Source: Paraconexibacter algicola (GTDB lineage: Bacteria; Actinomycetota; Thermoleophilia; Solirubrobacterales; Solirubrobacteraceae). From it: 64,000 nucleotides of DNA. The notes below the pieces were generated by a model. That model saw only the letters and a list, made by a program, of their open reading frames with translations. It had not been told where the DNA came from and did no database searches. This document shows, in pieces, positions 1-64,000 of the stretch (its first letter is position 1; each line of letters starts with the position of its first letter). The stretch lies in NCBI RefSeq assembly GCF_003044185.1, contig NZ_PYYB01000002.1, positions 62,001 through 126,000 on the forward strand, written 5' to 3'. The position numbers and the translations under genes are program-made.

Positions 1-540
1 GTGCTGGGCGCTCAGCGGGAAGCGGCCTCCGCCACCGCCCAGCCCGTCGGGCTGGTGCTGGCGGTACAGGGCGGCGCCGTGGTCGATCAGCCAGGGCGCC
101 CCGTGCCAGACGACGAGGTTCGGGTTGCGCGGGGTCCGGTCGACGTTCTCCGTCCAGGTGTCGAACCAGACGATGTCCGCGGCCTGCTCGGGCGTGGGCT
201 GCACGCGACCGACCGGGGTGTACGGCAGCGCCCCGGGAAGGAAGTCGAGCCCGAGGTTGAGGCCCGCACTGGCCTGCAGCAGCTCCTGGATCTCGGGGTC
301 GGGCTCGGCGTGCGAGAGCTCGACGGGCAGGTCGACCAGGGCGAGCTCGGGCACCGGCAGGCCCAGCGCGCGGGCGAGCTCACCGCAGATCACCTCCGCG
401 ACGAGCGCCTTCGGCCCCTGCCCCGCCCCACGGAGCTTCGTGACGTACAGGCCGTCGTCGCTGGCCTCCACCAGGGCGGGCAGCGAGCCGCCCTCCCGCA
501 GCGGGGTGACGTAGCGCGTGGCGGACACGGTGCGCAGCAC
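1..540 (-). CDS. HipA-like kinase, C-terminus cut by window edge
   Basis: Reading the minus strand from a GTG at 540 gives an uninterrupted frame to the window edge. The protein starts VLRTVSATRYVTPLREG, followed by GLYVTKLRGAGQGPKALVAE, and later by FDTWTENVDRTPRNPN and APWLIDHGAALY. These blocks match the nucleotide-binding strand, helix and catalytic loop (D...NxDR...N, then the metal-binding IDHG) of the HipA_2-like kinase family. The substrate cannot be read from sequence. No HipB-type antitoxin gene lies upstream; the neighbour at 618 is divergent and encodes a secreted protein. A TAGGGT hexamer sits 7 bases before the GTG, so the mRNA may be leaderless. About 180 residues are visible. 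Confidence 0.7.
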   Translation of the reverse strand, partial: MLRTVSATRYVTPLREGGSLPALVEASDDGLYVTKLRGAGQGPKALVAEVICGELARALGLPVPELALVDLPVELSHAEPDPEIQELLQASAGLNLGLDFLPGALPYTPVGRVQPTPEQAADIVWFDTWTENVDRTPRNPNLVVWHGAPWLIDHGAALYRQHQPDGLGGGGGRFPLSAQH

Positions 541-547
541 GCCGCGA

Positions 548-553
548 ACCCTA
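548..553 (-). promoter_or_regulatory. -10 hexamer TAGGGT for leaderless HipA-like gene
   Basis: TAGGGT on the minus strand ends exactly 7 bases before the GTG at 540. This is the spacing expected when transcription starts on the start codon. No Shine-Dalgarno sequence is present. It is one of a recurring set in this window. Confidence 0.5.
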
Positions 554-617
554 GTCGGGAGGCGAAAGGGGCAATCCCCCGATGGCACCCCGGCAGCGCG
601 GCGGCAGGCTGCCCACC

Positions 618-2108
618 ATGCTCTCCACCGCCTCCTCCACGACCACCATCGCGGCGCTCGCCGCCGCGCTCGCGCTCATCCCGGCGACCGCCGCCCACGC
701 CACGACCGTCGAGGTCCGGGGCGACAAGGTCGTCGTCACCGGCACCGAGGGTCCCGACGCCATCGATTACCAGATCTACGACGGGCTCCTGTACGTCCGC
801 GGCGCCCCGATGATCGCCCGCGCGGGCTGTAGCGGGGACGAGCACGAGAAGGAGGTGACCTGCCCGATCCCGTCCGGCGGGATGACCGTCGACCTCCTCG
901 GCGGCGACGACCGCGTGAACGGGAACCTGTACGAGACGACCGCGCCGTTCGCGACCGTGCACCTCGGCCCCGGCAACGACTCCCTCGAGACCACGGGTGC
1001 CGACGTCGTCTTCGGCGGCGACGGCAACGACGAGCTCGTCGGGTGGCGCGACGGCATGGACAACGTCTTCGACGGCGGCTCCGGCAACGACAAGCTCACC
1101 GGCGGCGGCGGCGCCGACGTCCTGCGCGGAGGTGACGGCAACGACGAGCTCGTCGGCGAGGGACGGACCACCACCCGCAGCGCCGACGTGCTGGACGGCG
1201 GCGCGGGCGTCGACAAGGTCGTCGACTGGATGCACCAGGACGCCTACGACCTGAGTCCGGCCACCGTGACCCTCGACGGTGTCGCCGACGACGGCATCGA
1301 GGGCGAGCAGGACAACGTCACGAACGTCGAGGTCGTCCAGAGCGGCAGCAGCGTCCGCTTCCGTGGCACGGACGCCGCCGAGCAGATCCTCCCGACCGAG
1401 GTCGGCGGCCACGGCGAGATCCTCGCCTTCGGCGGCGACGACGTCGTCCGGGGCACCGACGGCGACGAGGTCATCGACGGCGGAGCCGGCAACGACGACC
1501 TCAGGGGCGGCTACGGCAACGACACGATCACCGGCGGCCCCGGCCGCGACCGCATCGAGGCCGACCGCACCGGCCGCTGCAACGAGTACCACTGCGACCT
1601 CTCCCCCGGGTCCGCCGCCGACACCGTCGACGCCGTGGACGGCGAGGCCGACACGATCTCCTGCGGCCCGGGCGTCGACGCCGTCAGGGCCGACGTCATC
1701 GACACCGTGGCCCCGGACTGCGAGACCGTGACGCGCGTCGGCGGCGCCGCAGGCGGCGGCGGCACCCCGGGCCAGAACCCCGATGTCCCGGCTCCGGGCA
1801 GCGGCGGCGGGTCGGGCGCGAGCGGCGCGAAGATCACCGTCGCCGGCGCCCGCTCGCTCAGGACGCTGCGCGCCAAGGGCCTGGCCCTGAAGCTCATCGG
1901 GCGCAGGGCGGGCGAGAAGCTCACGGTCAGGGCGCTGCGCTCCGGGAAGACCGTCGCCACCGGCAGCGGACGCGCGGACGCGGGCGGCACGGCGACGGTC
2001 ACCCTCAAGCTCACCAAGACCGGGCGCCGCGCGCTGCGCACGGCGAAGCGCGCGACGCTCACGGTCGTCGCCGGCAGGACCCGCGCATCCGTGACGCTGG
2101 GGCGCTAG
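618..2108 (+). CDS. Secreted RTX-type calcium-binding repeat protein
   Basis: The protein has an N-terminal hydrophobic segment ending in ATAAHA, a likely signal peptidase site, so it should be exported. The body carries hemolysin-type glycine/aspartate nonapeptides such as GGDGNDELVG, GGSGNDKLTG, GGAGNDDLRG and GYGNDTITGG, which form calcium-binding beta rolls. A Gly/Pro linker leads to a C-terminal Ig-like module rich in Lys, Arg and Thr (roughly the last 90 residues). ATG 618 was chosen because CAGGCT lies 7 bases upstream, resembling other leaderless promoters here. ATG 582 is an alternative and would give the signal peptide an arginine-containing n-region. No protease or lipase domain is visible, so an adhesive or structural surface role is inferred. 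Confidence 0.75.
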   Translation: MLSTASSTTTIAALAAALALIPATAAHATTVEVRGDKVVVTGTEGPDAIDYQIYDGLLYVRGAPMIARAGCSGDEHEKEVTCPIPSGGMTVDLLGGDDRVNGNLYETTAPFATVHLGPGNDSLETTGADVVFGGDGNDELVGWRDGMDNVFDGGSGNDKLTGGGGADVLRGGDGNDELVGEGRTTTRSADVLDGGAGVDKVVDWMHQDAYDLSPATVTLDGVADDGIEGEQDNVTNVEVVQSGSSVRFRGTDAAEQILPTEVGGHGEILAFGGDDVVRGTDGDEVIDGGAGNDDLRGGYGNDTITGGPGRDRIEADRTGRCNEYHCDLSPGSAADTVDAVDGEADTISCGPGVDAVRADVIDTVAPDCETVTRVGGAAGGGGTPGQNPDVPAPGSGGGSGASGAKITVAGARSLRTLRAKGLALKLIGRRAGEKLTVRALRSGKTVATGSGRADAGGTATVTLKLTKTGRRALRTAKRATLTVVAGRTRASVTLGR

Positions 2109-2185
2109 AGGACCTGGCCACGGTCACGGCCGCGCGGAGCGGGTTTCCCTCCTGGACGAGGGGGTAGCCCGAGGGTGAGCAACGC

Positions 2186-2191
2186 AAGGAG
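2186..2191 (+). promoter_or_regulatory. Ribosome binding site AAGGAG
   Basis: AAGGAG lies 7 bases before ATG 2199. It is one of the few canonical Shine-Dalgarno sequences in the window and fixes the start of the small SAP-like gene. Confidence 0.7.
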
Positions 2192-2198
2192 TTCCCCC

Positions 2199-2393
2199 AT
2201 GGCACCCGTCCGGCAGTACGCACACGTCAAGGTCCGGGAGGTCCGTCGGGACCGTACCCGGGACGAGCTCTACGACGAGGCCCGCGAACTGGGCGTCGAC
2301 GGCCGATCGAACATGACGAAGGACGAGCTCGTCCGCTCGATCGCCGGCCGCAAGGCGGCCCGCACCCGGGCGACCCGCAAGCGGCGCGGCTAG
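2199..2393 (+). CDS. Small SAP/Rho_N-type nucleic-acid-binding protein
   Basis: This 64-residue basic protein begins MAPVRQYAHVKV. ATG 2199 is preceded at a 7-base distance by AAGGAG, a good ribosome binding site that decides the start over an in-frame GTG at 2175. Residues about 20-50 (DELYDEARELGVDGRSNMTK, then DELVRSIAG) match the helix-loop-helix of the Rho termination factor N-terminal/SAP-like fold. The tail is a run of Arg and Lys. Such small proteins are usually thought to bind nucleic acid; the exact role is unknown. It converges on the pilB-like gene. Confidence 0.65.
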   Translation: MAPVRQYAHVKVREVRRDRTRDELYDEARELGVDGRSNMTKDELVRSIAGRKAARTRATRKRRG

Positions 2394-2405
2394 TCCCCGC
2401 CGCGC

Positions 2406-4220
2406 TCAGTTCGTCCCGGTCACGCGCGCGACCTCGGAGATCGAGGTGCGGCCCAGCCGCACCTTCTCCAGGCCGTCCTCGCGCAGCCGCCGCATCCCCT
2501 GGGCCACCGCGGTCTCGGCGATGCGGTCGGCCGAGGCGCGCGCGATCGTGAGATCGCGGATCTCCTCGCTCATCGCCATCACCTCGTAGAGGCCGATCCG
2601 GCCCTTGTAGCCGGTGTTGCCGCAGCGCGCGCAGCCGACGGGCTCGTACCCCTCGACGTCCGCACGGGCCGGGAAGCCGCTGTCGCGGAGCACCTCGCCG
2701 CTGAGGATGACGCGGCGCTTGCAGTGCGAGCAGAGCGTGCGCGCGAGCCGCTGCGCGACGATGCAGTCCAGGGCGCTCGCCACGAGGAACGGCTCGATGC
2801 CCATCTCGATCAGCCGCGTGATCGCCGTGGGCGCGTCGTTGGTGTGCAGCGTCGACAGCACGAGGTGGCCGGTCAGCGCGGACTCGACCGCGATCTGCGC
2901 GGTCTCGCGGTCGCGGATCTCCCCGACCATGATCACGTCGGGGTCGGCGCGCATCATCGACCGCAGCCCGGTCGCGAAGCTCAGGCCCGCCTTCGGGTTC
3001 ACCTGCACCTGCGTGATGCCGGTGAGCTGGTACTCGACCGGGTCCTCGATCGTGATGATGTTCTTGTCCGGCGTGTTGACCTCGCCGAGCGCCGCGTACA
3101 GCGAGGTCGACTTGCCCGAGCCGGTCGGCCCGGTCACGAGCACCGCCCCGTAGGCCTGCTGGTAGGCGCGACGGAACCGCTGCAGCTCCCCCTCCGCCAT
3201 GCCGAGCTTGTCGAGCTCCATGACGACGCTCGACTTGTCGAGGATGCGCATCACGATGCTCTCGCCGTGCACGCTCGGGAGCGTGACGACGCGCAGGTCG
3301 ACCGCGTGCCCGTCGATCGTCAGGCCGACGCGACCGTCCTGCGGGACGCGCCGCTCGGCGATGTCGAGGTCGGACATGATCTTCACGCGGCTGATCACGC
3401 CGTTGACCATCCGGCGCGGGACCGTCGTCGTCTCGGTCAGGACCCCGTCGACGCGGAACCGCACGCGCAGCTGGGTGCCGTCCGGAGAGAGGTGGATGTC
3501 CGAGGCGCCCTGCTCGACCGCCTGCGCGACGATCTGGTTGACGAGCTTGATGACCGGCGCGTCGTCGGCCGACTCGCGCAGGTCGACGATCTCCGCGGCC
3601 CCGGAGGCGTCCTCCTCGTCCTGCGCGAACGTCGCCGAGGCGACGACGTCGTCCAGCCGCGTCAGGCGCGACACGAGCGCCCCGATGTCCTCGCGGCTGG
3701 CGACCGCCGCGCGGACCTCGTAGCCGGTCATCAGCGCGATGTCGTCGACGGCGAGGACGTTGCTGGGGTCGGCCATCGCGACGAGCAGCCCGCGGTCCCC
3801 GAGGAACGCGACCGGCACCGCGTCGTAGCGCTTGGCGGCCGCGTTGTTGATGAGGTTCGCGGCCCCCATGTCGACGGAGAACGCCGTGAGGTCGAGGTGG
3901 TCGAGGCCGAACCGCTCGGCGATCGCGCGGCTGAGCGCCTCCTGCGTGATCGCGCCCTGGTCGACCAGCACCTGCTCGGGCGTGACACCGGAGCTGCGCG
4001 CCGTCTCGATCGCCTGGTCGACGCGGTCGCGGTCGCACGCCCCGATCTCGACGATCACGTCGGTGAGGAACCGGCCCGTGCCGCCGCGCGTGACCGGCCG
4101 CGTGATCCCGTCCCAGCCCGGGCCGCGGGACGGCTCGGACCCTGCCGGGGGGTCGGCGTCCACCGGTCGCAGGTGCGCGGGTTCAGGCATCTGGGCTTGG
4201 TCTGGTGTCTGCAGGTCCAC
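2406..4220 (-). CDS. pilB: Type IV pilus assembly ATPase (GspE/PulE/PilB family)
   Basis: This is a cytoplasmic secretion ATPase that powers pilus extension or type II-like secretion. An N-terminal GspE_N domain (about residues 50-190) precedes the ATPase core. Visible motifs are Walker A GPTGSGKS at about 364-371, the Asp box IIIEDP-type segment near 390, Walker B VIMVGE near 430, and STLHTND. A zinc-binding knuckle has Cys 497/500 (CSHC) and 530/533 (CARC). At 604 residues it has normal family length. GTG 4220 is preferred because GGAAGG lies just upstream; ATG 4190 would sit in an 8-base overlap with aroE. It follows aroE, where actinobacteria often keep pilus genes. No pilin genes are seen in the window. 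Confidence 0.9.
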   Translation of the reverse strand: MDLQTPDQAQMPEPAHLRPVDADPPAGSEPSRGPGWDGITRPVTRGGTGRFLTDVIVEIGACDRDRVDQAIETARSSGVTPEQVLVDQGAITQEALSRAIAERFGLDHLDLTAFSVDMGAANLINNAAAKRYDAVPVAFLGDRGLLVAMADPSNVLAVDDIALMTGYEVRAAVASREDIGALVSRLTRLDDVVASATFAQDEEDASGAAEIVDLRESADDAPVIKLVNQIVAQAVEQGASDIHLSPDGTQLRVRFRVDGVLTETTTVPRRMVNGVISRVKIMSDLDIAERRVPQDGRVGLTIDGHAVDLRVVTLPSVHGESIVMRILDKSSVVMELDKLGMAEGELQRFRRAYQQAYGAVLVTGPTGSGKSTSLYAALGEVNTPDKNIITIEDPVEYQLTGITQVQVNPKAGLSFATGLRSMMRADPDVIMVGEIRDRETAQIAVESALTGHLVLSTLHTNDAPTAITRLIEMGIEPFLVASALDCIVAQRLARTLCSHCKRRVILSGEVLRDSGFPARADVEGYEPVGCARCGNTGYKGRIGLYEVMAMSEEIRDLTIARASADRIAETAVAQGMRRLREDGLEKVRLGRTSISEVARVTGTN

Positions 4221-5019
4221 GGGCGCCTTCCCGCATCGCGTCGAGCGGTGCCGTCGTCCCGGTCCAGCGCTCGAAGCTCAGGGCTCCCTGCCGGACGAGG
4301 ATCTCCAGCCCGTCGACCACGACGCATCCGGCCCGTCCGGCCGCCAGCAGCAGCTCCGTGCCGCCCTGGCGGTAGACGAGGTCCGCGATGCAGCGGAAGT
4401 CACCAAGGCCATCGGCATTCACGGGCAGATCCTTGAACGTGCGGGCCGGATCGTGCAGTCCGACGGCGGTGCAGTTGACCAGCAGCTCCGCCCCGCCGGA
4501 CGGGATCGCGGTGAGCGCCTCGACGTCGAGGTCGGCCGCCAGCTCGCGCGCGCGGTCGGGGCTGCGGTTCCAGACCGCGGTGCGGGCACCGGCCTCGCGC
4601 AGCGCCCACACGACCGCGCGGGCGCTGCCGCCGGCGCCGAGCACGATCGCGCGGGCGCCGTCGAGCGCGAGGTCCTGCGGCAGGGCCGCGATCGTGCCGG
4701 GCGCGTCGGTGTTGTCGGCGTGGATCGCCCCGTCGGCCCCGAACGTCAGGGTGTTCGCGGCCCCGATCGCGCGGGCGCGCGGCGTCGCGTCGGTGGCGAG
4801 CGCGAGCGCCGCCTCCTTGTGCGGGATCGTGACGTTCGCGCCGACGAACCCGGTGGCCGGCAGCGCCCGGACCGTCTCGTCGAACAGCGCGGGCGGCACC
4901 GGCAGCAGCTGGTAGGTCCAGCCCCGGGCGTCGAGGCCGGTGCGGCGCAGGGCCGCACCGTGCATCGCGGGCGAGCGGGAGTGCGCGACCGGCCAGCCGA
5001 GGACACCGAGGCGGGGCAT
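4183..5019 (-). CDS. aroE: Shikimate dehydrogenase
   Basis: It reduces 3-dehydroshikimate to shikimate with NADPH in the chorismate pathway. The N-terminal substrate domain shows GWPVAHSRSPAMHG, with the two Ser that bind shikimate. Next come NVTIPHKEAAL with the catalytic Lys, and the Asp in ADNTDAPG. The Rossmann motif GAGGSARAV and the NRSPDRA loop that reads the NADP phosphate follow. At 278 residues it is of normal size. The gene overlaps the pilus ATPase start by 38 bases, so the two are probably translationally coupled. The upstream mltG stop is 27 bases away. This is the standard actinobacterial mltG-aroE order. Confidence 0.95.
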   Translation of the reverse strand: MPRLGVLGWPVAHSRSPAMHGAALRRTGLDARGWTYQLLPVPPALFDETVRALPATGFVGANVTIPHKEAALALATDATPRARAIGAANTLTFGADGAIHADNTDAPGTIAALPQDLALDGARAIVLGAGGSARAVVWALREAGARTAVWNRSPDRARELAADLDVEALTAIPSGGAELLVNCTAVGLHDPARTFKDLPVNADGLGDFRCIADLVYRQGGTELLLAAGRAGCVVVDGLEILVRQGALSFERWTGTTAPLDAMREGARGPADTRPSPDA

Positions 5020-5046
5020 GCCGCGGACCCTACGCGCGGCGGGCGC

Positions 5047-6876
5047 TCAGCAGCGGCTCGGGTCGCGGCCGCCGCGCTTGTCGCGCTCGCGGTTGTAGGC
5101 GGCGACGTCCTCCTGGAACTCCGCGTCGGTGGCGCTGAACGCGTGCGCCCCGTTGCCGCACGGCTTCACCACGTAGTAGAGCGCCTTCGTCTTCGCGGGC
5201 TTCGCGGCGGCGCGCAGCGACTTGATCCCGGGGTTGCCGATCGGGCCGGGCGGCAGTCCCTGCCGGGTGCGCGTGTTGTAGTCGCTGTCGATGTTCAGCT
5301 CGCTGACCTTCAGCGGCTGCGTCCACTGGTTCAGGCGGAAGCGGATGGTCGCGTCGATGCCGAGCGGGATGCCCTGCTTCAGCCGGTTGTAGATGACGCC
5401 GGAGATCAGCGACCGCTCCTTGTCCAGCGCGGCCTCCCGCTCGATCATCGAGGCGATGATGAGGACGTCGTAGGCGCTGAGGTTCTTCGCCCGGGCGGCG
5501 CGCAGGTCGAGCGTGGCGAACTGCTCCTGGAAGGCCTCGAGCTGCTTGACGACGAGGTCCTTGACGTTCGCGCCCTTGCGGAGCTCGTAGGTGGCCGGGA
5601 ACAGGAACCCCTCGAGGTCGCGGACGCCCGACGGCGCGCCGTACAGGCGCCGCGGCGAGAAGCCGTCGACCTTCTTCGTGGCGTTGAGGTAGCCGCCGCG
5701 CAGGCCGGACTCGCGGATGATCGGGACGGTCTCGCGCCGCGAGCGGCCCTCGGGCACGGTGACCGTGATCGTCCGCACGACCGGGACGGGCTTGGTCAGC
5801 TCGGCCAGTGCCGCCTCGTAGGTCATGCCCTCGCGCAGCGTCGTGAACGTGGCGGCGCGGAGCTTGTCGCGGTCGCCGCTCATTCGGGCGCGCAGGCTGA
5901 AGAAGAACCCGGAGTCGACGACGCCGCGCTCGGCCAGCAGGTCGCCGATCTCGCTCGCCGACGCGCCCTCGGGGATGCGCACGGTGACGCGGTCGCCGCC
6001 GTCGCCGGCGAACGGCTGCCAGAGCGCGTTGGCGAACCAGGCGCCCGCGCCGATCACGAGCAGCAGGACGACGCCGACGAGCCGCACCGCGAGGCGGCGC
6101 GGGCGACGGAACGCGGCCGCGGGCGCTCCCGCGGGACGCGCGGGGCGGGCGGGAGCACCCGGCGTACCGGCCGCGGCGGCGGCCTGCGCCTCGCTGACGC
6201 GGCGCACCCCGACCGGGGCGTCGTCGTCCTCGTCGGCGTAGCGGGCGCTCGCCGGGAGCGCGTCGTGCTCGTCGGTGAAGATCCGCTGCGGCCGGCGGGG
6301 CGGCGGGGGCACGGAGGAGCGGCGCCGGGCCGGGGCGATCGGGGCGGGCTCCGGGGTCATCGGCGGCGCGGGCTCGTCGCGACCGAACGTCGGCTCGGGC
6401 CCGTCGGCGACGGGCGCGCGGTCGGGGACGTCCCAGGTGCCGGTGTCCTGCGCCCACTCGACGGGCTCGGGCTCGCGTCGCGCGGTGGGCTCCGGGGCCG
6501 GCGGGACGGCGGGCTCGGGCACCGGGGGCGGGGTCGGCTCACGCTGCTCGCGCGCGACCGGCGGCGCGGCCGGCGCGGGCGTGTCGGCGCCGTCGAACCA
6601 GTCGGCCTGCGGTGCGGCGGTCGGCGGCACCTCGGCGGCGGGCACGGGATCGGCCACGGGCGGCGCGGTCGGCTCGGCCACGGGCGGCTCGGGCGCGGGC
6701 GCCGCGGCCCGGGCCGACGCCCCGTCGAGCTCCGCGAGGCGGGCCAGCACGTCGGCGGCCGGCCGCTCGCCGGCGCGCTCGGCGCGCCGCACCTCGCGCT
6801 CCAGCCGGGCCCGCTCGCGCTCGTGCGCGTCGCGCGGCCCCCCGCCGGTGTCGCCCTTGCCTCCGAACAGGCCCAT
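5047..6876 (-). CDS. mltG: Endolytic murein transglycosylase MltG (YceG family)
   Basis: It cleaves nascent glycan strands in the membrane and so sets peptidoglycan chain length. A long Pro/Ala/Glu-rich cytoplasmic region (about residues 1-260) precedes one transmembrane helix at about 264-283. The YceG domain follows. The catalytic glutamate is E479 in ASMIEREAALDKERSL, followed by the family motif VIYNRLKQGIPLGIDAT. The cytoplasmic extension is much longer than in E. coli MltG but is common in actinobacteria. The gene starts one base after the ruvX stop (TGAcATG), showing coupling in the alaS-ruvX-mltG-aroE operon. Confidence 0.93.
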   Translation of the reverse strand: MGLFGGKGDTGGGPRDAHERERARLEREVRRAERAGERPAADVLARLAELDGASARAAAPAPEPPVAEPTAPPVADPVPAAEVPPTAAPQADWFDGADTPAPAAPPVAREQREPTPPPVPEPAVPPAPEPTARREPEPVEWAQDTGTWDVPDRAPVADGPEPTFGRDEPAPPMTPEPAPIAPARRRSSVPPPPRRPQRIFTDEHDALPASARYADEDDDAPVGVRRVSEAQAAAAAGTPGAPARPARPAGAPAAAFRRPRRLAVRLVGVVLLLVIGAGAWFANALWQPFAGDGGDRVTVRIPEGASASEIGDLLAERGVVDSGFFFSLRARMSGDRDKLRAATFTTLREGMTYEAALAELTKPVPVVRTITVTVPEGRSRRETVPIIRESGLRGGYLNATKKVDGFSPRRLYGAPSGVRDLEGFLFPATYELRKGANVKDLVVKQLEAFQEQFATLDLRAARAKNLSAYDVLIIASMIEREAALDKERSLISGVIYNRLKQGIPLGIDATIRFRLNQWTQPLKVSELNIDSDYNTRTRQGLPPGPIGNPGIKSLRAAAKPAKTKALYYVVKPCGNGAHAFSATDAEFQEDVAAYNRERDKRGGRDPSRC

Positions 6877-6877
6877 G

Positions 6878-7282
6878 TCAGACCCCCTCCCCCGCTCGCG
6901 CGGCGTTCGCGGTCAGCCAGTCCTCGAGCAGCACGGCCGCCGCCCGGGAATCCTCGCTCGTGGCGCCGCCGCGCTGGGCGGCGATCGCGGTGGTGTAGCG
7001 CTCGTCGTACAGCTCGACCGGGACGCGGACGGCGTCGGCGAGCTTCGCGGCGAACGCGCGGACCTCGGCGGTCTGCGCGCTGTCGGTCCCGCGCAACGTC
7101 ACCGGCAGCCCGACGACGACCCGCTTGATCCCGCGCTCGCGCACGACGCCGAGCACGCGGTTGAAGCCCTTGCGGGTCCCGGGACGCAGCACCTCGTCGA
7201 TCGGCGTGACGATCGTCCCGGTCGGGTCCGTCACGGCGCAGCCGCAGCGCGCGCTGCCGTAGTCGAGGGCGAGCACCCGCAT
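6878..7282 (-). CDS. ruvX: Holliday junction resolvase-like YqgF/RuvX nuclease
   Basis: This 134-residue RNase H-fold protein starts MRVLALDYGSARCGCAV, with the catalytic Asp of the first strand. GLPVTLRGTDSAQT follows, then the conserved YDERYTT and the C-terminal EDSRAAAVLLEDWL acidic motif. Family members process the 5' end of pre-16S rRNA, and some cut Holliday junctions. ATG 7282 shares one base with the alaS stop (TGATG). The size and order alaS-ruvX-mltG are typical. Confidence 0.93.
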   Translation of the reverse strand: MRVLALDYGSARCGCAVTDPTGTIVTPIDEVLRPGTRKGFNRVLGVVRERGIKRVVVGLPVTLRGTDSAQTAEVRAFAAKLADAVRVPVELYDERYTTAIAAQRGGATSEDSRAAAVLLEDWLTANAARAGEGV

Positions 7283-9882
7283 CAGCCGCCGAGCGCCCCG
7301 GTGATCGCGGCCCGCGCGGCGTCGAGCGCCTCGCCGAGCTTCGACGGGTCCTTGCCGCCGGCCTGCGCGGCGGTGTCGCGGCCGCCGCCGCCCCCGCCGG
7401 TGATCTGGGCGGCGAGCTTGACGATCTCCCCCGCCTTCACACCGCGCTCCACGAGCGACGGGGTGACGAGCGCGACGAGCCCGACCTTGCCGTCGGCGGC
7501 GCTGCCGAGCACCACGGCCGCGTCCTCCCCGACCTGGCCCTTGACCTTGTCGGCGAGCTCGAGCAGCGCCTTGCCGCCGACGCCCTCCACGGCGGCGACC
7601 AGCACCTTCGCGCCGCCGACGTCCTGGGCGCCCGCGGCGACCTGCGCCGGGTCGACCCCGGCGGCGGCGCCGGCGGCCTGCGCCTTGGCGGCCGCCTTGA
7701 CCTTCGCCTGGAGCGCGGCGATCGCGTCCGGCACCTGGTCGACGGGCGTGCGCAGCGCGTCGGCGCTCGCGCGCAGCAGCGCGTCGTGCTCGCGCACGAG
7801 CGTGACCGCGGCGGGCCCGGTGACCGCCTCGATGCGCCGGACGTTCGACGCGCTGGAGCCCTCGCTGGTGATCTTGAACAGGCCGATCTCCGCGGTGCTG
7901 CGCACGTGCGTGCCGCCGCACAGCTCGCGCGAGAACGAGCCGTCCCCGACCGACACCATCCGCACCACGTCCCCGTACTTCTCGCCGAACAGGGCCATCG
8001 CGCCGAGCGCCTTGGCCTCGTCGAGCGTCGTGGAGATCGCGCGCACCGGATGGTTCTCGAGGATCCAGCCGTTGACGTCGTCCTCGACGGCCTGGAGCTC
8101 CTGCGGGCTGAGCCGCTGCCCGTGGCTGAAGTCGAAGCGCAGCTTGTCCGGCTGCACCGCCGACCCGGCCTGACGCACGTGCGTGCCGAGGTGCTTGCGC
8201 AGCGCGGCGTGCAGCAGGTGCGTGGCGGTGTGGTTGCACTGCGTGGCGTGCCGGGCGGTCGGGTCGACGCGCGCGACGACGCGCTCCCCGTCCTTCAGCG
8301 TGCCGGTGCGCAGCTCGACGGTCACGGCCTGGTCCTCACCGGCGCGCAGCACGCCGGAGACGACCGCCTCGCAGTCCCCGTCCTCGCACGCGATCGTGCC
8401 GACGTCGGAGACCTGGCCGCCGCCCGCCGCGTAGAACGGCGAGGACGCGAGCTTCACGTACGTGACGCCGTCGCGCTCGGTGACGCCCGCGACGGTCGTG
8501 TGCTCCTCGAGGTGCTCGTAGCCGGTGAACTCGGTCGGGGTCTCCGACAGGGCGCGCACGACGTCCGCCGCCCCGCCGACGCGGGCCTTGCCGCCCCCCG
8601 CGCCCCCGGCGCTGCGGGCGCGCTGCTCGTCCATGAGCGCGTCGAAGCCCGCCTCGTCGACCTCGAGGCCGCGCTCGGCGGCGATCTCCTGGGTCAGCGC
8701 GAACGGGAACCCGTACGTGTCGTGCAGCTGGAAGACGGCGGCGGCGTCGAGGCTGCCCGCGGCGACCTTCTCCTCGAGGATCTTCAGGCCCGACTCGAGC
8801 GTGCGGCCGAAGCCCTCCTCCTCGGCGCGGACCCACTTGAGGATCGTGTCGCGCTCCTCGACGATCTCGGGGTACGCCGTCCCCATCGTCTCCATGACGA
8901 CGTCGACGTAGCGGGGCAGGAAGCCGCCCTCGATGCCGATGCGGTGGCCCTGCTGGATCGCGCGGCGCATCAGGCGCCGCAGGACGTAGCCGCGGTCCTC
9001 GTTGGAGGGGACGACGCCGTCGGCGATGAGGAACGTCATGCCGCGCGTGTGGTCGGCGAGGATCCGCAGCGCGCGGTCGTCCGCCTCGCCGGTCGCGAGC
9101 TCGCGGCCGAGCGCGATCAGCGGCACGAACTGGTCGGTGTCGAAGATCGTCTCGACGCCCTGCTGGATCAGGGCCATGCGGTTGAGGCCCAGGCCGGTGT
9201 CGATGTTCTGGTTCGGCAGCGGGGTGAGCGTGCCGTCCGGCGCCTGGTCGAACTGCATGAAGACGAGGTTCCAGTACTCCAGGAAGCGCTCGTTCTCACC
9301 GCCGGGCAGGTCGTCGGGGGAGCCGTACTCGACCCCGCGGTCGAGGTACAGCTCGCTGCACGGACCGCAGGGACCGGTCGGCCCGGCCTGCCAGAAGTTC
9401 TCCGAGCGCGGGCACGGGACGATCCGGTCGCGCGGGACGCCGAGCGCCTCCCAGGCGGCGACGGCCTCCTCGTCCAGGCCGATCCCGAGCGCCGGGTCGC
9501 CCTCGAAGACCGTCACCCAGATGTCCTTGGGATCGAAGCCGAAGCCGTTGAGCGAGAGGTCCCACGCGAACTCGGCGGCGCCCGCCTTGAAGTAGTCGCC
9601 CAGCGAGAAGTTGCCGAGCATCTCGAAGAACGTCAGGTGCCGGGCGGTGACGCCGACGTTCTCGATGTCCGGGGTGCGGAAGCACTTCTGGCAGCTGGTC
9701 AGGCGGTCCGCCGGCGGGGCCTCCAGGCCCATGAAGTACGGCTTGAGCGGGTGCATCCCCGCGGTGGTGAGCAGGACCGACGGATCGAAGCTCGCGGGCA
9801 CCAGGGAGCCGCTGCGCAGCCGCTTGTGGCCGTGCTGCTCGAAGAACGACAGGTACGTCTCGCGGATCTCGTCGGAAGTCAC
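7282..9882 (-). CDS. alaS: Alanyl-tRNA synthetase
   Basis: This class II synthetase charges tRNA-Ala and edits Ser/Gly mischarging. The catalytic domain has the motif-1 region SFFEQHGHKRLRSGSLVP, then TTAGMHPLKPYF and SCQKCFRTPDIENVG. The editing domain has the zinc ligands HTATHLLHAAL (HxxxH) and CGGTHV (CxxxH). The C-terminal DHHA1-type domain is followed by GGGGGGRDTAAQAGG. The protein has 866 residues, the normal length. GTG 9882 was chosen because it overlaps the mnmA stop as GTGA and gives the usual N-terminus TSDEIRETYL; ATG 9900 is an alternative six codons upstream. Confidence 0.96.
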   Translation of the reverse strand: MTSDEIRETYLSFFEQHGHKRLRSGSLVPASFDPSVLLTTAGMHPLKPYFMGLEAPPADRLTSCQKCFRTPDIENVGVTARHLTFFEMLGNFSLGDYFKAGAAEFAWDLSLNGFGFDPKDIWVTVFEGDPALGIGLDEEAVAAWEALGVPRDRIVPCPRSENFWQAGPTGPCGPCSELYLDRGVEYGSPDDLPGGENERFLEYWNLVFMQFDQAPDGTLTPLPNQNIDTGLGLNRMALIQQGVETIFDTDQFVPLIALGRELATGEADDRALRILADHTRGMTFLIADGVVPSNEDRGYVLRRLMRRAIQQGHRIGIEGGFLPRYVDVVMETMGTAYPEIVEERDTILKWVRAEEEGFGRTLESGLKILEEKVAAGSLDAAAVFQLHDTYGFPFALTQEIAAERGLEVDEAGFDALMDEQRARSAGGAGGGKARVGGAADVVRALSETPTEFTGYEHLEEHTTVAGVTERDGVTYVKLASSPFYAAGGGQVSDVGTIACEDGDCEAVVSGVLRAGEDQAVTVELRTGTLKDGERVVARVDPTARHATQCNHTATHLLHAALRKHLGTHVRQAGSAVQPDKLRFDFSHGQRLSPQELQAVEDDVNGWILENHPVRAISTTLDEAKALGAMALFGEKYGDVVRMVSVGDGSFSRELCGGTHVRSTAEIGLFKITSEGSSASNVRRIEAVTGPAAVTLVREHDALLRASADALRTPVDQVPDAIAALQAKVKAAAKAQAAGAAAGVDPAQVAAGAQDVGGAKVLVAAVEGVGGKALLELADKVKGQVGEDAAVVLGSAADGKVGLVALVTPSLVERGVKAGEIVKLAAQITGGGGGGRDTAAQAGGKDPSKLGEALDAARAAITGALGG

Positions 9883-11309
9883 CGGGCGATTGTCGCGCAT
9901 CCCACGACGACATCGCCCTGCAACAGGCAGGCGACCTGCCCGGGCGCCGCGCCGTGGACCGGCTCGTGCAGCTCGACCGCGCCGTCGCGCAGCGTGCACG
10001 GCAGGGCGTGGGAGCGGTAGCGCAGCCGCACCCGGTCGACGCGCTCGGGCGCGCGGTGGAGCGTCACGTCGCGCAGCGGCACGTGCGTGGTGGCCAGCGC
10101 GGCGCGCGGCCCGACGACGACCGTGTTGGTCGCGGGGTCGGTGCGCAGCACGTGCAGCGGCTCGCCCGTGCCGCCCGTGAGGCCCAGGCCCTTGCGCTGC
10201 CCGACGGTGAGGTGGTGGTGGCCGCGGTGCTCGCCGAGCTTCGTGCCGTCCCGGTCGACCACGTCCCCCGGGACGTCGCCCAGCGCGGGGCCGCCGTGGC
10301 GGGCGAGGAACCCGGCGCGTCCGACGCCGGCGAGGAAGCAGAGGTCCTGGCTGTCGGGCTTGCGGGCGACGGGCAGCCCCGCCTGCGCGGCGAGCTCCCG
10401 GACCTGCGGCTTGCGTAGCTCGCCGAGCGGGAACCGCAGCCGGGCGATGGTGCCGGGCGCCAGCGCGGCGAGCATGTACGCCTGGTCCTTGCCCTCGTCG
10501 AGGGCCTGGCGCAGCAGCCCGTCGGGGGTGATCCGCGCGTAGTGGCCGGTCGCGAGCGTCGCCGCGCCGAGGCGGTCGGCGTAGTCGAGCATCGCGTCGA
10601 GGCGGACGTGCCCGTTGCAGCGCACGCACGGGTTCGGGGTCAGGCCCCGGGCGTGGTCGGCCAGCCACGGGTCGACGACCCCGGCGCGGAACTCGGCGCG
10701 CAGGTCGAGCGTGAAGTGCGGCAGGCCCATGCGGTGCGCCAGCGCGCGGGCGCCGCGGACGGCGTCGGCGCTGCAGCACGACTGGGTGCCGTCGTGGCCG
10801 TCGTCGGCCCAGAGCTCGAGCGTCACCGTCGCGACGTCGGTGGCGTCCTGCGCGCTGAGCAGCGCGGCGACCGCGCTGTCGACCCCGCCGCTCATCGCCA
10901 CGAGCGTGCGGCCGCCGCCGTCCGGGCGCGGGGCGGGGACCGCGGCCTGCGTGCGGACCGCCCGGCCGAGCGCCCGGTGCAGGGCGTCCGCGGCGAGGTC
11001 GGCGGCGTGGAGCTTGCCGACGCTGAGCCCGCCCAGGGCGTCGGCGACCTGCGTCGTGCCGATCCGGGCGGCGTCCAGGACGTGCGCGCCGTCGAGCAGC
11101 TCGACGACCGCCGAGCCGGCCGCGATCGTCGCGCCGCAGCCCTCCGCGTCGAACCCGGCGTCGGCGATCCGGTCGCCCTCGATCCGCAGCCGGATCGTGA
11201 CGAGATCGCCGCACAGCGCGCCTCCGGCGTTGCCGGCGACGGCGCCCGCGGGGGTGTGTCCGCGGCCGCGGGGGAAGCTCAGGTGGTCGGCGAAGCGCTC
11301 GTCCGGCAC
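9879..11309 (-). CDS. mnmA: tRNA 2-thiouridylase MnmA with N-terminal NifU-like domain
   Basis: Residues about 1-118 resemble the IscU/NifU_N iron-sulfur scaffold (ERFADHLSFPRG, then ALCGDLV and EGCGATIAAGSA). From about 133 the MnmA enzyme follows, which makes 2-thiouridine at position 34 of Lys, Glu and Gln tRNAs. The PP-loop is SGGVDS at 140-145. The catalytic pair is C231 in NPCVRCN and C324 in DSQDLCF. The scaffold retains C33 and C58, but the third ligand is Ala102 in KLHAADLA, where family members have HC. GTG 11309 gives the normal scaffold N-terminus, with CACACT 8 bases upstream. The gene is coupled to alaS by GTGA. The MnmA assignment is firm; the scaffold's activity is uncertain. 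Confidence 0.9.
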   Translation of the reverse strand: MPDERFADHLSFPRGRGHTPAGAVAGNAGGALCGDLVTIRLRIEGDRIADAGFDAEGCGATIAAGSAVVELLDGAHVLDAARIGTTQVADALGGLSVGKLHAADLAADALHRALGRAVRTQAAVPAPRPDGGGRTLVAMSGGVDSAVAALLSAQDATDVATVTLELWADDGHDGTQSCCSADAVRGARALAHRMGLPHFTLDLRAEFRAGVVDPWLADHARGLTPNPCVRCNGHVRLDAMLDYADRLGAATLATGHYARITPDGLLRQALDEGKDQAYMLAALAPGTIARLRFPLGELRKPQVRELAAQAGLPVARKPDSQDLCFLAGVGRAGFLARHGGPALGDVPGDVVDRDGTKLGEHRGHHHLTVGQRKGLGLTGGTGEPLHVLRTDPATNTVVVGPRAALATTHVPLRDVTLHRAPERVDRVRLRYRSHALPCTLRDGAVELHEPVHGAAPGQVACLLQGDVVVGCATIAR

Positions 11310-11320
11310 GCCCCGGGAGT

Positions 11321-12016
11321 GTGGCACGGGAGAATGTCCGCATCGACGCTCCTCCACCGTTCTTCGCCGACCTCGCCGCCGAGTTCCAGCCGCGCCTCGA
11401 CCTCCTCGTCCTCGCGATCGCGGTCGAGTTCGGCCGCGTGGACGTCGGCGGCGCCCTGACGCGCCTCGACGCGCTCGGCGCCGAGCTCGCGGAGGACCCG
11501 GAGGTCGCCCGCGCCGACGCCGACGCGGGCGCCCAGGCCGCGGCGATGACGCGGCTGCTGGGCCGCGCGCACGGCTTCGCCGGGGACACCGACACCTACG
11601 ACGACCCGCGCAACTCGATGCTCGACCGGGTGCTCGAGCGGCGCCGCGGGCTGCCGATCCTGCTGAGCGTCGTGTACGCGGAGGTCGCGCGCCGCGCCGA
11701 CCTGCCGGTCGTCGGGGTCGGGCTGCCCGGCCACTACGTCGTCGGGCACTTCGGGGCGATGCCGCCGCTGCTGCTCGACCCGTTCCACGGCGGCGCGCCG
11801 TTCCGGGCGCAGCCCGCGGCGCTCCCGCACGTGCGGCCGTGGACCGCGCACGAGACGGCGATGCGGATCCTCAACAACCTCGTCGGCTCGTTCATGCGCC
11901 GCCGCGACCGGGTCGCCGCCGTGCGCGCGGCGGAGCTGCGGCTGCTGCTGCCCGCCGACGACGAGCTGCGCGGCGTGCTCGAACGCGAGCTCGACGCCCT
12001 GCGCCGGGCGGGCTGA
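11321..12016 (+). CDS. SirB1-type transglutaminase-like protein
   Basis: This 231-residue protein matches Transglut_core2/SirB1. It contains NSMLDRVLERRRGLPILLS, then VYAEVARRADLPVVGVGLPG and LLLDPFHGG, followed by a helical tail with LNNLVGSFMRRRD. The family has a transglutaminase/protease-like fold; its biological role is poorly known, and no clear catalytic Cys is visible. GTG 11321 is the only plausible start before the conserved region. It lies 11 bases from the divergent mnmA start, and no clear ribosome binding site is seen. Confidence 0.8.
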   Translation: MARENVRIDAPPPFFADLAAEFQPRLDLLVLAIAVEFGRVDVGGALTRLDALGAELAEDPEVARADADAGAQAAAMTRLLGRAHGFAGDTDTYDDPRNSMLDRVLERRRGLPILLSVVYAEVARRADLPVVGVGLPGHYVVGHFGAMPPLLLDPFHGGAPFRAQPAALPHVRPWTAHETAMRILNNLVGSFMRRRDRVAAVRAAELRLLLPADDELRGVLERELDALRRAG

Positions 12017-12022
12017 GCGCGC

Positions 12023-12733
12023 TCAGCGGCCGCGCGTGCGGCGCAGCGTGTCGTCCACGAGCTGCTCGATCTCCGCGGTGCCGGTGAACCCGACGATCGT
12101 GCGCGCGGCCCGGTCGCGGCCGATCACGAGGACGGTCGGGGCGGCGAGCACCTGCACGCCGCGCGTGATCGCCTCGTAGCGGCCGACGTCGGCGATCGGG
12201 GCGGAGACGACGCGCACGCGCCCGTCGCGGCGGGAGACGGCGCGCACGGCGCGACGGACCTCGCGGTCGTCGGCGGCGTTGCGCTCGGAGAAGAGGACGA
12301 CGGCGACCGCACCGCGGGCGACCGCGTCGAGGATCGGGCGGGACGGGTCCTGCGGGGTGGCCTGGCCGGCGGGCGCGGGCGCGTCCGCGGCGGGGGCCGC
12401 GGTCGACGTCGGGGCGTCCGTCGCCGGGGCGCTCACCGGGCTCGCGGGCGCCGGGGTCGCCTCGCCGGAGGCCTGCGCGGCGGCCTGCTGCGTCGCCGCG
12501 GCCGCGGTCCCACTGGTGGTGACGGCGTCCTGGGCGCGCTCCACCGCGTTGCCGAGGCCGGCGACGCCCGGGGCGGCCCCGGCCGCGGGGGCGGTCTGCG
12601 CGGCGCCCGGTGCCCCGGGGAGCGGCGGCTCGGCGGACACGGAGTCCGACGGCCGCAGCACGAGCAGCCACAGCACGCCGAAGATCAGGACCGCGCCGAG
12701 CGCGAACTGGTAGGGGCGGGAGACCTGGCTCAC
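12023..12733 (-). CDS. Membrane-anchored thioredoxin-like protein lacking CxxC
   Basis: The 236-residue protein has one transmembrane helix at about 11-27 (FALGAVLIFGVLWLLVL). A long Ala/Pro/Thr-rich spacer leads to a C-terminal domain of about 100 residues with thioredoxin-fold features: GAVAVVLFSERNAADD, VVSAPIADVGRY, the cis-proline-like AAPTVLVIG, and GFTGTAEIEQLVDDTL. The usual CxxC redox pair is replaced by ERNAADD, so disulfide chemistry is unlikely and a binding role is inferred. GTG 12733 gives a short cytoplasmic start. It converges with the gene at 11321. Confidence 0.6.
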   Translation of the reverse strand: MSQVSRPYQFALGAVLIFGVLWLLVLRPSDSVSAEPPLPGAPGAAQTAPAAGAAPGVAGLGNAVERAQDAVTTSGTAAAATQQAAAQASGEATPAPASPVSAPATDAPTSTAAPAADAPAPAGQATPQDPSRPILDAVARGAVAVVLFSERNAADDREVRRAVRAVSRRDGRVRVVSAPIADVGRYEAITRGVQVLAAPTVLVIGRDRAARTIVGFTGTAEIEQLVDDTLRRTRGR

Positions 12734-12861
12734 CTGGGGAGCATCGGCACGCCCCCGCAGGACTTGAGGCCCGCCCTCCCCGGGCGGACGGCCGCGGGGG
12801 TCGGCAGACCTCATCCCCAGGGTCGTGGCCGCCCGCGCGCCGGGCCGCGAGCCTCTCGCCC

Positions 12862-15800
12862 ATGCTCCCCCGCTCCCTGCCGTGCGCCGTGCTGCTCGCC
12901 GCCGCGATCACCGTCGGCCCGGCCGCCGCCGCGCCCGCTGCCGGCCCGGTCGCCCCGGACACGACGGTGCTCGTCTCCGGCCAGGACGACCTCGCCACCC
13001 CGCTGCCCGAGCCCGACGGGGACGCGGCCACGATCTCGCGTCGGGTGCAGTCCGACGACGGGCGCTACGTGCTGTTCTCCTCCAGCGGCGAGGGCCTCCC
13101 CGGCGCGGTCCCCGGCGGCCAGGACGTCTTCCGCAAGGACCTCCAGACGGGCGCGGTCGTGCGGGTGAGCGTGCCCGGCGGCGTGGCGGCGGGCACGCTG
13201 CGCGCCGAGCCCGTCGGGCTGAGCGACGACGGCCGTCGCGCCGCGTTCCTCACCTCCGCGTCGGCGAGCCCGCTGGACGCGAACGTCGGCCCGGACATCT
13301 ACGTCCGCGACCTCGTCGCGGGCACGACGACGCTCGCCTCCCGGGTCAGCGGCGGCGGCGCGATCGGCGACATCCAGGACGGTGACCTCTCCGGCGACGG
13401 CACCACCGTGGCCTTCACCACCGACTCGACCAGCCTGGACCCGTCGGTGACCGACACCAACGCGACCTTCGACGTCTACGCCACCACGGTCGCCACCGGC
13501 GCCACGCAGCTCGTCTCCCGCGGCGCGGCGGCGACCGCGGTCACCGGCTACGACCCGTCGCTCGAGGACGACGCCAGCAGCGCGACCTTCGTCACCGACG
13601 CGCCGATCGCCGGGGCCCTGGACACCAACGGGCAGACCGACGTGTACCTGCGCGTGCTCGCGCTCCCGGCGTCCACCCAGCTCGTGTCGCGCGTCGACGG
13701 CGGTGGCGGCGCGCCCTCGACCGGCTCCTCGTACCAGGGCGTCCTCTCCGGCGACGGGTCGACCGTCGCGTGGGTGAGCTCGTCGACGACGATCGGGGAC
13801 GGCGACGTCACCCCGTTCCCGGACGTGCACCGTAGCGTCATCGGGTCGGGCACCACGTCGCTGGTCTCCCGTCGGGCGGGCGGCACGCCCGGGGACGACG
13901 AGTCCTCCGATCCCGCGCTCAGCGACGACGGCCGGACGGTCGGGTTCCTGTCCCGCGCGACGAACCTCGACGCCGGCTACCCCGACGCCAACGGCCTGAC
14001 CGACGCGTTCGTGCGGCGCGTCGTCGGCGACCAGACCGAGCTCGTCACCCGCACCGGCCCGTCGGACGCCCAGGCCTCCGGGGTGACCGTCGACGTCGAC
14101 CTCTCCGGCGACGGCCTGCACGCCGCGTTCTCCGTCGACGCGTTCGCGGACGACCTCGACCCGCGGTTCCAGCACACGGTGCAGCGCGACCTGACCGTCG
14201 TCCCGCGCGTCACCCGCACGGTGTCGCGCCCGGCGGGCACGGCGGCGATCGTGAACCCCGGCGGGGCCGCGACGAGCACCGCGGGCACGGTCTCCCGGGA
14301 CGGGCGGTTCGTCGCCTTCACCGCCGACCAGCCCGCCCGTGGCCTGGCGCCCGGCGTCCCCGCCGCGGTCCTGCGCGACCTGCGCACCGGCACCGTCGTC
14401 GTCGCCGGCCGCGGGCCCGACGGCACGATCCCGCCCGCGAGGACGGAGGCCCAGGCGCTCAGCGCCGACGGCACGAAGCTCCTGTTCAGCACCGCGGTGG
14501 GCCTGGACCCGGCGGACCTCAACGGGTTCACCGACCTCTACCTGCGCGACGTCGCCGCGGGCACCACGACCTGGGTGAGCCGGGCCGACGGCGCCGCCGG
14601 CGCGGCCCCGAACGCGATCGCGAACGTTCCCGGCGCGGTCCTCAGCGCGGACGGCCGCCGGGTCGCCTGGGTCACGGCGGCGACGAACCTCGGCGACGGC
14701 GACACCTCCCCCGTCCCCAGCGTGCACGTGCGGGACGTCCCCGCCGGACGGACGCTGCTGGCCTCCCGCGGGCAGGGTCCGACGGGCGCGCCGAACACGC
14801 TCTTCGTGTCGTCCCCGCAGCTCGACGGCACCGGACGGCGGGTCGCCTTCACCGGGGCCGGCGCGGACTTCGGCGACGGCGGCAGCGGCCCGCTCGTCCA
14901 GGCCCACATCCGCGACCTCGAGACGGGGGTCAACCGCCTCGCCGTCGAGAAGCCCGGTGGAGGCCCCGGCAACGGCAGCAGCGGCCCGGGCATCCTCAGC
15001 GCCGACGGGTCCACGGTCGCCGTCGTGAGCCAGGCGACCGACCTGACCCCGCAGGACACCGACGCCGCGCCCGACGTGCTGGTCCGCGACCTGACCAGCG
15101 GCGCGATCACGCTCGCCAGCCGGGCCGACGGACCCGCCGGGGCGAGCCCCGCGGTCGCGGTCGGCCTCGTCGGGCTCTCGGCCGACGGTCGGCGCGTGCT
15201 GCTGACGACCTCCGCGGTGCTCGAGCCGGGCGCGCCGAGCGCGCTCACGAACCTCGTGCTCCGCGACCTCGACGCGGGCACCTCCCGGCACGTCTCGCGG
15301 CTCGCCGACGGCACCGCGGTCACCGGCCAGCGGGCCGCGCTGTCCCCCGACGGCCGCTGCGTGACCTTCGGCGTCGCGCCCGCCGCCAGCCTGCAGGTCG
15401 CGCTGCGCGCCGCGGGCGCCACCTGCGCCCCGGCCGACCCGACGCCGAGCAGTCCGGGCGCTCCGACCGGTGGCGGCACCACCGGTGGCACGCCCGGGAG
15501 CGGTGGGGCGCCGGGAGCGACGGACCGTCGCGCGCCGCGCGTCACGGGCGTCACCGTCACGCCGACCCGCCCGCGCCGCGGCCGGCCGCTCGACGTGCGG
15601 CTGCGGCTCGACGAGGCGGCGCGCGTGACGCTCACACTCTCGTCCGTGTCCACCGGCCGCCGGGTCGGCACGACCTGCCGCAGGCAGACGTCCCGGAACC
15701 GGCGCCGCAAGGCGTGCGAGCGGCTGACGCAGCGCTACGCGACGACCAGGGCGCTGACCGCCGGCAGCCGCTCGATCCGGTTCGGCGGCCGGGTCCGCGG

Positions 15801-15903
15801 GCGCGGGCTACCGACCGGTCGGTACGTCGCGACGCTGGTCGCCGTCGACGCGGCCGGCAACCGGTCGGCGCCCGCGAAGCGGCGCTTCACCGTCCGCCGC
15901 TGA
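12862..15903 (+). CDS. Large secreted WD40-like/PD40 beta-propeller protein
   Basis: The 1013-residue protein begins with a signal peptide (MLPRSLPCAVLLAAAITVG, cut near AAA). It is built from repeated blades of the type SxDGRxVAFxS, then a DxN-rich turn, YVRDLxxGTTTLVSR. Examples are LSDDGRRAAFLTSAS, DIYVRDLVAGTTTL and LSADGRRVAWVTAAT. At least a dozen blades suggest two propellers. A Gly/Pro/Thr linker near residue 860 leads to a C-terminal Ig-like domain with a Cys pair. Related TolB-like repeats bind ligands or proteins outside the cell; no enzyme motif is seen. GAGCCT lies 7 bases before ATG 12862. Confidence 0.75.
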   Translation: MLPRSLPCAVLLAAAITVGPAAAAPAAGPVAPDTTVLVSGQDDLATPLPEPDGDAATISRRVQSDDGRYVLFSSSGEGLPGAVPGGQDVFRKDLQTGAVVRVSVPGGVAAGTLRAEPVGLSDDGRRAAFLTSASASPLDANVGPDIYVRDLVAGTTTLASRVSGGGAIGDIQDGDLSGDGTTVAFTTDSTSLDPSVTDTNATFDVYATTVATGATQLVSRGAAATAVTGYDPSLEDDASSATFVTDAPIAGALDTNGQTDVYLRVLALPASTQLVSRVDGGGGAPSTGSSYQGVLSGDGSTVAWVSSSTTIGDGDVTPFPDVHRSVIGSGTTSLVSRRAGGTPGDDESSDPALSDDGRTVGFLSRATNLDAGYPDANGLTDAFVRRVVGDQTELVTRTGPSDAQASGVTVDVDLSGDGLHAAFSVDAFADDLDPRFQHTVQRDLTVVPRVTRTVSRPAGTAAIVNPGGAATSTAGTVSRDGRFVAFTADQPARGLAPGVPAAVLRDLRTGTVVVAGRGPDGTIPPARTEAQALSADGTKLLFSTAVGLDPADLNGFTDLYLRDVAAGTTTWVSRADGAAGAAPNAIANVPGAVLSADGRRVAWVTAATNLGDGDTSPVPSVHVRDVPAGRTLLASRGQGPTGAPNTLFVSSPQLDGTGRRVAFTGAGADFGDGGSGPLVQAHIRDLETGVNRLAVEKPGGGPGNGSSGPGILSADGSTVAVVSQATDLTPQDTDAAPDVLVRDLTSGAITLASRADGPAGASPAVAVGLVGLSADGRRVLLTTSAVLEPGAPSALTNLVLRDLDAGTSRHVSRLADGTAVTGQRAALSPDGRCVTFGVAPAASLQVALRAAGATCAPADPTPSSPGAPTGGGTTGGTPGSGGAPGATDRRAPRVTGVTVTPTRPRRGRPLDVRLRLDEAARVTLTLSSVSTGRRVGTTCRRQTSRNRRRKACERLTQRYATTRALTAGSRSIRFGGRVRGRGLPTGRYVATLVAVDAAGNRSAPAKRRFTVRR

Positions 15904-15913
15904 GCGACGCGGT

Positions 15914-15937
15914 CCCGGGGTGCGTCGGCACCCCGGG
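15914..15937. terminator. GC hairpin between convergent genes
   Basis: A perfect 10-bp stem (CCCGGGGTGC and GCACCCCGGG) encloses a GTCG tetraloop. It lies between the stops of the propeller gene and aspS, so it could end transcription from both sides. No U-tract follows, and a second 8-bp stem at 15952-15971 overlaps the aspS stop. Confidence 0.55.
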
Positions 15938-15959
15938 CTCGATCCGGGCGTCCGCCCGC

Positions 15960-17759
15960 CTACGCGGGCGGCGCCGCCTCGATCAGCGACTTCACGCCGA
16001 GCTCGCGCAGCTGCGGCGCGTCGACGGGCGCGGGCGCCCCGGTCAGCGGGTCACCCCCGCTGGCGGTCTTCGGGAACGCGATTACGTCACGGATCGACTC
16101 GCGCCCCGCGCACAGCGCGACGATGCGGTCGATGCCCATCGCGATGCCCCCGTGCGGCGGCGCCCCGTACTTCAGCGCGTCGAGCAGGAACCCGAACCGC
16201 GCCTGCGCCTCCTGGGCGTCCAGACCGAGGTGCTCGAACACCTTCGCCTGCACCTCGGGGGTGTGGATGCGGATCGAGCCGCCGCCGATCTCGGTGCCGT
16301 CGAGCACGAGGTCGTAGGCGCGCGAGCGCAGCGACGCGGGATCGTCGAGGTCCCCGGACGGCGCGGTGAACGGGTGGTGCAGCGCGTCGTAGCGGTCGTG
16401 CTCGGGATCGTGCTCGAACATCGGGAAGTCCACGACCCAGAGCACGTCGTGGGTCCCGGGCTCCACGAGACCGAACCGCTCGGCGAGCTCCAGGCGCAGC
16501 GCGCCGAGCGCGGCCGCCGCGACCTTCTCGCTGTCGGCGACGAACAGCAGCAGGTCGCCCTCGGTCGCCTCGAGCTCGGCGTTGACCGCGTCGATCTGCT
16601 CGCGGCTGAAGAACTTCGCCAGGTTGCCGACCCAGCCGGCCTCCCCGCCGACGTAGATCGGCGCGGTCGCGAACGCGCCGTGACGCTTGACGACCTCGTT
16701 GAGCCCGTCGAGCTCCGAGCGGGACATCTCGCGCCTGCCGGCGTTGAAGGCGCGCACGACGCCACCGCCGTCGATCTGACCCTGGAAGACCTTGAACGAC
16801 GAGCCGGCCACGAGCGCGCCGACGTCGTGGATCTCCATCCCGAAGCGGGTGTCGGGCCGGTCGATCCCGTACTTCAGGACCGCCTCGTCGTAGCCCATGC
16901 GCCGCCACGGCGCGGGCGGGACCGCCATGTCGGCGACCTCGAACACGCGGGTCATCACGCGCTCCATCACGCCGATGACCTCGTCCTCGGTCACGAAGCC
17001 CATCTCGAGGTCCAGCTGCGTGAACTCCGGCTGGCGGTCGGCGCGCAGGTCCTCGTCGCGGAAGCATCGCGCGACCTGGAAGTAGCGCTCGTAGCCGCTC
17101 ATCATCAGCAGCTGCTTGAACAGCTGCGGGGACTGCGGCAGCGCGTACCAGGAGCCCGGCTGCAGCCGCGACGGCACGAGGAAGTCGCGGGCGCCCTCTG
17201 GCGTGGAGCGGGTCAGCACGGGCGTCTCGATCTCGAGGAAGTCCTCCCCGTAGAGCGTGTCGCGCATCGTGCGGACGATCTCGTGGCGCAGGACCATCGC
17301 GTCGCGCATGTGCTCGCGGCGCAGGTCGACCATGCGGTGCGTCAGCCGCGTGTTCTCGTCGACCTGGGTCGACTCGTTCACCGGGAACGGCGGCGTCTGG
17401 GCGCCCGCGAGGACGTCCATCGACGCGACGGCGATCTCGATCTCGCCGGTCGCCATGTTCGGGTTGACGTTGACCTCCTCGCGCGCCAGCACGCGACCGG
17501 CGACGCTGACGACGTGCTCGGAGCGCAGGTCCTCCGCCGCGGCGAACGCGGCCCCCGAGGAGTCCGGGTGGAAGACGAGCTGCACGAGCCCGGAGCGGTC
17601 CCGCAGGTCGATGAAGATCAGTCCGCCGTGGTCGCGGCGGAAGTGCACCCAGCCCGAGACGCGGACCTCGCGGCCCTCGTCGGCCTTCGTGAGCGTGCCC
17701 GACCAGGTGTCCCGGTAGGCGTTCGCGGCCGGCGCGGAGGTCATCGCCCCGGCGCTCAC
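15960..17759 (-). CDS. aspS: Aspartyl-tRNA synthetase, probably non-discriminating
   Basis: This bacterial-type class IIb enzyme has an OB-fold anticodon domain (VSGWVHFRRDHGG, then FIDLRDRSGLVQLVFHP). Motif 2 is MSGYERYFQVARCFRDEDLR followed by RQPEFTQLD. The GAD insertion is near residues 300-420, and motif 3 is GIAMGIDRIVAL. It charges tRNA-Asp. The His at about 44 (RDHGG) is the residue seen in enzymes that also charge tRNA-Asn for the transamidation route; discriminating enzymes usually have Leu. GTG 17759 overlaps the hisS stop as GTGA; ATG 17744 is an alternative. Length is 599 residues. Confidence 0.95.
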   Translation of the reverse strand: MSAGAMTSAPAANAYRDTWSGTLTKADEGREVRVSGWVHFRRDHGGLIFIDLRDRSGLVQLVFHPDSSGAAFAAAEDLRSEHVVSVAGRVLAREEVNVNPNMATGEIEIAVASMDVLAGAQTPPFPVNESTQVDENTRLTHRMVDLRREHMRDAMVLRHEIVRTMRDTLYGEDFLEIETPVLTRSTPEGARDFLVPSRLQPGSWYALPQSPQLFKQLLMMSGYERYFQVARCFRDEDLRADRQPEFTQLDLEMGFVTEDEVIGVMERVMTRVFEVADMAVPPAPWRRMGYDEAVLKYGIDRPDTRFGMEIHDVGALVAGSSFKVFQGQIDGGGVVRAFNAGRREMSRSELDGLNEVVKRHGAFATAPIYVGGEAGWVGNLAKFFSREQIDAVNAELEATEGDLLLFVADSEKVAAAALGALRLELAERFGLVEPGTHDVLWVVDFPMFEHDPEHDRYDALHHPFTAPSGDLDDPASLRSRAYDLVLDGTEIGGGSIRIHTPEVQAKVFEHLGLDAQEAQARFGFLLDALKYGAPPHGGIAMGIDRIVALCAGRESIRDVIAFPKTASGGDPLTGAPAPVDAPQLRELGVKSLIEAAPPA

Positions 17760-19015
17760 AGGGTGCCCCCGCGGAGCACGTCGTGGACGACGGCGTCGAC
17801 GCCGCCCGTCACCGGGTGCTGCTCACCGCTCTCCATGTCCTTCAGGCCGATCTCTTCGGAACGCACGACCGCAACGTATCGCGCGCCGCTGCGAGCGGCC
17901 TGCTTGAGCTGCCCCTTCATCGAGCGTCCGGCCAGCTCGAGCTGCGCGTTGAGGCCCGCCGCGCGCGCCCGCTGGGCGAGCCGGAAGCCGGTGACGCGCA
18001 GGTCGCGCTCCTCCCCGTCGATCGCGACGTAGAGGTCGAGGACCGGCTCGGGCTCGGGCCGGTGCCCGGCGCTCAGCAGGATCCGCTCGATCCCCGCCGC
18101 CCAGCCGGTGCCGGGGGTCGCGGGACCGCCGAGCTGCTCGATCAGCCCGTCGTAGCGCCCGCCGCCGCCGACGGCGGACTGGGCGCCCAGGGCGCCGCTG
18201 GTGAACTCGAAGACGGTCCGCGCGTAGTAGTCCAGGCCGCGCACGAGCGTCGGGTCGAGGTCGTACGGGACCCCGGCCGCGTCGAGGTGGGCGCGGACCT
18301 CCGCGAAGTGCTCGGCGTCCTCGGCGGCCAGCTCGTCCATCAGCAGCGGCGCGGTCCGCATGACCTCGCGGGTGCCGGGGTGGTCGGCGTCGAACGCGCG
18401 CAGCGGGTTGAGGTCGATCCGGCCGCGGACCTCCTCCGAGAGCCGGTCCTCGTTGGCGCGCAGGTGCGCGACGAGCTTCTCGCGGTAGTCGGCGCGCGTC
18501 TGCGGCGTGCCGAGCGACCCGAGCCGCAGGTGCAGGTCCTGCACGCCGAGCTCGGTCAGCACCGTGTGCAGCAGCACGATCGACTCGGCGTCGACGACGG
18601 GCTCGGCGCTGCCGATCGCCTCCGCCCCGATCTGCCAGAACTGCCGGAAGCGGCCCGCCTGCGCGCGCTCGTTGCGGAAGAAGCTCGACAGGTACCAGAG
18701 CTTCACCGGCTGCGGCAGCTTGTGCATGCCGTGCTGCAGGTAGGCGCGGGCGACCGGGGCGGTGCCCTCCGGGCGCAGCGTGATCGACCGCCCGCCACCG
18801 TCCTCGAAGGTGAACATCTCCTTCTGGACGATGTCGGTGGACGCGCCGACACCGCGCGCGAACAGCTCGGTCGCCTCGAACGTCGGGGTCTCGACGCGCC
18901 GGTAGCCGGCGCCCTCGAGGACCTTCCGGGCGACCCGCTCGACGGCCAGGCGCGGGGCCGCGTCGGCCGGGAGCACGTCGTGCGTGCCCTTGGGGGACTG
19001 CAGCTTCTCGGGCAT
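17756..19015 (-). CDS. hisS: Histidyl-tRNA synthetase
   Basis: This class II synthetase charges tRNA-His. The N-terminus SPKGTHDVLP, motif 2 (LRPEGTAPVARAYLQHG, then SSFFRNERAQAGRFRQFWQ), the HisA motifs GLDYYARTVFEF and GGGGRYDGL, and a C-terminal anticodon-binding domain are all present. At 419 residues it is of usual size. It forms a tight unit with aspS, an order common in bacteria, and the MBL hydrolase stop lies only 3 bases upstream of its start region. Confidence 0.96.
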   Translation of the reverse strand: MPEKLQSPKGTHDVLPADAAPRLAVERVARKVLEGAGYRRVETPTFEATELFARGVGASTDIVQKEMFTFEDGGGRSITLRPEGTAPVARAYLQHGMHKLPQPVKLWYLSSFFRNERAQAGRFRQFWQIGAEAIGSAEPVVDAESIVLLHTVLTELGVQDLHLRLGSLGTPQTRADYREKLVAHLRANEDRLSEEVRGRIDLNPLRAFDADHPGTREVMRTAPLLMDELAAEDAEHFAEVRAHLDAAGVPYDLDPTLVRGLDYYARTVFEFTSGALGAQSAVGGGGRYDGLIEQLGGPATPGTGWAAGIERILLSAGHRPEPEPVLDLYVAIDGEERDLRVTGFRLAQRARAAGLNAQLELAGRSMKGQLKQAARSGARYVAVVRSEEIGLKDMESGEQHPVTGGVDAVVHDVLRGGTL

Positions 19016-19018
19016 GCC

Positions 19019-19654
19019 TCAGCCTTGGAGGAAGGGGTTCGTCGCGCGCTCGGCGCCGAGCGTGGTGACGCCCATGTGGCCCGGATGGACGCGCGTCTCG
19101 TCCGGGTAGGTGTCCAGGAGCGTCTGGATCGAGGCGCGCAGCGTCGGCCAGTCGCCGCCGGGCAGGTCGGTGCGCCCGACGGACTGCTGGAAGAGCACGT
19201 CGCCGCTGAACATCGCGAGCTCGTCCGGGACGACGAACGTCACGTGGCCGGGGCTGTGGCCGGGCGTGAAGACGACGTCGATGTCGAGGCCCGCGAGCGA
19301 CAGCGTCTCGCCGCCGGCGACGGTGTGGTCGGCCTCGTAGTCCTCGAACGGGCCGAAGCCCGGGAAGCGCATGTAGTCGTTGATGTTCGCCAGCACCTGC
19401 ACCTCGAGCTCGGGGCAGTACACGGGCGCCCCGGTCTCGCGGGCCAGCGGCGCGACCGCCCCGACGTGGTCGAAGTGCGTGTGGGTGAGCAGGATCGCCT
19501 CGACGGTCGCCTCCATGCTCTCGATCGCCTGGAGGATCCGGGGCAGCTCGTCGCCGGGGTCGACCACCAGCAGCGTGTCGGCGTCGGGCCGCTTGAGCAG
19601 GAAGCAGTTCTCCTGCACCGGCCCGACCGTGAGCATGCGGACGTCGAGCGCCAT
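19019..19654 (-). CDS. Metallo-beta-lactamase-fold hydrolase (glyoxalase II-like)
   Basis: This 211-residue MBL-fold enzyme has the metal motif THTHFDHVG, the second His in TPGHSPGH, the bridging Asp in MFSGDVLFQQSVGRTD, and a final His in VHPGHMGVTT. This pattern is the glyoxalase II-like subgroup that often precedes hisS in bacteria. A thioester hydrolase activity is known in the family; the exact substrate here is unknown. It is the first long gene of the hisS-aspS run, preceded by a small membrane protein gene. Confidence 0.88.
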   Translation of the reverse strand: MALDVRMLTVGPVQENCFLLKRPDADTLLVVDPGDELPRILQAIESMEATVEAILLTHTHFDHVGAVAPLARETGAPVYCPELEVQVLANINDYMRFPGFGPFEDYEADHTVAGGETLSLAGLDIDVVFTPGHSPGHVTFVVPDELAMFSGDVLFQQSVGRTDLPGGDWPTLRASIQTLLDTYPDETRVHPGHMGVTTLGAERATNPFLQG

Positions 19655-19657
19655 GGG

Positions 19658-20026
19658 TCAGCCCTTCCCCGCGGCCTTCTGCTTCATCCGCCGGCGGTAG
19701 ATGAAGAGGTCGGTGTAGTAGCCCAGCGGGATGTAGACGAGGAACATGAACGCGGCGAGCGCGATCGTCGGCGCGACCGCCTGCCCGAACAGCAGGAACA
19801 GCGCGACGCCGAAGATCAGGGACGCGATCGCGGCGCGGTTGGCGGCCGAGCGCCAGTTCGGGGGCGTCTCGAGCCGCTGCAGGCGCCGCTCGGAGGCGGT
19901 CATCTTCGCCTGCGCCTTCTTCTCGGCCTCGCTGAGCGGCCGGCCGGTGCGCCCGCGCGACTCGACCATGCCTGCCGCGTTGCCGCGGTGCTTGGTCGAC
20001 CGCTTCTTCTTCTGCTTCGTCGCCAT
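19658..20026 (-). CDS. Small two-helix membrane protein with basic N-terminus
   Basis: This 122-residue protein starts MATKQKKKRSTKHRGNAAG, a strongly basic segment. It is followed by a coil and two hydrophobic helices (about 65-82 and 86-104) and a basic tail YRRRMKQKAAGKG. I do not recognise a named family with certainty; similar proteins accompany hisS in actinobacteria. The positive termini suggest a cytoplasmic face that may touch RNA or ribosomes, which is speculation. Three bases separate its stop from the next start. Confidence 0.7.
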   Translation of the reverse strand: MATKQKKKRSTKHRGNAAGMVESRGRTGRPLSEAEKKAQAKMTASERRLQRLETPPNWRSAANRAAIASLIFGVALFLLFGQAVAPTIALAAFMFLVYIPLGYYTDLFIYRRRMKQKAAGKG

Positions 20027-20034
20027 GGGTGTCC

Positions 20035-20928
20035 TCAGGATACGCGCGCGAGCGCGTCCTCGACCGTGCGCCGGTTGCGCACCGGCACGGCGGTCGGGAA
20101 GTCGGCGAACGCCGCTTGCGGGGCGAGCCCGACGAGCTCCGCGGCCGCGACGGGCGCGTGCGCGGCGATCGCGGCGACGACGTCGCGCAGCGGCAGCGCG
20201 AGGTGGTCCTCGACGTTCATCGAGACCTGGGCGACGCCGTCGCGGTGGGCGAGCTCCAGGCCGATCGCGCGCAGCCCCGGGAGGCCGTCGGGACCGCCCT
20301 CGCGGATGCGGGCGGCGATCGCCTGCGCGTCGGCGAGCGTGGCGGGCGCCGCGAGCTCGACGTTGAACGCCACCAGCGGTGGCCGGGCGGCGAGCAGCAC
20401 CGCCCCGGCGCCCGGGTGCAGGTCCTCGCGCGGCCCGAAGTCGGGGACGACCTCGCCGGCGCGCACGCGCGCGGCGAGGCCCGCCGGGCCGCCGCGCCGC
20501 AGGTCCGCGCGGGTCCGGCCACCACCGAGCGGCCCGTAGAGGACGCACGGCAGCCCGAGCTCCCCCAGCAGCGCGCCGGCGTGCAGCGCCTCGGCGCAGG
20601 CCGCCCCGCGCCGCGCCGGGTCCAGGTGCACGAGCGGCACCACGTCGAGCGCCCCGACGTGCGGGTGCAGGCCCGCCCGGGCGGGATCGCGCAGGTCGAC
20701 GTGCTCGAGCACGGCGGCGGCGCCGTCGCGCAGCGCCGGGGCGAGCTGCCCGGGCCGGCCGGCGAGCGTGAAGACCGTGCGGCCGTGGTCGGCGTCGGCG
20801 TGCACGTCGAGCAGCGTCGCCCCGCCGGCGGCGGTGAACGCGGCGCCGATCGCGTCGAGGATCGCCTCGTCGGCGCCCTCGGAGACGTTCGGGATCGCGA
20901 GCAGCAGGTCGTCGGCGGTGGCGGTCAC
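20035..20928 (-). CDS. Glutamate formimidoyltransferase family protein
   Basis: The 297-residue protein matches the N-terminal two-domain part of FTCD. It has IPNVSEGADEAILDAIG, then LDVHADADHGRTVFTLAG with the catalytic-site His, LHPHVGALDVVPLVHL, and a second half with PDFGP and VAFNVELAAPATLADAQ. The family transfers the formimino group of formiminoglutamate to tetrahydrofolate in histidine breakdown. No cyclodeaminase domain and no other hut genes are present, so the physiological reaction is uncertain. GTG 20928 is the start. Confidence 0.85.
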   Translation of the reverse strand: MTATADDLLLAIPNVSEGADEAILDAIGAAFTAAGGATLLDVHADADHGRTVFTLAGRPGQLAPALRDGAAAVLEHVDLRDPARAGLHPHVGALDVVPLVHLDPARRGAACAEALHAGALLGELGLPCVLYGPLGGGRTRADLRRGGPAGLAARVRAGEVVPDFGPREDLHPGAGAVLLAARPPLVAFNVELAAPATLADAQAIAARIREGGPDGLPGLRAIGLELAHRDGVAQVSMNVEDHLALPLRDVVAAIAAHAPVAAAELVGLAPQAAFADFPTAVPVRNRRTVEDALARVS

Positions 20929-20965
20929 GCGCGCAGGATCGCAGGCCCGCCCGGACCTTCCGGCG

Positions 20966-21661
20966 TCAGTCGCCCCGGGCGATCGCGAGCAGCGCGCCGA
21001 CGTGGCGGCGCACCTGCGCGGTGCTCGGCGCCGCCGGGCCGAGCTCGACGACGAACGCGCTGGTGCCCGGCGCCCGCCGGTTCTGCCAGCCGGTCGCGGT
21101 CCCGCGGTAGCGCGGCAGGCCGCGGGCGGGCAGCCGCACCCGCCGCGCGTAGGCGCGCACGAGGCGCCGGTCGGCGCCCGGCGTCAGGTGCACGAGGCCG
21201 TAGGGCTGGTGCAGCCACACGGTCACGTCGGGGCGCACGGCCCGCACGAGCCGCTGCACCCAGCGGGTCTCCGGCTCGCTCGCGGCGCGCGGCCCGGGGA
21301 AGTACCGCCCGCGCGGGCCGGCGCGCCAGTCCCCGGGGAAGTTGCGGTTGAGGTCCACCCCCCGCGCGTTGACGCGCGTGCGCGCCGCCGCCCCGTCGGG
21401 GTTCGCGGAGAGGACGGTCACGATGCGCGCCCCGGCCGGGACGGACGCGCGGCGCAGCGCCGCCACGACCCGCCGGCCGCCGGGCTCGTCGCCGTGCACC
21501 TGGCCGACGACGAGGACGACCCGCCCGGCCGCCGGATCGCCGGCCGCGAGCGCCCGCAACGGCCGGCCGCGCACGCTGCGCCCCGCGGGCAGCGCCGCCC
21601 GGGCCACGACCGCCGGCGTCCCGGGCTCGGGCGGTGGCGGCGGCGGTTCGGCGGCGAGCAC
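20966..21661 (-). CDS. M14-family zinc carboxypeptidase-like protein
   Basis: This 231-residue enzyme has zinc ligands in GQVHGDEPGG (H56, E59) and a later His in VWLHQPYGLV. The substrate-binding motif is NPDG...RVNARGVDLNRNFPGDW, and the catalytic Glu is in FVVELGPA near the C-terminus. The family cleaves C-terminal residues of peptides, including muropeptides. No obvious signal peptide is present from GTG 21661; the Pro-rich start is unusual. TAGGCT lies only 4 bases before that GTG, so the true start may be slightly downstream. Confidence 0.8.
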   Translation of the reverse strand: MLAAEPPPPPPEPGTPAVVARAALPAGRSVRGRPLRALAAGDPAAGRVVLVVGQVHGDEPGGRRVVAALRRASVPAGARIVTVLSANPDGAAARTRVNARGVDLNRNFPGDWRAGPRGRYFPGPRAASEPETRWVQRLVRAVRPDVTVWLHQPYGLVHLTPGADRRLVRAYARRVRLPARGLPRYRGTATGWQNRRAPGTSAFVVELGPAAPSTAQVRRHVGALLAIARGD

Positions 21662-21703
21662 GCGCGCAGCCTACGCCCGCGCGACCCCGCCGCCGCCGTT
21701 GCG

Positions 21704-21709
21704 CGTAGA
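21704..21709 (+). promoter_or_regulatory. -10 hexamer TAGAAT upstream of tRNA
   Basis: TAGAAT lies 14 bases before the first base of the tRNA, a suitable place for its promoter. The -35 region is the GC-rich TTGCGC-like segment near 21697 and is poor. Confidence 0.45.
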
Positions 21710-21723
21710 ATCCACCGCCCCGT

Positions 21724-21797
21724 GGCTGGGTAGCTCAGCTGGTTAGAGCGCACGACTCATAATCGTGAGGTCGGGGGTTCGAGTCCCCCCCCAGCTA
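21724..21797 (+). tRNA. tRNA with CAU anticodon (tRNA-Met, possibly Ile2)
   Basis: A full cloverleaf can be drawn: acceptor GGCTGGG/CCCAGCT with a G-U first pair, D stem GCTC/GAGC, anticodon stem CACGA/TCGTG with loop CTCATAA, variable loop AGGTC, and T stem GGGGG/CCCCC with TTCGAGT. The discriminator is A and CCA is not encoded. A CAU anticodon fits elongator Met, but tRNA-Ile2 (made Ile-specific by lysidine) has the same anticodon. The absence of three G-C pairs typical of the initiator rules out tRNA-fMet. Confidence 0.93.
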
Positions 21798-21806
21798 CTG
21801 GTCGTG

Positions 21807-21827
21807 CGGCCCGCCCCCGGCGGGCCG
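21807..21827 (+). terminator. Hairpin terminator after tRNA-CAU
   Basis: A perfect 9-bp stem (CGGCCCGCC/GGCGGGCCG) with a CCC loop begins 10 bases after the tRNA and is followed by the mixed T-containing run TCGTCGTTCC. It probably ends the tRNA transcript. Confidence 0.55.
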
Positions 21828-21943
21828 TCGTCGTTCCGGTCCCGGACCGGCCGCTGCCGGGGTCGTCGCGCGGCGACATGCGGCCGCCGCGCCAACCCCG
21901 CCGTTCCACGACTCCGGACGCAGCACTGCTCCGGGACCTGGAG

Positions 21944-21972
21944 TGACGCCGGGGGTGCCGTGGCACTACAGT
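21944..21972 (+). promoter_or_regulatory. Promoter of the PAS/SpoIIE phosphatase gene
   Basis: TGACGC (21944-21949) and TACAGT (21967-21972) are separated by 17 bases. The start GTG 21982 lies 9 bases after the -10, so the mRNA is leaderless or nearly so. This argues against the longer frame from 21943, which would be inside the promoter. Confidence 0.5.
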
Positions 21973-21981
21973 GCGTGCCAC

Positions 21982-23586
21982 GTGCAGGCCGACCCGCTCC
22001 TCGATCTCGCCGGCCCGCTGCGTCCCGCCTACGAGGCGGTCGACTGGGCCGCCACCCCGCTCGGGCCGATGGCGGACTGGCATCCCGCGCTGCGGCACGC
22101 CACCGCGATGGCGCTCGACTCCGAGTTCCCCATCACGCTGCTGTGGGGGCCCGAGCGCGTGATGGTCTACAACGCCGGCTACGTCGAGCAGATCATCGAC
22201 AAGCACCCCGCCGCGCTCGGCCGCCGGGTGCAGGACGTCTTCCCCGAGGCCTGGGACGCGATCGAGCCGCTCGTGCAGCAGGTCTTCGACGACGACCCGC
22301 CCGGGCTGCTGGAGGACCAGTTCTTCCCGCTGGACCGCAACGGCTTCCTCGAGGAGACGTACTTCACGTTCGCGTACTCGGCCCTGCGCGACGCCGACCA
22401 CACCGTCCTCGGGGTCATCGACATCAGCTCCGAGACCACGACCCAGGTGCTCGCGCGCCGCCGCCTCGAGCTGCTCGGCCTGCTCGGAGACCGGCTCGCC
22501 GGGGTCCGGGGCACGGCCGAGGTGCTCGGGGTCACCACCGAGGTGCTCGCCGAGGGCGTCGCCGACATGCCGGTCGCCGAGGTCTGGCTGCCCGGCCTCT
22601 CGCAGCGGACCTCCGGTGGCGTCCTGCCCGAGGCGCCCCTCGACGAGCTGCCCGCCGGGGAGCTGCTCCTCACCGAGACGCCGACGGGCCGCGTCGCCTG
22701 GGTGCCGCTCGGCCCCTACGACGAGGAGGCCGGGGCCCAGCCGCTGCTCGTCGTCCGCCTCAACGACATGCTCGCCCCGGACGACCCGTATCTGGGCTTC
22801 CTGCGGCTGCTCGGCTCGACGATCCGGCAGGCGCTCGAGCGCGCGCGGGTCAGCGACGCCGAGCGGCGGATCAGCGAGACGCTCCAGCGCAGCCTGCTGC
22901 CGCAGCCGCCCGAGGTCCCCGGCCTGGTGATCGCGGCCCGCTACCTCGCCGCCGCCGAGCAGGCCCAGATCGGGGGCGACTGGTACGACGCCTTCGTGCT
23001 CGCCGACGGCACCACGGTCGCGGTCATCGGCGACATCGCCGGGCACGACCAGGACGCCGCCGCCGAGATGGCCCAGGTCCGCTCGCTGCTGCGCGGGGTC
23101 GTGCTCACCGCCGGGTCCTCCCCCGCCTCCGCGCTGGAGCAGCTCGACACCGTCGTGCAGGGGCTCGACCTGGGGACGGTCGCGACGCTCGTCGTGACCA
23201 CGATCTCCGCGCCGGCCACCGACGGGCACCGGACCGTGCGCTGGTCCAACGCCGGCCACCCGCCCCCGGTCCTGATCGGCGCGGGCGGCGGCGCGCGCCT
23301 GCTCGAGGCCACCCCCGACGTGCTGCTCGGCCTGATCCGCGCGCCGCGCCACGAGCACGAGACCGACCTCGCCCCCGGCGAGACGCTGCTGCTCTACACC
23401 GACGGGCTCGTCGAGCGGCGCGGCATCTCCATCACCGACAGCCTCGGCTGGCTGCGCGACGTGCTCGACCGGTCGCCGGCCCGCGCCGCCGAGCCGCTGT
23501 GCGAGCACCTCGTCGCCGGGCTCTCGCCCGCCCTGGACGACGACATCGCCCTGCTGGCGATCACCGCCGGTGGCGTCGCGGCCTGA
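21982..23586 (+). CDS. PAS-linked PP2C-type phosphatase (SpoIIE/RsbU family)
   Basis: This 534-residue signalling protein has an N-terminal PAS-like sensor (about 30-150; FPITLLWGPERVMVYNAGY), a GAF-like middle, and a C-terminal SpoIIE phosphatase. The phosphatase motifs are LLPQPPEVPG, then GGDWYDAF and GDIAGHDQDAAAEM, with metal-binding Asp residues, SNAGHPPPVL, LLLYTDGLVERR and DDDIALLAI. Relatives dephosphorylate anti-anti-sigma (STAS) proteins and so start a general stress response. No anti-sigma kinase or sigma factor is adjacent. GTG 21982 was chosen from promoter spacing. Confidence 0.88.
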   Translation: MQADPLLDLAGPLRPAYEAVDWAATPLGPMADWHPALRHATAMALDSEFPITLLWGPERVMVYNAGYVEQIIDKHPAALGRRVQDVFPEAWDAIEPLVQQVFDDDPPGLLEDQFFPLDRNGFLEETYFTFAYSALRDADHTVLGVIDISSETTTQVLARRRLELLGLLGDRLAGVRGTAEVLGVTTEVLAEGVADMPVAEVWLPGLSQRTSGGVLPEAPLDELPAGELLLTETPTGRVAWVPLGPYDEEAGAQPLLVVRLNDMLAPDDPYLGFLRLLGSTIRQALERARVSDAERRISETLQRSLLPQPPEVPGLVIAARYLAAAEQAQIGGDWYDAFVLADGTTVAVIGDIAGHDQDAAAEMAQVRSLLRGVVLTAGSSPASALEQLDTVVQGLDLGTVATLVVTTISAPATDGHRTVRWSNAGHPPPVLIGAGGGARLLEATPDVLLGLIRAPRHEHETDLAPGETLLLYTDGLVERRGISITDSLGWLRDVLDRSPARAAEPLCEHLVAGLSPALDDDIALLAITAGGVAA

Positions 23587-23621
23587 CGCCGCCACGTCGC
23601 CCGACCTGCGAGGCTTGCCGC

Positions 23622-24026
23622 GTGAGCATCAATCCGGATGACCTGCTGTCCGACGCCGCGATCCGCGCCGCCATGGGTGCGCTCGCCTCGCGCAACAGCC
23701 ACCACCTCGACGGGATGACCGAGGAGGAGCAGCAGAACGCGCTCCAGCACTGGCACGAGCTCGTGACCGACGTGCTGACCGCGGCCCGCGCCACGCTCCA
23801 GGGCGACCCGGACGTGCCCGTCGTCGAGGGCGAGCTGCCCGGCCGCGCGGTCATCGTGCTCCAGGACGCCGGCGGCGAGGACGTCAACGTCCACGCCACC
23901 TTCCACCCCGAGCTCGAGGACCTCGGCAACGAGGAGGTCGGCGGCACGCCCGCGCAGATCACCGCGGTGATGCTGCTGCAGTCGCTCGGCGGCGAGGACG
24001 GCGAGCCGGAGCCCGGCCAGGCCTGA
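23622..24026 (+). CDS. Hypothetical acidic protein
   Basis: This 134-residue acidic protein starts MSINPDDLLSDAAIRAAMG. A helical N-terminal half contains EEEQQNALQHWHELVTDVL. The C-terminal half is predicted beta-rich (RAVIVLQDAGGEDVNVHATF) and ends in an acidic tail. I recognise no family. It lies 35 bases after the phosphatase gene in the same orientation and could be co-transcribed. GTG 23622 has GAGGCT 6 bases upstream. Confidence 0.6.
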   Translation: MSINPDDLLSDAAIRAAMGALASRNSHHLDGMTEEEQQNALQHWHELVTDVLTAARATLQGDPDVPVVEGELPGRAVIVLQDAGGEDVNVHATFHPELEDLGNEEVGGTPAQITAVMLLQSLGGEDGEPEPGQA

Positions 24027-24044
24027 CCCACCGGGTCGTCCGTC

Positions 24045-25430
24045 TCAGTGGCGGACGACCTTCTCGCAGTCCCCGGTGGTGCGGTCGTGCTTGTCGAGCT
24101 CGACCACGTCGAAGCCCGGCCCGCAGGTGATCGTCGCGGGCCGGCTCGCGTACGCCTGGATCACGTCGTTGCCGGGCCCGGCGTCGATGACGTTGCGGCC
24201 CGCCCCGCGGACCCGGATGCGGTCGTCGCCGTCCCCGGCGCGGATCGTGTTGCTCCCCGAGCCCCCGTTGACCTCGTCGTCGCCGGGGCCGCCGTCGAGC
24301 TCGTTGCGCCCCGGGCTGCCGTAGATGACGTCGGCGCCGTTGCCGCCGAACACGCGGTCCAGGGCGGTCGAGCGGTCGCCGTGCAGCCGGTTGGCCCAGA
24401 GGATGTCGTCCCCGTCGTCCCCGTAGATGCGGTCGGCGCCGTGGGAGCCCAGGAGCGTGTCGTTGCGCGCCGTCCCGTGCTTGCTCGCCCCACCGTAGGG
24501 CGCGAGCCAGGTGATGCCCGCGCGCGGGTCGCGAGCCGGGGCGGCGACGAGCAGGATCCGCTCGCAGTTGCGCACCCGGCCGCCGCGGCGCAGCTGCCGG
24601 TCGGAGATCCCGCCCTGGTCGTCGACGCGGTCCATCTCGACCGTGTCGTTCCCCGGGCCGCAGTCGATCAGCTCGTCCTTGCCGCGGTCGTTGGCGTGGA
24701 TCAGGTCGTCGCCCGGGCCGCCCAGGAGCGTGTCGCGGCCGCTGTCGCCCCACAGCTCGTCGGCGCCCGTGCCGCCGAGGACGACGTCGTGCCCGGTGCC
24801 GCCGTGCAGCAGGTCGTCGCCGCTGCCGCCCACGACCCGGTCCTGGGCGGCACCGCCGTAGAGGAGGTCGGCGCCCGACCCGCCGTTGAGCGTGTCGTGG
24901 CCGAAGCCGGCGGTCAGCAGGTCGCGGCCGGTGCCGCCGAGCAGCACGTCATCACCCGCCGCCCCGTCCAGCCAGTCGGTGCCGGGACCGCCGAGCACGC
25001 GGTCCGGCCCGGTCTCCCCGTACAGGGTGTCGTCCCCGCCGCGGCCCGAGACGAGGTCGTGCCCGCCGCGGCCGTAGAGCGTCTCGTCGATCCCGCCGCC
25101 GCGCAGCCGGTCGGCCCCGGGGCCGCCCACGCGCACCCGCACACGGCCGGTCGTCGGGAGCGGGCTCTGCGGCGCGGTGGGGCTCGACAGGTCGTGGGCC
25201 GGGTCGACGTTCGCCGGCACGCGCGACGGCGCCGGGACCGGCGTGGGCGTCGGCTCGGGCGTCGGCGTCGGGGTCGGCTCGGGGGTGGGGGTCGGCTGCG
25301 GGGTGGGCTGCGGCTTGGGGCAGAGGATCGGGATCAGGCACGACTGCGCGGCGGCAGGCGAGGCGGGGAGCCCGACCGCCATCAGCGGGGTGGCGAGCGA
25401 CAGCGCGAGGAGGAGGCGGCGGGCCGACAT
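24045..25430 (-). CDS. Secreted RTX-type repeat protein with Pro-Thr linker
   Basis: A signal peptide (MSARRLLLALSLATPLMAVG, cut near AAAQS) precedes a PTPTPEPTPTP linker of about 30 residues. About fifteen calcium-binding nonapeptides follow, for example GGRGGDDTLYGE, GGSGADLLYGG, GGTGHDVVLGG and GGPGDDEVNGG. They are interrupted by a short Cys-containing insert near residue 270. The protein has 461 residues. The beta-roll repeats imply calcium-dependent folding outside the cell. No catalytic domain or sorting signal is seen. AGGA lies shortly before ATG 25430. Confidence 0.78.
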   Translation of the reverse strand: MSARRLLLALSLATPLMAVGLPASPAAAQSCLIPILCPKPQPTPQPTPTPEPTPTPTPEPTPTPVPAPSRVPANVDPAHDLSSPTAPQSPLPTTGRVRVRVGGPGADRLRGGGIDETLYGRGGHDLVSGRGGDDTLYGETGPDRVLGGPGTDWLDGAAGDDVLLGGTGRDLLTAGFGHDTLNGGSGADLLYGGAAQDRVVGGSGDDLLHGGTGHDVVLGGTGADELWGDSGRDTLLGGPGDDLIHANDRGKDELIDCGPGNDTVEMDRVDDQGGISDRQLRRGGRVRNCERILLVAAPARDPRAGITWLAPYGGASKHGTARNDTLLGSHGADRIYGDDGDDILWANRLHGDRSTALDRVFGGNGADVIYGSPGRNELDGGPGDDEVNGGSGSNTIRAGDGDDRIRVRGAGRNVIDAGPGNDVIQAYASRPATITCGPGFDVVELDKHDRTTGDCEKVVRH

Positions 25431-25680
25431 GCTCTTCCTGTCGGCGAATGTCCGCCCGGACTGAAGACATTCGTCGCGGTGCCGAAGCGCGTCGCGCCAA
25501 GTCCTCGGATTTCGTGTGCACCCACGTGCCGCTTTCGCGGGTTTCGCGGTACAAAAGCGTCACAAAACCGTGTCGTCGCCGCGCTGGTCAGCGCACGACG
25601 AGGACGATGCCGTCATCGCACGAGGCGTGCGATCCAGTGGGTGGGGGCCCACCGGGACAGCGAGACAGGGGGTTTCACCG
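25431..25680. other. 250-base divergent intergenic region with two hairpins
   Basis: No protein gene is seen here. It separates the RTX-type gene from the zinc-ribbon membrane protein gene. It holds two adjacent inverted repeats: ATCGCACG-AGG-CGTGCGAT (25615-25633), and GGTGGG-GG-CCCACC (25640-25653). AGGGGG lies about 8 bases before ATG 25681. The hairpins lie in the likely 5' leader; no known riboswitch class is recognised. Confidence 0.45.
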
Positions 25681-26802
25681 ATGGAGCAGGACCAGGGATC
25701 CGCGGAGCGTCCGCGGAGCATCGCCGGGACGGCGACGGGCGGAGCGACGACGTTCCAGCGCGCGCTCCCGTTTCTCGTGGCGCTGATCCCGCTGGCGATC
25801 GCCATCGCGGTCGTGCCGGGACGCACGCTCGCCGTCGACGCGTGCCCGCCTGGCGGCGAGGGCCTGCTCGGCTGCCAGATCCAGAAGGGCTGGGCGCCCT
25901 ACGTCACCGCCGTCAGCCTCGTGTGGCTCGGCCTGTACGTCGCCGGCCAGATCGTCTTCCTCGGCGGCCCGCGGCTGCTCGCCCACCTGCGTGCGGGCGA
26001 CCGCCTGCGGCGCGCCCCGCGGCTCACCGGCACGGCGGGCCACAGCGACCCGGCGCTGGCCGCCGCCTCCTGGGGGCAGGCCGCGAGCACCACCGAGGCC
26101 ACCAAGGTCATGGGTGGTTTCGCCTGGTCGCAGGCCGCCAGCCGCGCCGCCCGCGTCACCGCCACCCCCGAGCTGCTCGGGGCGATCGCCCCGCGGGAGA
26201 CGCACCCGCCGCTGCGCCCCGCCCCTGCAGCCCCCGCCCCGCCGGCGCCCGTCGCCGACGTGACGACCGCGGCCCCCGCCCCGCGCCCCGTGTCGCTGGC
26301 GGGCGGGACCGCCCTGCACGTCTGCGGCACGTGCCTGCGCATCGTCGAGGGCGACCCGCAGGCGCAGGGCCTCACCTGCGCCGGGTGCGGCACGCTCGTG
26401 CTGCCCCAGGCCCGGGTGCGCAGCGCGGCGCCCGTCCCGGCCGCCGACGACCCCACCCGCATCGTCCTGCTCGCGGGCGTCCTCGACGCGCGCGGCGTGC
26501 AGCGGCTCGAGCAGGCGATCGTCCGGCGCCCGGGCGAGCCGCGCCGCATCGTCGTCCTGCAGCTCCCGAGCGGCTGCGCCGTCGACGGGGCGGCCCGGAG
26601 CGCCGTCCTGCGCGCCGTGGCCTCCGCGCACGCCGACGACGGCGAGATCGTCCTCGCGGTCACCGACGCCCAGCTGCGCGGCGAGCTCACCGCGCTCGGC
26701 CTCACGGTCGCCCCGACGACCACGGACGCGATGACGCTCGCCGCCGAGCTCGACGTGGCGCGCCCGCACCTGAGCCTCGTCCCCCGCCAGGTGGCCGGCT
26801 GA
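25681..26802 (+). CDS. Membrane zinc-ribbon protein with STAS-like C-terminal domain
   Basis: The 373-residue protein has two transmembrane helices (about 28-46 and 73-95) flanking a short outer loop with two Cys (55 and 65). An Ala/Pro-rich cytoplasmic stretch leads to a four-Cys zinc ribbon at 215-236 (CGTC...CAGC). The C-terminal 110 residues (RIVLLAGVLDARGVQRLEQA, then RRIVVLQLPSG and EIVLAVTDAQLRGELTALGL) have the strand-helix order of STAS anti-sigma antagonists, but no clear phosphorylated Ser. The domain call is by eye. It is coupled to the small gene at 26802. Confidence 0.6.
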   Translation: MEQDQGSAERPRSIAGTATGGATTFQRALPFLVALIPLAIAIAVVPGRTLAVDACPPGGEGLLGCQIQKGWAPYVTAVSLVWLGLYVAGQIVFLGGPRLLAHLRAGDRLRRAPRLTGTAGHSDPALAAASWGQAASTTEATKVMGGFAWSQAASRAARVTATPELLGAIAPRETHPPLRPAPAAPAPPAPVADVTTAAPAPRPVSLAGGTALHVCGTCLRIVEGDPQAQGLTCAGCGTLVLPQARVRSAAPVPAADDPTRIVLLAGVLDARGVQRLEQAIVRRPGEPRRIVVLQLPSGCAVDGAARSAVLRAVASAHADDGEIVLAVTDAQLRGELTALGLTVAPTTTDAMTLAAELDVARPHLSLVPRQVAG

Positions 26803-26987
26803 TGTCCGTGCTCGCGATCGTCCTCGTCGCCTGGCTCGTCCTGGCCGGCGTGGCGCTCGCGACCGGGTGGGCGCTGCTCCACGCCGCGCGGCGCACCGAC
26901 GAGGCCGCCGACCGCGACCTCGCCCGGGCGCTGCGCGATGCGCCCTCACCGGCGGCGGCCCCCCGGCGGGCCGCCGGGCTCTCCTGA
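26802..26987 (+). CDS. Small single-pass membrane protein
   Basis: This 61-residue protein starts MSVLAIVLVAWLVLAGVAL, one transmembrane helix followed by a charged tail (RRTDEAADRDLARALRDAP). Its ATG shares a base with the stop of the zinc-ribbon membrane protein (TGATG), so the two are very probably translated together and may form a complex. I recognise no family. Confidence 0.6.
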   Translation: MSVLAIVLVAWLVLAGVALATGWALLHAARRTDEAADRDLARALRDAPSPAAAPRRAAGLS

Positions 26988-27046
26988 GCCGCCGACTGGA
27001 CGGCTGTTCGATCCCGGGTGGCACCCGGCCTGCCGACCCTCAGGTC

Positions 27047-27268
27047 GTGCCCTCCCCCCTCCCCGCCGTGACCTGCCTCGACTGCGGCTTCGCCTGGAAC
27101 AGCGCGGCGATGGCCGACGGCCTGCGGCTGCTCGGCACCTGCGCGCGCTGCGGCACCGGCACGCTCGCCTTCCGCGACGCGCCGCCGTCGGCGCCCGCGC
27201 CGCAGGCGCGCGCGACCGCCGACCACGACGGCGCGCCGCACCTGGTGCTGGGCGTCCCACGACGCTGA
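27047..27268 (+). CDS. Small zinc-ribbon protein
   Basis: This 73-residue protein has two CxxC knuckles, CLDCGFAW and CARCGTGTL, spaced about 22 residues apart, followed by an Ala/Pro-rich tail. It resembles rubredoxin-like or zinc-ribbon small proteins of actinobacteria; the function is unknown. GTG 27047 has GACCCT 6 bases upstream. It lies between the membrane zinc-ribbon unit and the FtsH-like operon. Confidence 0.55.
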   Translation: MPSPLPAVTCLDCGFAWNSAAMADGLRLLGTCARCGTGTLAFRDAPPSAPAPQARATADHDGAPHLVLGVPRR

Positions 27269-27370
27269 CCCGGCCGTCCCGGCGGCCACCTGGACCGGGC
27301 GTCGAAACCGGTTCGGACCGCGTGCGCAATCCCGTCGCGCCCATGATCCGAACACCGCTCCGGGGCGCAG

Positions 27371-27376
27371 TACGCT
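27371..27376 (+). promoter_or_regulatory. -10 hexamer TACGCT for leaderless FtsH-like gene
   Basis: TACGCT is followed by 6 bases and then ATG 27383. No Shine-Dalgarno sequence is present. It probably drives the three-gene FtsH-like operon. Confidence 0.5.
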
Positions 27377-27382
27377 CCCGCC

Positions 27383-29845
27383 ATGAGCGTCCCGTCCAGC
27401 AGCTCCGTCGGCCCGGCGAGCCGGTCCGACAGCGACGCCCTCGCCCTCGCCTGGCGGCGGCTGGGCCGCGCCGCCACCGCGGTCGCGCTGCTCACCTCGC
27501 CCGCGTTCTTCCTCACGCTCGTCGTCGTCAACGACTGGCCGATCTGGGTCGCGGTGCTCGTGACGCTGTTCGCGATCGCCGCGTTCCGCGGGCTCGTCGA
27601 CCTGATCTGCCACCGGCTGATCGAGCGCCCGTCGCTCTACAACGCCTCCGAGCGCACGAAGGCCGAGGACGTCGTCTTCCGGCGGCGGCGCTGGTACTGG
27701 CGCACGCGCTTCCGGCGGCTGGTGCTCTACGCGTTCATCGCGCTGGTCGCCCTGCTGCTGGCGCAGCTGTTCGTCCGGCTGCTGCTCGGCACCGGCGCCC
27801 CGTTCTTCACGCCGCTGTCGGCCTTCAACGAGGTCTTCCCCGAGGAGCAGCGCGTCCAGCTGGCGCTCCAGAACAGCCTCATCTTCTTCCAGCTGCCGCT
27901 GCTGTTCTTCGTCAACTTCATGATCTTCTTCGGCCCCCTGCTGATGTTCGGGGTCATGCAGATGAAGGCCTACGAGCCGGGCGAGTCCGACTGGGGCGTG
28001 CGGCTCGAGGACGTCCGCGGCCAGGCCGACTCCAAGCAGGAGGTCGAGCGGGTCATCACGCTGTGGGCCGCCGGCGAGGAGTTCAAGAAGGCCGGCGGCA
28101 AGCCGGAGCGCGGCCTGCTGCTGATCGGCGCGCCCGGCACCGGCAAGACGATGCTCTCCAAGGCGATCGCGACGAGCTTCAACTCGCCGATCATGACCAT
28201 GCCGGGCTCCGGCTTCGCGCAGACGTTCATCGGCCTGGACGTCGTCATGGTGATGATCCTCATCGCGCGCGCCCGCCGCCTCGCGCGCAAGTGGGGCGGC
28301 ACCTGCATGATCTTCATCGACGAGATCGACGCGGTCGGCATGCGGCGCAACGCGCTCGCCGGCGGCTACGGCGAGTCCTCCCCGGGGGTCCGCAGCACCG
28401 AGGACGTCCTCTTCTTCGGCGACTGGGGCGACATCACCCCGACCGGCGACCTGCGCCTCGAGACCGCCGCCTGGCGCGAGCGGATCTTCGCCCAGCGCGC
28501 CGAGGCCGAACGGGCCCTGCGCGACGAGCGTCAGCCGCGGATCATGCGGATGATGTTCCCGGGCATGGGCGGCGGCATGGCGCTCAACCAGCTGCTCGTG
28601 CAGATGGACGGCATGGACAACCCGCCCGTGCTGAAGAAGTTCTTCACGAAGAAGTGGAACACGTTCCTGGACGCGATGTACATCGTGCCCGGCTCGATCT
28701 TCGGCCGCTCGCTGCGCCGCAAGCCGCCCCGCCCCCGTGCCGAGCAGGTCTACTTCATCGGGGCCACCAACGTGCCGCTGAACGCCCTGGACCCGGCGCT
28801 CGTGCGCCCCGGCCGCATGGGCCGCCACATCTTCTTCCGCACCCCGACCAAGGACGACCGCCAGGACGTCTTCGACCTGTACCTCGGGAAGGTCGCGCAC
28901 GACCCGGACCTCGACCGGCCCGAGCGCCGGGACGAGATCGCCCGCATCACCGGCGGCTACTCCCCCGCCATGATCGAGCAGGTCTGCTCGATGGCGCTGA
29001 CCTACGCGCACTCCGACGGGCGCAACGCGTTCCGCTGGGACGACCTCATCGAGGCGATGACGACGATCGAGGCCGGCACCGCGTCGGGCTTCGAGTACAT
29101 CCCCGACGAGCTGCGCGCGGTCGCCATCCACGAGGCCGGGCATGCGGTCGCCTCCCACGTCTACATGGACGGCGTCCTCTCCACGCGGCTGTCGGTGAAG
29201 GCCCGCGGCGCGTCCGGCGGCCACCACCAGGCGATCGAGACCGAGGAGCGGCTCATCCGCTTCCGCCACGAGCAGGTCGCCCGCATCGTCTGGGCGCTCG
29301 GGGCGATGGCCGCGGAGCGCGTCTTCTACGGCGAGAACTCCCAGGGCGTCGGCGGCGACCTGCACGCCGCGACCACCGAGGCGGCGCTGATGGTCGGGCA
29401 GTGGGGCATGGGCGCCGAGCCCGTCGACCTGAACGGCCACGGCCCCGTCGACCCGAGCGAGCGGGCCGAGCTCGAGTGGCAGATCGGCCGCCGCTTCGAG
29501 CGCGTCGGGCGGGAGATCATGAACCGCTCCAGCGCCGAGGTCGGCGACACCCTCAGCACGCCCGCCAAGGTCCGGCAGGCCGCCCAGATCCTCGGACAGG
29601 CGTACATCACCGCGTACTGCCTCATCGCCCACAACCGCGAGGCGGTCGCCGAGGTCGCAGACGCGATGGTCTCCCGCATCGAGATCCACGGCGACGAGGT
29701 CGTGCGGCTGCTCGACTCCGTCGGCCTGGAGGCCCCCGAGATCGACCTGACCGACGACGCGATCTGGCCGAAGGCGGCGCTCGTGGAGGACGAGCCGCCG
29801 TCCGTGATCCGCGCGCGCCTGCAGCGCGGCAGCACCGAGGACTGA
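27383..29845 (+). CDS. Divergent FtsH-like membrane AAA+ zinc metalloprotease
   Basis: The 820-residue protein has about four hydrophobic segments in its first 195 residues, where FtsH has two. The AAA module has Walker A GAPGTGKT (249-256), Walker B MIFIDEID (309-316), a FIG pore loop and the second region of homology ALDPALVRPGRMGRHI. The peptidase site is HEAGH (583-587) with the third ligand Asp in GVGGDLHAAT (about 659). Two insertions set it apart: about 70 residues after Walker B, and about 40 between MDGMDN and YFIGATN. ATP-driven degradation of membrane proteins is inferred. It is unlikely to be the housekeeping FtsH. It starts an operon with the next two genes. Confidence 0.85.
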   Translation: MSVPSSSSVGPASRSDSDALALAWRRLGRAATAVALLTSPAFFLTLVVVNDWPIWVAVLVTLFAIAAFRGLVDLICHRLIERPSLYNASERTKAEDVVFRRRRWYWRTRFRRLVLYAFIALVALLLAQLFVRLLLGTGAPFFTPLSAFNEVFPEEQRVQLALQNSLIFFQLPLLFFVNFMIFFGPLLMFGVMQMKAYEPGESDWGVRLEDVRGQADSKQEVERVITLWAAGEEFKKAGGKPERGLLLIGAPGTGKTMLSKAIATSFNSPIMTMPGSGFAQTFIGLDVVMVMILIARARRLARKWGGTCMIFIDEIDAVGMRRNALAGGYGESSPGVRSTEDVLFFGDWGDITPTGDLRLETAAWRERIFAQRAEAERALRDERQPRIMRMMFPGMGGGMALNQLLVQMDGMDNPPVLKKFFTKKWNTFLDAMYIVPGSIFGRSLRRKPPRPRAEQVYFIGATNVPLNALDPALVRPGRMGRHIFFRTPTKDDRQDVFDLYLGKVAHDPDLDRPERRDEIARITGGYSPAMIEQVCSMALTYAHSDGRNAFRWDDLIEAMTTIEAGTASGFEYIPDELRAVAIHEAGHAVASHVYMDGVLSTRLSVKARGASGGHHQAIETEERLIRFRHEQVARIVWALGAMAAERVFYGENSQGVGGDLHAATTEAALMVGQWGMGAEPVDLNGHGPVDPSERAELEWQIGRRFERVGREIMNRSSAEVGDTLSTPAKVRQAAQILGQAYITAYCLIAHNREAVAEVADAMVSRIEIHGDEVVRLLDSVGLEAPEIDLTDDAIWPKAALVEDEPPSVIRARLQRGSTED

Positions 29846-29846
29846 C

Positions 29847-30890
29847 ATGAGCGAGTCGCCGAAGCACACCGATCCCCGCGAGCGCCCGTACGACCCGGCG
29901 GGCACGCGCCCCCGCCACGACCCGAAGGACATCGTCCCGCGGGCCCGCGACATCGACCCCGACGCCGAGGCCCGCGGCGAGTCGCTGTGGTCCACCCGGC
30001 CCGACGACACGCCGGCCCCCGACGCGACGCCCGCGCACGACCGCCCGGACGGCGCGGTCCTGACCGCGGCGACGTCCGCCGCCCCGCACCTCGACCGCCC
30101 GCCCCTCGACCCGCTCGCGATCCAGGACGCCGCGCCGCCCGCCGGCACCCCGCGAGCGGCCGGCGCCCGCATGCAGATCGTCCTCGGGGCGCTCGTCACG
30201 ATCGCGGTCGCCGCGCTCGCCGCCGCGGTCCTGATCACCGTCTCCGGCGGCGAGGACGCTCCGTCCGGGCCGCGCTGGTCGGCCTGGATGCCCGACGGGG
30301 ACGCCGGCGAGCGCATCCAGGAGATCGCCACGCGCGTCGGTCGCCAGTACCGCGGCAGCGACGGCAGCCAGCTCGTCGTCGTGACCGGCGGGCCGCTGGA
30401 GGTCGCCGGGCTGCCGCTCACCGTGGCGCTGCGCGAGCCCGTCGCCCAGGGCGGGGACGTCGAGATCGAGGAGGGCAAGGGCGTCCTCTACCGGCTCTGC
30501 GGACTCGGGGACCGCTGCGCGATCGCCGTCGGCAAGCCCTCCCGCGAGCGGCACCTGCTGCTGCGCCGTGAGGCGCTCGAGCTCGCGCTCTACTCCTTCC
30601 ACTACACCGACGTCGACCAGGTCGTCGTGTTCATGCCGCCCCCCAAGGGCAAGGACCCCGACGAGGCGCTGTTCTTCAAGCGCAGCGACCTCGAGCCGCA
30701 GATCAAGCGGCCGCTCGCCGAGTCGCTCACGCCCAGCACGCCGTCCGTCGCGTCCGTGACCCGGTCGACCGACGCCCCGTTCGTGCAGGACCTGACGCTC
30801 GAGACGCTGTTCAAGTTCAGCCTCACCCAGGGCAACTCCGACCAGCGGGCGTTCCTCGTGCTCGACCCGCTGCTCGCGAAGACCCCGTGA
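29847..30890 (+). CDS. Single-pass membrane protein, partner of FtsH-like protease
   Basis: The 347-residue protein has a charged, Pro/Asp-rich cytoplasmic N-terminus of about 105 residues. One transmembrane helix follows (about 110-132, IVLGALVTIAVAALAAAVLI), then an extracytoplasmic domain of about 200 residues. That domain includes GRQYRGSDGSQLVVVTGG and VVVFMPPPKGKDPDEALFF. I recognise no family. Its ATG follows the protease stop after one base (TGAcATG), so co-translation is likely. A substrate adaptor or regulatory partner role is inferred only from position. Confidence 0.65.
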   Translation: MSESPKHTDPRERPYDPAGTRPRHDPKDIVPRARDIDPDAEARGESLWSTRPDDTPAPDATPAHDRPDGAVLTAATSAAPHLDRPPLDPLAIQDAAPPAGTPRAAGARMQIVLGALVTIAVAALAAAVLITVSGGEDAPSGPRWSAWMPDGDAGERIQEIATRVGRQYRGSDGSQLVVVTGGPLEVAGLPLTVALREPVAQGGDVEIEEGKGVLYRLCGLGDRCAIAVGKPSRERHLLLRREALELALYSFHYTDVDQVVVFMPPPKGKDPDEALFFKRSDLEPQIKRPLAESLTPSTPSVASVTRSTDAPFVQDLTLETLFKFSLTQGNSDQRAFLVLDPLLAKTP

Positions 30891-31237
30891 GCGGGGAGCG
30901 GCGCGCCGCGATCGAGCGCGCCGCCGCCCGGCTGCGGACGCTCGACTGGTACCCGCGACCGGTGGACACGCGGCGCGTGCTGCTGCTCACCACCCCGTGG
31001 GTGTTCCGCCTCCCGGGCATGCGGCGCTTCCACGGCTACGCCGCCTGGAACCTGATCCTGCTGAAGCGGCCGCTGGCGCAGGTCTCCGACGACCTCGTCG
31101 TCCACGAGCTCTGCCACGTCTGGCAGATGCAGCACCACCCGGTCGCGATGCCGCTCTCCTACGTGCTGCGCGGCTACTCGCACAACCCCAACGAGCTCGA
31201 GGCCCGGCGGGCCGCCGCGATCACCGCTCGGGCGTGA
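30887..31237 (+). CDS. HExxH metallopeptidase-like small protein
   Basis: This 116-residue protein contains VVHELCHVWQMQHHP, a zinc-binding HExxH motif, with a downstream acidic candidate third ligand in NPNELEARRAA. It has no signal peptide. Similar short proteins resemble the DUF4157-type metallopeptidase core; the call is tentative. GTG 30887 overlaps the upstream stop as GTGA. Its 3' end overlaps the convergent Cys-rich gene by 17 bases. Confidence 0.65.
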   Translation: MSGERRAAIERAAARLRTLDWYPRPVDTRRVLLLTTPWVFRLPGMRRFHGYAAWNLILLKRPLAQVSDDLVVHELCHVWQMQHHPVAMPLSYVLRGYSHNPNELEARRAAAITARA

Positions 31238-31412
31238 CCTCCGCCGGCTCGTAGCCCGGACACTCCCAGACCGGCAGCCGCGGATACTTGGCGTACTCGG
31301 TCTCCCCCGTGAGCTTGGCGCGCTCGCACATGGAGAACACCGATCCGCGGGTGTTCCCGACGACGCGCTGGAACGCGCAGATGTTGCAGAGGCCAGCGGG
31401 CGGTCCGGGCAT
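31221..31412 (-). CDS. Small Cys-rich (putative metal-binding) protein
   Basis: This 63-residue protein has the pattern CNICAFQRVVGNTRGSVFSM, then CERAK, AKYPRLPVWECPGYEP. The four Cys (CxxC, C, C) and the RGS-F-C and KYP-LPV-CPGY landmarks recur in short uncharacterised bacterial proteins, which suggests a zinc or iron site. ATG 31412 is chosen; CAGGCT lies 8 bases upstream. It is divergent from the ABC exporter and convergent with the HExxH gene. Confidence 0.6.
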   Translation of the reverse strand: MPGPPAGLCNICAFQRVVGNTRGSVFSMCERAKLTGETEYAKYPRLPVWECPGYEPAEVTPER

Positions 31413-31446
31413 CACCCCGCAGCCTGACAGGATGGGAGGTCGGGTC

Positions 31447-33216
31447 ATGCACACGTTCCGTCGCCTCCTGCAGTTCCTCGCCCCCTACCGACGCGGTGTC
31501 GTCTGGTCCGGGGTGCTCGCGCTCGCCGCCATGGTGATGACGATCGCGATCCCCTACCTGACCGGTCGGGCGGTCGACGCGCTCCAGCGCGACGACCAGG
31601 ACGACCTCGTCCTGCTCGGCGTGCTCGTCGGCGTCGCGGGCCTCACCCGGTTCGTCCTGATGATCTTCCGGCGGCTCGTCGCCGGGCGCGTGTCGCTGGG
31701 CGTCGAGCTCGACCTGCGCGACCGGCTCTACACGCACCTGCTGTCGCTCGAGCTCGCGTTCTTCGACCGCCAGCAGACCGGGCAGCTGATGTCGCGCGCC
31801 ACCGTCGACCTGCAGGCCGTCCGCTTCTTCCTCGGCTACGGGCTCGTCTTCATCATCCAGTCCGGCCTGACGCTGCTGCTCGCCGCCGGGGCGATGGCGC
31901 TCATCGACCCGACGCTCGCCGCCGTCTCGCTCGCCCCCGTCCCGTTCGTCGTCTGGGCCGCCATCCGCTACGGGCTGCGCGCCCGGCCGGCGCTGCAGGA
32001 GGTCCAGCAGCGCATCGCCGAGCTCACCGCCGACGTGCAGGAGAACGTCGGCGGCGTCCGCGTCGTGAAGGCGTTCGCGCGCGAGGAGCGCCAGTACGAG
32101 CAGTTCGTGCGCAGCGTCGGGCGGGTGTTCGACCAGTCCATGGTCTCCACGCGCCTGCAGGCGTTCTACAACCCGCTGATCGGCTTCCTGCCGCAGCTCG
32201 GGCTCGCCGCGATCCTGCTCGTCGGCGGCCGGCGCGTGATCGACGGCGACCTCACGACCGGCGAGTTCACCGCCTTCTACACGTACCTGCTGATGCTGCT
32301 CGCGCCGATGCGGATGCTCGGCGTGCTGCTCGGGATGGCCCAGCGCGCGACCGCCGCCGGCGCCCGCCTGTTCCAGATCCTCGACACGCTCCCGGCGATC
32401 ACGCCGCCCGAGCACCCCGTGCCGCTCCCCGACGGCCCCGGGCACGTGCGCTTCGAGCGGGTCGGGCTGCGCTACACGGGCGCCACCGAGCCCGCCTTGG
32501 ACGACGTCACGCTCGACGTCGCGGGCGGCCGCACGATCGCCGTCGTCGGAGGGACCGGCTCGGGCAAGACGACGCTCGTGCAGCTGCTCTCCCGCCTCTA
32601 CGACCCCACCGAGGGACGCGTCCTCGTCGACGGCGCCGACGTGCGCACCGTCGACCCGTCGGCGCTGCGGCGCGCGATCGCGTTCGTCACCGACGACCCG
32701 TTCCTGTTCTCCACCAGCGTGCGCGAGAACATCGCCTATGGGCGCCCCGACGCGACCGACGCCGAGATCGAGCAGGCCGCCCGGCGCGCGCAGGCCCACG
32801 ACTTCATCAGCCGCCTCCCCGACGGGTACGACACGCGCGTCGGCGAGCGCGGCCTGTCGCTCAGCGGCGGGCAGCGCCAGCGGCTCGCGATCGCCCGCGC
32901 GTTCGTCGCCGATCCGCGCATCCTCGTCCTCGACGACGCCACCAGCGCCGTGGACGCCACCACCGAGCAGGCGATCAAGGACGCGCTGGGCGAGGTGATG
33001 GCAGGCCGCACGACGTTCGTCATCGCCCACCGGCTCTCCACGATCGCGCTCGCCGACGAGATCGTCGTGCTGCAGGAGGGCCGGGTCGTCGCGCAGGGCG
33101 ACCACGACCAGCTGCTCGACCGCAGCCCGCTCTACCGGGAGATCGTCGAGAAGGGCCTGCCCGACCAGGTGTTCCTCACCCGCAAGCCGCGCGAGCCGGA
33201 GACCGCCGGGCTGTGA
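31447..33216 (+). CDS. ABC exporter half-transporter with degenerate ATP site
   Basis: The 589-residue fusion has six N-terminal transmembrane helices and an ATPase domain. Walker A is GGTGSGKTT, the signature is LSGGQRQR, and the switch His is in IAHRLST. Walker B reads ILVLDDATSAVD: the usual catalytic Glu is Asp. This marks the inactive site of heterodimeric type IV exporters. GGGAGG stands 7 bases before ATG 31447. The next gene overlaps by GTGA and supplies the other half. Likely substrates are drugs, lipids or peptides; none can be named. Confidence 0.92.
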   Translation: MHTFRRLLQFLAPYRRGVVWSGVLALAAMVMTIAIPYLTGRAVDALQRDDQDDLVLLGVLVGVAGLTRFVLMIFRRLVAGRVSLGVELDLRDRLYTHLLSLELAFFDRQQTGQLMSRATVDLQAVRFFLGYGLVFIIQSGLTLLLAAGAMALIDPTLAAVSLAPVPFVVWAAIRYGLRARPALQEVQQRIAELTADVQENVGGVRVVKAFAREERQYEQFVRSVGRVFDQSMVSTRLQAFYNPLIGFLPQLGLAAILLVGGRRVIDGDLTTGEFTAFYTYLLMLLAPMRMLGVLLGMAQRATAAGARLFQILDTLPAITPPEHPVPLPDGPGHVRFERVGLRYTGATEPALDDVTLDVAGGRTIAVVGGTGSGKTTLVQLLSRLYDPTEGRVLVDGADVRTVDPSALRRAIAFVTDDPFLFSTSVRENIAYGRPDATDAEIEQAARRAQAHDFISRLPDGYDTRVGERGLSLSGGQRQRLAIARAFVADPRILVLDDATSAVDATTEQAIKDALGEVMAGRTTFVIAHRLSTIALADEIVVLQEGRVVAQGDHDQLLDRSPLYREIVEKGLPDQVFLTRKPREPETAGL

Positions 33217-35027
33217 GCACGCCGACGCCCACCCGCCGCGACGACGTGCGCCGCCGGCTCGCCCGCACCTCCGGGCGCGGCCGCAAGCTCCGCGGCCTGC
33301 TCGTGCTGCTGCGCCCCTACCGGCTGCGCCTCGCGGGCATGTTCGTCGCGCTGCTGCTCGGCACGGCGGCCGCGCTCGCGCCCGCACCGCTGGCCCAGAA
33401 GGCGATCGACGACGGGATCCTCGCCAAGGACACCGGCACGCTGACGCTCGTCGTGGTCGTCTTCGTCGCCAGCGCCCTCGTCGTCTGGGGCGCGACGTTC
33501 CTGCAGACGTACCTCACCGGCTGGGTCGGCCAGCGCGCCCTGCAGGACCTGCGCCTGTCGATGTTCCGCCACCTGCAGACCCAGCCCGTCGCGTTCTACG
33601 AGCGGCGGCCCGCCGGCACCGTCATCTCCCGGATGACCAACGACGTCGAGGCGCTCAACCAGCTCGTGACCGAGAGCGTCGTGACGCTCTTCAGCGCGTC
33701 CCTCACGCTCATCGGGTCGATCGTGATCCTGCTGACCTTCGACGTCGAGCTCGCCCTGCTGACGTTCCTCGTCTTCCCCGTCCTGGCGTTCGGGTCGTTC
33801 GCGTTCCGCATCGCCAGCGCCGACGCGTACGCGCGCACCCGCGAGACGATCGGGGCGATCACCGGCTCGCTGCAGGAGTCGCTCTCCGGCATCCGCGTGG
33901 TCCGCTCGTTCGCGCAGGAGGACCGGCAGCGCCGCGACTTCGCGGTCCTCAACACCGAGAACCGCGACGCGAACATGAAGACCGTCTACCTGAACGCCGC
34001 GTACTTCCCGGCGGTCGAGTTCGTCAGCGCCGTCGCGACCGTCGGCATCCTCCTCTACGGCGGCAACCAGGTCCTCGACGACGAGCTGACGATCGGCGTC
34101 CTCGTCGGCTTCATCGCCGCGATGAACGGGTTCTTCGACCCGATCGGCCAGCTCTCCCAGGTGTACACGACCTACCAGGCCGGCATGGCGGCGCTCGACA
34201 AGATCTTCGAGCTGCTCGACGTCGACCCGGAGATGACCGACAAGCCCGACGCCGTCGACCTGCCGCGACCGCTGCGCGGCGAGATCGCCTTCGAGGGGGT
34301 GTCGTTCGCGTACCGCTCCGCCGAGGACGGGGAGATCCGGTACGCGCTGCGCGATGTCGACCTGCGGATCCCGGCCGGGCAGACCGTCGCGCTGGTCGGG
34401 GCGACCGGGGCGGGCAAGTCGACGTTCGCGAAGCTCGTGTCGCGGTTCCACGACCCGACCACCGGGGCGGTCACGATCGACGGGCTCGACCTGCGCGACG
34501 TGCGGGCCCGTTCGCTGCGCTCGCAGATGGGCATCGTGCCGCAGGAGGGCTTCCTGTTCAGCGGCACCGTCGCCGACAACATCGCCTTCGGCCGCCCCGA
34601 CGCGACCCGCGAGGAGGTCGAGGCCGCCGCGCGCGCCGCCGGTGCCGCGGACGTCGTCGCCCGCCTGCCCGCCGGGCTCGACACCGAGGTCGGCGAGCGC
34701 GGCGTGCAGCTCAGCGCCGGGCAGCGCCAGCTCGTCGCGTTCGCGCGCGCGCTCGTCGCCGACCCGCGCATCCTCATCCTCGACGAGGCGACCGCGAACG
34801 TCGACCTCCACACCGAGACCCGGCTCGAGGAGGGCCTGCGCCGCCTGCTGCACGGGCGGACCGCGATCGTCATCGCCCACCGGCTCTCGACGATCCGCCA
34901 GGCCGACCGCATCGTCGTCCTCGACGGCGGCCGGATCGTCGAGCAGGGCACCCACGACGAGCTCGTCGCGGCGCAGGGCGCCTACGCGGACCTGTACCGG
35001 GACTGGGCCCGTCAGGCCGCCGCCTGA
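33213..35027 (+). CDS. ABC exporter half-transporter with canonical catalytic Glu
   Basis: The 604-residue partner has six transmembrane helices and an ATPase domain with Walker A GATGAGKST and Walker B ILILDEATANVD, which keeps the catalytic Glu. Its signature is LSAGQ instead of LSGGQ. In the heterodimer this signature faces the Walker site of the first subunit, so both deviations fall in the same composite site. GTG 33213 overlaps the upstream stop. Confidence 0.92.
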   Translation: MSTPTPTRRDDVRRRLARTSGRGRKLRGLLVLLRPYRLRLAGMFVALLLGTAAALAPAPLAQKAIDDGILAKDTGTLTLVVVVFVASALVVWGATFLQTYLTGWVGQRALQDLRLSMFRHLQTQPVAFYERRPAGTVISRMTNDVEALNQLVTESVVTLFSASLTLIGSIVILLTFDVELALLTFLVFPVLAFGSFAFRIASADAYARTRETIGAITGSLQESLSGIRVVRSFAQEDRQRRDFAVLNTENRDANMKTVYLNAAYFPAVEFVSAVATVGILLYGGNQVLDDELTIGVLVGFIAAMNGFFDPIGQLSQVYTTYQAGMAALDKIFELLDVDPEMTDKPDAVDLPRPLRGEIAFEGVSFAYRSAEDGEIRYALRDVDLRIPAGQTVALVGATGAGKSTFAKLVSRFHDPTTGAVTIDGLDLRDVRARSLRSQMGIVPQEGFLFSGTVADNIAFGRPDATREEVEAAARAAGAADVVARLPAGLDTEVGERGVQLSAGQRQLVAFARALVADPRILILDEATANVDLHTETRLEEGLRRLLHGRTAIVIAHRLSTIRQADRIVVLDGGRIVEQGTHDELVAAQGAYADLYRDWARQAAA

Positions 35028-35587
35028 GCGCCGGGCGGTCGCCGCCGCCCCGCGAACGTGTCCGTCTGGCTGTGGCAGTTGGGGCACAGCAGCTGCAGGT
35101 TCTCGAGCCGGTTGTCCGCCGGATCGCCGTTGCGGTGGTGCAGCTCGATGGCCAGCGGCGCGCCGCGCCAGCGCGCGATCCCGCACTGCTCGCAGGCATC
35201 GTCCTTCAGGCCGGCCTGGATGAGCCGCTGCTTGACGTGCTGGCGGTTGCGCGGGCGGGCGAGCAGCTGCTCGAGCGGCATCGCCTGCGGGCGGGTGACG
35301 ACCTGCCCACGGCGCACCGCCGCGCCGAACGTCGCCCGCGCCATGCCGAACTGCGCCTGGCACGCCGAGATCGAGTTGCCGGCGTCGTAGAACGCCTGGA
35401 CCACCGCCCAGTCGTAGCGCCGGTTGGCCCGGGCGTCGATCGGGACCCCGAGCGCGCGCGCATGGTACGACGCGGTCGGCTTGCTGACGCCGAGGCGCCG
35501 GGCGATCTCGGCGAGCGAGTGCCCCTCCTGCAGCAGTGCGGCGACCGCCGCACGGGTCGCTCCGGGTGCTCGCTTCGGCTGCGCCAT
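35012..35587 (-). CDS. HNH endonuclease with N-terminal helix-turn-helix
   Basis: The 191-residue protein has a DNA-binding N-terminus (AAVAALLQEGHSLAEIARRL, then GVSKPTASYHARALG). It ends in an HNH nuclease domain with a Cys4 zinc site: CEQCG, LAIELHHRNGDPADNRLENL and LLCPNCHSQT. It probably cuts double-stranded DNA. ATG 35587 is preferred over longer upstream frames, which would run through the LexA-like palindrome 1 base upstream. It is not flanked by repeats or an intron, so it is not obviously a homing element. Convergent with the ABC exporter; its 3' end overlaps that gene by 16 bases. Confidence 0.8.
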   Translation of the reverse strand: MAQPKRAPGATRAAVAALLQEGHSLAEIARRLGVSKPTASYHARALGVPIDARANRRYDWAVVQAFYDAGNSISACQAQFGMARATFGAAVRRGQVVTRPQAMPLEQLLARPRNRQHVKQRLIQAGLKDDACEQCGIARWRGAPLAIELHHRNGDPADNRLENLQLLCPNCHSQTDTFAGRRRPPGAQAAA

Positions 35588-35588
35588 G

Positions 35589-35602
35589 GGAACACATGTT
35601 CG
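35589..35602 (-). promoter_or_regulatory. LexA (SOS) box before HNH nuclease gene
   Basis: On the minus strand the sequence is CGAACATGTGTTCC. It fits the Gram-positive LexA consensus CGAACRNRYGTTYC at every position and contains GAAC-N4-GTTC. It ends one base before the ATG. A -10-like GAACAT lies inside it, so bound LexA should block transcription. Confidence 0.65.
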
Positions 35603-35638
35603 CATGGCGGGCGGACGTCCTCGTTCCCGCGCGTTTCC

Positions 35639-35644
35639 TATACT
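35639..35644 (+). promoter_or_regulatory. -10 hexamer TATACT for tRNA-Gln
   Basis: TATACT lies 30 bases before the mature tRNA-Gln 5' end, leaving room for a short leader removed by RNase P. No clear -35 is visible. Confidence 0.5.
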
Positions 35645-35674
35645 GGGTCTCCGCGCAGCCGCGCGAACCATCTC

Positions 35675-35746
35675 TGCCGGATGGTGTAATCGGCAACACG
35701 ACGCGCTCTGGACGCGTTATTCTAGGTTCGAGTCCTAGTCCGGCAG
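35675..35746 (+). tRNA. tRNA-Gln (CTG anticodon)
   Basis: A complete cloverleaf of 72 bases is present: acceptor TGCCGGA/TCCGGCA with the U1-A72 pair typical of tRNA-Gln, and anticodon stem ACGCG/CGCGT with loop CTCTGGA (anticodon CTG). The T arm is CTAGG-TTCGAGT-CCTAG and the discriminator is G. CCA is not encoded. Confidence 0.95.
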
Positions 35747-35753
35747 CCTCCGA

Positions 35754-35780
35754 CGCGCCCCCTTCCCGGGGCGCGTTTCT
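35754..35780 (+). terminator. Rho-independent terminator after tRNA-Gln
   Basis: An 8-bp stem CGCGCCCC/GGGGCGCG with a 6-base loop is followed directly by TTTCT. It begins 7 bases after the tRNA end and is the best canonical terminator in the window. Confidence 0.75.
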
Positions 35781-35822
35781 CGTTGCGGCACACTGTGTGG
35801 GAGCCGCTCGGCGGCCGTCACC

Positions 35823-36863
35823 GTGAGCACGCTCGTCATCTCCGATCTCCACCTGGGCTCGCGCCTGCAGCGCGACGTGCTGCGCCGTCCCGCGGTGCTG
35901 GAGATCCTCCTCGCGCAGATCGAGCGGGTCGACCGGCTCGTGCTGCTGGGCGACGTCGTCGAGATGCTCGAGGGGCGCCCACGCCAGGCGATGGAGGAGG
36001 CGCAGCCGGTCCTGGAGGCGATCGGCAACGCGGTCGGCCGCGACCGCGAGCTGCTCGTCGTGCCCGGCAACCACGACCACCGCCTCGTGCGCCGCTGGGT
36101 ACGCGACCAGGCGCGGCACGAGCGCCCGCTCGAGCTGACCGCGGAGATCCCGGGGTCCTCCTCCCCCGCCCTGTCGGCGCTCGTGCGCGCCCTGCGCCCC
36201 GCCCGGCCGCAGGTCCACTACCCGGCGGTGTGGCTCGCCGACGGCGTGCTCGCCCACCACGGGCACTACGTGGACCGGGAGCTCATGGCGCCGCGCCCGG
36301 AACCCGGCAGCCGTCCGCCCTATCCGCAGGAGGCCGACCAGCGCGTCGAGGACTACGAGCGCGGCCCCGGGGCGTCGTTCGCCGCGGTGCAGCTCGCGCT
36401 CGGCTCGACGCTCCCGCGCGGGGTCAGCGCGGCGATCGACCGGGCCGCGGCGGCCGCCCGCACCGCCGGCATGGCGGCGGCTCCCGCGCTGGACGCCGCC
36501 CTGCCCGCGCCGATCCTCGCGCCGTTCAGCGCCGGGCTGCTCGGCCAGCAGTTCCGCCGCGCCGGGCTGCCCGCGATGGCCACCGCGGCCGGACGGCTGG
36601 GCGTGGACGCGCGCACGATCGTCTTCGGGCACCTGCACCGCGCCGGCCCGCTGCCGGACGACGACCGTGCCGAGTGGACGCCGCTGGCCGGCGGACCCCG
36701 ACTGCTCAACACCGGCTGCTGGGTCTACGAGCCGATGCTGCTCGCCGGAGCGAAGCCGGGGCATCCGTACTGGCCCGGCGGCGCTGTGCGCATCGACGCG
36801 CGCGGGCGCGCTCGGACGGTCACGCTGCTCGACGACCTCGAGCCCGCACAGCTGCTGCCGTAG
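35823..36863 (+). CDS. Calcineurin-like metallophosphoesterase
   Basis: The 346-residue protein has the full dimetal phosphoesterase motif set: ISDLHLGS, LLGDVVEM, VPGNHDHR, AHHGHYVD and FGHLHRAG. The N-terminal layout resembles UDP-2,3-diacylglucosamine hydrolase-like or DNA repair phosphoesterases, but the substrate is unknown. A helical Ala-rich insertion at about 180-230 is unusual for the family. GTG 35823 starts directly before the first beta strand. No signal peptide. Confidence 0.85.
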   Translation: MSTLVISDLHLGSRLQRDVLRRPAVLEILLAQIERVDRLVLLGDVVEMLEGRPRQAMEEAQPVLEAIGNAVGRDRELLVVPGNHDHRLVRRWVRDQARHERPLELTAEIPGSSSPALSALVRALRPARPQVHYPAVWLADGVLAHHGHYVDRELMAPRPEPGSRPPYPQEADQRVEDYERGPGASFAAVQLALGSTLPRGVSAAIDRAAAAARTAGMAAAPALDAALPAPILAPFSAGLLGQQFRRAGLPAMATAAGRLGVDARTIVFGHLHRAGPLPDDDRAEWTPLAGGPRLLNTGCWVYEPMLLAGAKPGHPYWPGGAVRIDARGRARTVTLLDDLEPAQLLP

Positions 36864-36882
36864 CGCATCCGCGACAGATGGT

Positions 36883-36911
36883 TTGCCCGGCATGCCGGTT
36901 TCCGGCATGCT
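36883..36911 (+). promoter_or_regulatory. Promoter of the serine-hydrolase-like gene
   Basis: TTGCCC (36883-36888) and CATGCT (36906-36911) are separated by 17 bases. ATG 36919 lies 7 bases after the -10. This supports a leaderless start and excludes the in-frame ATG at 36892. Confidence 0.45.
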
Positions 36912-36918
36912 GCCCGCG

Positions 36919-38391
36919 ATGCGCTACGGGAGAGGAGCCCTCGGCGCCGCGGTCGCGGCCTGCCTGGTCACGCTCGCGGGCCCGGCGGCCGCGCAGGCGG
37001 CACGGACCTGCGGCCCGCCCGGCCCGACCTGGCCGACGGCGTCCCCCGCGCAGGCCGGACTCGACCAGGGCGACCTGGACCTCGCGCTGCACGCCTACCA
37101 GGACCGTCGCTCGTTCGCCGTGCGGATCTACCGCCACGGCTGCCTCGTCGCCCAGGACACCGTGCTGGGCAGCACGGTCACGCAGCACGAGAGCTGGGAG
37201 ATCACGTCGTCGGTCCTGGCGCTCGTGGCGCTGCGCCAGCGCGCGCAGGGCCTGCTCGACCTCGACGACCGCGTCGGGGCGCTCCTGTCCGAGGCGGACG
37301 CCGCGCACGGCGCGATCACCGTCCGCGACCTCCTGCAGCGGACCTCGGGCATCCGCCCGACCCCGGACAACGCGTTCCGCGAGAACGTGCTCCTGCAGGC
37401 CCTCGCGACGCCGGTGACCCGCCTGGCCGGCGCCGCCTTCGGGGACGCGCCCGCGGCGCGCGACCTGCTCGTCGCCGTGCTCGAGCGCGCGGCCGGCGAG
37501 GACCTGCAGCGCTACGCGGCGCGCGAGCTGTTCGGCCCCGTCGGCATCGCGCGGTTCAGCTGGCTGCGCGACCGGCGCGGCCAGACGCGCGGCAGCTTCG
37601 GCCTGCGGCTGACCGCCGACGACCTGGCGCGGCTCGCCGAGCTCGCGCGGCTCGGCGGCCGCTGGGGCGACCGGCAGCTGCTGCCCGCCGACGACGTGGC
37701 CGAGATGCTCTCGCCGCAGGCCAGCCGCTGCCACGGGTTCATGACCTGGGTGAACGCCGCCCCGGGCTGCGCCGGCGACGACGGGCGGCTGCTCCCCGGT
37801 CTCCCCGCGGACCTGTGGTCGTGGCGCGGGCGCTTCGACCAGCGCGTGGTCGTGTTCCCCGCGCTCGGACTCGTCGTCGTCCGCTACGGGGCCACCGGGG
37901 GTGACGCGCGGTCGGGCAGCGACCCGCGCGCCTGGGAGCGCGGGGTCCTCGAGCGGCTGATCGCCGCCGTCCGCGACACGCCCGTCATGCGCACCCCGGG
38001 CGCGGACCGGCTGCCGCCGTCGACCGACACGGACTGGCGCGACGACGCGGCCGCCGCGACGGCCGGGCCGCCGTCACCGCCCGGGCCCGGGCCGCGCCGC
38101 ACGCGCGTGCCGCGGGTCGAGCCGGTCCGCACCACGGTCGGGCGGTCGCGCCTGGTCTCCGTGCGGATCAGCTGCCCGGCGATCGGCGGCGTGCCCTGCA
38201 GCGGCACGGTCGCGCTCGACGGCGCGCGTGCCCGGCCCCGCGCCTGGTCCGTGCCCCGCGGCGAGCACCGCGAGGTGCTGCTGCGGCTGCGCCGGCGGCC
38301 GGCCGGGCCGCTGGACGTGACCTTCCGCGTGACCGCCCTGGACGACGCGGACGGCGTCCGCGTCGCGGTGCCCGCGCGCCTCACCCGCTGA
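36919..38391 (+). CDS. Secreted beta-lactamase-fold protein lacking catalytic residues
   Basis: The 490-residue protein has a signal peptide (MRYGRGALGAAVAACLVTLA, cut near AQA). A class C beta-lactamase/CubicO-like domain follows, recognisable by HGCLVAQDT, LLDLDDRVGALL, ITVRDLLQRTSGIRP and the C-terminal VVVFPALGLVVVRYG. The SxxK position reads WEITSS (Ser and Lys gone), the YxN position reads FGD, and the HxG position RFD. It should therefore be a non-catalytic relative, perhaps a peptidoglycan or glycan binder. A Pro-rich linker near 390 and a C-terminal Ig-like domain with a Cys pair follow. Confidence 0.75.
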   Translation: MRYGRGALGAAVAACLVTLAGPAAAQAARTCGPPGPTWPTASPAQAGLDQGDLDLALHAYQDRRSFAVRIYRHGCLVAQDTVLGSTVTQHESWEITSSVLALVALRQRAQGLLDLDDRVGALLSEADAAHGAITVRDLLQRTSGIRPTPDNAFRENVLLQALATPVTRLAGAAFGDAPAARDLLVAVLERAAGEDLQRYAARELFGPVGIARFSWLRDRRGQTRGSFGLRLTADDLARLAELARLGGRWGDRQLLPADDVAEMLSPQASRCHGFMTWVNAAPGCAGDDGRLLPGLPADLWSWRGRFDQRVVVFPALGLVVVRYGATGGDARSGSDPRAWERGVLERLIAAVRDTPVMRTPGADRLPPSTDTDWRDDAAAATAGPPSPPGPGPRRTRVPRVEPVRTTVGRSRLVSVRISCPAIGGVPCSGTVALDGARARPRAWSVPRGEHREVLLRLRRRPAGPLDVTFRVTALDDADGVRVAVPARLTR

Positions 38392-38414
38392 GGGAGGGCG
38401 CCGCGCCGCCGCGC

Positions 38415-39080
38415 TCAGGCGGGCGGCGTGGTGAAGACCTGCGTGATGCGCTCCTCGAGGCCCGGGTCGAGCACGAGGAGGACCTCGTCGCCGCCTTCGA
38501 TGACCGTATCGGCCTTCGGCACGAAGCCGTCGCCGCCGCGCAGCACGGAGATGATCAGCGCGCCCTCGGGGATGCTGATGTCGCTGACGGCCTGCCCGTC
38601 GGCGGGCGAGCCCACCTCGACCTCGATCTCGATGATCTCGAGCTTCTCGTCGCGCAGGTCAAGCAGGTGGACGAGGCCGTAGGACGGGACCTCGTGCTCG
38701 ATCAGGCGCAGGATCAGGTCGGTCGCGCTGACGACCGGGCTGACGCCCAGGAGCTCGAACCACTGCCGGTTGCGCGGGTTGTTGACGCGCGCGATGACGC
38801 GGTCGCAGAGGTACTTCTCCTTCGCGACCTGGCAGATCAGCATGTTGTCCTCGTCGTCGCCGGTGACGGCGATGACGAGCTCGGCGCGCTGGATGCCCGC
38901 GCGCTCGAGCACCCACAGCTCGGTGGCGTCCCCGTACTGGACGGCGTGCTCGAGCTCCTGCTCGATCGTGAGGTAGCGGTCGCGGCGGTTGTCCAGGAGG
39001 GTGACCTCGTGGCCCTTGCCGATCAGCTCGCGGGCGAGGTTCCAGCCGACCTTGCCGGCTCCGGCGATGATCACGTACAC
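38415..39080 (-). CDS. trkA: TrkA-type NAD-binding potassium transport regulator
   Basis: The 221-residue RCK protein has TrkA_N (about 1-125; IIAGAGKVGWNLARELIGKG, Asp at strand end for NAD). A TrkA_C domain follows (about 135-221; IPEGALIISVLRGGDGFVPK, GGDEVLLVLDPG). Such proteins gate K+ transporters in response to NADH/NAD or nucleotides at the inner membrane face. GTG 39080 starts 4 bases after the stop of a second TrkA-type gene. The pair resembles mycobacterial CeoB/CeoC. Confidence 0.88.
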   Translation of the reverse strand: MYVIIAGAGKVGWNLARELIGKGHEVTLLDNRRDRYLTIEQELEHAVQYGDATELWVLERAGIQRAELVIAVTGDDEDNMLICQVAKEKYLCDRVIARVNNPRNRQWFELLGVSPVVSATDLILRLIEHEVPSYGLVHLLDLRDEKLEIIEIEVEVGSPADGQAVSDISIPEGALIISVLRGGDGFVPKADTVIEGGDEVLLVLDPGLEERITQVFTTPPA

Positions 39081-39084
39081 GCCG

Positions 39085-39507
39085 TCAGACCTCGCTCAGC
39101 GCCTGCTCGAACATCTCGATGGCCACCTTCGTCGGGGAGATCGTGCGCAGCCCCTGCTCCTGGTACCAGTCGGCGCGGGCGGGGTCCATGACGCGCGCGA
39201 TGACGCTGCGGACCTGGAACTTCTTCTGGGCGATCTGGGAGATCAGCAGGTTCGTGTTGTCGCCGTTGGTGGAGGCGATGAACACGTCGGCCTGCTCGAT
39301 CCCCGCCTCCACCAGCGCCTCGATCTCGATGCCGTGCCCGACGGTGAAGCGGCCGCCGGCCTCCTCCCACGTCGTGTCGAGTCCCGCGTCGAGGCGCTCG
39401 TGGGACAGCGGGTCCTCGTCGAGGACCGAGACCTGGTGGCCGGACGCGAGCATCGAGCGCGCGACCGCGGAGCCGACGCGTCCGGCTCCGACGATGAGGA
39501 CGAACAT
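39085..39507 (-). CDS. Short TrkA_N protein without C-terminal domain
   Basis: The 140-residue protein contains only the NAD-binding RCK_N fold (VLIVGAGRVGSAVARSMLASG, then EDPLSHERLD, and VFIASTNGDNTNLLISQIA). It lacks TrkA_C and so should pair with another RCK subunit, most simply the product of the next gene. It lies 11 bases after the APC-USP permease gene. K+ transport regulation is inferred from family and position. Confidence 0.85.
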   Translation of the reverse strand: MFVLIVGAGRVGSAVARSMLASGHQVSVLDEDPLSHERLDAGLDTTWEEAGGRFTVGHGIEIEALVEAGIEQADVFIASTNGDNTNLLISQIAQKKFQVRSVIARVMDPARADWYQEQGLRTISPTKVAIEMFEQALSEV

Positions 39508-39518
39508 GGGCGAGGAGA

Positions 39519-41495
39519 CTATCGGTCGGGGGACGGGTCCATGAGGGGGTCGTCGGCGGGGGGCGCGGTGAGGATGACCTGGCAGTGCGCCTTGGCCAGC
39601 ACCTGCTTGGTGACCTCGCCGACGAAGTTGTCGCGCGGGCCGCCGCGGCCGCCCAGCAGCGCGCCGCCGCGGATGCGGGTCGGCTCCTCCGCGGCGAGGA
39701 CGATCGCCTCGACGCCGCGCCGCCGGGCCTCGTCGACGATCGCCGTGCCGGCGCGCCGCGCGCGGATCGTCGCGGTGGCGACCTCGACGCCCTCGTACTC
39801 CTCCCCCACCGCCTTCGCGCGGCGCAGCGCGGCGCGCGCGGTCTCGAGCTGGTGGTCGGGCAGCCGCGCGTCGAGCGGCAGCGCCATCGGGATCTCGAAG
39901 ACCCACAGCGCCTCGATCGTCGCGCCCTCCTCGCTGTCGAAGTCGTCGTGCCAGTTGCCGGCCAGCCGGCCCGCGGTCTGCACGATGTCGTCGTCCAGCG
40001 GGGTGCCGAAGATCGGCACGAGGATCGAGCCGTACTCGACCGACGGCGCGTCCACGTGCCGCAGCGCCGACGCGGGGACGAGCACGCGCTTGAAGATCGG
40101 CTTGCCCTCCGCGCGCCGGTAGGCGACGTAGAGGACGAGCCCGGTGAGCATCCAGCCCAGGCCGACCCAACGGGCGCCCGAGTGGAACAGCAGGACGCTG
40201 ACCCAGGCGGCGAACGACAGGACCGCACCGACGATCGCCGGCACCGGCAGCGACGCGCCGCGCACCGTCACGTTCAGCGGGACGGCGTACGGGCGGCGCA
40301 GGTCGGGTTCGCGCACGCGCAGGGCGACGATCGACACGTGCGCGATCGTCAGGCCGAGCAGGGCGCCGAAGGCGTAGATGCCGACGAGCACGTCGAGGTC
40401 CTGGGGCAGCACGAGCACGGCGGCGAGGACCGCGCCGAGCGTGATCGCCACGTAGGGGGTCGAGCGGGTCGGGTGCAGCCGGCCGATCCGCGCCGGGATC
40501 TGGCGGTTGGTCGAGAGGTTGTAGGCGAGCCGCGAGAGGCCGAGCATCGCGCTGTTGGCCGCGGCGATCAGCGTGACGGTCGCCGCGGCGGCGAGCACGT
40601 ACTTCAGGCCGTCGGACAGCCACGCCTGGTCGAGCGCCGCGACGACCCCGAGCATCGGCGCCTCGACGAACGTGTCGCCGAGCGCGGTGCGCCCGTCCAC
40701 CACCGGCAGCGCGGTGAGCGCCACGAGGGCGATGCCGACGTACAGGAAGAGGATCGACCCGGACGCGCTGAGCAGCAGCCGCTTGAGCTGCCGGCGGCCG
40801 GCGCCGACCTCGCCGGCCAGGCCCGACGCGGACTCCAGGCCCGTGAACACGACGGTGGCGACGCCCAGGGCGAACAGCGTGTCCTCCCACCCCGGGCTCG
40901 TGCCGAGCTGGATCGGGTCGAGCAGCAGGTCGGCGTCGAAGACGGTGACGAGGCCGACGACGATGATCAGCGCCTGCAGCACGAGGTCGGCGACCACGAG
41001 CAGCGACAGCCGCGACACCCGCTTGGCGGTGAAGCCCCGGATGTTGCGGAACGCGACGTAGGCGATGATCGCGAAGGCCAGGACGATCTCGGTGCCGCCG
41101 CGGCCCAGCGGCGCGTAGAACGCCGCCGCGTAGTTCGTCGCGGTGAACGCCGTGACCGCGATGAGGATCACGTAGTCCAGGAGGATCGCCCAGCCCGCCA
41201 CGAAACTCACGAGCTCGTTGAACGCGTACCGCGCGAACACGGTCGAGCCGGCCTTGTCCTGGTGCAGCGAGGCGCCCTCGACGTACGTCATCGCGGCGAG
41301 CGCGAACAGCAGCGCGGCGACGAGGAAGACGACCGGGGTGAGGCCGAGCGCGTGGTCGGCGACGACCCCGAGCGAGAAGTAGATCGCCGAGGCCAGCGAC
41401 GTGTAGAGGACCACGAAGATCGCGGGCGAGCCGAGCCCGCGCTTCATGATCGTGTCGGCGACCTCGAGCCGCTGGGGGGTCTGCTCGTCGCTCAT
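39519..41495 (-). CDS. APC-superfamily permease with C-terminal USP domain
   Basis: The 658-residue protein has about twelve transmembrane helices with an APC fold (helix 1 LGSPAIFVVLYTSLASAIYF; VFTGLESASGLAGEVGAG in the substrate region). A universal stress protein-like domain of about 170 residues follows (from about 480; YGSILVPIFGTPLDDD, AIVLAAEEP). This architecture is that of KimA-type K+ importers, as well as some amino acid permeases. TrkA-type genes downstream favour K+. ATG 41495 overlaps the small membrane gene stop as ATGA. Confidence 0.82.
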   Translation of the reverse strand: MSDEQTPQRLEVADTIMKRGLGSPAIFVVLYTSLASAIYFSLGVVADHALGLTPVVFLVAALLFALAAMTYVEGASLHQDKAGSTVFARYAFNELVSFVAGWAILLDYVILIAVTAFTATNYAAAFYAPLGRGGTEIVLAFAIIAYVAFRNIRGFTAKRVSRLSLLVVADLVLQALIIVVGLVTVFDADLLLDPIQLGTSPGWEDTLFALGVATVVFTGLESASGLAGEVGAGRRQLKRLLLSASGSILFLYVGIALVALTALPVVDGRTALGDTFVEAPMLGVVAALDQAWLSDGLKYVLAAAATVTLIAAANSAMLGLSRLAYNLSTNRQIPARIGRLHPTRSTPYVAITLGAVLAAVLVLPQDLDVLVGIYAFGALLGLTIAHVSIVALRVREPDLRRPYAVPLNVTVRGASLPVPAIVGAVLSFAAWVSVLLFHSGARWVGLGWMLTGLVLYVAYRRAEGKPIFKRVLVPASALRHVDAPSVEYGSILVPIFGTPLDDDIVQTAGRLAGNWHDDFDSEEGATIEALWVFEIPMALPLDARLPDHQLETARAALRRAKAVGEEYEGVEVATATIRARRAGTAIVDEARRRGVEAIVLAAEEPTRIRGGALLGGRGGPRDNFVGEVTKQVLAKAHCQVILTAPPADDPLMDPSPDR

Positions 41496-41692
41496 CGGTC
41501 CTGGCTCCCCGATCGGGCGATGAAGATGCGGCCCGCGCCCACCGCCACGAACATGACGCCGAGGATCGTCCCGAGGGCCAGCGGGCCGCCGCCCCGGGCG
41601 AGCGTCGACACGAGCATGGCGACGCCGAGCACGACCATGACGGCGCTCATGACGCTCGTGGCGGCGTGGTGGACGTCGCGCGGCTCGGGCAT
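41492..41692 (-). CDS. Small two-helix membrane protein of permease operon
   Basis: This 66-residue protein has two hydrophobic helices (about 12-29 and 36-57; VMSAVMVVLGVAMLVSTLA and GTILGVMFVAVGAGRIF). It is overlapped on both sides by the two APC-USP permease genes, so it is probably made in step with them. I recognise no family; a transporter subunit is inferred. Confidence 0.65.
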   Translation of the reverse strand: MPEPRDVHHAATSVMSAVMVVLGVAMLVSTLARGGGPLALGTILGVMFVAVGAGRIFIARSGSQDR

Positions 41693-43602
41693 CAGGCCTG
41701 TCCCACAGGCGCGGTTCGCGGGGTCGGGGTGCCGGGGTCGGACTGGATGATCACGCGGCACGGGCGCTCGCCCAGGACGGTCTCGAGCGTCTTGCCGAAC
41801 ACGGTGCCGCCGGCGACGCCTCGGGGCGGCAGCGGCATGACGATCGCGGCGGCGCGCATCTCCTTCGCGGCCTCGACGATCCGGCGGCCCGCCTGCCCGG
41901 CGCGGACGCGCTCGACGTGGCCGCTGACGCGCCGGCCCGCCTGGAGCTTGGCCTGCTCGATGATCGCCCAGGCAGCGAGCTCGTGGTCGGGCAGCTCGGC
42001 GTCGATCGGCTCGCTCGTGGGCACCGTGATCGTGACGACGACGTGGATGCCGCGCCGGCGGCGGGCCGCGACCTTCTGCGCCATCGCGATCGCGCCCGGC
42101 GAGTAGCTGCGCCACTCCAGCGCGACCAGCACGCTCTCGTACTCCGCCTCGTGGTCGACGACGGGCTTGGGCACCGCGACCTTCGTCGTCGTCACGAGGT
42201 CGAGTCCCTGGCGGCGCCGGTAGACGATGTACACGACGATCCCGAGCGCCAGCCAGCCGACGCCCGCGACCGCGACGTCGAGGTGCAGCAGCGCCACGGT
42301 CAGGAACGCCAGGCCGGTGCCGAGCCCGCCGACGAGCGCGAACAGCGGGTAGGCGCGCCCGCGGATCGTCACGTTGCCGGGCCCCCGGTAGGGCCGCTCC
42401 ACATCGGGCTGGGTGAGCCGCAGGCGCACGACCGCGATGTGCGCGATCGTGAACGACAGCATCGCCCCGAACGCGTACATGTTGCCGAGGAAGTCCGCCT
42501 GGCCGGGCAGCAGCATCAGGCAGGCGATGCCGCCGAAGACGAGGATCCCGATCCACGGCGTGCCGAACCGCGGGTGCAGCTGGCGCATCCGGTCCGGCAT
42601 CTGCCGGTGCAGGCCCATCGAGTACACGAGCCGGCTGACGCCGATGATGCCCGCGTTGGCGGCGATGAACAGGATCGTCGCCGCGAGGATGCCGACGTAC
42701 AGCTCGCCCGCGCCCTGGAAGATGCCGAGGTCGATCTGCTTGACGACGCCGAGTATCGGGTCGCCCGCGAAGCCGCCCTCCTCCTCGGAGAGCCCGAGCT
42801 TCGTGACGTACTCGCCGTCGGGCTGCTGGTAGACCGGCAGCGCGCTCAGCGCGACCGCGGGCAGCAGCGCGTAGATCGCGAAGACGGCGATCACGACCCG
42901 CTTGATCGCCGCGGGGATCGTCGTCGCCTCGTCCTTGGCCTCCTCGGCCATGTTCGAGATCGTCTCGATGCCCGTGTAGGCGATCATCCCGACCGGGATC
43001 GCCACGAGGAAGTCCTTCCACTCCGGCGCGACGCCGAACGAGACGTTGTCGACGAGCGTCGACGGGCTGAACACGAGGAACAGCCCGACGACGACGAGCA
43101 GCAGCTGCGTCGCGAAGTCCACGACCGCCAGGCCGATGTTGACGCCCGCGGACTCCTCCGCCCCGCGGATGTTCACGAAGCACAGCAGCAGGATCACGCC
43201 GATCGCGAAGACGATGTCCCCCGGCGCGGTCTTCAGCGGCTCCCAGAACAGCGACCCGAGGTAGTGCGGCACGAAGAACGCCGAGATGGCGATCGTGATG
43301 ACGTAGTTGAGCATCTGCGCCCAGGCGGCGAAGAACGAGACGAACTCGTTGAACGCGCGCCGCGCGAAGCTCGAGGAGCCGCCCGCCTCCGGGTACATCG
43401 CCGTGGCCTCGGCGTACGTGGCGGCCGTCAGGTAGAAGATGAAGCCGGTGATGATGAACACCACCGGCGTGAGGCCGAGCGCGTAGCTGGCGACGAGCCC
43501 GAGCGCGTAGTAGATCGACGAGCCCACGTTGCCGTAGGCGGTCGAGAAGAGGGCGTTCGTGCCGAGGACCCTCTGGAGTCCGTGGAGGCGGCGTTCTGCC
43601 AT
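41692..43602 (-). CDS. APC-superfamily permease with C-terminal USP domain
   Basis: The 636-residue paralog of the permease at 39519 starts MAERRLHGLQRVLGTNALFS and has TAYGNVGSSIYYALGLVASY in helix 1. The GYTG-like segment MIAYTGIETISNMAEEAKDE follows. About twelve helices are followed by a USP-like domain (YESVLVALEWRSYSPGAIAM). It heads the putative K+ operon. The promoter hexamer TAGACT lies 12 bases before ATG 43602, inside a large inverted repeat. An amino acid substrate cannot be excluded. Confidence 0.82.
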   Translation of the reverse strand: MAERRLHGLQRVLGTNALFSTAYGNVGSSIYYALGLVASYALGLTPVVFIITGFIFYLTAATYAEATAMYPEAGGSSSFARRAFNEFVSFFAAWAQMLNYVITIAISAFFVPHYLGSLFWEPLKTAPGDIVFAIGVILLLCFVNIRGAEESAGVNIGLAVVDFATQLLLVVVGLFLVFSPSTLVDNVSFGVAPEWKDFLVAIPVGMIAYTGIETISNMAEEAKDEATTIPAAIKRVVIAVFAIYALLPAVALSALPVYQQPDGEYVTKLGLSEEEGGFAGDPILGVVKQIDLGIFQGAGELYVGILAATILFIAANAGIIGVSRLVYSMGLHRQMPDRMRQLHPRFGTPWIGILVFGGIACLMLLPGQADFLGNMYAFGAMLSFTIAHIAVVRLRLTQPDVERPYRGPGNVTIRGRAYPLFALVGGLGTGLAFLTVALLHLDVAVAGVGWLALGIVVYIVYRRRQGLDLVTTTKVAVPKPVVDHEAEYESVLVALEWRSYSPGAIAMAQKVAARRRRGIHVVVTITVPTSEPIDAELPDHELAAWAIIEQAKLQAGRRVSGHVERVRAGQAGRRIVEAAKEMRAAAIVMPLPPRGVAGGTVFGKTLETVLGERPCRVIIQSDPGTPTPRTAPVGQA

Positions 43603-43607
43603 GTGCG

Positions 43608-43632
43608 CCGCGGGAGTCTACGCCTCCCGCGG
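43608..43632 (-). promoter_or_regulatory. Inverted repeat enclosing the permease -10 hexamer
   Basis: CCGCGGGAG and CTCCCGCGG (9 bp, perfect) enclose 7 bases that, on the minus strand, contain most of TAGACT, the -10 of the APC-USP operon. It could be a repressor operator, or a terminator for the upstream DUF1844-like gene whose stop is 18 bases away, or both. Confidence 0.5.
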
Positions 43633-43649
43633 GCGCGTGCCGTACGGCC

Positions 43650-44057
43650 CTACTGGCCGGGGACCCAGAGGCGGCTCGGCGGGGCCTGGCCCGCGCCACC
43701 GCCGGCGTCCGGCGTGGCCTCCGGGGCGGTGCCGCCCATCTGCACGTAGGCCATCTGCAGCTGCGACAGCGCGTCCTTCAGCGACGCCGCGTCCGGGCCC
43801 AGCTGGTCCTCGACGAGCGCGAGCAGCGCCCGCGAGCCGTCGATGGCCATGCGCAGCTGCTCGGGGTCGCGCTCGTCCTCGGTGCCGGGCGCCAGGCCGG
43901 CCTTGCGGCCGGCGAGGTTGATCAGCGACACGAGGGTCTGGACGACGACGTCCTCGACGCGCAGCTGCTTGAGCTGGGCCTCGTAGGCGGCGCGCAGCTC
44001 CTCCTCGGAGACGGGCTCGCCGTCCGGGCCGAGCGGCATGTCGGGTGGGGTGCTCAT
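43650..44057 (-). CDS. DUF1844-like protein, end of tsa-rex operon
   Basis: This 135-residue acidic protein starts MSTPPDMPLGPDGEPVSEEE. The core QLKQLRVEDVVVQTLVSLIN, then LAGRKAG, IDGSRALLALVEDQLG and LKDALSQLQMAYVQMGG matches the helical DUF1844 family. The tail is Pro/Gly-rich. The function is unknown. ATG 44057 overlaps the GCS2 ligase stop as ATGA. Confidence 0.72.
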   Translation of the reverse strand: MSTPPDMPLGPDGEPVSEEELRAAYEAQLKQLRVEDVVVQTLVSLINLAGRKAGLAPGTEDERDPEQLRMAIDGSRALLALVEDQLGPDAASLKDALSQLQMAYVQMGGTAPEATPDAGGGAGQAPPSRLWVPGQ

Positions 44058-45220
44058 GCGGACGGTGCCTCCTGGGGCGTGTTGGCGTAGGTGTCCTGCG
44101 TCTCCTGCACGGAGGCGCGGAAGGCCTCCTCCATCGTGGCCCCCTGCGCCAGCAGGGCGCGCTGGCGCTGCGCGCCGTTGCGCGCGGGGAGCTTCAGGTC
44201 GGTGAGGCCGATCTCGGCGCGGACCGGGGCGGTCCACTCCCACAGCCGGTCGCGGGCGGCGCCCGCGGGCTCCTCGACGAGCCGGTCGAGGTCCAGCAGC
44301 CGGCCGTCCATGCCGAAGCGGATCGCCCGCCACATGTTCTCCTCGACGAGCCGGGCCGGGAGGTCGGGGCCCCCGGCGGCGGGCCGGCCCTCGTCCTCGT
44401 CGCGGGCGGCCTGGGCCACGCAGGCGACGACGAGCTCGGTCAGCGCGTCCGCCTCGGCGGCGTCCGCCTGCGCGTCGCAGATGCGGACCTCGACGGTGCC
44501 GAAGCTGAAGTGCGGGCGCACGGACCACCAGATCTGCGTGTACTCGACGATCGAGCTCGTCCGCACGAGCAGGTCGATGTAGTCCGCGTACGCCTGCCAG
44601 GAGCCGTACGCGTCCGGGATCCCGCAGCGCGGGAACGTCTTCGTGAACGCCTGGGTGCGCGCCGAGTGCAGGCCCGAGTCGCGCGCGTCGAGGAACGGCG
44701 AGTTGGCGCTGATCGCCAGCAGCGTGGGGAGCACGCCCCGCAGCCGGTCGCAGACGCGGATGGCGCGGTCGGCGCCGTGGACGCCGACGTGCACGTGCAG
44801 CGAGAACGTGTTGTTGCGCCGGGCGACGTACTGGAGGCCGTCGACGACCCGGCGGTAGTGCTCGGTGTCGATGTTCGGCTGCTCGCGGTAGTCCGCCCAC
44901 GGGTGCGTGCCCTGGGCGGCCAGCAGCGCGTCGTGGCGGCCCGCGAGGGCGAACAGGCGCCGGCGCGCGTCGCGCTGGCGCGCGAGCGCGTCGTGGACGT
45001 CCTCCCCACGCCCCGAGCGGATCTCGATCTCGCTGGAGATCAGCTCGCCGCTGACCGACGCGGCCAGCGGCGCGTCGTCCTGGCAGGCGGCGAGGAGCTC
45101 CTCGTAGCGCGGGGCCAGGTCGAGGCTCGTGGGGTCCAGGATGGCGAACTCCTCCTCGATGCCGACCGTGCGGTCGACCGAGGTGGCGTACGCCTCGTAG
45201 GCGGCGGCGACGTCGATCAC
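44054..45220 (-). CDS. GCS2-family carboxylate-amine ligase (YbdK/EgtA-like)
   Basis: The 388-residue ATP-grasp-like glutamate-cysteine ligase 2 protein has VGIEEEFAILDP at the N-terminus. ELISSEIEIRSG, FSLHVHVGVHG, SANSPFLDARD, GTVEVRICDAQAD and AIRFGMDGRLLDL follow. Family members join Glu and Cys (EgtA, first step to ergothioneine or glutathione), or act as weak YbdK ligases. No other ergothioneine gene is adjacent. It follows rex by GTGA overlap, so expression is probably linked to that operon. Confidence 0.85.
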   Translation of the reverse strand: MIDVAAAYEAYATSVDRTVGIEEEFAILDPTSLDLAPRYEELLAACQDDAPLAASVSGELISSEIEIRSGRGEDVHDALARQRDARRRLFALAGRHDALLAAQGTHPWADYREQPNIDTEHYRRVVDGLQYVARRNNTFSLHVHVGVHGADRAIRVCDRLRGVLPTLLAISANSPFLDARDSGLHSARTQAFTKTFPRCGIPDAYGSWQAYADYIDLLVRTSSIVEYTQIWWSVRPHFSFGTVEVRICDAQADAAEADALTELVVACVAQAARDEDEGRPAAGGPDLPARLVEENMWRAIRFGMDGRLLDLDRLVEEPAGAARDRLWEWTAPVRAEIGLTDLKLPARNGAQRQRALLAQGATMEEAFRASVQETQDTYANTPQEAPSA

Positions 45221-45882
45221 GTGAGGTAGAAGTACAGCGCGTAGAGGAGATCGACCGCGGGGCTGGAGGTGTGGACGGTCACCTCCGGCGGGACCTGCAG
45301 CAGCGTCTCGGAGTAGTTGAAGATGATCTTGACGCCCGCCTCGACGAGGTCGTCGGCGAGCGCCTGGGCGGCGGCGGGCGGCACCGCGAGGACGCCGACG
45401 ACGACGTCCTCGTCCTCCACGACGGCGCGCAGCTCGTCGACGTGGCGCACGCGCTGCGGGCCGACCTCCATGCCGACCTTCGACGGGTCGGCGTCGAAGA
45501 TCGCCACGACGCGGAAGCCGTGGTCGGCGAAGATGTCCGAGGAGGCGATCGCGCGGCCGAGGTGCCCGGCGCCGAACAGCGCGATGTTGTGCTGGCCGGC
45601 GGTGCGCAGGATGCCCCGGATCTGGGAGACCAGCGACTCGACGTTGTAGCCGACGCCGCGCTTGCCGAACTTGCCGAAGCCGCTGAGGTCGCGGCGGATC
45701 TGCGTCGAGTTGACGTGCGTGTAGTCGGACAGCTCCTGCGAGGAGATGGTCTCCTTGCCCATCTTCTTCGCCTGCGTGAGGACCTGCAGGTAGCGCGAGA
45801 GACGCGCCGCCACCCCGAGGGTGAGGCGCTCGGGGGTCATCCCGTCCGGCGTGGCCGCATCCGTGGGTTCCGTCGTGCTCAT
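45217..45882 (-). CDS. rex: Redox-sensing transcriptional repressor Rex
   Basis: The 221-residue repressor has a winged-helix domain (LSRYLQVLTQAKKMGKETIS, TQIRRDLSGFGKFGKRGVGY) and a Rossmann domain with FGAGHLGRAI (103-112), FDADPSKVG and NYSETLLQVPP. It represses fermentation and respiratory genes until NADH rises. No Rex operator (TTGTGAA-type palindrome) is visible in the window. ATG 45882 overlaps the stop of the glutaredoxin-like gene; this links t6A synthesis and redox genes in one transcript. Confidence 0.95.
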   Translation of the reverse strand: MSTTEPTDAATPDGMTPERLTLGVAARLSRYLQVLTQAKKMGKETISSQELSDYTHVNSTQIRRDLSGFGKFGKRGVGYNVESLVSQIRGILRTAGQHNIALFGAGHLGRAIASSDIFADHGFRVVAIFDADPSKVGMEVGPQRVRHVDELRAVVEDEDVVVGVLAVPPAAAQALADDLVEAGVKIIFNYSETLLQVPPEVTVHTSSPAVDLLYALYFYLT

Positions 45883-46124
45883 CGACCCTCCAGTCTATGA
45901 CGGAGCCTGCCGCGGAGGTCCGCCTCGTCGACGAAGAAGTCGTAGAGCTCCTCGCCGTCGAGGCAGATCACCGGGATGCGCTCGAGGTAGCGGCGGTGCA
46001 GGTCGTCGTCGGCCTCGATGTCGACGACCTCCAGCGGCTCGCCGTGCTCGGCGGCTAGGGGGCGCAGCAGCGCCAGCGCGTCGTCGCACAGGTGGCAGCC
46101 CTCGCGGACGTGGACGGTGATCAC
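45879..46124 (-). CDS. Glutaredoxin-like thiol protein
   Basis: This 81-residue protein has the redox motif CHLC near residue 10 (VREGCHLCDDALALL), and then EVVDIEADDDLHRRYLERIP with the cis-Pro, and LDGEELYDFFVDE. It matches the short DUF836/glutaredoxin-like family, which reduces disulfides in the cytoplasm. GTG 46124 overlaps the tsaD stop as GTGA. Confidence 0.82.
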   Translation of the reverse strand: MITVHVREGCHLCDDALALLRPLAAEHGEPLEVVDIEADDDLHRRYLERIPVICLDGEELYDFFVDEADLRGRLRHRLEGR

Positions 46125-47113
46125 GCCAGCGTGCCCGTCGGGTAGGCGTCGAGCGCGAGGTGCGCGCCGACCGGCAGGCCGGGCCGGTGCAGCGCCGCGG
46201 CGGCGATCATCGCCGCGTTGTCGGTGCACAGCTCCACCGGCGGGACGTTCACCGCCACCCCGAGCGCCGACAGCCGCTCGCGCAGCGGGCCGTTGGCGGC
46301 GACGCCGCCGCCGATCGCCAGCCGGGTCGCGCCGGTCTCGCGCAGCGCCCGCTCGACGCGGACGGCGAGCGTCTCGACGATCGCGTGCTGGTAGCTGGCG
46401 GCGAGGTCGGCGTGGCGGCGGCGCGCCTCCTCCTCCCCCAGGTCGCGCACCGCGTACAGCAGCGCGGTCTTCAGGCCGCTGAACGACAGGTCCAGCCCCG
46501 CGACCTTCGCCGCCGTCGGGAACGCGAACGCGCCGGGGTCGCCGTCCTGCGCGGCGCGCTGGAGGTGCGGGCCGCCCGGGAACGGCAGGCCGAGCAGGCG
46601 GGCGCCCTTGTCGAACGCCTCCCCCGCGGCGTCGTCGAGCGTGCGGCCGAGCACGGTGAAGCCGTCATGGTCGGCGACGTGCGCGAGGAACGTGTGGCCG
46701 CCGCTGGCGATCAGGCACAGGAACGGCGGCGCGAACGGCTCGCGGTCCCCGATGCGCAGGAAGTTCGCCGCCACGTGGCCCTGCAGGTGGTCGACCGGGG
46801 TCAGCGGCAGGCCGCGGACGGCGGCGAGCGCCTTGGCGTGGCAGAGGCCGACGAGCAGCGCGCCGACGAGCCCCGGCCCCTGGGTGACGGCGATCCGCTC
46901 GATCCCGTCGAGCGTCACGCCGGCGCGGCGCAGCGCGTCGTCGACGACCGCCGTGCAGCGCTCGAGGTGGTGGCGCGAGGCGATCTCGGGGACGACGCCG
47001 CCGTACGCGTCGTGGATGCCCTGCGAGGAGATCACGTTGCTGCGGACCTCGCCGTCGGCGGTCACGACCGCGGCGCAGGTGTCGTCGCAGCTCGTCTCGA
47101 TCGCGAGGATCAC
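46121..47113 (-). CDS. tsaD: tRNA t6A37 threonylcarbamoyltransferase TsaD
   Basis: The 330-residue ASKHA-fold enzyme has LAIETSCDDTCAAVV, the metal-binding His pair in VDHLQGHVAANF, LIASGGHTFL, and GGGVAANGPLRERL. It transfers the threonylcarbamoyl group to A37 of tRNAs reading ANN codons, with TsaB and TsaE encoded just upstream. GTG 47113 overlaps the rimI stop. Confidence 0.95.
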   Translation of the reverse strand: MILAIETSCDDTCAAVVTADGEVRSNVISSQGIHDAYGGVVPEIASRHHLERCTAVVDDALRRAGVTLDGIERIAVTQGPGLVGALLVGLCHAKALAAVRGLPLTPVDHLQGHVAANFLRIGDREPFAPPFLCLIASGGHTFLAHVADHDGFTVLGRTLDDAAGEAFDKGARLLGLPFPGGPHLQRAAQDGDPGAFAFPTAAKVAGLDLSFSGLKTALLYAVRDLGEEEARRRHADLAASYQHAIVETLAVRVERALRETGATRLAIGGGVAANGPLRERLSALGVAVNVPPVELCTDNAAMIAAAALHRPGLPVGAHLALDAYPTGTLA

Positions 47114-47661
47114 CGGCGGCCCCCCGGGGGCGGCACGGTGCCCGGGGTCGGCTGCACCGGCCCGGCGTTGGGGACGTCGTCGAGGCGGCCCTCGAGCGTC
47201 GCGGCGGTGCGCCACATGATGTAGGCGTCCTCCCCGTTGTCCTGGTAGTAGCGCTTGCGCACGCCGGCGATGAGGAAGCCGTAGCGCTCGTACAGCGCGA
47301 TCGCGGGCAGGTTGCTCTGCCGCACCTCGAGCGTGAACTGCGCCTCGGGGTCCGGGAGCCGCGTGAACAGGTCGTCGAGCATCGCCGTCGCGACCCCGCG
47401 GCGGTGCAGGACCGGGTCGACCGAGATGTTCATGATGTGCCAGATCGTGTCGTAGCGGCTGCAGATGCAGTAGCCCGCCAGGGCCTCCTCGCTGCGCCAC
47501 GCGCCCAGGCACACGCCCGCGGTCTTGCTCAGCTCGAGCACGAACATCGCCAGCGACCACGGGGCCGGGAACGCCCGCCGCTCGATCGCGATGACCTGCG
47601 GCAGGTCCTGGTAGCGCAGCCGCTGGATGCGGAAGCGCGTGCTCTCCGCGCCGGTGCTCAC
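47110..47661 (-). CDS. rimI: GNAT N-acetyltransferase RimI-like
   Basis: The 183-residue GNAT protein has FRIQRLRYQDLPQVIAIERR, then AFPAPWSLAMFVLEL, the acetyl-CoA loop VLHRRGVATAMLDDL, and LEVRQSNLPAIALYERYGF. It resembles RimI, which acetylates the N-terminus of ribosomal protein S18. The Pro-rich tail after residue 160 is extra. GTG 47661 overlaps the tsaB stop as GTGA. Location between tsaB and tsaD is widespread in bacteria. Confidence 0.9.
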   Translation of the reverse strand: MSTGAESTRFRIQRLRYQDLPQVIAIERRAFPAPWSLAMFVLELSKTAGVCLGAWRSEEALAGYCICSRYDTIWHIMNISVDPVLHRRGVATAMLDDLFTRLPDPEAQFTLEVRQSNLPAIALYERYGFLIAGVRKRYYQDNGEDAYIMWRTAATLEGRLDDVPNAGPVQPTPGTVPPPGGRR

Positions 47662-48350
47662 CGGCCACCCCGCAGCGCCGTCGGCACGGCGTCCGGGCGG
47701 CGCACGTAGGCGGGCAGCACGTCCGCGCCCGGGGTCGCCCGGGCCGCGAGGTCGCACAGGCGGGCCGGGTCGACCGCGTGCTGCGCGTCGTCGTCGGGGG
47801 CGACGAGGGCGCCGGCGGCGGTCAGCGCCTCGCGGTAGCGCACGGCGCCGTCCCCGACGACGCGGACGCCCGCGAGCGCGACCAGCCCGCCGAGCTCCGC
47901 GGGCGGCACGGCGACCGGCGGCAGCGACGGGGCGGCGCCCGCGGCGGCGGCGGTCGCGTCGTCCCAGGCGGCGGCGAAGATCTCGCGGCGGCGCGCGTCG
48001 AGCGCGGCGACGACCCGGCCGGCCGGGGCCGCGGCGGCGAGCGCGGCCAGGGTGGGGACGCCGACGAGCTCGGCGCCGCCGGCGGCCGCCAGCGAGCGCG
48101 CGCTCGCGACCCCGATCCGCAGGCCGGTGAACGTGCCGGGCCCGACGCCGACCCCGATCCGGGCGACCGCGTCCCAGCCGACCCCCGCCTCGTCCAGCAG
48201 CTCGGTGAGCAGCGGCAGCAGCTGCGTGACGTGTCCCGGCCGCTCGCCGTCCGCGGGCCGGTGGCGACGCCCGAGCGTCGCGCCGTCGGCGGTGCGCAGG
48301 CCGACGACCGTGTCCGGCGTCGCGGTGTCGAAGGCCAGCAGCACGCTCAC
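47658..48350 (-). CDS. tsaB: t6A biosynthesis protein TsaB
   Basis: The 230-residue protein is a shortened TsaD paralog: LLAFDTATPDTVVGL at the N-terminus, GVGPGTFTGLRIGVASARSL in the centre, and ALDARRREIFAA. It dimerises with TsaD and is needed for t6A formation but is not itself catalytic. GTG 48350 overlaps the tsaE stop. Confidence 0.93.
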   Translation of the reverse strand: MSVLLAFDTATPDTVVGLRTADGATLGRRHRPADGERPGHVTQLLPLLTELLDEAGVGWDAVARIGVGVGPGTFTGLRIGVASARSLAAAGGAELVGVPTLAALAAAAPAGRVVAALDARRREIFAAAWDDATAAAAGAAPSLPPVAVPPAELGGLVALAGVRVVGDGAVRYREALTAAGALVAPDDDAQHAVDPARLCDLAARATPGADVLPAYVRRPDAVPTALRGGR

Positions 48351-48778
48351 GGCGCCACCGACCGGATCGTCACGTCGCGCTCGGTCGGCGTGACGTGCTC
48401 GAGCGTCACCGCGTAGCGGACCCCGTCGAGCGCGTCGGCGGCGAGCTCCGGCCACTCGACGAAGGCGACCGTCGCCGGGGTCACGTAGTCGTCCAGCAGC
48501 GCCGGGTCCTCGTCCTGCAGCGACACCAGCCGGTGCAGGTCGAGGTGCGCGACCGGCGGGGTCGCGTCGTCGTAGCGGCGGCCGATCGTGAACGTCGGGC
48601 TCGTCACCGGGCCGGTCGCCCCGAGGGCGCGGGCCGCCCCGCGGACGAACGTCGTCTTCCCCGCGCCCATCTCGCCGCGCAGGAGCACGACGTCACCCGG
48701 CCGCAGGTCACGTGCGAGCTCGGCGGCGAGCGCCTCGGTCTCCTCGGCGCCGGAGGTGCGGACGGTGCGCGACGACAT
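48347..48778 (-). CDS. tsaE: t6A biosynthesis ATPase TsaE
   Basis: The 143-residue P-loop ATPase has Walker A GEMGAGKTTF, SPTFTIGRRY, VAHLDLHRL, and FVEWPE (Walker B-type). It resets the TsaBD complex. ATG 48778 is chosen over the GTG nine bases upstream because TAGCCT ends right before that GTG. It is the first gene of the eight-gene tsa-rex operon. Confidence 0.93.
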   Translation of the reverse strand: MSSRTVRTSGAEETEALAAELARDLRPGDVVLLRGEMGAGKTTFVRGAARALGATGPVTSPTFTIGRRYDDATPPVAHLDLHRLVSLQDEDPALLDDYVTPATVAFVEWPELAADALDGVRYAVTLEHVTPTERDVTIRSVAP

Positions 48779-48787
48779 GCCGGGCAC

Positions 48788-48793
48788 AGGCTA
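48788..48793 (-). promoter_or_regulatory. -10 hexamer TAGCCT for tsaE operon
   Basis: TAGCCT lies 9 bases before ATG 48778. It probably drives tsaE-tsaB-rimI-tsaD-grx-rex-gcs2-DUF1844. Confidence 0.45.
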
Positions 48794-48829
48794 CGCCGAC
48801 GAGGGTCCCGCCGTCCCGAGCCGGGCGGG

Positions 48830-49219
48830 TCAGAACCGCTCGGGGATCGTGCGCAGCCGCAGGCCGATCCCGGCGAGCAGCAGCGCGACCCCGAGGGCGA
48901 GGAACAGGCGGGCGTCGATCCCGGTGTCCGCCAGGCGCTGCGGGCGGTTGGCCGTGTCCTGCGGCACGTCCTGCAGGTCGCCCACCGCGGGCGGCGCGGT
49001 GATGTCGGGCGTGATCTGGGGCTCGTCGGTGAGCGTCGAGCCCGGATCGGCCTGGGGCTCGGGATCCGGCGCCTGCGTCGTCGTGCCACCGCCCTGGGTC
49101 TGCCCGGTGGTCTCGCCGAACGGATCCTGGTACTGCTCGTCGCCCGCGCTCTGGCCCAGCGCGACCGCCGGGGCGGTCAGCAGGCACAGCAGGCACAGGA
49201 GCAGGGTGAGGGGTCGCAT
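48830..49219 (-). CDS. Putative LAXTG sortase substrate, small surface protein
   Basis: This 129-residue protein has a signal peptide (MRPLTLLLCLLCLLTAPAVA), a short acidic, Pro/Thr/Gln-rich extracellular stretch, and the C-terminal pattern LADTG followed by a hydrophobic helix and RLR. LAXTG is the motif of class E sortases in GC-rich actinobacteria. ATG 49219 is favoured; ATG 49240, beside TAGAAT, is an alternative. No sortase gene is present in the window. Confidence 0.6.
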   Translation of the reverse strand: MRPLTLLLCLLCLLTAPAVALGQSAGDEQYQDPFGETTGQTQGGGTTTQAPDPEPQADPGSTLTDEPQITPDITAPPAVGDLQDVPQDTANRPQRLADTGIDARLFLALGVALLLAGIGLRLRTIPERF

Positions 49220-49318
49220 CGGACGCACGCAGCAGGGCATTCTAGGGACGGGGTCGGTCTTCCTCCTTCCCGGACGCCGTCCTGCAGACACGTGGGACGG
49301 GGCACCCGGGCTCTGCGC

Positions 49319-49324
49319 TACCGT
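49319..49324 (+). promoter_or_regulatory. -10 hexamer TACCGT for leaderless glycosyltransferase gene
   Basis: TACCGT is followed by 6 bases and GTG 49331. No Shine-Dalgarno sequence is present. This spacing decides the start of the long gene. Confidence 0.5.
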
Positions 49325-49330
49325 CGCGCG

Positions 49331-51757
49331 GTGCCGACGGCACCCCCCGACACCACCCCCCGCCACATCCTGCTCCTGACGGACCGGGACTGGGCGCACC
49401 CGCAGGGCGGCGGGACCGGCACGAACCTCTTCGGGCAGGTGTCGCGCTGGATCGCCTGGGGCCACCGGGTCACCGTGATCGCTGGCGCGTTCCCGGGCGG
49501 CGCCGCGGTCGAGCGGCCCCACGAGCGGCTGGAGATCCACCGCATCGGCAGCCGCCTGACGGTCTTTCCCGGCGCGGCGTGGCGGACCCTGCGCGGGGTC
49601 GGTGCGGACGCCGACGTGTGCCTGGAGGTCGTCAACGGGATCGCGTTCTTCACGCCGCTGTGGTGGTGGCTGCGGATGCCGCGCGTGACGCTCGTGCACC
49701 ACGTGCACGCCGACCACTACGTCGCGGAGCTCGGGCGCCGCGGCCGGGTCGCGGCGCTGCTGCTCGAGGCGCTGCCGCTGCGCACGCTCTACCGGCCGTC
49801 CCCGTTCCTGACGATCTCACGGTCCGCCCGCGACGACCTCGTCGCGCTCGGCGTGCCCGGCGAGCAGGTCCACGTCGCGCACCTCGGGGTCGACGCCCCG
49901 CCCGACCCGCCGTCGGTCGACGCGGCGCAGCCGACGCTCCTGTACCTCGGCCGGCTGAAGGCCTACAAGCGGATCGAGCACGTCCTCGACGTCCTCGAGG
50001 CGATCCCCGCGGCGCGACTGGACCTCGCCGGCGAGGGTGACCACCGCGAGGCGCTCGAGGCGGAGATCGCGGCCCGCGGCCTGACCGACCGCGTGACGCT
50101 GCACGGGCACGTCGACGAGGAGCGCAAGTGGGAGCTCTACGGGCGGGCCTGGGTGAACCTCACCGCCTCCAGCGCCGAGGGCTGGTGCCTGACGGTCATG
50201 GAGGCGGCGTCGTGCGGGACCCCGAGCGCGGCGCTGCGCGTCGGCGGGCTGCCCGAGTCGATCGTCGACGGCGAGACCGGCGTCCTGGCCGACACGCCGC
50301 AGGAGCTCGCCGCCGCCGTGCGCGACCTCGTCGCCGACCCGGCCCGGCGCCGCGCCCAGGGGGACGCCGCGCGCGAGCGCGCCGCGACGTTCACGTGGGA
50401 CGCGACCGCCGCCGAGAACCTCACCGTGCTCGAGGCCGCCACCACCGCGCCGCGCCCGCGGCTGCGCGACGCGCTCGCCCGCTCCGGGACCGGTGCGGCG
50501 GCCGGGCTCGCCGGTGCGACGCTCGCCAACAACGCGATCCAGCTGCTGTTCACGATCGTGGTGACGCGCCTGCTGGGCACCGACGGGTACGGCGCACTCG
50601 CCGCGATCATCGGCGTGTTCCTGATCCTGCTCGTCGGCGGCCAGTCGGTGCAGGCGGCCGCCGCCCGCGAGACCGCGCTCGGCGCGCTCGGCGACCGCCA
50701 GCTGCTGCGCACCACGCTGCGCGCCTGGACCGGACGGCTGCTGCTGGCCACCGCGGTCCTCGCGCTGGTCGGGGTGCTCGTCCGCGAGCCGCTCGCGACG
50801 CTGACCGGCACGCCGGAGCACCCGTGGGCGGTCGCCGCCATCCCCGCGACCGGTGCGCTGTGGATGCTGCTGTCGCTCCAGCGCGGCGTGCTGCAGGGCC
50901 TGCACGCGTATGGGCCCGTCGCGCGCAGCCTCGTGCTCGAGGCGGTCGGACGGCTCGTCACGGGCGTCCTGCTCGTGCTGCTCGGCGCCGGGGTCGCCGG
51001 AGCGTTCCTCGGCACCCCGCTGACGATCGCGATCACGGTCGGCGCGCTGTGGCTGGCGATCGAGCGGCGCCTCTCCGACGACCGGGCCGCCGCGACCCCG
51101 GCGGTGCCGGACGCGCAGGCGATCCGCACGCTCGGGCGGCTGGTCTCGGGCGGCTGGGTGCCGATCTTCGGCCTGCTGCTGCTCGCGGTGCTGCAGAACG
51201 TCGACGTGATCATCGCCCGGCACGAGCTCGACGCCGACCGGGCGGGCGCCTACGCGATCGCCGCGGTGGCGGCCAAGAGCGTCGTGTGGGTGGCGATCGG
51301 GGTCGGCCTGCAGCTGCTGCCCGACGCGACACGCCGCCACGCCGCGGGCGAGGACCCGCGGCCCGTGCTCGTGCGGTCGCTGACCGTGCTCGTGGCCGTC
51401 GCGGCCCCGGCGCTGCTGATCTTCGCGCTCGTGCCCGAGCTGCTGCTGACGCTCGCGTTCGGCCCGGACGGCGCCGACGGCGCCGACGCGCTGCTGCTGC
51501 TCGGCGTCGCCATGACGCTCCTGGCCGTCGCGTACCTGACCGTGCAGTACATGCTCGCGCTGCGCGCCACGCGGTTCCTGTGGGTCCTCGCGGTCGTCGC
51601 GGTCGCCGAGGTCCTCGTGCTCTTCACCGGGGACTTCGGGATCGTGACGTTCGCGTCGATCGTGCTCGGCGTCCAGGTGCTCGCCGCCGCGGGCGTGCTC
51701 GCGCTGGGGCTGCGGATCGTGCCGCGCGGCGGTCCCCGGACCCCGGTCGCGACGTGA
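49331..51757 (+). CDS. Fusion of GT4 glycosyltransferase and MOP flippase
   Basis: The 808-residue protein has a GT-B glycosyltransferase in its first 380 residues: WAHPQGGGTGTNLFGQ, VTLVHHVHADHY, LLYLGRLKAYKRIEHVLDVL, and the C-terminal E-x7-E site SAEGWCLTVMEAASCGTPSA. From about 395 a membrane part with about 12 helices resembles Wzx/MATE-like lipid-linked oligosaccharide flippases (LANNAIQLLFTIVVTRLLG, TDGYGAL). Sugar addition and export of a lipid-linked glycan may thus be joined in one chain. Fusion is real: the frame is open with no internal start signals at the junction. The next gene overlaps by GTGA. Confidence 0.82.
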   Translation: MPTAPPDTTPRHILLLTDRDWAHPQGGGTGTNLFGQVSRWIAWGHRVTVIAGAFPGGAAVERPHERLEIHRIGSRLTVFPGAAWRTLRGVGADADVCLEVVNGIAFFTPLWWWLRMPRVTLVHHVHADHYVAELGRRGRVAALLLEALPLRTLYRPSPFLTISRSARDDLVALGVPGEQVHVAHLGVDAPPDPPSVDAAQPTLLYLGRLKAYKRIEHVLDVLEAIPAARLDLAGEGDHREALEAEIAARGLTDRVTLHGHVDEERKWELYGRAWVNLTASSAEGWCLTVMEAASCGTPSAALRVGGLPESIVDGETGVLADTPQELAAAVRDLVADPARRRAQGDAARERAATFTWDATAAENLTVLEAATTAPRPRLRDALARSGTGAAAGLAGATLANNAIQLLFTIVVTRLLGTDGYGALAAIIGVFLILLVGGQSVQAAAARETALGALGDRQLLRTTLRAWTGRLLLATAVLALVGVLVREPLATLTGTPEHPWAVAAIPATGALWMLLSLQRGVLQGLHAYGPVARSLVLEAVGRLVTGVLLVLLGAGVAGAFLGTPLTIAITVGALWLAIERRLSDDRAAATPAVPDAQAIRTLGRLVSGGWVPIFGLLLLAVLQNVDVIIARHELDADRAGAYAIAAVAAKSVVWVAIGVGLQLLPDATRRHAAGEDPRPVLVRSLTVLVAVAAPALLIFALVPELLLTLAFGPDGADGADALLLLGVAMTLLAVAYLTVQYMLALRATRFLWVLAVVAVAEVLVLFTGDFGIVTFASIVLGVQVLAAAGVLALGLRIVPRGGPRTPVAT

Positions 51758-52542
51758 GCGACACGGACGACACGGGCGCGCTGCGCGACGCGGACGCGGC
51801 GCTCGCCGCCGTCGCCGAGGTCGACGGCTGGATGACCGACGCCCAGGGCCGGCGGCTGCACGCGTGCGCCCGCGCGCTGGCGCCCGGGGCGACGATCGTC
51901 GAGATCGGCTCGTTCCGCGGGCGCTCCGCGATCGTGCTCGCGCTCGCGGCGCCCGCCGGGACCCGGATCGTGTGCATCGACCCGCACGCGGGCTCCGACC
52001 GCGGCCCACAGGAGTTCGCGCCCGACGCGGAGCTCGGCGACGCGGACACCGCCGCGTTCGCCGCGAACCTCGCGGCGGCCGGGGTCGCGGACCGCGTGGA
52101 GCACGTCCGCGCGTTCTCCGACGCGCCCGCCGCGTTCGCCGCGGTCCCCGGGCCGGTCGAGCTCCTCTACGTGGACGGCGCGCACCGCTACGGCCCCGCG
52201 CTCGCGGACCTCACCGACTGGGGCGCGCGCGTCGCGCCGGGCGGCACGCTGCTGGTCCACGACACGTTCTCCTCGGTCGGGGTGACGCTCGCGACGCTGC
52301 GGCGGCTGCTGCCCGACCCCGCCTGGTCCTACGCGGGTCGCGACGGCTCGCTGGCACGCTGGGTGCGCACCGCGGGCGGACCGCCCTCGTGGGCCGCGCG
52401 GGCGGCCGACGCCGCCCGGGTGCTCGGACAGCTGCCGTGGTTCGCGCGCAACGTGCTGCTCAAGGCGGTGCTGCTCGCGCGGCTGCGCCCGCTGGCCCGG
52501 CTGCTCGGCCACGGCCCCGCCGACGGGCCGTGGCCGTACTGA
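51754..52542 (+). CDS. Class I SAM-dependent methyltransferase
   Basis: This 262-residue Methyltransf_24-like protein has TIVEIGSFRGRSAIVLALAA (SAM loop), RIVCIDPHAGSD, VEHVRAFSDAPA, LLYVDGAHRYGPALADL with the metal/active-site Asp, and LLVHDTFSSVG. Relatives modify sugars or antibiotics. GTG 51754 overlaps the glycosyltransferase-flippase stop, so it probably methylates the same glycan. Confidence 0.83.
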   Translation: MSDTDDTGALRDADAALAAVAEVDGWMTDAQGRRLHACARALAPGATIVEIGSFRGRSAIVLALAAPAGTRIVCIDPHAGSDRGPQEFAPDAELGDADTAAFAANLAAAGVADRVEHVRAFSDAPAAFAAVPGPVELLYVDGAHRYGPALADLTDWGARVAPGGTLLVHDTFSSVGVTLATLRRLLPDPAWSYAGRDGSLARWVRTAGGPPSWAARAADAARVLGQLPWFARNVLLKAVLLARLRPLARLLGHGPADGPWPY

Positions 52543-52546
52543 CCGC

Positions 52547-54076
52547 TCAGGCGGCCGCGGGCACGGTGGGCGTCGCCGGCTCCTGCTGGTCCTCCTGCCC
52601 CGGGTGGGCGGGCAGGTAGCGGGCGACGAGCACCGCACCGACGACCGCGACCCCGGCGGCGACGAGGCAGCCCGCCTGCAGGCCGTCGAGGAAGCCGTCC
52701 TGGGCGACGGCCAGCACGGTCGCGTCCCCGGTCGCGCGCGCGACCGCGCCGGCTGCGCCGAGCGACTCCTGCGCGGTCGAGACGATCCCGTCGGGCAGGC
52801 CCGAGGAGGCGAGCGCGTCGCGGTAGAACGAGAGCGCGACGCTGCCGATGACCGCGACGCCGAGCGTCCCGCCGAGCTCGCGGGTCGCGTCGTTGACGGC
52901 GGAGCCGATCCCCGCCTTGGCGGCCGGGACGACCCCCATGATCGCCTCGGTGGCCGGCGCCGAGGTCAGGCCCATGCCGGCCCCGACCATGACCATCTGC
53001 AGCGCGATCGCGAGGTAGCCGGTGTCGCTCTGGACCGTGGAGATCCAGACGTAGCCGCCGGCGAGCAGCAGCAGCCCGGTCGTGACGACCGCCTTGGCCC
53101 CCAGACGGACGGCGAGCGCGGTGCCGACGACCGAGGTGACCGCGACCGCGAGCGCGACGGGAATCTGCCGCAGGCCGGCCTCGAGGACCCCGTACTGGAG
53201 GATGAACTGGAAGTACTGGGTGACGAGGAAGATGAACCCGAAGAGCGCGAAGAACGCGAACGTGACGGCACCCGAGGCGGCGGTGAAGCGGAGGTTCGCG
53301 AACAGCCGCACGTCGAGCATGGGGTCGTCGGTGCGCCGCTCCCACCAGGTGAACGTGGCGAGGATCGCGACCGCGACGGCGAAGCCGGTGAGCGACGTGC
53401 CGGAGCCCCAGCCACGCTCGGGCGCCTCGATGATCGTGTAGACGAGCGCGCCGAGGCCGGCGGTGCTGAGGGTCAGGCCGACGAGGTCCAGCCGCGGGGT
53501 CGTCGGGTCGGCGCTCGTGGGCACGAGCGCGAGCGCGAGCACGATCGTCACGGCGGCCAGCCCGGCGCAGAGGACGAACGTGGAGCCCCACCAGAACTGC
53601 TCCAGCAGCGCGCCGCCGACGATCGGGCCGAGCGCGATCGAGATGCCGGTCGAGGCGCCCCAGAGGCCGATCGCCTGGGCCCGCTCGCGCCGGTCGGGGA
53701 AGACGTTGGAGATGATCGACAGCGTCGTCGGGAAGACCATCGCGGCGCCGATGCCGGCGACGACGCGGAAGGCGACGAGCACGTCGGGCGAGCCGGCCCA
53801 GGCGCTCGCGAGGTTCGCGGCGAGGTAGACGGCGAGGCCGGCGACGAGCGCGCCACGCCGCCCGAAGCGGTCGCTGAGCGAGCCCATCGCGAGGACGAGC
53901 GCGGCGAAGGCGAGGTTGTAGCCGTCGACGATCCAGAGGAGGTCGCGGGTGGAGGCGTCGAGCTCGGCGACGAGGGTCGGGAGCGCGATGTTCGTGATCG
54001 TGGTCGCGAGGTTGATCGTGAACACCGCGAGGCAGAGGACGGCCAGGACGGCCCGGGGCGAGGAGGACGTGCGCAT
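52547..54076 (-). CDS. MFS multidrug exporter, DHA2/EmrB-QacA type
   Basis: The 509-residue transporter has 14 predicted transmembrane helices. The motifs are TITNIALPTLVAEL (motif D1), GSLSDRFGRRGALVAG (motif A), and RVVAGIGAAMVFPTTLSI (motif B/C). Drug/proton antiport is typical. It is divergent from an HxlR regulator gene, which is likely its repressor. Confidence 0.9.
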   Translation of the reverse strand: MRTSSSPRAVLAVLCLAVFTINLATTITNIALPTLVAELDASTRDLLWIVDGYNLAFAALVLAMGSLSDRFGRRGALVAGLAVYLAANLASAWAGSPDVLVAFRVVAGIGAAMVFPTTLSIISNVFPDRRERAQAIGLWGASTGISIALGPIVGGALLEQFWWGSTFVLCAGLAAVTIVLALALVPTSADPTTPRLDLVGLTLSTAGLGALVYTIIEAPERGWGSGTSLTGFAVAVAILATFTWWERRTDDPMLDVRLFANLRFTAASGAVTFAFFALFGFIFLVTQYFQFILQYGVLEAGLRQIPVALAVAVTSVVGTALAVRLGAKAVVTTGLLLLAGGYVWISTVQSDTGYLAIALQMVMVGAGMGLTSAPATEAIMGVVPAAKAGIGSAVNDATRELGGTLGVAVIGSVALSFYRDALASSGLPDGIVSTAQESLGAAGAVARATGDATVLAVAQDGFLDGLQAGCLVAAGVAVVGAVLVARYLPAHPGQEDQQEPATPTVPAAA

Positions 54077-54084
54077 GAGTTGAG

Positions 54085-54113
54085 AAAATAAAGTGCTTAG
54101 TGGATGAATGCAA
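54085..54113 (-). promoter_or_regulatory. Promoter of MFS exporter gene
   Basis: On the minus strand TTGCAT (54113-54108) and TATTTT (54090-54085) are 17 bases apart, and ATG 54076 is 8 bases after the -10. This AT-rich stretch is the only one in the region and is the probable operator of the adjacent HxlR protein. Confidence 0.55.
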
Positions 54114-54123
54114 GCGTCCGCGC

Positions 54124-54129
54124 TAGGAT
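54124..54129 (+). promoter_or_regulatory. -10 hexamer TAGGAT for leaderless HxlR gene
   Basis: TAGGAT is followed by 6 bases and then ATG 54136. No Shine-Dalgarno sequence. The promoter overlaps the divergent MFS promoter region. Confidence 0.5.
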
Positions 54130-54135
54130 CCGTCC

Positions 54136-54783
54136 ATGCGCTCCTACGGCCAGTACTGCGCGGCGGCCCGTGCGCTCGACGTCGTGGGCGACCGCTGGTC
54201 GCTGCTGATCGTGCGTGAGCTGCTCCTGCGCGACTGCCGCTTCGCCGACCTGCGCACCGGCCTCCCGGGCATCGCGACGAACCTCCTGACCGACCGCCTG
54301 CGCGCCCTCGAGGGCGCCGGCGTGCTCGAGCGCCACGCCGCCCCGCCCCCGGTCGCCACCGTGCTCTACCGCCTGACCGACCGTGGCCGCGCGCTTGAGG
54401 GCGTGCTCGCCGAGCTGGCGCTCTGGGGCGTCGCCGACATGGCCCGCGGCGCCGAGGGCGACGTCGTCTGCGGCCACTGGGTGGCGCTCGCCGCCCCCGT
54501 GATGTTCCGCGGCGCCGACCTCGCCGCGCTCGCCCCGCTCACCGTCGCGCTGGACGCGGAGGGCACCGCGATCACCCTGACCGTCGAGCCCGACGGCATC
54601 CGGGCCGCGCTCGGCGCCCCCGAGGGTCCCGCCGACGTCCACCTCGCCGGCACGATGCACGCCGTCATGGGCACGCTCCTGGGCGCCCCCGGGGCCGAGG
54701 GCCTCGCGCAGGTCGACGGGGACCGCGAGGCGCTGCGCCGGCTCGCCGCGCGCAGCACCGCGCCGCTGGGCCTGCGGGGCTAG
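54136..54783 (+). CDS. HxlR-family transcriptional regulator
   Basis: The 215-residue protein has a winged helix typical of HxlR (YCAAARALDVVGDRWSLLIV, then RELLLRDCRFADLRTGLPGI, and TNLLTDRLRALEGAGVLER). A C-terminal domain of about 100 residues (VALAAPVMFRGADLAALAPL ... TMHAVMGTLLG) resembles SCP2-like sterol-carrier folds, perhaps for ligand sensing. It lacks the Cys often used for aldehyde sensing near the N-terminus apart from C8. It probably controls the divergent MFS exporter. Confidence 0.85.
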   Translation: MRSYGQYCAAARALDVVGDRWSLLIVRELLLRDCRFADLRTGLPGIATNLLTDRLRALEGAGVLERHAAPPPVATVLYRLTDRGRALEGVLAELALWGVADMARGAEGDVVCGHWVALAAPVMFRGADLAALAPLTVALDAEGTAITLTVEPDGIRAALGAPEGPADVHLAGTMHAVMGTLLGAPGAEGLAQVDGDREALRRLAARSTAPLGLRG

Positions 54784-57700
54784 CCGGCGTCGTCGGCGCG
54801 GCGCAGGCGCCGGTCCGCCCGCAGCCAGCGCACGAGCGCGAGCAGCAGCAGCGCGACCGCCCCCGTCGCCACCCAGTGCGCGGCGATGTGGTGGACCGCG
54901 TAGCCGTAGTCGTAGCCGCCAGGGTCGTCCGCGCCCCCCAGGACGTGCGCGACCGGCACGCCGACCAGCAGCAGCAGCCCGGCCCAGAGCACGAGCGTGC
55001 GGTTGGCCACGCCGCGCCACAGCACGAACGCCACCACCGGTCCGAGCACCGCCCCCGCCCGCAGCGCGAACAGCGCGCCCAGCACGCCCGACGCGACCAG
55101 GCCCATCGCCAGCGCGCGCAGGAGCCCCCAGCGGGCCGGCCGGTCGGCGCCCACGTCCAGCGGCCCTGGCGGTGCGGTCACCGGGTCGCGCTGGCGGACC
55201 CGCTCGCCGCGGCGCAGGAGCAGGTAGGCGAGCAGCAGGAGGATCGCGATCGCGCTGACGACGTACCCGCCGGTCAGCGCGCGCTGCGGCCCGAAGGAGA
55301 GCGCCACGCGCTCGCAGCCCGGCTCGACCGGCCAGGCGTTGGCGTAGCCCTGCAGCGGCACCGGGCGCCCGAGGTCGCGGCCGTCGCAGCTGGCCCGCCA
55401 GCCGGCCGCGTAGGACTCCCCGTAGACGAGCCAGGACGGCTCGCGCACGTCCACGCGCACGCCGTCACGACGGCCCTCCCCCGGCGTCCCGGCGGCGAGG
55501 ACCCGACCGCCCGCGCCCGGCAGCACGAGACTCTCCGGCGGGGCCGAGAACAGGCGCAGCCGGTCGGCGCGGAACGCGCCCGTCCCGGTGTCCCGCAGCA
55601 GCGTGCGGTCGGCGGGCAGCGACAGCGGTCCGCAGCCCTCGGCGCGCAGCGGCAGGCCGGCGTCGAAGCGCCGCAGGTCCTGGGCGGGCACGCGCAGCCG
55701 CAGCGTGCGGCCCGCGGCACGCAGGACCACCGCCCCGCACGGCGCGGCCGCGCGACCGCTGCGGGGCGCCGGGACCGGCTCGACGCCCGCGCCGCGCAGC
55801 TCGCCGATCCCGACGGCGCGGCGCTGCCGCAGCCGCGCCGGGGTGCCGGCCGGGAACGCGGCCTCGAGGACCTCCAGGCGGAAGCGGCGCCCGGCCAGCG
55901 GGGCGGCGAGCCGCACGAAGCCGTCCGCGCGCACGGCGACCGGGGCGCTCACGCCCCGCTCGGAGCGCAGGCGCACGCGGGTCGGGCGGCGCACGCGGAC
56001 CGCGGGCGGCACGAGCCGCAGGCGGCGCAGCGTCGCGACCTGCGGCGTGCGCCAGGACAGCCAGGCCGGGCGGCCCGCGATCCACTGGCCGATCCAGGCG
56101 CGCGCGGTCCCGCCGTCGAACGCCCCGGACGCCCGGTGCCGGGGCCGGCCCTCCAGACGCGAGGCGGAGCGGGCGACGAGCCGGGCGGCGGCCGGGCTCA
56201 CGAGCCCGTCGAGCACGTCGTCCGGGGTCTTCGGATCGACGCTCACCCAGGCCTCGGCGCCGTAGCGACGCGCCGTCGGCGGGTGGATCGTGCGCTCCAG
56301 CCGCGGCTCGGGGTCGCGCGCGTCGGCGAGCAGCCCGGCCTGCGCCGGACCCGCCAGGCGACCCCGGACCGCGGGGGCGTCGGCCGTCGTGCGCTGCAGC
56401 AGGTAGGTGAGCGGGCTGCCGGACAGGTCCTCGGAGCGCAGCGCCTGCTCGAGCACGACCGGCGGCCGCAGCGTCTCCCGCACGCGCACCCCGGGGATCC
56501 GCAGCTCGCGGATCCCGCCGCCGCCGGCGGTCGCGCGCTCGGGCCGGCGCATCGAGGCGATCCGCACCGACAGCCGCCGCACCTTCTCGAGCCCGACGCG
56601 CAGCGTGTTCCAGCCCGGCCGGACCGCGAAGCGGCGCCCACCGACCTCGACCGCGGTGACCGTGCCGCGACTGTCGCCGTAGGGGTACAGCTCGATCGTC
56701 CCGACGTCGCGCGGCTCAGGGAACGTGACGTCGAGGTGGCGGCGGCTCTCGGCGAGGAAGCGGTCGGCCAGCCACGCGGTCCCGAGGTCCCCGTCGAGCG
56801 CCGCCGCCGGGCGGTGCTCGGGGAACTGCGTGACCTGCGGGCTGTACGGAGCGCTCACCGCGACCGCGCCGCGGCCGCGCAGGACCGCGACGGTCTGGGC
56901 GGCGGGCCGGTCGCCGTCACCGGAGAACGGGTCCAGGCGGGTGCCGTCCTCGCTGACGTCGCGGTCGGCCGGCAGCGTGGGTCCGACGTTGCCGCGCAGG
57001 CGCGCGCTGACGAACGCGCGGCGCCGCACGCCGTCGGCGATGACGAAGCCCGCCCCGTCGCGGACCGCGGCGGCGAGCGTCTCGCCGTCGAGGTCGGGGG
57101 CGTAGGCGAGCGGCCGATCGGGGCGCAGGTCGCCGAACGCGGCGAGGTCCATGACCCCCTGCGCGCCGCCGTCGACGATCGTCATCGGGGCGCGCGGGAC
57201 GACGCGCACGATCCCGCCGGTCCGCGCCGGGCGCAGCTCCAGCGGCGCGCGGCGTACCGGACCGGCGAGCCGCGCGGCGGCGGCCGGCAGCAGCTGCGGC
57301 GTGCCGAACGTCTCGCGGCGCACGCCGGAGACCGGCCGCTCCCCCGCGATCCCCGCGCCGCCGCCGAGCGCCGGGTCGATCTCGGGGGCGCCCAGGCCCG
57401 TGTCCAGACCGGTCGCGGCGAGGCCGCCGCCGGTGGCGTCGGGCTGCGTGCCGAGCACGCGCGCGACCTCGGCGGGACCGAGCTCGCCGCTGCGCGAGCG
57501 GTCGCCGTCGGTGGCGAGGACGACCTGGCCGACGCCGAGCAGGTCCAGCAGCGGCGCCAGCTGCCCGGGCACGAGCCGCTCCTGGTTGACGAGCGCATCG
57601 ACGCCCCACTGCAGCTCGGTGGCGCGCGAGTCGGAGAACGGCACGATGTAGCGGTTGGCGACCGGGTGGTCGGTGAGCGCGGGCAGGACCGCGTCGATCG

Positions 57701-59159
57701 TCTGCCCCCAGCGGTAGCTCGCGAACAGCTGGCCGGGCAGCAGCAGCGCGCGGGTGTTCGGGTCCGCGTCGTCGAGCCGGTCGGCCGCCTGCTGCCACCA
57801 GGACGGGACGTCGTAGGCGAGCTGGCGGTCGGGGGCCCGCCCGCTCGTCAGCGGCCAGGCGGCGACCGCGACGACCCCGGCGAGCGCGACGGTCCCGAGC
57901 GCCCGCAGCCGTGGCCGTCCGGCCGCGCGGGCCCAGGCCCACGCGAGGCCCATGCCGCCGAGGGCGGCGAGCGCCAGCGCCACGAGCGGTCCCGCCTTGT
58001 AGGTCGTGCGCAGGAACCGCACGGCCTCGACCTGGTTGTAGGTGAACGTCGCCGCGCGGCGCAGCGGCGAGCCCTCGGGGAAGCCGACCGCCATGATCAG
58101 CAGCCCGACGGTCAGCAGCAGCACGAAGAACGGGGCGTACCGGGCGCGCCACGAGACGCGCAGGCCGAGCACCACGAGCGCGGGCACGAGCATGCTCGCC
58201 AGCACCACCGGCAGGGAGAACAGGTACGCGGGCCCGTGGGTGGCGAACGGGCGCAGCTCGCCGCCGAAGCCGACGCCGATGTAGCTCGTCCAGAAGCCCA
58301 GGAGCCGGAACGACTCCGCCAGCGACGTCGTCCCCCAGATCGTCCCCGGCTGCTCGGTGAACGGCAGGAAGTCGAACCCCTGGGAGGCGTGCACGGCGAG
58401 CGGGACGACCCACCAGGCGCCCGCCAGCGCGCCGGTGAGGACCGTGCGGCCGAGCCACGGCACGAGCGCGGCGCGCGGGACGCCACCCCAGCCGAGCTCG
58501 TAGAGCACCAGCAGCGCGGGCGCGACGAGCACCCAGCCGGTCACCGCCGCGTTGACGCCGCCGCCGGTGCTCGTCAGGACCAGCGCGAAGGCGGCGGGCC
58601 ACCACCAGCCGCGCGGGTCGCGCAGGCCGCGGTGCACGCACAGCAGCAGCCACGGCAGCGCCGCGTAGGCGAGCAGCGCGACGCTCGTGCGGTCGGCGTA
58701 CACGGTGACGTACGGGTTGACGACGTAGAGCACGCCCGCGCCGACGTGCAGCGCCGAGTAGCCGTGTTCCGCGTGCCCGGGGACGAGCACGCGCAGCAGC
58801 CGCAGGATCCCGTAGGCGGCGACCGCCAGCAGCGTGCCGAGCCAGAGCCGGTGCACGACCCAGTCGGGCAGTCCGAGCGCCTCGCCGGCGGCGAAGAACG
58901 GGCCCATCGGGAAGAGGTAGCCGCCGTACTGGCCGGCCCAGACGTGGCCGAGTCCGGCGGTCGGCGTCCACGCGCTCGCGACGTCCCCGAGGAACCGGGC
59001 CGCGTCGAGCTGCAGGTGCACCTTCGTGTCGGCGATCGTCTCCCCCGGCCGCTGCACGAGCGCGAGCAGGTACGCGCCCAGGACGAGGCCCAGGGGGGCC
59101 GCGTGGGGGCCGATCCGGCGGCCCGCGCGGGCCCGCAGCTGCACGATCGTCGAACGCAC
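54780..59159 (-). CDS. AftD-like GT-C arabinofuranosyltransferase (DUF3367)
   Basis: The 1459-residue protein has an N-terminal GT-C membrane domain with about 10-11 helices and the acidic signature ADTKVHLQLDAARFLGDV near residue 43. Very large extracytoplasmic domains follow, including a discoidin-like module (TAWLADRFLAESRRHLDVTF ... GTIELYPYGDSRGT). Helices close to the C-terminus end the chain. Length and layout fit mycobacterial AftD, which branches arabinan. A related sugar transfer to a cell-wall polymer is inferred. GTG 59159 has TACCCT 9 bases upstream. Its stop shares the palindrome CTAG with the convergent HxlR gene. Confidence 0.8.
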   Translation of the reverse strand: MRSTIVQLRARAGRRIGPHAAPLGLVLGAYLLALVQRPGETIADTKVHLQLDAARFLGDVASAWTPTAGLGHVWAGQYGGYLFPMGPFFAAGEALGLPDWVVHRLWLGTLLAVAAYGILRLLRVLVPGHAEHGYSALHVGAGVLYVVNPYVTVYADRTSVALLAYAALPWLLLCVHRGLRDPRGWWWPAAFALVLTSTGGGVNAAVTGWVLVAPALLVLYELGWGGVPRAALVPWLGRTVLTGALAGAWWVVPLAVHASQGFDFLPFTEQPGTIWGTTSLAESFRLLGFWTSYIGVGFGGELRPFATHGPAYLFSLPVVLASMLVPALVVLGLRVSWRARYAPFFVLLLTVGLLIMAVGFPEGSPLRRAATFTYNQVEAVRFLRTTYKAGPLVALALAALGGMGLAWAWARAAGRPRLRALGTVALAGVVAVAAWPLTSGRAPDRQLAYDVPSWWQQAADRLDDADPNTRALLLPGQLFASYRWGQTIDAVLPALTDHPVANRYIVPFSDSRATELQWGVDALVNQERLVPGQLAPLLDLLGVGQVVLATDGDRSRSGELGPAEVARVLGTQPDATGGGLAATGLDTGLGAPEIDPALGGGAGIAGERPVSGVRRETFGTPQLLPAAAARLAGPVRRAPLELRPARTGGIVRVVPRAPMTIVDGGAQGVMDLAAFGDLRPDRPLAYAPDLDGETLAAAVRDGAGFVIADGVRRRAFVSARLRGNVGPTLPADRDVSEDGTRLDPFSGDGDRPAAQTVAVLRGRGAVAVSAPYSPQVTQFPEHRPAAALDGDLGTAWLADRFLAESRRHLDVTFPEPRDVGTIELYPYGDSRGTVTAVEVGGRRFAVRPGWNTLRVGLEKVRRLSVRIASMRRPERATAGGGGIRELRIPGVRVRETLRPPVVLEQALRSEDLSGSPLTYLLQRTTADAPAVRGRLAGPAQAGLLADARDPEPRLERTIHPPTARRYGAEAWVSVDPKTPDDVLDGLVSPAAARLVARSASRLEGRPRHRASGAFDGGTARAWIGQWIAGRPAWLSWRTPQVATLRRLRLVPPAVRVRRPTRVRLRSERGVSAPVAVRADGFVRLAAPLAGRRFRLEVLEAAFPAGTPARLRQRRAVGIGELRGAGVEPVPAPRSGRAAAPCGAVVLRAAGRTLRLRVPAQDLRRFDAGLPLRAEGCGPLSLPADRTLLRDTGTGAFRADRLRLFSAPPESLVLPGAGGRVLAAGTPGEGRRDGVRVDVREPSWLVYGESYAAGWRASCDGRDLGRPVPLQGYANAWPVEPGCERVALSFGPQRALTGGYVVSAIAILLLLAYLLLRRGERVRQRDPVTAPPGPLDVGADRPARWGLLRALAMGLVASGVLGALFALRAGAVLGPVVAFVLWRGVANRTLVLWAGLLLLVGVPVAHVLGGADDPGGYDYGYAVHHIAAHWVATGAVALLLLALVRWLRADRRLRRADDAG

Positions 59160-59168
59160 CAGGCGCGG

Positions 59169-59178
59169 AGGGTACGCT
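59169..59178. promoter_or_regulatory. Two opposing -10 hexamers sharing TA
   Basis: AGGGTACGCT reads TACGCT on the plus strand (59173-59178), 9 bases before ATG 59188. It reads TACCCT on the minus strand (59174-59169), 9 bases before GTG 59159. The two divergent glycan genes cannot be initiated at the same time on one DNA molecule. Confidence 0.5.
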
Positions 59179-59187
59179 GACGCGCCG

Positions 59188-60663
59188 ATGCGTTCGCCGT
59201 CACCCGCCGTCCCGGCCCTCGGCCTCCTGCGCGGTGGGCTGCTGGCCGGACCGGTGGTGCTCGCGTTCTTCTCCGGCGGGTTCTTCGACGGTCCACGTCT
59301 CTGGGCATTGGCGGGCTGCTGGGCGCTCGTCGTCGCCGCGGCGGTGCTCGCGCCCGCCCCGCTGCCGCGCCGACGCGCGGGCCTGCTGGCGGTCGCCGGA
59401 CTCGGGCTGCTCGTCGCCTGGACGGGGGTCTCACGGGCCTGGGCGCCGCTGGACGACCCCGCCGGCGACGACCTCGAGCGCACGCTCCTGTACCTCGGGG
59501 CGCTGCTCGCCGCCGCGATGCTGCTCGGCCGCCGGCGCGACGCCCGGACGGCCGAGCTCGCCGTCGGGGGCGGCGCGCTGCTCGTGACGCTCTACGGGCT
59601 GTCCGGCCGGCTCGTGCCGTGGCTCGTCGAGCAGTCCGCGTCGGTCAGCGCCGGCGGCCGGCTGGAGCAGCCGCTCACCTACTGGAACGCGCAGGGCGCG
59701 CTCGCGGCGATCGGCGCGGTCGTCGCGGTGCGGGTGGCCGGGGACCGCACGCGGCCCGACGCGCTGCGCGCCGCGGCCGGCGCCGCGGCGGCCCCCCTGG
59801 CGGCGGGCGTCTACCTGAGCTTCTCGCGCGGCGCGGTGCTCGCCCTGGGGTGCGGGCTGCTCGTCCTGCTGGCGTGCGCCCCGACGTTCGGACAGCTGCG
59901 CGCGCTCGGGGTCGCGGCGCTGACCAGCGTGCCGCTGCTGGTGGCGTCCGCGCTCTCCGACGCGGTCCGCGCCCTGGAGGGCGATGCGGGGACCCGGGAC
60001 GCGCAGGGCGCGATCGTCCTCGCGGTGCTGCTCGGGTGCGTCGTGGCGGCCGCGCTGCTCACCGCGACGGTCGCGCGGCGCGAGGCCGCCGACGGCGCGC
60101 GGTCGGGCCGGCTGCCGCTGCCCGGGCGGGGGCTCGGCGCCGCGGTCGCGGTGCTGTGCGTCGTCGCGGTCGTCGTGCCGGTCGTCGTCGCGCCGGGCGG
60201 CCCGCAGGATCCGGCGTTCGGCGCGCAGACCCAGCGGTTCACCGACGTGGGCTCCAACCGCGACCGCTACTGGGACGTGGCCCTGCGCGCGTTCGCCGAC
60301 CATCCCGTCGCCGGGGTCGGCAGCGGCGGCTTCGCGGTCGAGTGGCAGCGCGAGCGCGACGTGCCCGACCCGGTCCGCGACGCGCACTCGCTGCCGCTGG
60401 AGACCGCGGCGGAGCTCGGGCTCGTCGGGCTGCTCGCGCTCGCGCTGTTCGTCGTGGGCGTCGCCCGCTGCGCCCGCACGGTGCAACGCGAGGACCCGGC
60501 GCTCGCCGCGGGCGCGTGCGCCGCGCTGACCGTGTGGGCGGTCCACGCCTGCCTGGACTGGGACTGGGAGATGCCCGCGCTGACCCTGCCGGTGCTGCTC
60601 CTCACCGGCAGCCTGATCGCCCGTGCGGACCGCGCCGAGCCGCGGCCGGTCGCGTCGCGCTGA
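59188..60663 (+). CDS. O-antigen ligase/polymerase-like membrane protein
   Basis: The 491-residue polytopic protein has about 11 hydrophobic helices and the Wzy_C/WaaL hallmark in a large loop: SNRDRYWDVALRAFADHP, VAGVGSGGFAVEW, then DAHSLPLETAAELGLVGLLA with the conserved His. It probably polymerises or ligates a surface polysaccharide outside the membrane. ATG 59188 is set by the promoter spacing. Divergent from the AftD-like gene. Confidence 0.85.
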   Translation: MRSPSPAVPALGLLRGGLLAGPVVLAFFSGGFFDGPRLWALAGCWALVVAAAVLAPAPLPRRRAGLLAVAGLGLLVAWTGVSRAWAPLDDPAGDDLERTLLYLGALLAAAMLLGRRRDARTAELAVGGGALLVTLYGLSGRLVPWLVEQSASVSAGGRLEQPLTYWNAQGALAAIGAVVAVRVAGDRTRPDALRAAAGAAAAPLAAGVYLSFSRGAVLALGCGLLVLLACAPTFGQLRALGVAALTSVPLLVASALSDAVRALEGDAGTRDAQGAIVLAVLLGCVVAAALLTATVARREAADGARSGRLPLPGRGLGAAVAVLCVVAVVVPVVVAPGGPQDPAFGAQTQRFTDVGSNRDRYWDVALRAFADHPVAGVGSGGFAVEWQRERDVPDPVRDAHSLPLETAAELGLVGLLALALFVVGVARCARTVQREDPALAAGACAALTVWAVHACLDWDWEMPALTLPVLLLTGSLIARADRAEPRPVASR

Positions 60664-60682
60664 CACCGCCGCGGTCCCGGCC

Positions 60683-60688
60683 TATGCT
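60683..60688 (+). promoter_or_regulatory. -10 hexamer TATGCT before acyltransferase gene
   Basis: TATGCT lies 9 bases before ATG 60698 and 20 bases after the upstream stop, so the acyltransferase may have its own near-leaderless transcript. Confidence 0.45.
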
Positions 60689-60697
60689 CTGGCCCGC

Positions 60698-61891
60698 ATG
60701 GATCGCGCCGCCGTCCCCCCGCGCTTCCCGCACCTCGACGGGGTGCGCGCCATCGCCGCGCTCAGCGTCCTGGGCGTCCACACCGCGGGGCTGACGACGT
60801 TCACGACGAGCAACGACCTGCTCGGCCCGCTGACCGCCCGGCTGAACGTCGGCGTGGCGATCTTCTTCGTCCTCTCGGGCTTCCTGCTCTACCGGCCGTT
60901 CGTCGCCGCCCGGCTCGCCGATCGTGACGCGCCGCAGATCGGCGGCTACCTGCGACGGCGCGCGCTGCGGATCGTCCCCGCCTACTGGCTGGCGCTGACG
61001 CTGCTGGCGATCTGGCCGGGCCTGAACGGCGTCTTCACGAAGGACTGGTGGGTCTACTACGGGTTCGCGCAGAACCTGCGCGGAGGCTGGATCCTCCAGG
61101 GCATCGGGCCGGCGTGGACGCTGCACGTCGAGATCACCTTCTACGCGCTGCTGCCGTTCCTGGCGCTCGGCGCGGCCCGGTGGCTGCGTGGCCGTCCGGT
61201 GGAGCGGCAGCTGTGGCCGGAGCTCGCGGCGATCGCCGTGCTCGGCCTGCTGTCGCTGGCGCTGCGCGCGTGGCGGTCGGTCGCCGGGTCGCCCACCGAG
61301 GTCGGGGCGAACATCCTCCCCCAGCTGTTCCTGTGGTTCGCGCTCGGGCTCGCGCTCGCGGTCGTCAGCGCGCACGTCGCCGACCGACCGGTCGGTCGGC
61401 GGCCCGGCTGGGTGCGGTTCGTCGGCGCGCACCCCGGGGTGCCCTGGGCGGGAGCGGTCGCGGTGCTGCTGCTGTCCACGCAGGTGGGCCTGCCGATCCT
61501 GCCGCTGGCCGACTACGACACCTACGAGCTGCTGTGCGAGCACGTCCTCTACGCGCTGATCGCGGTACTCGTCGTGCTGCCCGCGGCGATCGGCACCGAC
61601 GGGGGCGGGCGCGTGCGCGCGCTGCTGGCATCCCGGCCGCTGGTGTGGCTCGGCCTCGTCTCCTACGGCGTGTACCTGTGGCACCTGCCGCTGGGCGAGG
61701 AGATCAACGCCCGGCTCGGGCCGCGCGTCGCGGACCTCGGCTTCCCGATCATCACGCTGGCCGTGCTGGCCGCGTCGCTGGTTGCCGCGACCCTCTCCTA
61801 CACGCTGGTCGAGCGGCCGCTCATGCGCCGCTTCCGGGGCTCCCCGGCGCCGCGGGCGGCGGAGCGCCCGGCACCGGTCCCCGCGGGTTGA
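60698..61891 (+). CDS. Acyltransferase-3 family membrane O-acyltransferase
   Basis: The 397-residue protein has about 10 helices and begins RFPHLDGVRAIAALSVLGVH with the catalytic His and preceding Arg of the family. VAIFFVLSGFLLYRPF, YLRRRALRIVPAYWLAL and VSYGVYLWHLPL follow. It should acylate a sugar of the surface glycan. No SGNH domain is attached. Its 3' end overlaps the convergent gene at 61821 by 71 bases. Confidence 0.9.
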   Translation: MDRAAVPPRFPHLDGVRAIAALSVLGVHTAGLTTFTTSNDLLGPLTARLNVGVAIFFVLSGFLLYRPFVAARLADRDAPQIGGYLRRRALRIVPAYWLALTLLAIWPGLNGVFTKDWWVYYGFAQNLRGGWILQGIGPAWTLHVEITFYALLPFLALGAARWLRGRPVERQLWPELAAIAVLGLLSLALRAWRSVAGSPTEVGANILPQLFLWFALGLALAVVSAHVADRPVGRRPGWVRFVGAHPGVPWAGAVAVLLLSTQVGLPILPLADYDTYELLCEHVLYALIAVLVVLPAAIGTDGGGRVRALLASRPLVWLGLVSYGVYLWHLPLGEEINARLGPRVADLGFPIITLAVLAASLVAATLSYTLVERPLMRRFRGSPAPRAAERPAPVPAG

Positions 61892-62276
61892 GCGCGCGGG
61901 CGCGCTCGCGCTGCACCTGCGCCTCCTCCGGGCGGCCGCGGGCCTCGAGGACCTCGGCGAGCGCGGTGCGGGCCGCGAACGCCTCCGGGTCGCGGTCGAC
62001 CGCGGTCGCGGCGAGCCGCTGGGCGCCCGCGAACGCCCCGATGCGCACGAGCGCCCGCGCGGACAGGGCCAGCGCCTCGCTGCCGCGGCAGTGGTCGACG
62101 ACGTCGGCGGCGAGCGCGCGGCCGCCGTCGGGCAGCGGCTCGGGCTGCGGGGCGAGCGCCGCCCCGAACGCGGCGCCGCGCGCGTCGTCGCAGGACCGCA
62201 CGTCGGCGCCGCGCTGCAACGCGAAGACGACGACGGTGACGCCCGCGAGGACGAGGAGGAGCCGCAGCGCGGTCAC
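61821..62276 (-). CDS. Membrane-anchored TPR-like small protein
   Basis: The 151-residue protein has an N-terminal transmembrane helix (LRLLLVLAGVTVVVFAL), two Cys (29 and 63) that may form a disulfide, and a helical TPR-like part (ALALSARALVRIGAFAGAQR, AAFAARTALAEVLEARGRP). The tail is Pro-rich. GTG 62276 overlaps the upstream gene stop as GTGA, which places it at the end of a glycan operon. No enzyme motif. Confidence 0.6.
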   Translation of the reverse strand: MTALRLLLVLAGVTVVVFALQRGADVRSCDDARGAAFGAALAPQPEPLPDGGRALAADVVDHCRGSEALALSARALVRIGAFAGAQRLAATAVDRDPEAFAARTALAEVLEARGRPEEAQVQRERARALNPRGPVPGAPPPAAPGSPGSGA

Positions 62277-63754
62277 GGGTCGGGATCGTAGCCGCGGCGC
62301 AGCAGCACCACGAAGCTCGGGTCGCGGGCGACCTCGCGGTAGTCGCGGGCGATGACGCGGTCCAGGACGTCGGCGCCGTCGAGGCGCCCGCCCCCGTTGG
62401 GCTCGTCGCGGCGGGCCGCGGGCGCGATCCAGCGCACGACCCACGGCGTGCGGGTGCGGGCGAGGTCGCGGGCGATCTCCTCCTGCACGTCGCGGTCGGT
62501 GACCACGCCGGGCTGGACGACGTCGTAGCGGGAGGGGTTGGGCCGCCCCAGCAGGACGTTCAGCAGCGGCGCGCCGAAGCGCACGCGGGCGTAGCGCGGC
62601 GGCGCGACCAGCACCGGACCCGGGACCGCGCGGACCGTGCGTGCGACGAACGCCGCGCCGCGGGCGAACGCGGCGTCGGCCCGGACCCCGTCGGCGGCGG
62701 GGCCGGGCAGCGCGACGAGGTCCCCGGGGTGCAGCAGCCGTCCCGCCTGCCGCTCGGCGCCGTGCAGCGCGACGAGCGCGCAGACGGCGAGGCACGCGGC
62801 ACGCACCCCGCGCCGGTCGCTGCGCGCGCCGACGACCCCGGCCAGCGCGGCGAGCGCGAGCGCCAGGCCCAGGAGGTGGAACTCGTCGGTGCGGGCCAGC
62901 AGGTAGGCCAGGCCGCCGGCCACGAGCGGCGCGAGCGCCCACGCCTCCCGTCCCGCGCCACCCCGGCGGACCGCGAACCAGGCGCCCGCGCCGGCGGTCG
63001 CCGCGACGAGCAGGGCCGGGTAGGCGGCCTCCAGCAGCTTGTTCGGGTCGGGGAACGCGTCGGCGACGGCGAACGGGAACGGCAGACGCTGCAGGTCCTG
63101 GATGCCCAGGAACCCGGCGGTCTGGTCGACCAGCTCCGCCGGGGCGAGCAGCGCGAACGGCAGCACGCCCATGGCCGCGACCGCGCCGGCGGCCGGCAGC
63201 GCGCGGCGGGCGGGCGCCCCGCCCAGCACGATCCCGGCGGCCGCCGCGAGTCCGATCTCGGGCCGCCACAGGCCGGCGAGACCCGCCAGGGCCCCGGCGA
63301 GGCCGGGCCGCTGCCGGCGGGCGGCGAGCAGCGCTCCGAGCGCGAGCGCGAGCGCCGGCGGCCCGGGTCCCGCGTTCGCCGGCCAGGCCAGCGCGCCCGC
63401 GGCGGCGAGCCCCGCCGCGAGCGGCCAGCCCAGGACACGCGGATGGTCCTGCCCCTGCTCGGGCTCGACGAGGCGGGCGACGAGCAGCACGACGGCGACG
63501 TCCAGGACGAGCCGCGCGATCCGCCAGGCCAGCAGCGACGGGCCGGTCACCCAGGTCAGCGCGCCGAGCGCCAGCGCCTGCCCGGGACCGTAGTTCCACC
63601 AGAAGTCCCGGTAGGGCAGCTGCCCGTCGGCGACGCGGTCGGCGGCCGCGAGGACGAGCCCCTCGTCGTGCGGGCCCGCCTCGAGCAGCAGCGTGCAGCC
63701 CGACAGCAGCAGCGCCGCCCCGGCCAGCAGCAGATTGCGACGCACGGCGGTCAC
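62273..63754 (-). CDS. GT-C-like polytopic membrane protein
   Basis: The 493-residue protein has about 10 helices and an acidic first loop typical of GT-C glycosyltransferases: HDEGLVLAAADRVADGQLPY, then RDFWWNYGPGQALALG. A soluble C-terminal part follows (VLDRVIARDYREVARDPSFV). The DxxWNYGPG pattern is common in membrane sugar transferases that use polyprenyl-phosphate sugars. GTG 63754 overlaps the upstream glycosyltransferase stop as GTGA. Confidence 0.7.
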   Translation of the reverse strand: MTAVRRNLLLAGAALLLSGCTLLLEAGPHDEGLVLAAADRVADGQLPYRDFWWNYGPGQALALGALTWVTGPSLLAWRIARLVLDVAVVLLVARLVEPEQGQDHPRVLGWPLAAGLAAAGALAWPANAGPGPPALALALGALLAARRQRPGLAGALAGLAGLWRPEIGLAAAAGIVLGGAPARRALPAAGAVAAMGVLPFALLAPAELVDQTAGFLGIQDLQRLPFPFAVADAFPDPNKLLEAAYPALLVAATAGAGAWFAVRRGGAGREAWALAPLVAGGLAYLLARTDEFHLLGLALALAALAGVVGARSDRRGVRAACLAVCALVALHGAERQAGRLLHPGDLVALPGPAADGVRADAAFARGAAFVARTVRAVPGPVLVAPPRYARVRFGAPLLNVLLGRPNPSRYDVVQPGVVTDRDVQEEIARDLARTRTPWVVRWIAPAARRDEPNGGGRLDGADVLDRVIARDYREVARDPSFVVLLRRGYDPDP

Positions 63755-64000
63755 TCCGGGCTGTCCGGATGGCCGCCGGCGGTCGGGCCGCGCCACGGGA
63801 CGGGCGCCACGACGTCCTCGATCCGGCGCACCGCGACCCGGCGCAGCGCGGCCCGCTCGCGGAGCATCACCCCCAGCAGCGGCAGCGCCGAGGCGAGCCC
63901 GCCGAGGTGGGCGCGCAAACGGCGCTCGCGGGCCGCGTGCAGCGTCCAGGCGAGCTGCCGGTAGACGACCGGTCCCGCCCACCGCCACGGCCACGCGCGG
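63751..64000 (-). CDS. Partial CDS, C-terminus of probable glycosyltransferase
   Basis: The minus-strand frame is open from the window edge to a TGA at 63753-63751. The visible 82 residues include PWRWAGPVVYRQLAWTLHAA, ARERRLRAHLGGL and RRIEDVVAPVPWRGP. A basic amphipathic tail of this kind is common at the end of family 2 glycosyltransferases in actinobacteria. The catalytic part lies outside the window, so the family call is tentative. It is coupled to the GT-C-like gene by GTGA. Confidence 0.5.
   Translation of the reverse strand, partial: RAWPWRWAGPVVYRQLAWTLHAARERRLRAHLGGLASALPLLGVMLRERAALRRVAVRRIEDVVAPVPWRGPTAGGHPDSPE

Follow-up and report, generated by a model that had tools for sequence, protein, structure and literature searches.

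We propose that the FtsH-like protein encoded at positions 27383-29845 of the window (the whole stretch of 64,000 nucleotides of Paraconexibacter algicola DNA that was analysed) is a membrane AAA+ protease that belongs to an FtsH-like clade of its own and relies on the product of the neighbouring gene, acting in trans, for its extracytoplasmic module. We put the probability of this reading at about one half. Most bacteria have FtsH as their membrane-anchored, ATP-dependent protease, and both its choice of membrane substrates and its receipt of extracytoplasmic signals are still debated. No description of the clade was found in the open-access literature, in which work on Streptomyces covers FtsH and an FtsH3 (PMC5994538).

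The protease retains a complete catalytic core

The open reading frame, domain searches and trees identify the 820-residue product as an FtsH-like AAA+/M41 membrane protease with four predicted transmembrane (TM) segments. It matches the Pfam AAA model (E=1.4e-21, 77.7 bits against a gathering cut-off of 21.2) and the Peptidase_M41 model (E=6.3e-21, 75.5 bits against 29.9), and has the features that mark the broad Peptidase M41/AAA superfamily, namely both domains, the zinc site, Walker A and B, the SRH arginines and an FxG pore. Features of the protease and of the two genes downstream all lie on the forward strand. By motif conservation, Walker A (GAPGTGKT, residues 249-256) is found at 28127-28150, the pore motif FIG (residues 282-284), the counterpart of FVG in FtsH, at 28226-28234, Walker B (MIFIDE, residues 309-314) at 28307-28324, the zinc motif HEAGH (residues 583-587) at 29129-29143 and the third zinc ligand, D659, at 29357-29359. 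The protein thus has the same AAA domain, FtsH-type pore motif, SRH arginines and HExxH...D zinc site as FtsH/HflB (M41, TIGR01241), and likewise joins a membrane anchor to a cytoplasmic catalytic part.

An earlier note on this DNA had stated that all catalytic motifs are kept, and this holds throughout the family. Walker A, the Walker B D/E, the pore F and G and the sensor N do not vary among the 37 family members, with a single T253V as the sole exception, and both SRH arginines, HEAGH and D659 are likewise invariant in all 37. The window protein is therefore expected, from its sequence, to be an active protease. The same invariance bears on the idea that degradation is not its main task and that it chiefly translocates or extracts proteins, as the chloroplast Ycf2-FtsHi motor does. 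That motor is also an FtsH-derived membrane AAA+ assembly with large additions, and the structural matches of the AlphaFold2 (AF2) model include FtsHi/Ycf2 motor chains; however, FtsHi motor subunits lack the zinc site, the proteolytic site lost there is kept here without any of the degeneration typical of FtsHi/Ycf2, and plain FtsH and YME1 top the list of structural matches. We consider a motor of this kind very improbable.

The window protein falls outside the classical FtsH clade

Four other M41 genes are present in the same genome, scoring 153-248 bits against the M41 model as opposed to 77 for the window protein. In a bootstrapped tree of 46 sequences, a 100/99 branch separates the window family and its relatives from all four paralogues and the classical FtsHs of numerous phyla, and in a 117-row tree the window protein likewise lies outside the classical clade (support 99), although both trees contain long branches and some joins in the larger one were flagged. 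Insertion 2 in the AAA domain, which is common to the clade (see below), supports the grouping independently of the tree. The best NCBIfam match, the FtsH equivalog TIGR01241, scores 225.6 bits where the cut-off is 600, and this score and the tree placement together led us to reject a housekeeping FtsH identity. The earlier note's description of a divergent FtsH-like protease is thus supported by both trees, and neither of the two outcomes that it had named as fatal, placement inside the housekeeping clade or the lack of a second FtsH in the genome, was found. An origin in phages or mobile elements was also rejected, as viral contigs, phages and plasmids contain no member of the window family; the plasmid matches are distant clade relatives or classical FtsH. 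One of the four paralogues (L176, C1:2940220-2940783) is itself divergent: its zinc motif reads HESSH rather than HEAGH, and its branch is among the longest in the trees.

With this many M41 genes, redundancy is possible, and the window protein could be an ordinary divergent FtsH paralogue whose housekeeping duties overlap with those of the others, its neighbour a passive operon member and its insertions neutral growth in one lineage. The intact catalytic motifs would fit such a role. The separate, long-branched position of the clade (100/99) speaks against it, as do the conservation of the insertions and the behaviour of the neighbouring gene, taken up below, and overall we regard this explanation as unlikely.

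A predicted four-helix membrane part and two enlarged AAA loops

Hydropathy analysis identifies four hydrophobic segments, all before the AAA domain, rather than the two of FtsH, as the earlier note had read from the sequence. They comprise TM1 (residues 31-49, 27473-27529), TM2 (residues 54-72, 27542-27598), TM3 (residues 113-131, 27719-27775), which follows a basic and presumably cytoplasmic loop at residues 73-112, and TM4 (residues 173-191, 27899-27955). An AF2 model of the monomer, of modest confidence (pLDDT 72, pTM 0.53), has long helices at residues 14-49, 54-79, 90-135 and 154-192. The predicted extracytoplasmic loops are about 4 and 40 residues long, compared with about 95 residues between the two TMs of one paralogue (own1). 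The predicted topology therefore differs from the classical FtsH arrangement of two TMs flanking an extracytoplasmic domain; this domain is predicted to be absent, and the modelled membrane part to form a compact four-helix domain.

The AAA domain also departs from FtsH in two places. Counting between fixed motifs, with 63 parsed classical FtsHs as the reference, the distance from Walker B to alpha3 is 82 residues in the window protease against a median of 18 (range 17-20), a gain of 64, and that from alpha3 to ATN is 60 residues against 21 (21-23), a gain of 39. These values agree well with the approximately 70 extra residues after Walker B and 40 between MDGMDN and FIGATN noticed earlier. 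Insertion 1 (approximately residues 324-399, 28352-28579) occupies the Walker B-alpha3 connection, has low pLDDT and carries a conserved gD..E..WR..F..R pattern. Insertion 2 (approximately residues 414-453, 28622-28741), placed by motif spacing, alignment and the model, enlarges the alpha3-beta4 loop and starts as a helix. Both are conserved in the 37 family members, which come from many genera, and this excludes chance; the retention of their motifs across genera also argues against the neutral growth expected of an ordinary paralogue. In FtsH, the beta3-alpha3 connection, where insertion 1 lies, carries the second pore loop (pore loop 2); insertion 1 could thus plausibly influence substrate handling, and may tune substrate engagement.

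The neighbouring gene encodes a co-inherited membrane protein

A single nucleotide separates the protease stop codon from the next gene downstream (29847-30890), which encodes a 347-residue protein with a single TM segment and a predicted N-in/C-out orientation. The TM segment (residues 111-129, 30177-30233) is supported by hydropathy and by the structure model, and is preceded by basic residues. On the positive-inside rule, the C-terminal domain of about 200 residues is predicted to be extracytoplasmic. This alpha/beta domain (residues 143-345, 30273-30881) is modelled with a mean pLDDT of about 95 and contains conserved CGLGxxC and RREALELALY motifs. The N-terminal tail, about 108 residues here, has low model confidence, is poorly conserved and varies widely in length among relatives.

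Searches with this protein returned no Pfam (E<=0.1), NCBIfam or PHROG family match, and its profile found nothing convincing outside the window's class. Compared with solved structures, the model gave no Foldseek match at E<=0.001 and no convincing PDB match, the best VIA Z score of 5.8 (Listeria lmo1757, 4hn3) lying within the uninformative range of the tool. Unlike HflK and HflC, the partners of FtsH, it is not recognised by sequence as an SPFH (HflK/HflC/prohibitin) protein (Pfam, E<=0.1).

The earlier note had singled out the two downstream genes, the first of which proved to be a near-constant companion of the protease and the second optional. Among the 60 genomes of the class that have the protease, 57 have a match to the partner, and in two of the remaining three the protease is a fragment cut off at a contig end; two class genomes without the protease gave weak partner matches only (E of 9.7e-7 and 2.6e-4). 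The partner lies immediately 3' of the protease in all 37 complete neighbourhoods, mostly with an overlap of 4-16 nt, which is consistent with translational coupling. Pairwise distances among the proteases and among the partners are correlated (r=0.69, against a permutation maximum of 0.17); this reflects co-inheritance, which by itself makes such distances correlate, and an operon without contact could give the same result. Such near-perfect pairing is hard to reconcile with the passive neighbour of an ordinary paralogue.

A constant adjoining gene would also be expected if the partner were a dedicated substrate, gripped by its cytoplasmic tail and pulled from the membrane, such that an extracytoplasmic signal, sensed by the domain of the partner, would lead to regulated proteolysis. 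FtsH requires a free cytoplasmic tail to begin on a membrane substrate, and the N-terminal tail of the partner, presumably disordered and variable in length, could offer one. On the other hand, the tail is poorly conserved and in some relatives short, no conserved downstream effector or transcription factor was found in the protease neighbourhoods, and the sister-family proteases described below pair with a lipoprotein that lacks a cytoplasmic tail. We therefore view a dedicated substrate as somewhat unlikely.

Other genes of the neighbourhood are less constant. The optional third gene (30887-31237), which occurs in 15 of 37 neighbourhoods, shares 4 nt with the end of the partner gene and encodes a putative small zincin of 116 residues with a HELCH motif (residues 73-77, 31103-31117) and a downstream Glu. 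Its pattern is HELCH ... NPxExEAR, with weak Pfam similarity to YgjP-like (E=0.0025) and, in a relative, also to eCIS_core (0.042). It is followed by two adjoining ABC transporter genes (31288-35027), of exporter type by sequence; 7 of 36 other neighbourhoods also have homologues of these downstream. No conserved upstream gene common to more than a few loci was found. A 133-residue ORF upstream of the protease (26867-27268) has a zinc-ribbon-like CxxC...CxxC pattern, and a similar ORF occurs upstream in only 3 other neighbourhoods. Further away, a minus-strand gene (24045-25430) encodes 461 residues with a signal-like N-terminus, a Pro/Thr-rich linker and ten stretches of RTX calcium-binding repeats (HemolysinCabind, E=2e-49), and 21943-23586 encodes 547 residues that include a SpoIIE-type phosphatase domain (E=2e-37) and show weak similarity to PAS.

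Relatives are found next to different extracytoplasmic proteins

The clade, whose members carry no annotation as such, spans Actinomycetota and Chloroflexota and includes one member each from Thermomicrobium and Sporolactobacillus; its members have insertion 2 in common and lack the usual FtsH extracytoplasmic domain. A scan of genome contigs with generic patterns, which returned mostly classical FtsH, provided the Sporolactobacillus member, one Chloroflexota member and sequences for the tree. A search for the Sporolactobacillus family at E<=1e-70 gave no matches, and the known member itself was also not recovered at this threshold.

Four groups can be distinguished. The first, the window family, has members in 60 of the 299 genomes that represent the window's class (E<=1e-50), and nothing in the phylum sample outside that class scored comparably. 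The second, nearest to it (100/100), consists of Chloroflexota relatives (L188 and L190-L193). They align with the window protease in the N-terminal membrane part and have an insertion 2 of similar size and the same GYSPAxIEQ lid motif, whereas their insertion 1 is a short Gly/Met-rich stretch. The L188 protein has a zinc-ribbon-like C-terminal tail. The third is an actinomycete sister family that includes a protein of Nonomuraea gerenzanensis (L177), to which genomes of the window's phylum encode proteins about 60% identical. Like the window protease, the Nonomuraea protein has several N-terminal hydrophobic segments, both insertions, a length of about 800 residues and an extracytoplasmic neighbour; it differs in having HEACH, as does its family, in place of HEAGH. 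The fourth comprises two-TM forms in Thermomicrobium, another Chloroflexota genome and Sporolactobacillus, which have insertion 2 only. Its Thermomicrobium roseum member, an 'AAA family ATPase' (TRD_RS13160, WP_012643090.1), has two TMs by eye rather than four and no large insertion 1. By parsimony, this distribution suggests that the clade had insertion 2, and lacked the extracytoplasmic domain, from an early stage, and that it was only later that the large insertion 1 and the additional pair of TMs arose.

The neighbours differ between these groups. In the sister family, the protease gene is preceded by one for a lipoprotein of about 220 residues with a lipobox cysteine; in the phylum sample this lipoprotein occurs in many of the same genomes as the sister protease and was not found in the window's class. 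Kinship between it and the window partner was rejected, as their profiles show no similarity (hhalign probability 0.3%). In the Chloroflexota relatives, no window-type partner was found, and in L190-L193 the protease is instead followed, at 24-33 nt where measured, by a gene for an SLT-domain (lytic transglycosylase) protein with a signal-like N-terminus, which may be an unrelated operon member; at least two Chloroflexota relatives follow a gene for a DUF5317-type membrane protein. In Thermomicrobium, a single record has a hypothetical single-TM protein, unrelated to the window partner, 12 nt upstream of the protease, and the Sporolactobacillus locus has no clear partner. The pairing of relatives with different extracytoplasmic proteins is a suggestive pattern from gene order, in which the Chloroflexota and Thermomicrobium cases are few, and its recurrence argues against the window protein being an ordinary paralogue. 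It might be that the whole clade lost its built-in extracytoplasmic domain and uses separate lineage-specific partners instead, whether a type-II membrane protein of unrecognised fold, a lipoprotein or an SLT-domain protein; we advance this broader proposal tentatively.

The relatives also bear on the earlier suggestion that the insertions, near the face of the hexameric ring, could hold a partner, which is unsupported and weakened in several ways. Insertion 2 is also found in the two-TM relatives, with another neighbour or none recognised, and in Chloroflexota relatives without a window-type partner; both insertions occur in actinomycete relatives whose neighbouring lipoprotein has no cytoplasmic part; and the folded domain of the window partner is predicted to lie across the membrane from the AAA ring. 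Contact between the insertions and the cytoplasmic tail of the partner is possible.

A proposed protease with an exchangeable outward-facing module

Under the reading that we favour, a separate-clade protease with its extracytoplasmic module in trans, the window protein would probably assemble as a hexamer on the cytoplasmic face of the membrane, and this hexamer would pull membrane or cytoplasmic proteins through its FIG pore and cut them at the HEAGH site. The co-inherited single-TM partner would provide the extracytoplasmic module, acting as a substrate receptor or gatekeeper, a role that HflK/C or prohibitins play on the outer side for FtsH and m-AAA. The hexamer, proteolysis, the physical interaction and the receptor role are what we infer from the sequences, models and gene order described above.

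Neither the two conserved AAA insertions nor the partner family, of no recognised fold, is specifically named in the family libraries used. If the proposal is true, these proteases would constitute a modular AAA+ system with an exchangeable sensor or receptor, of which the pair in the window is one version, and a sister clade of FtsH without the outward domain but with separate outward-facing partners would amount to a natural experiment on the role of that domain.
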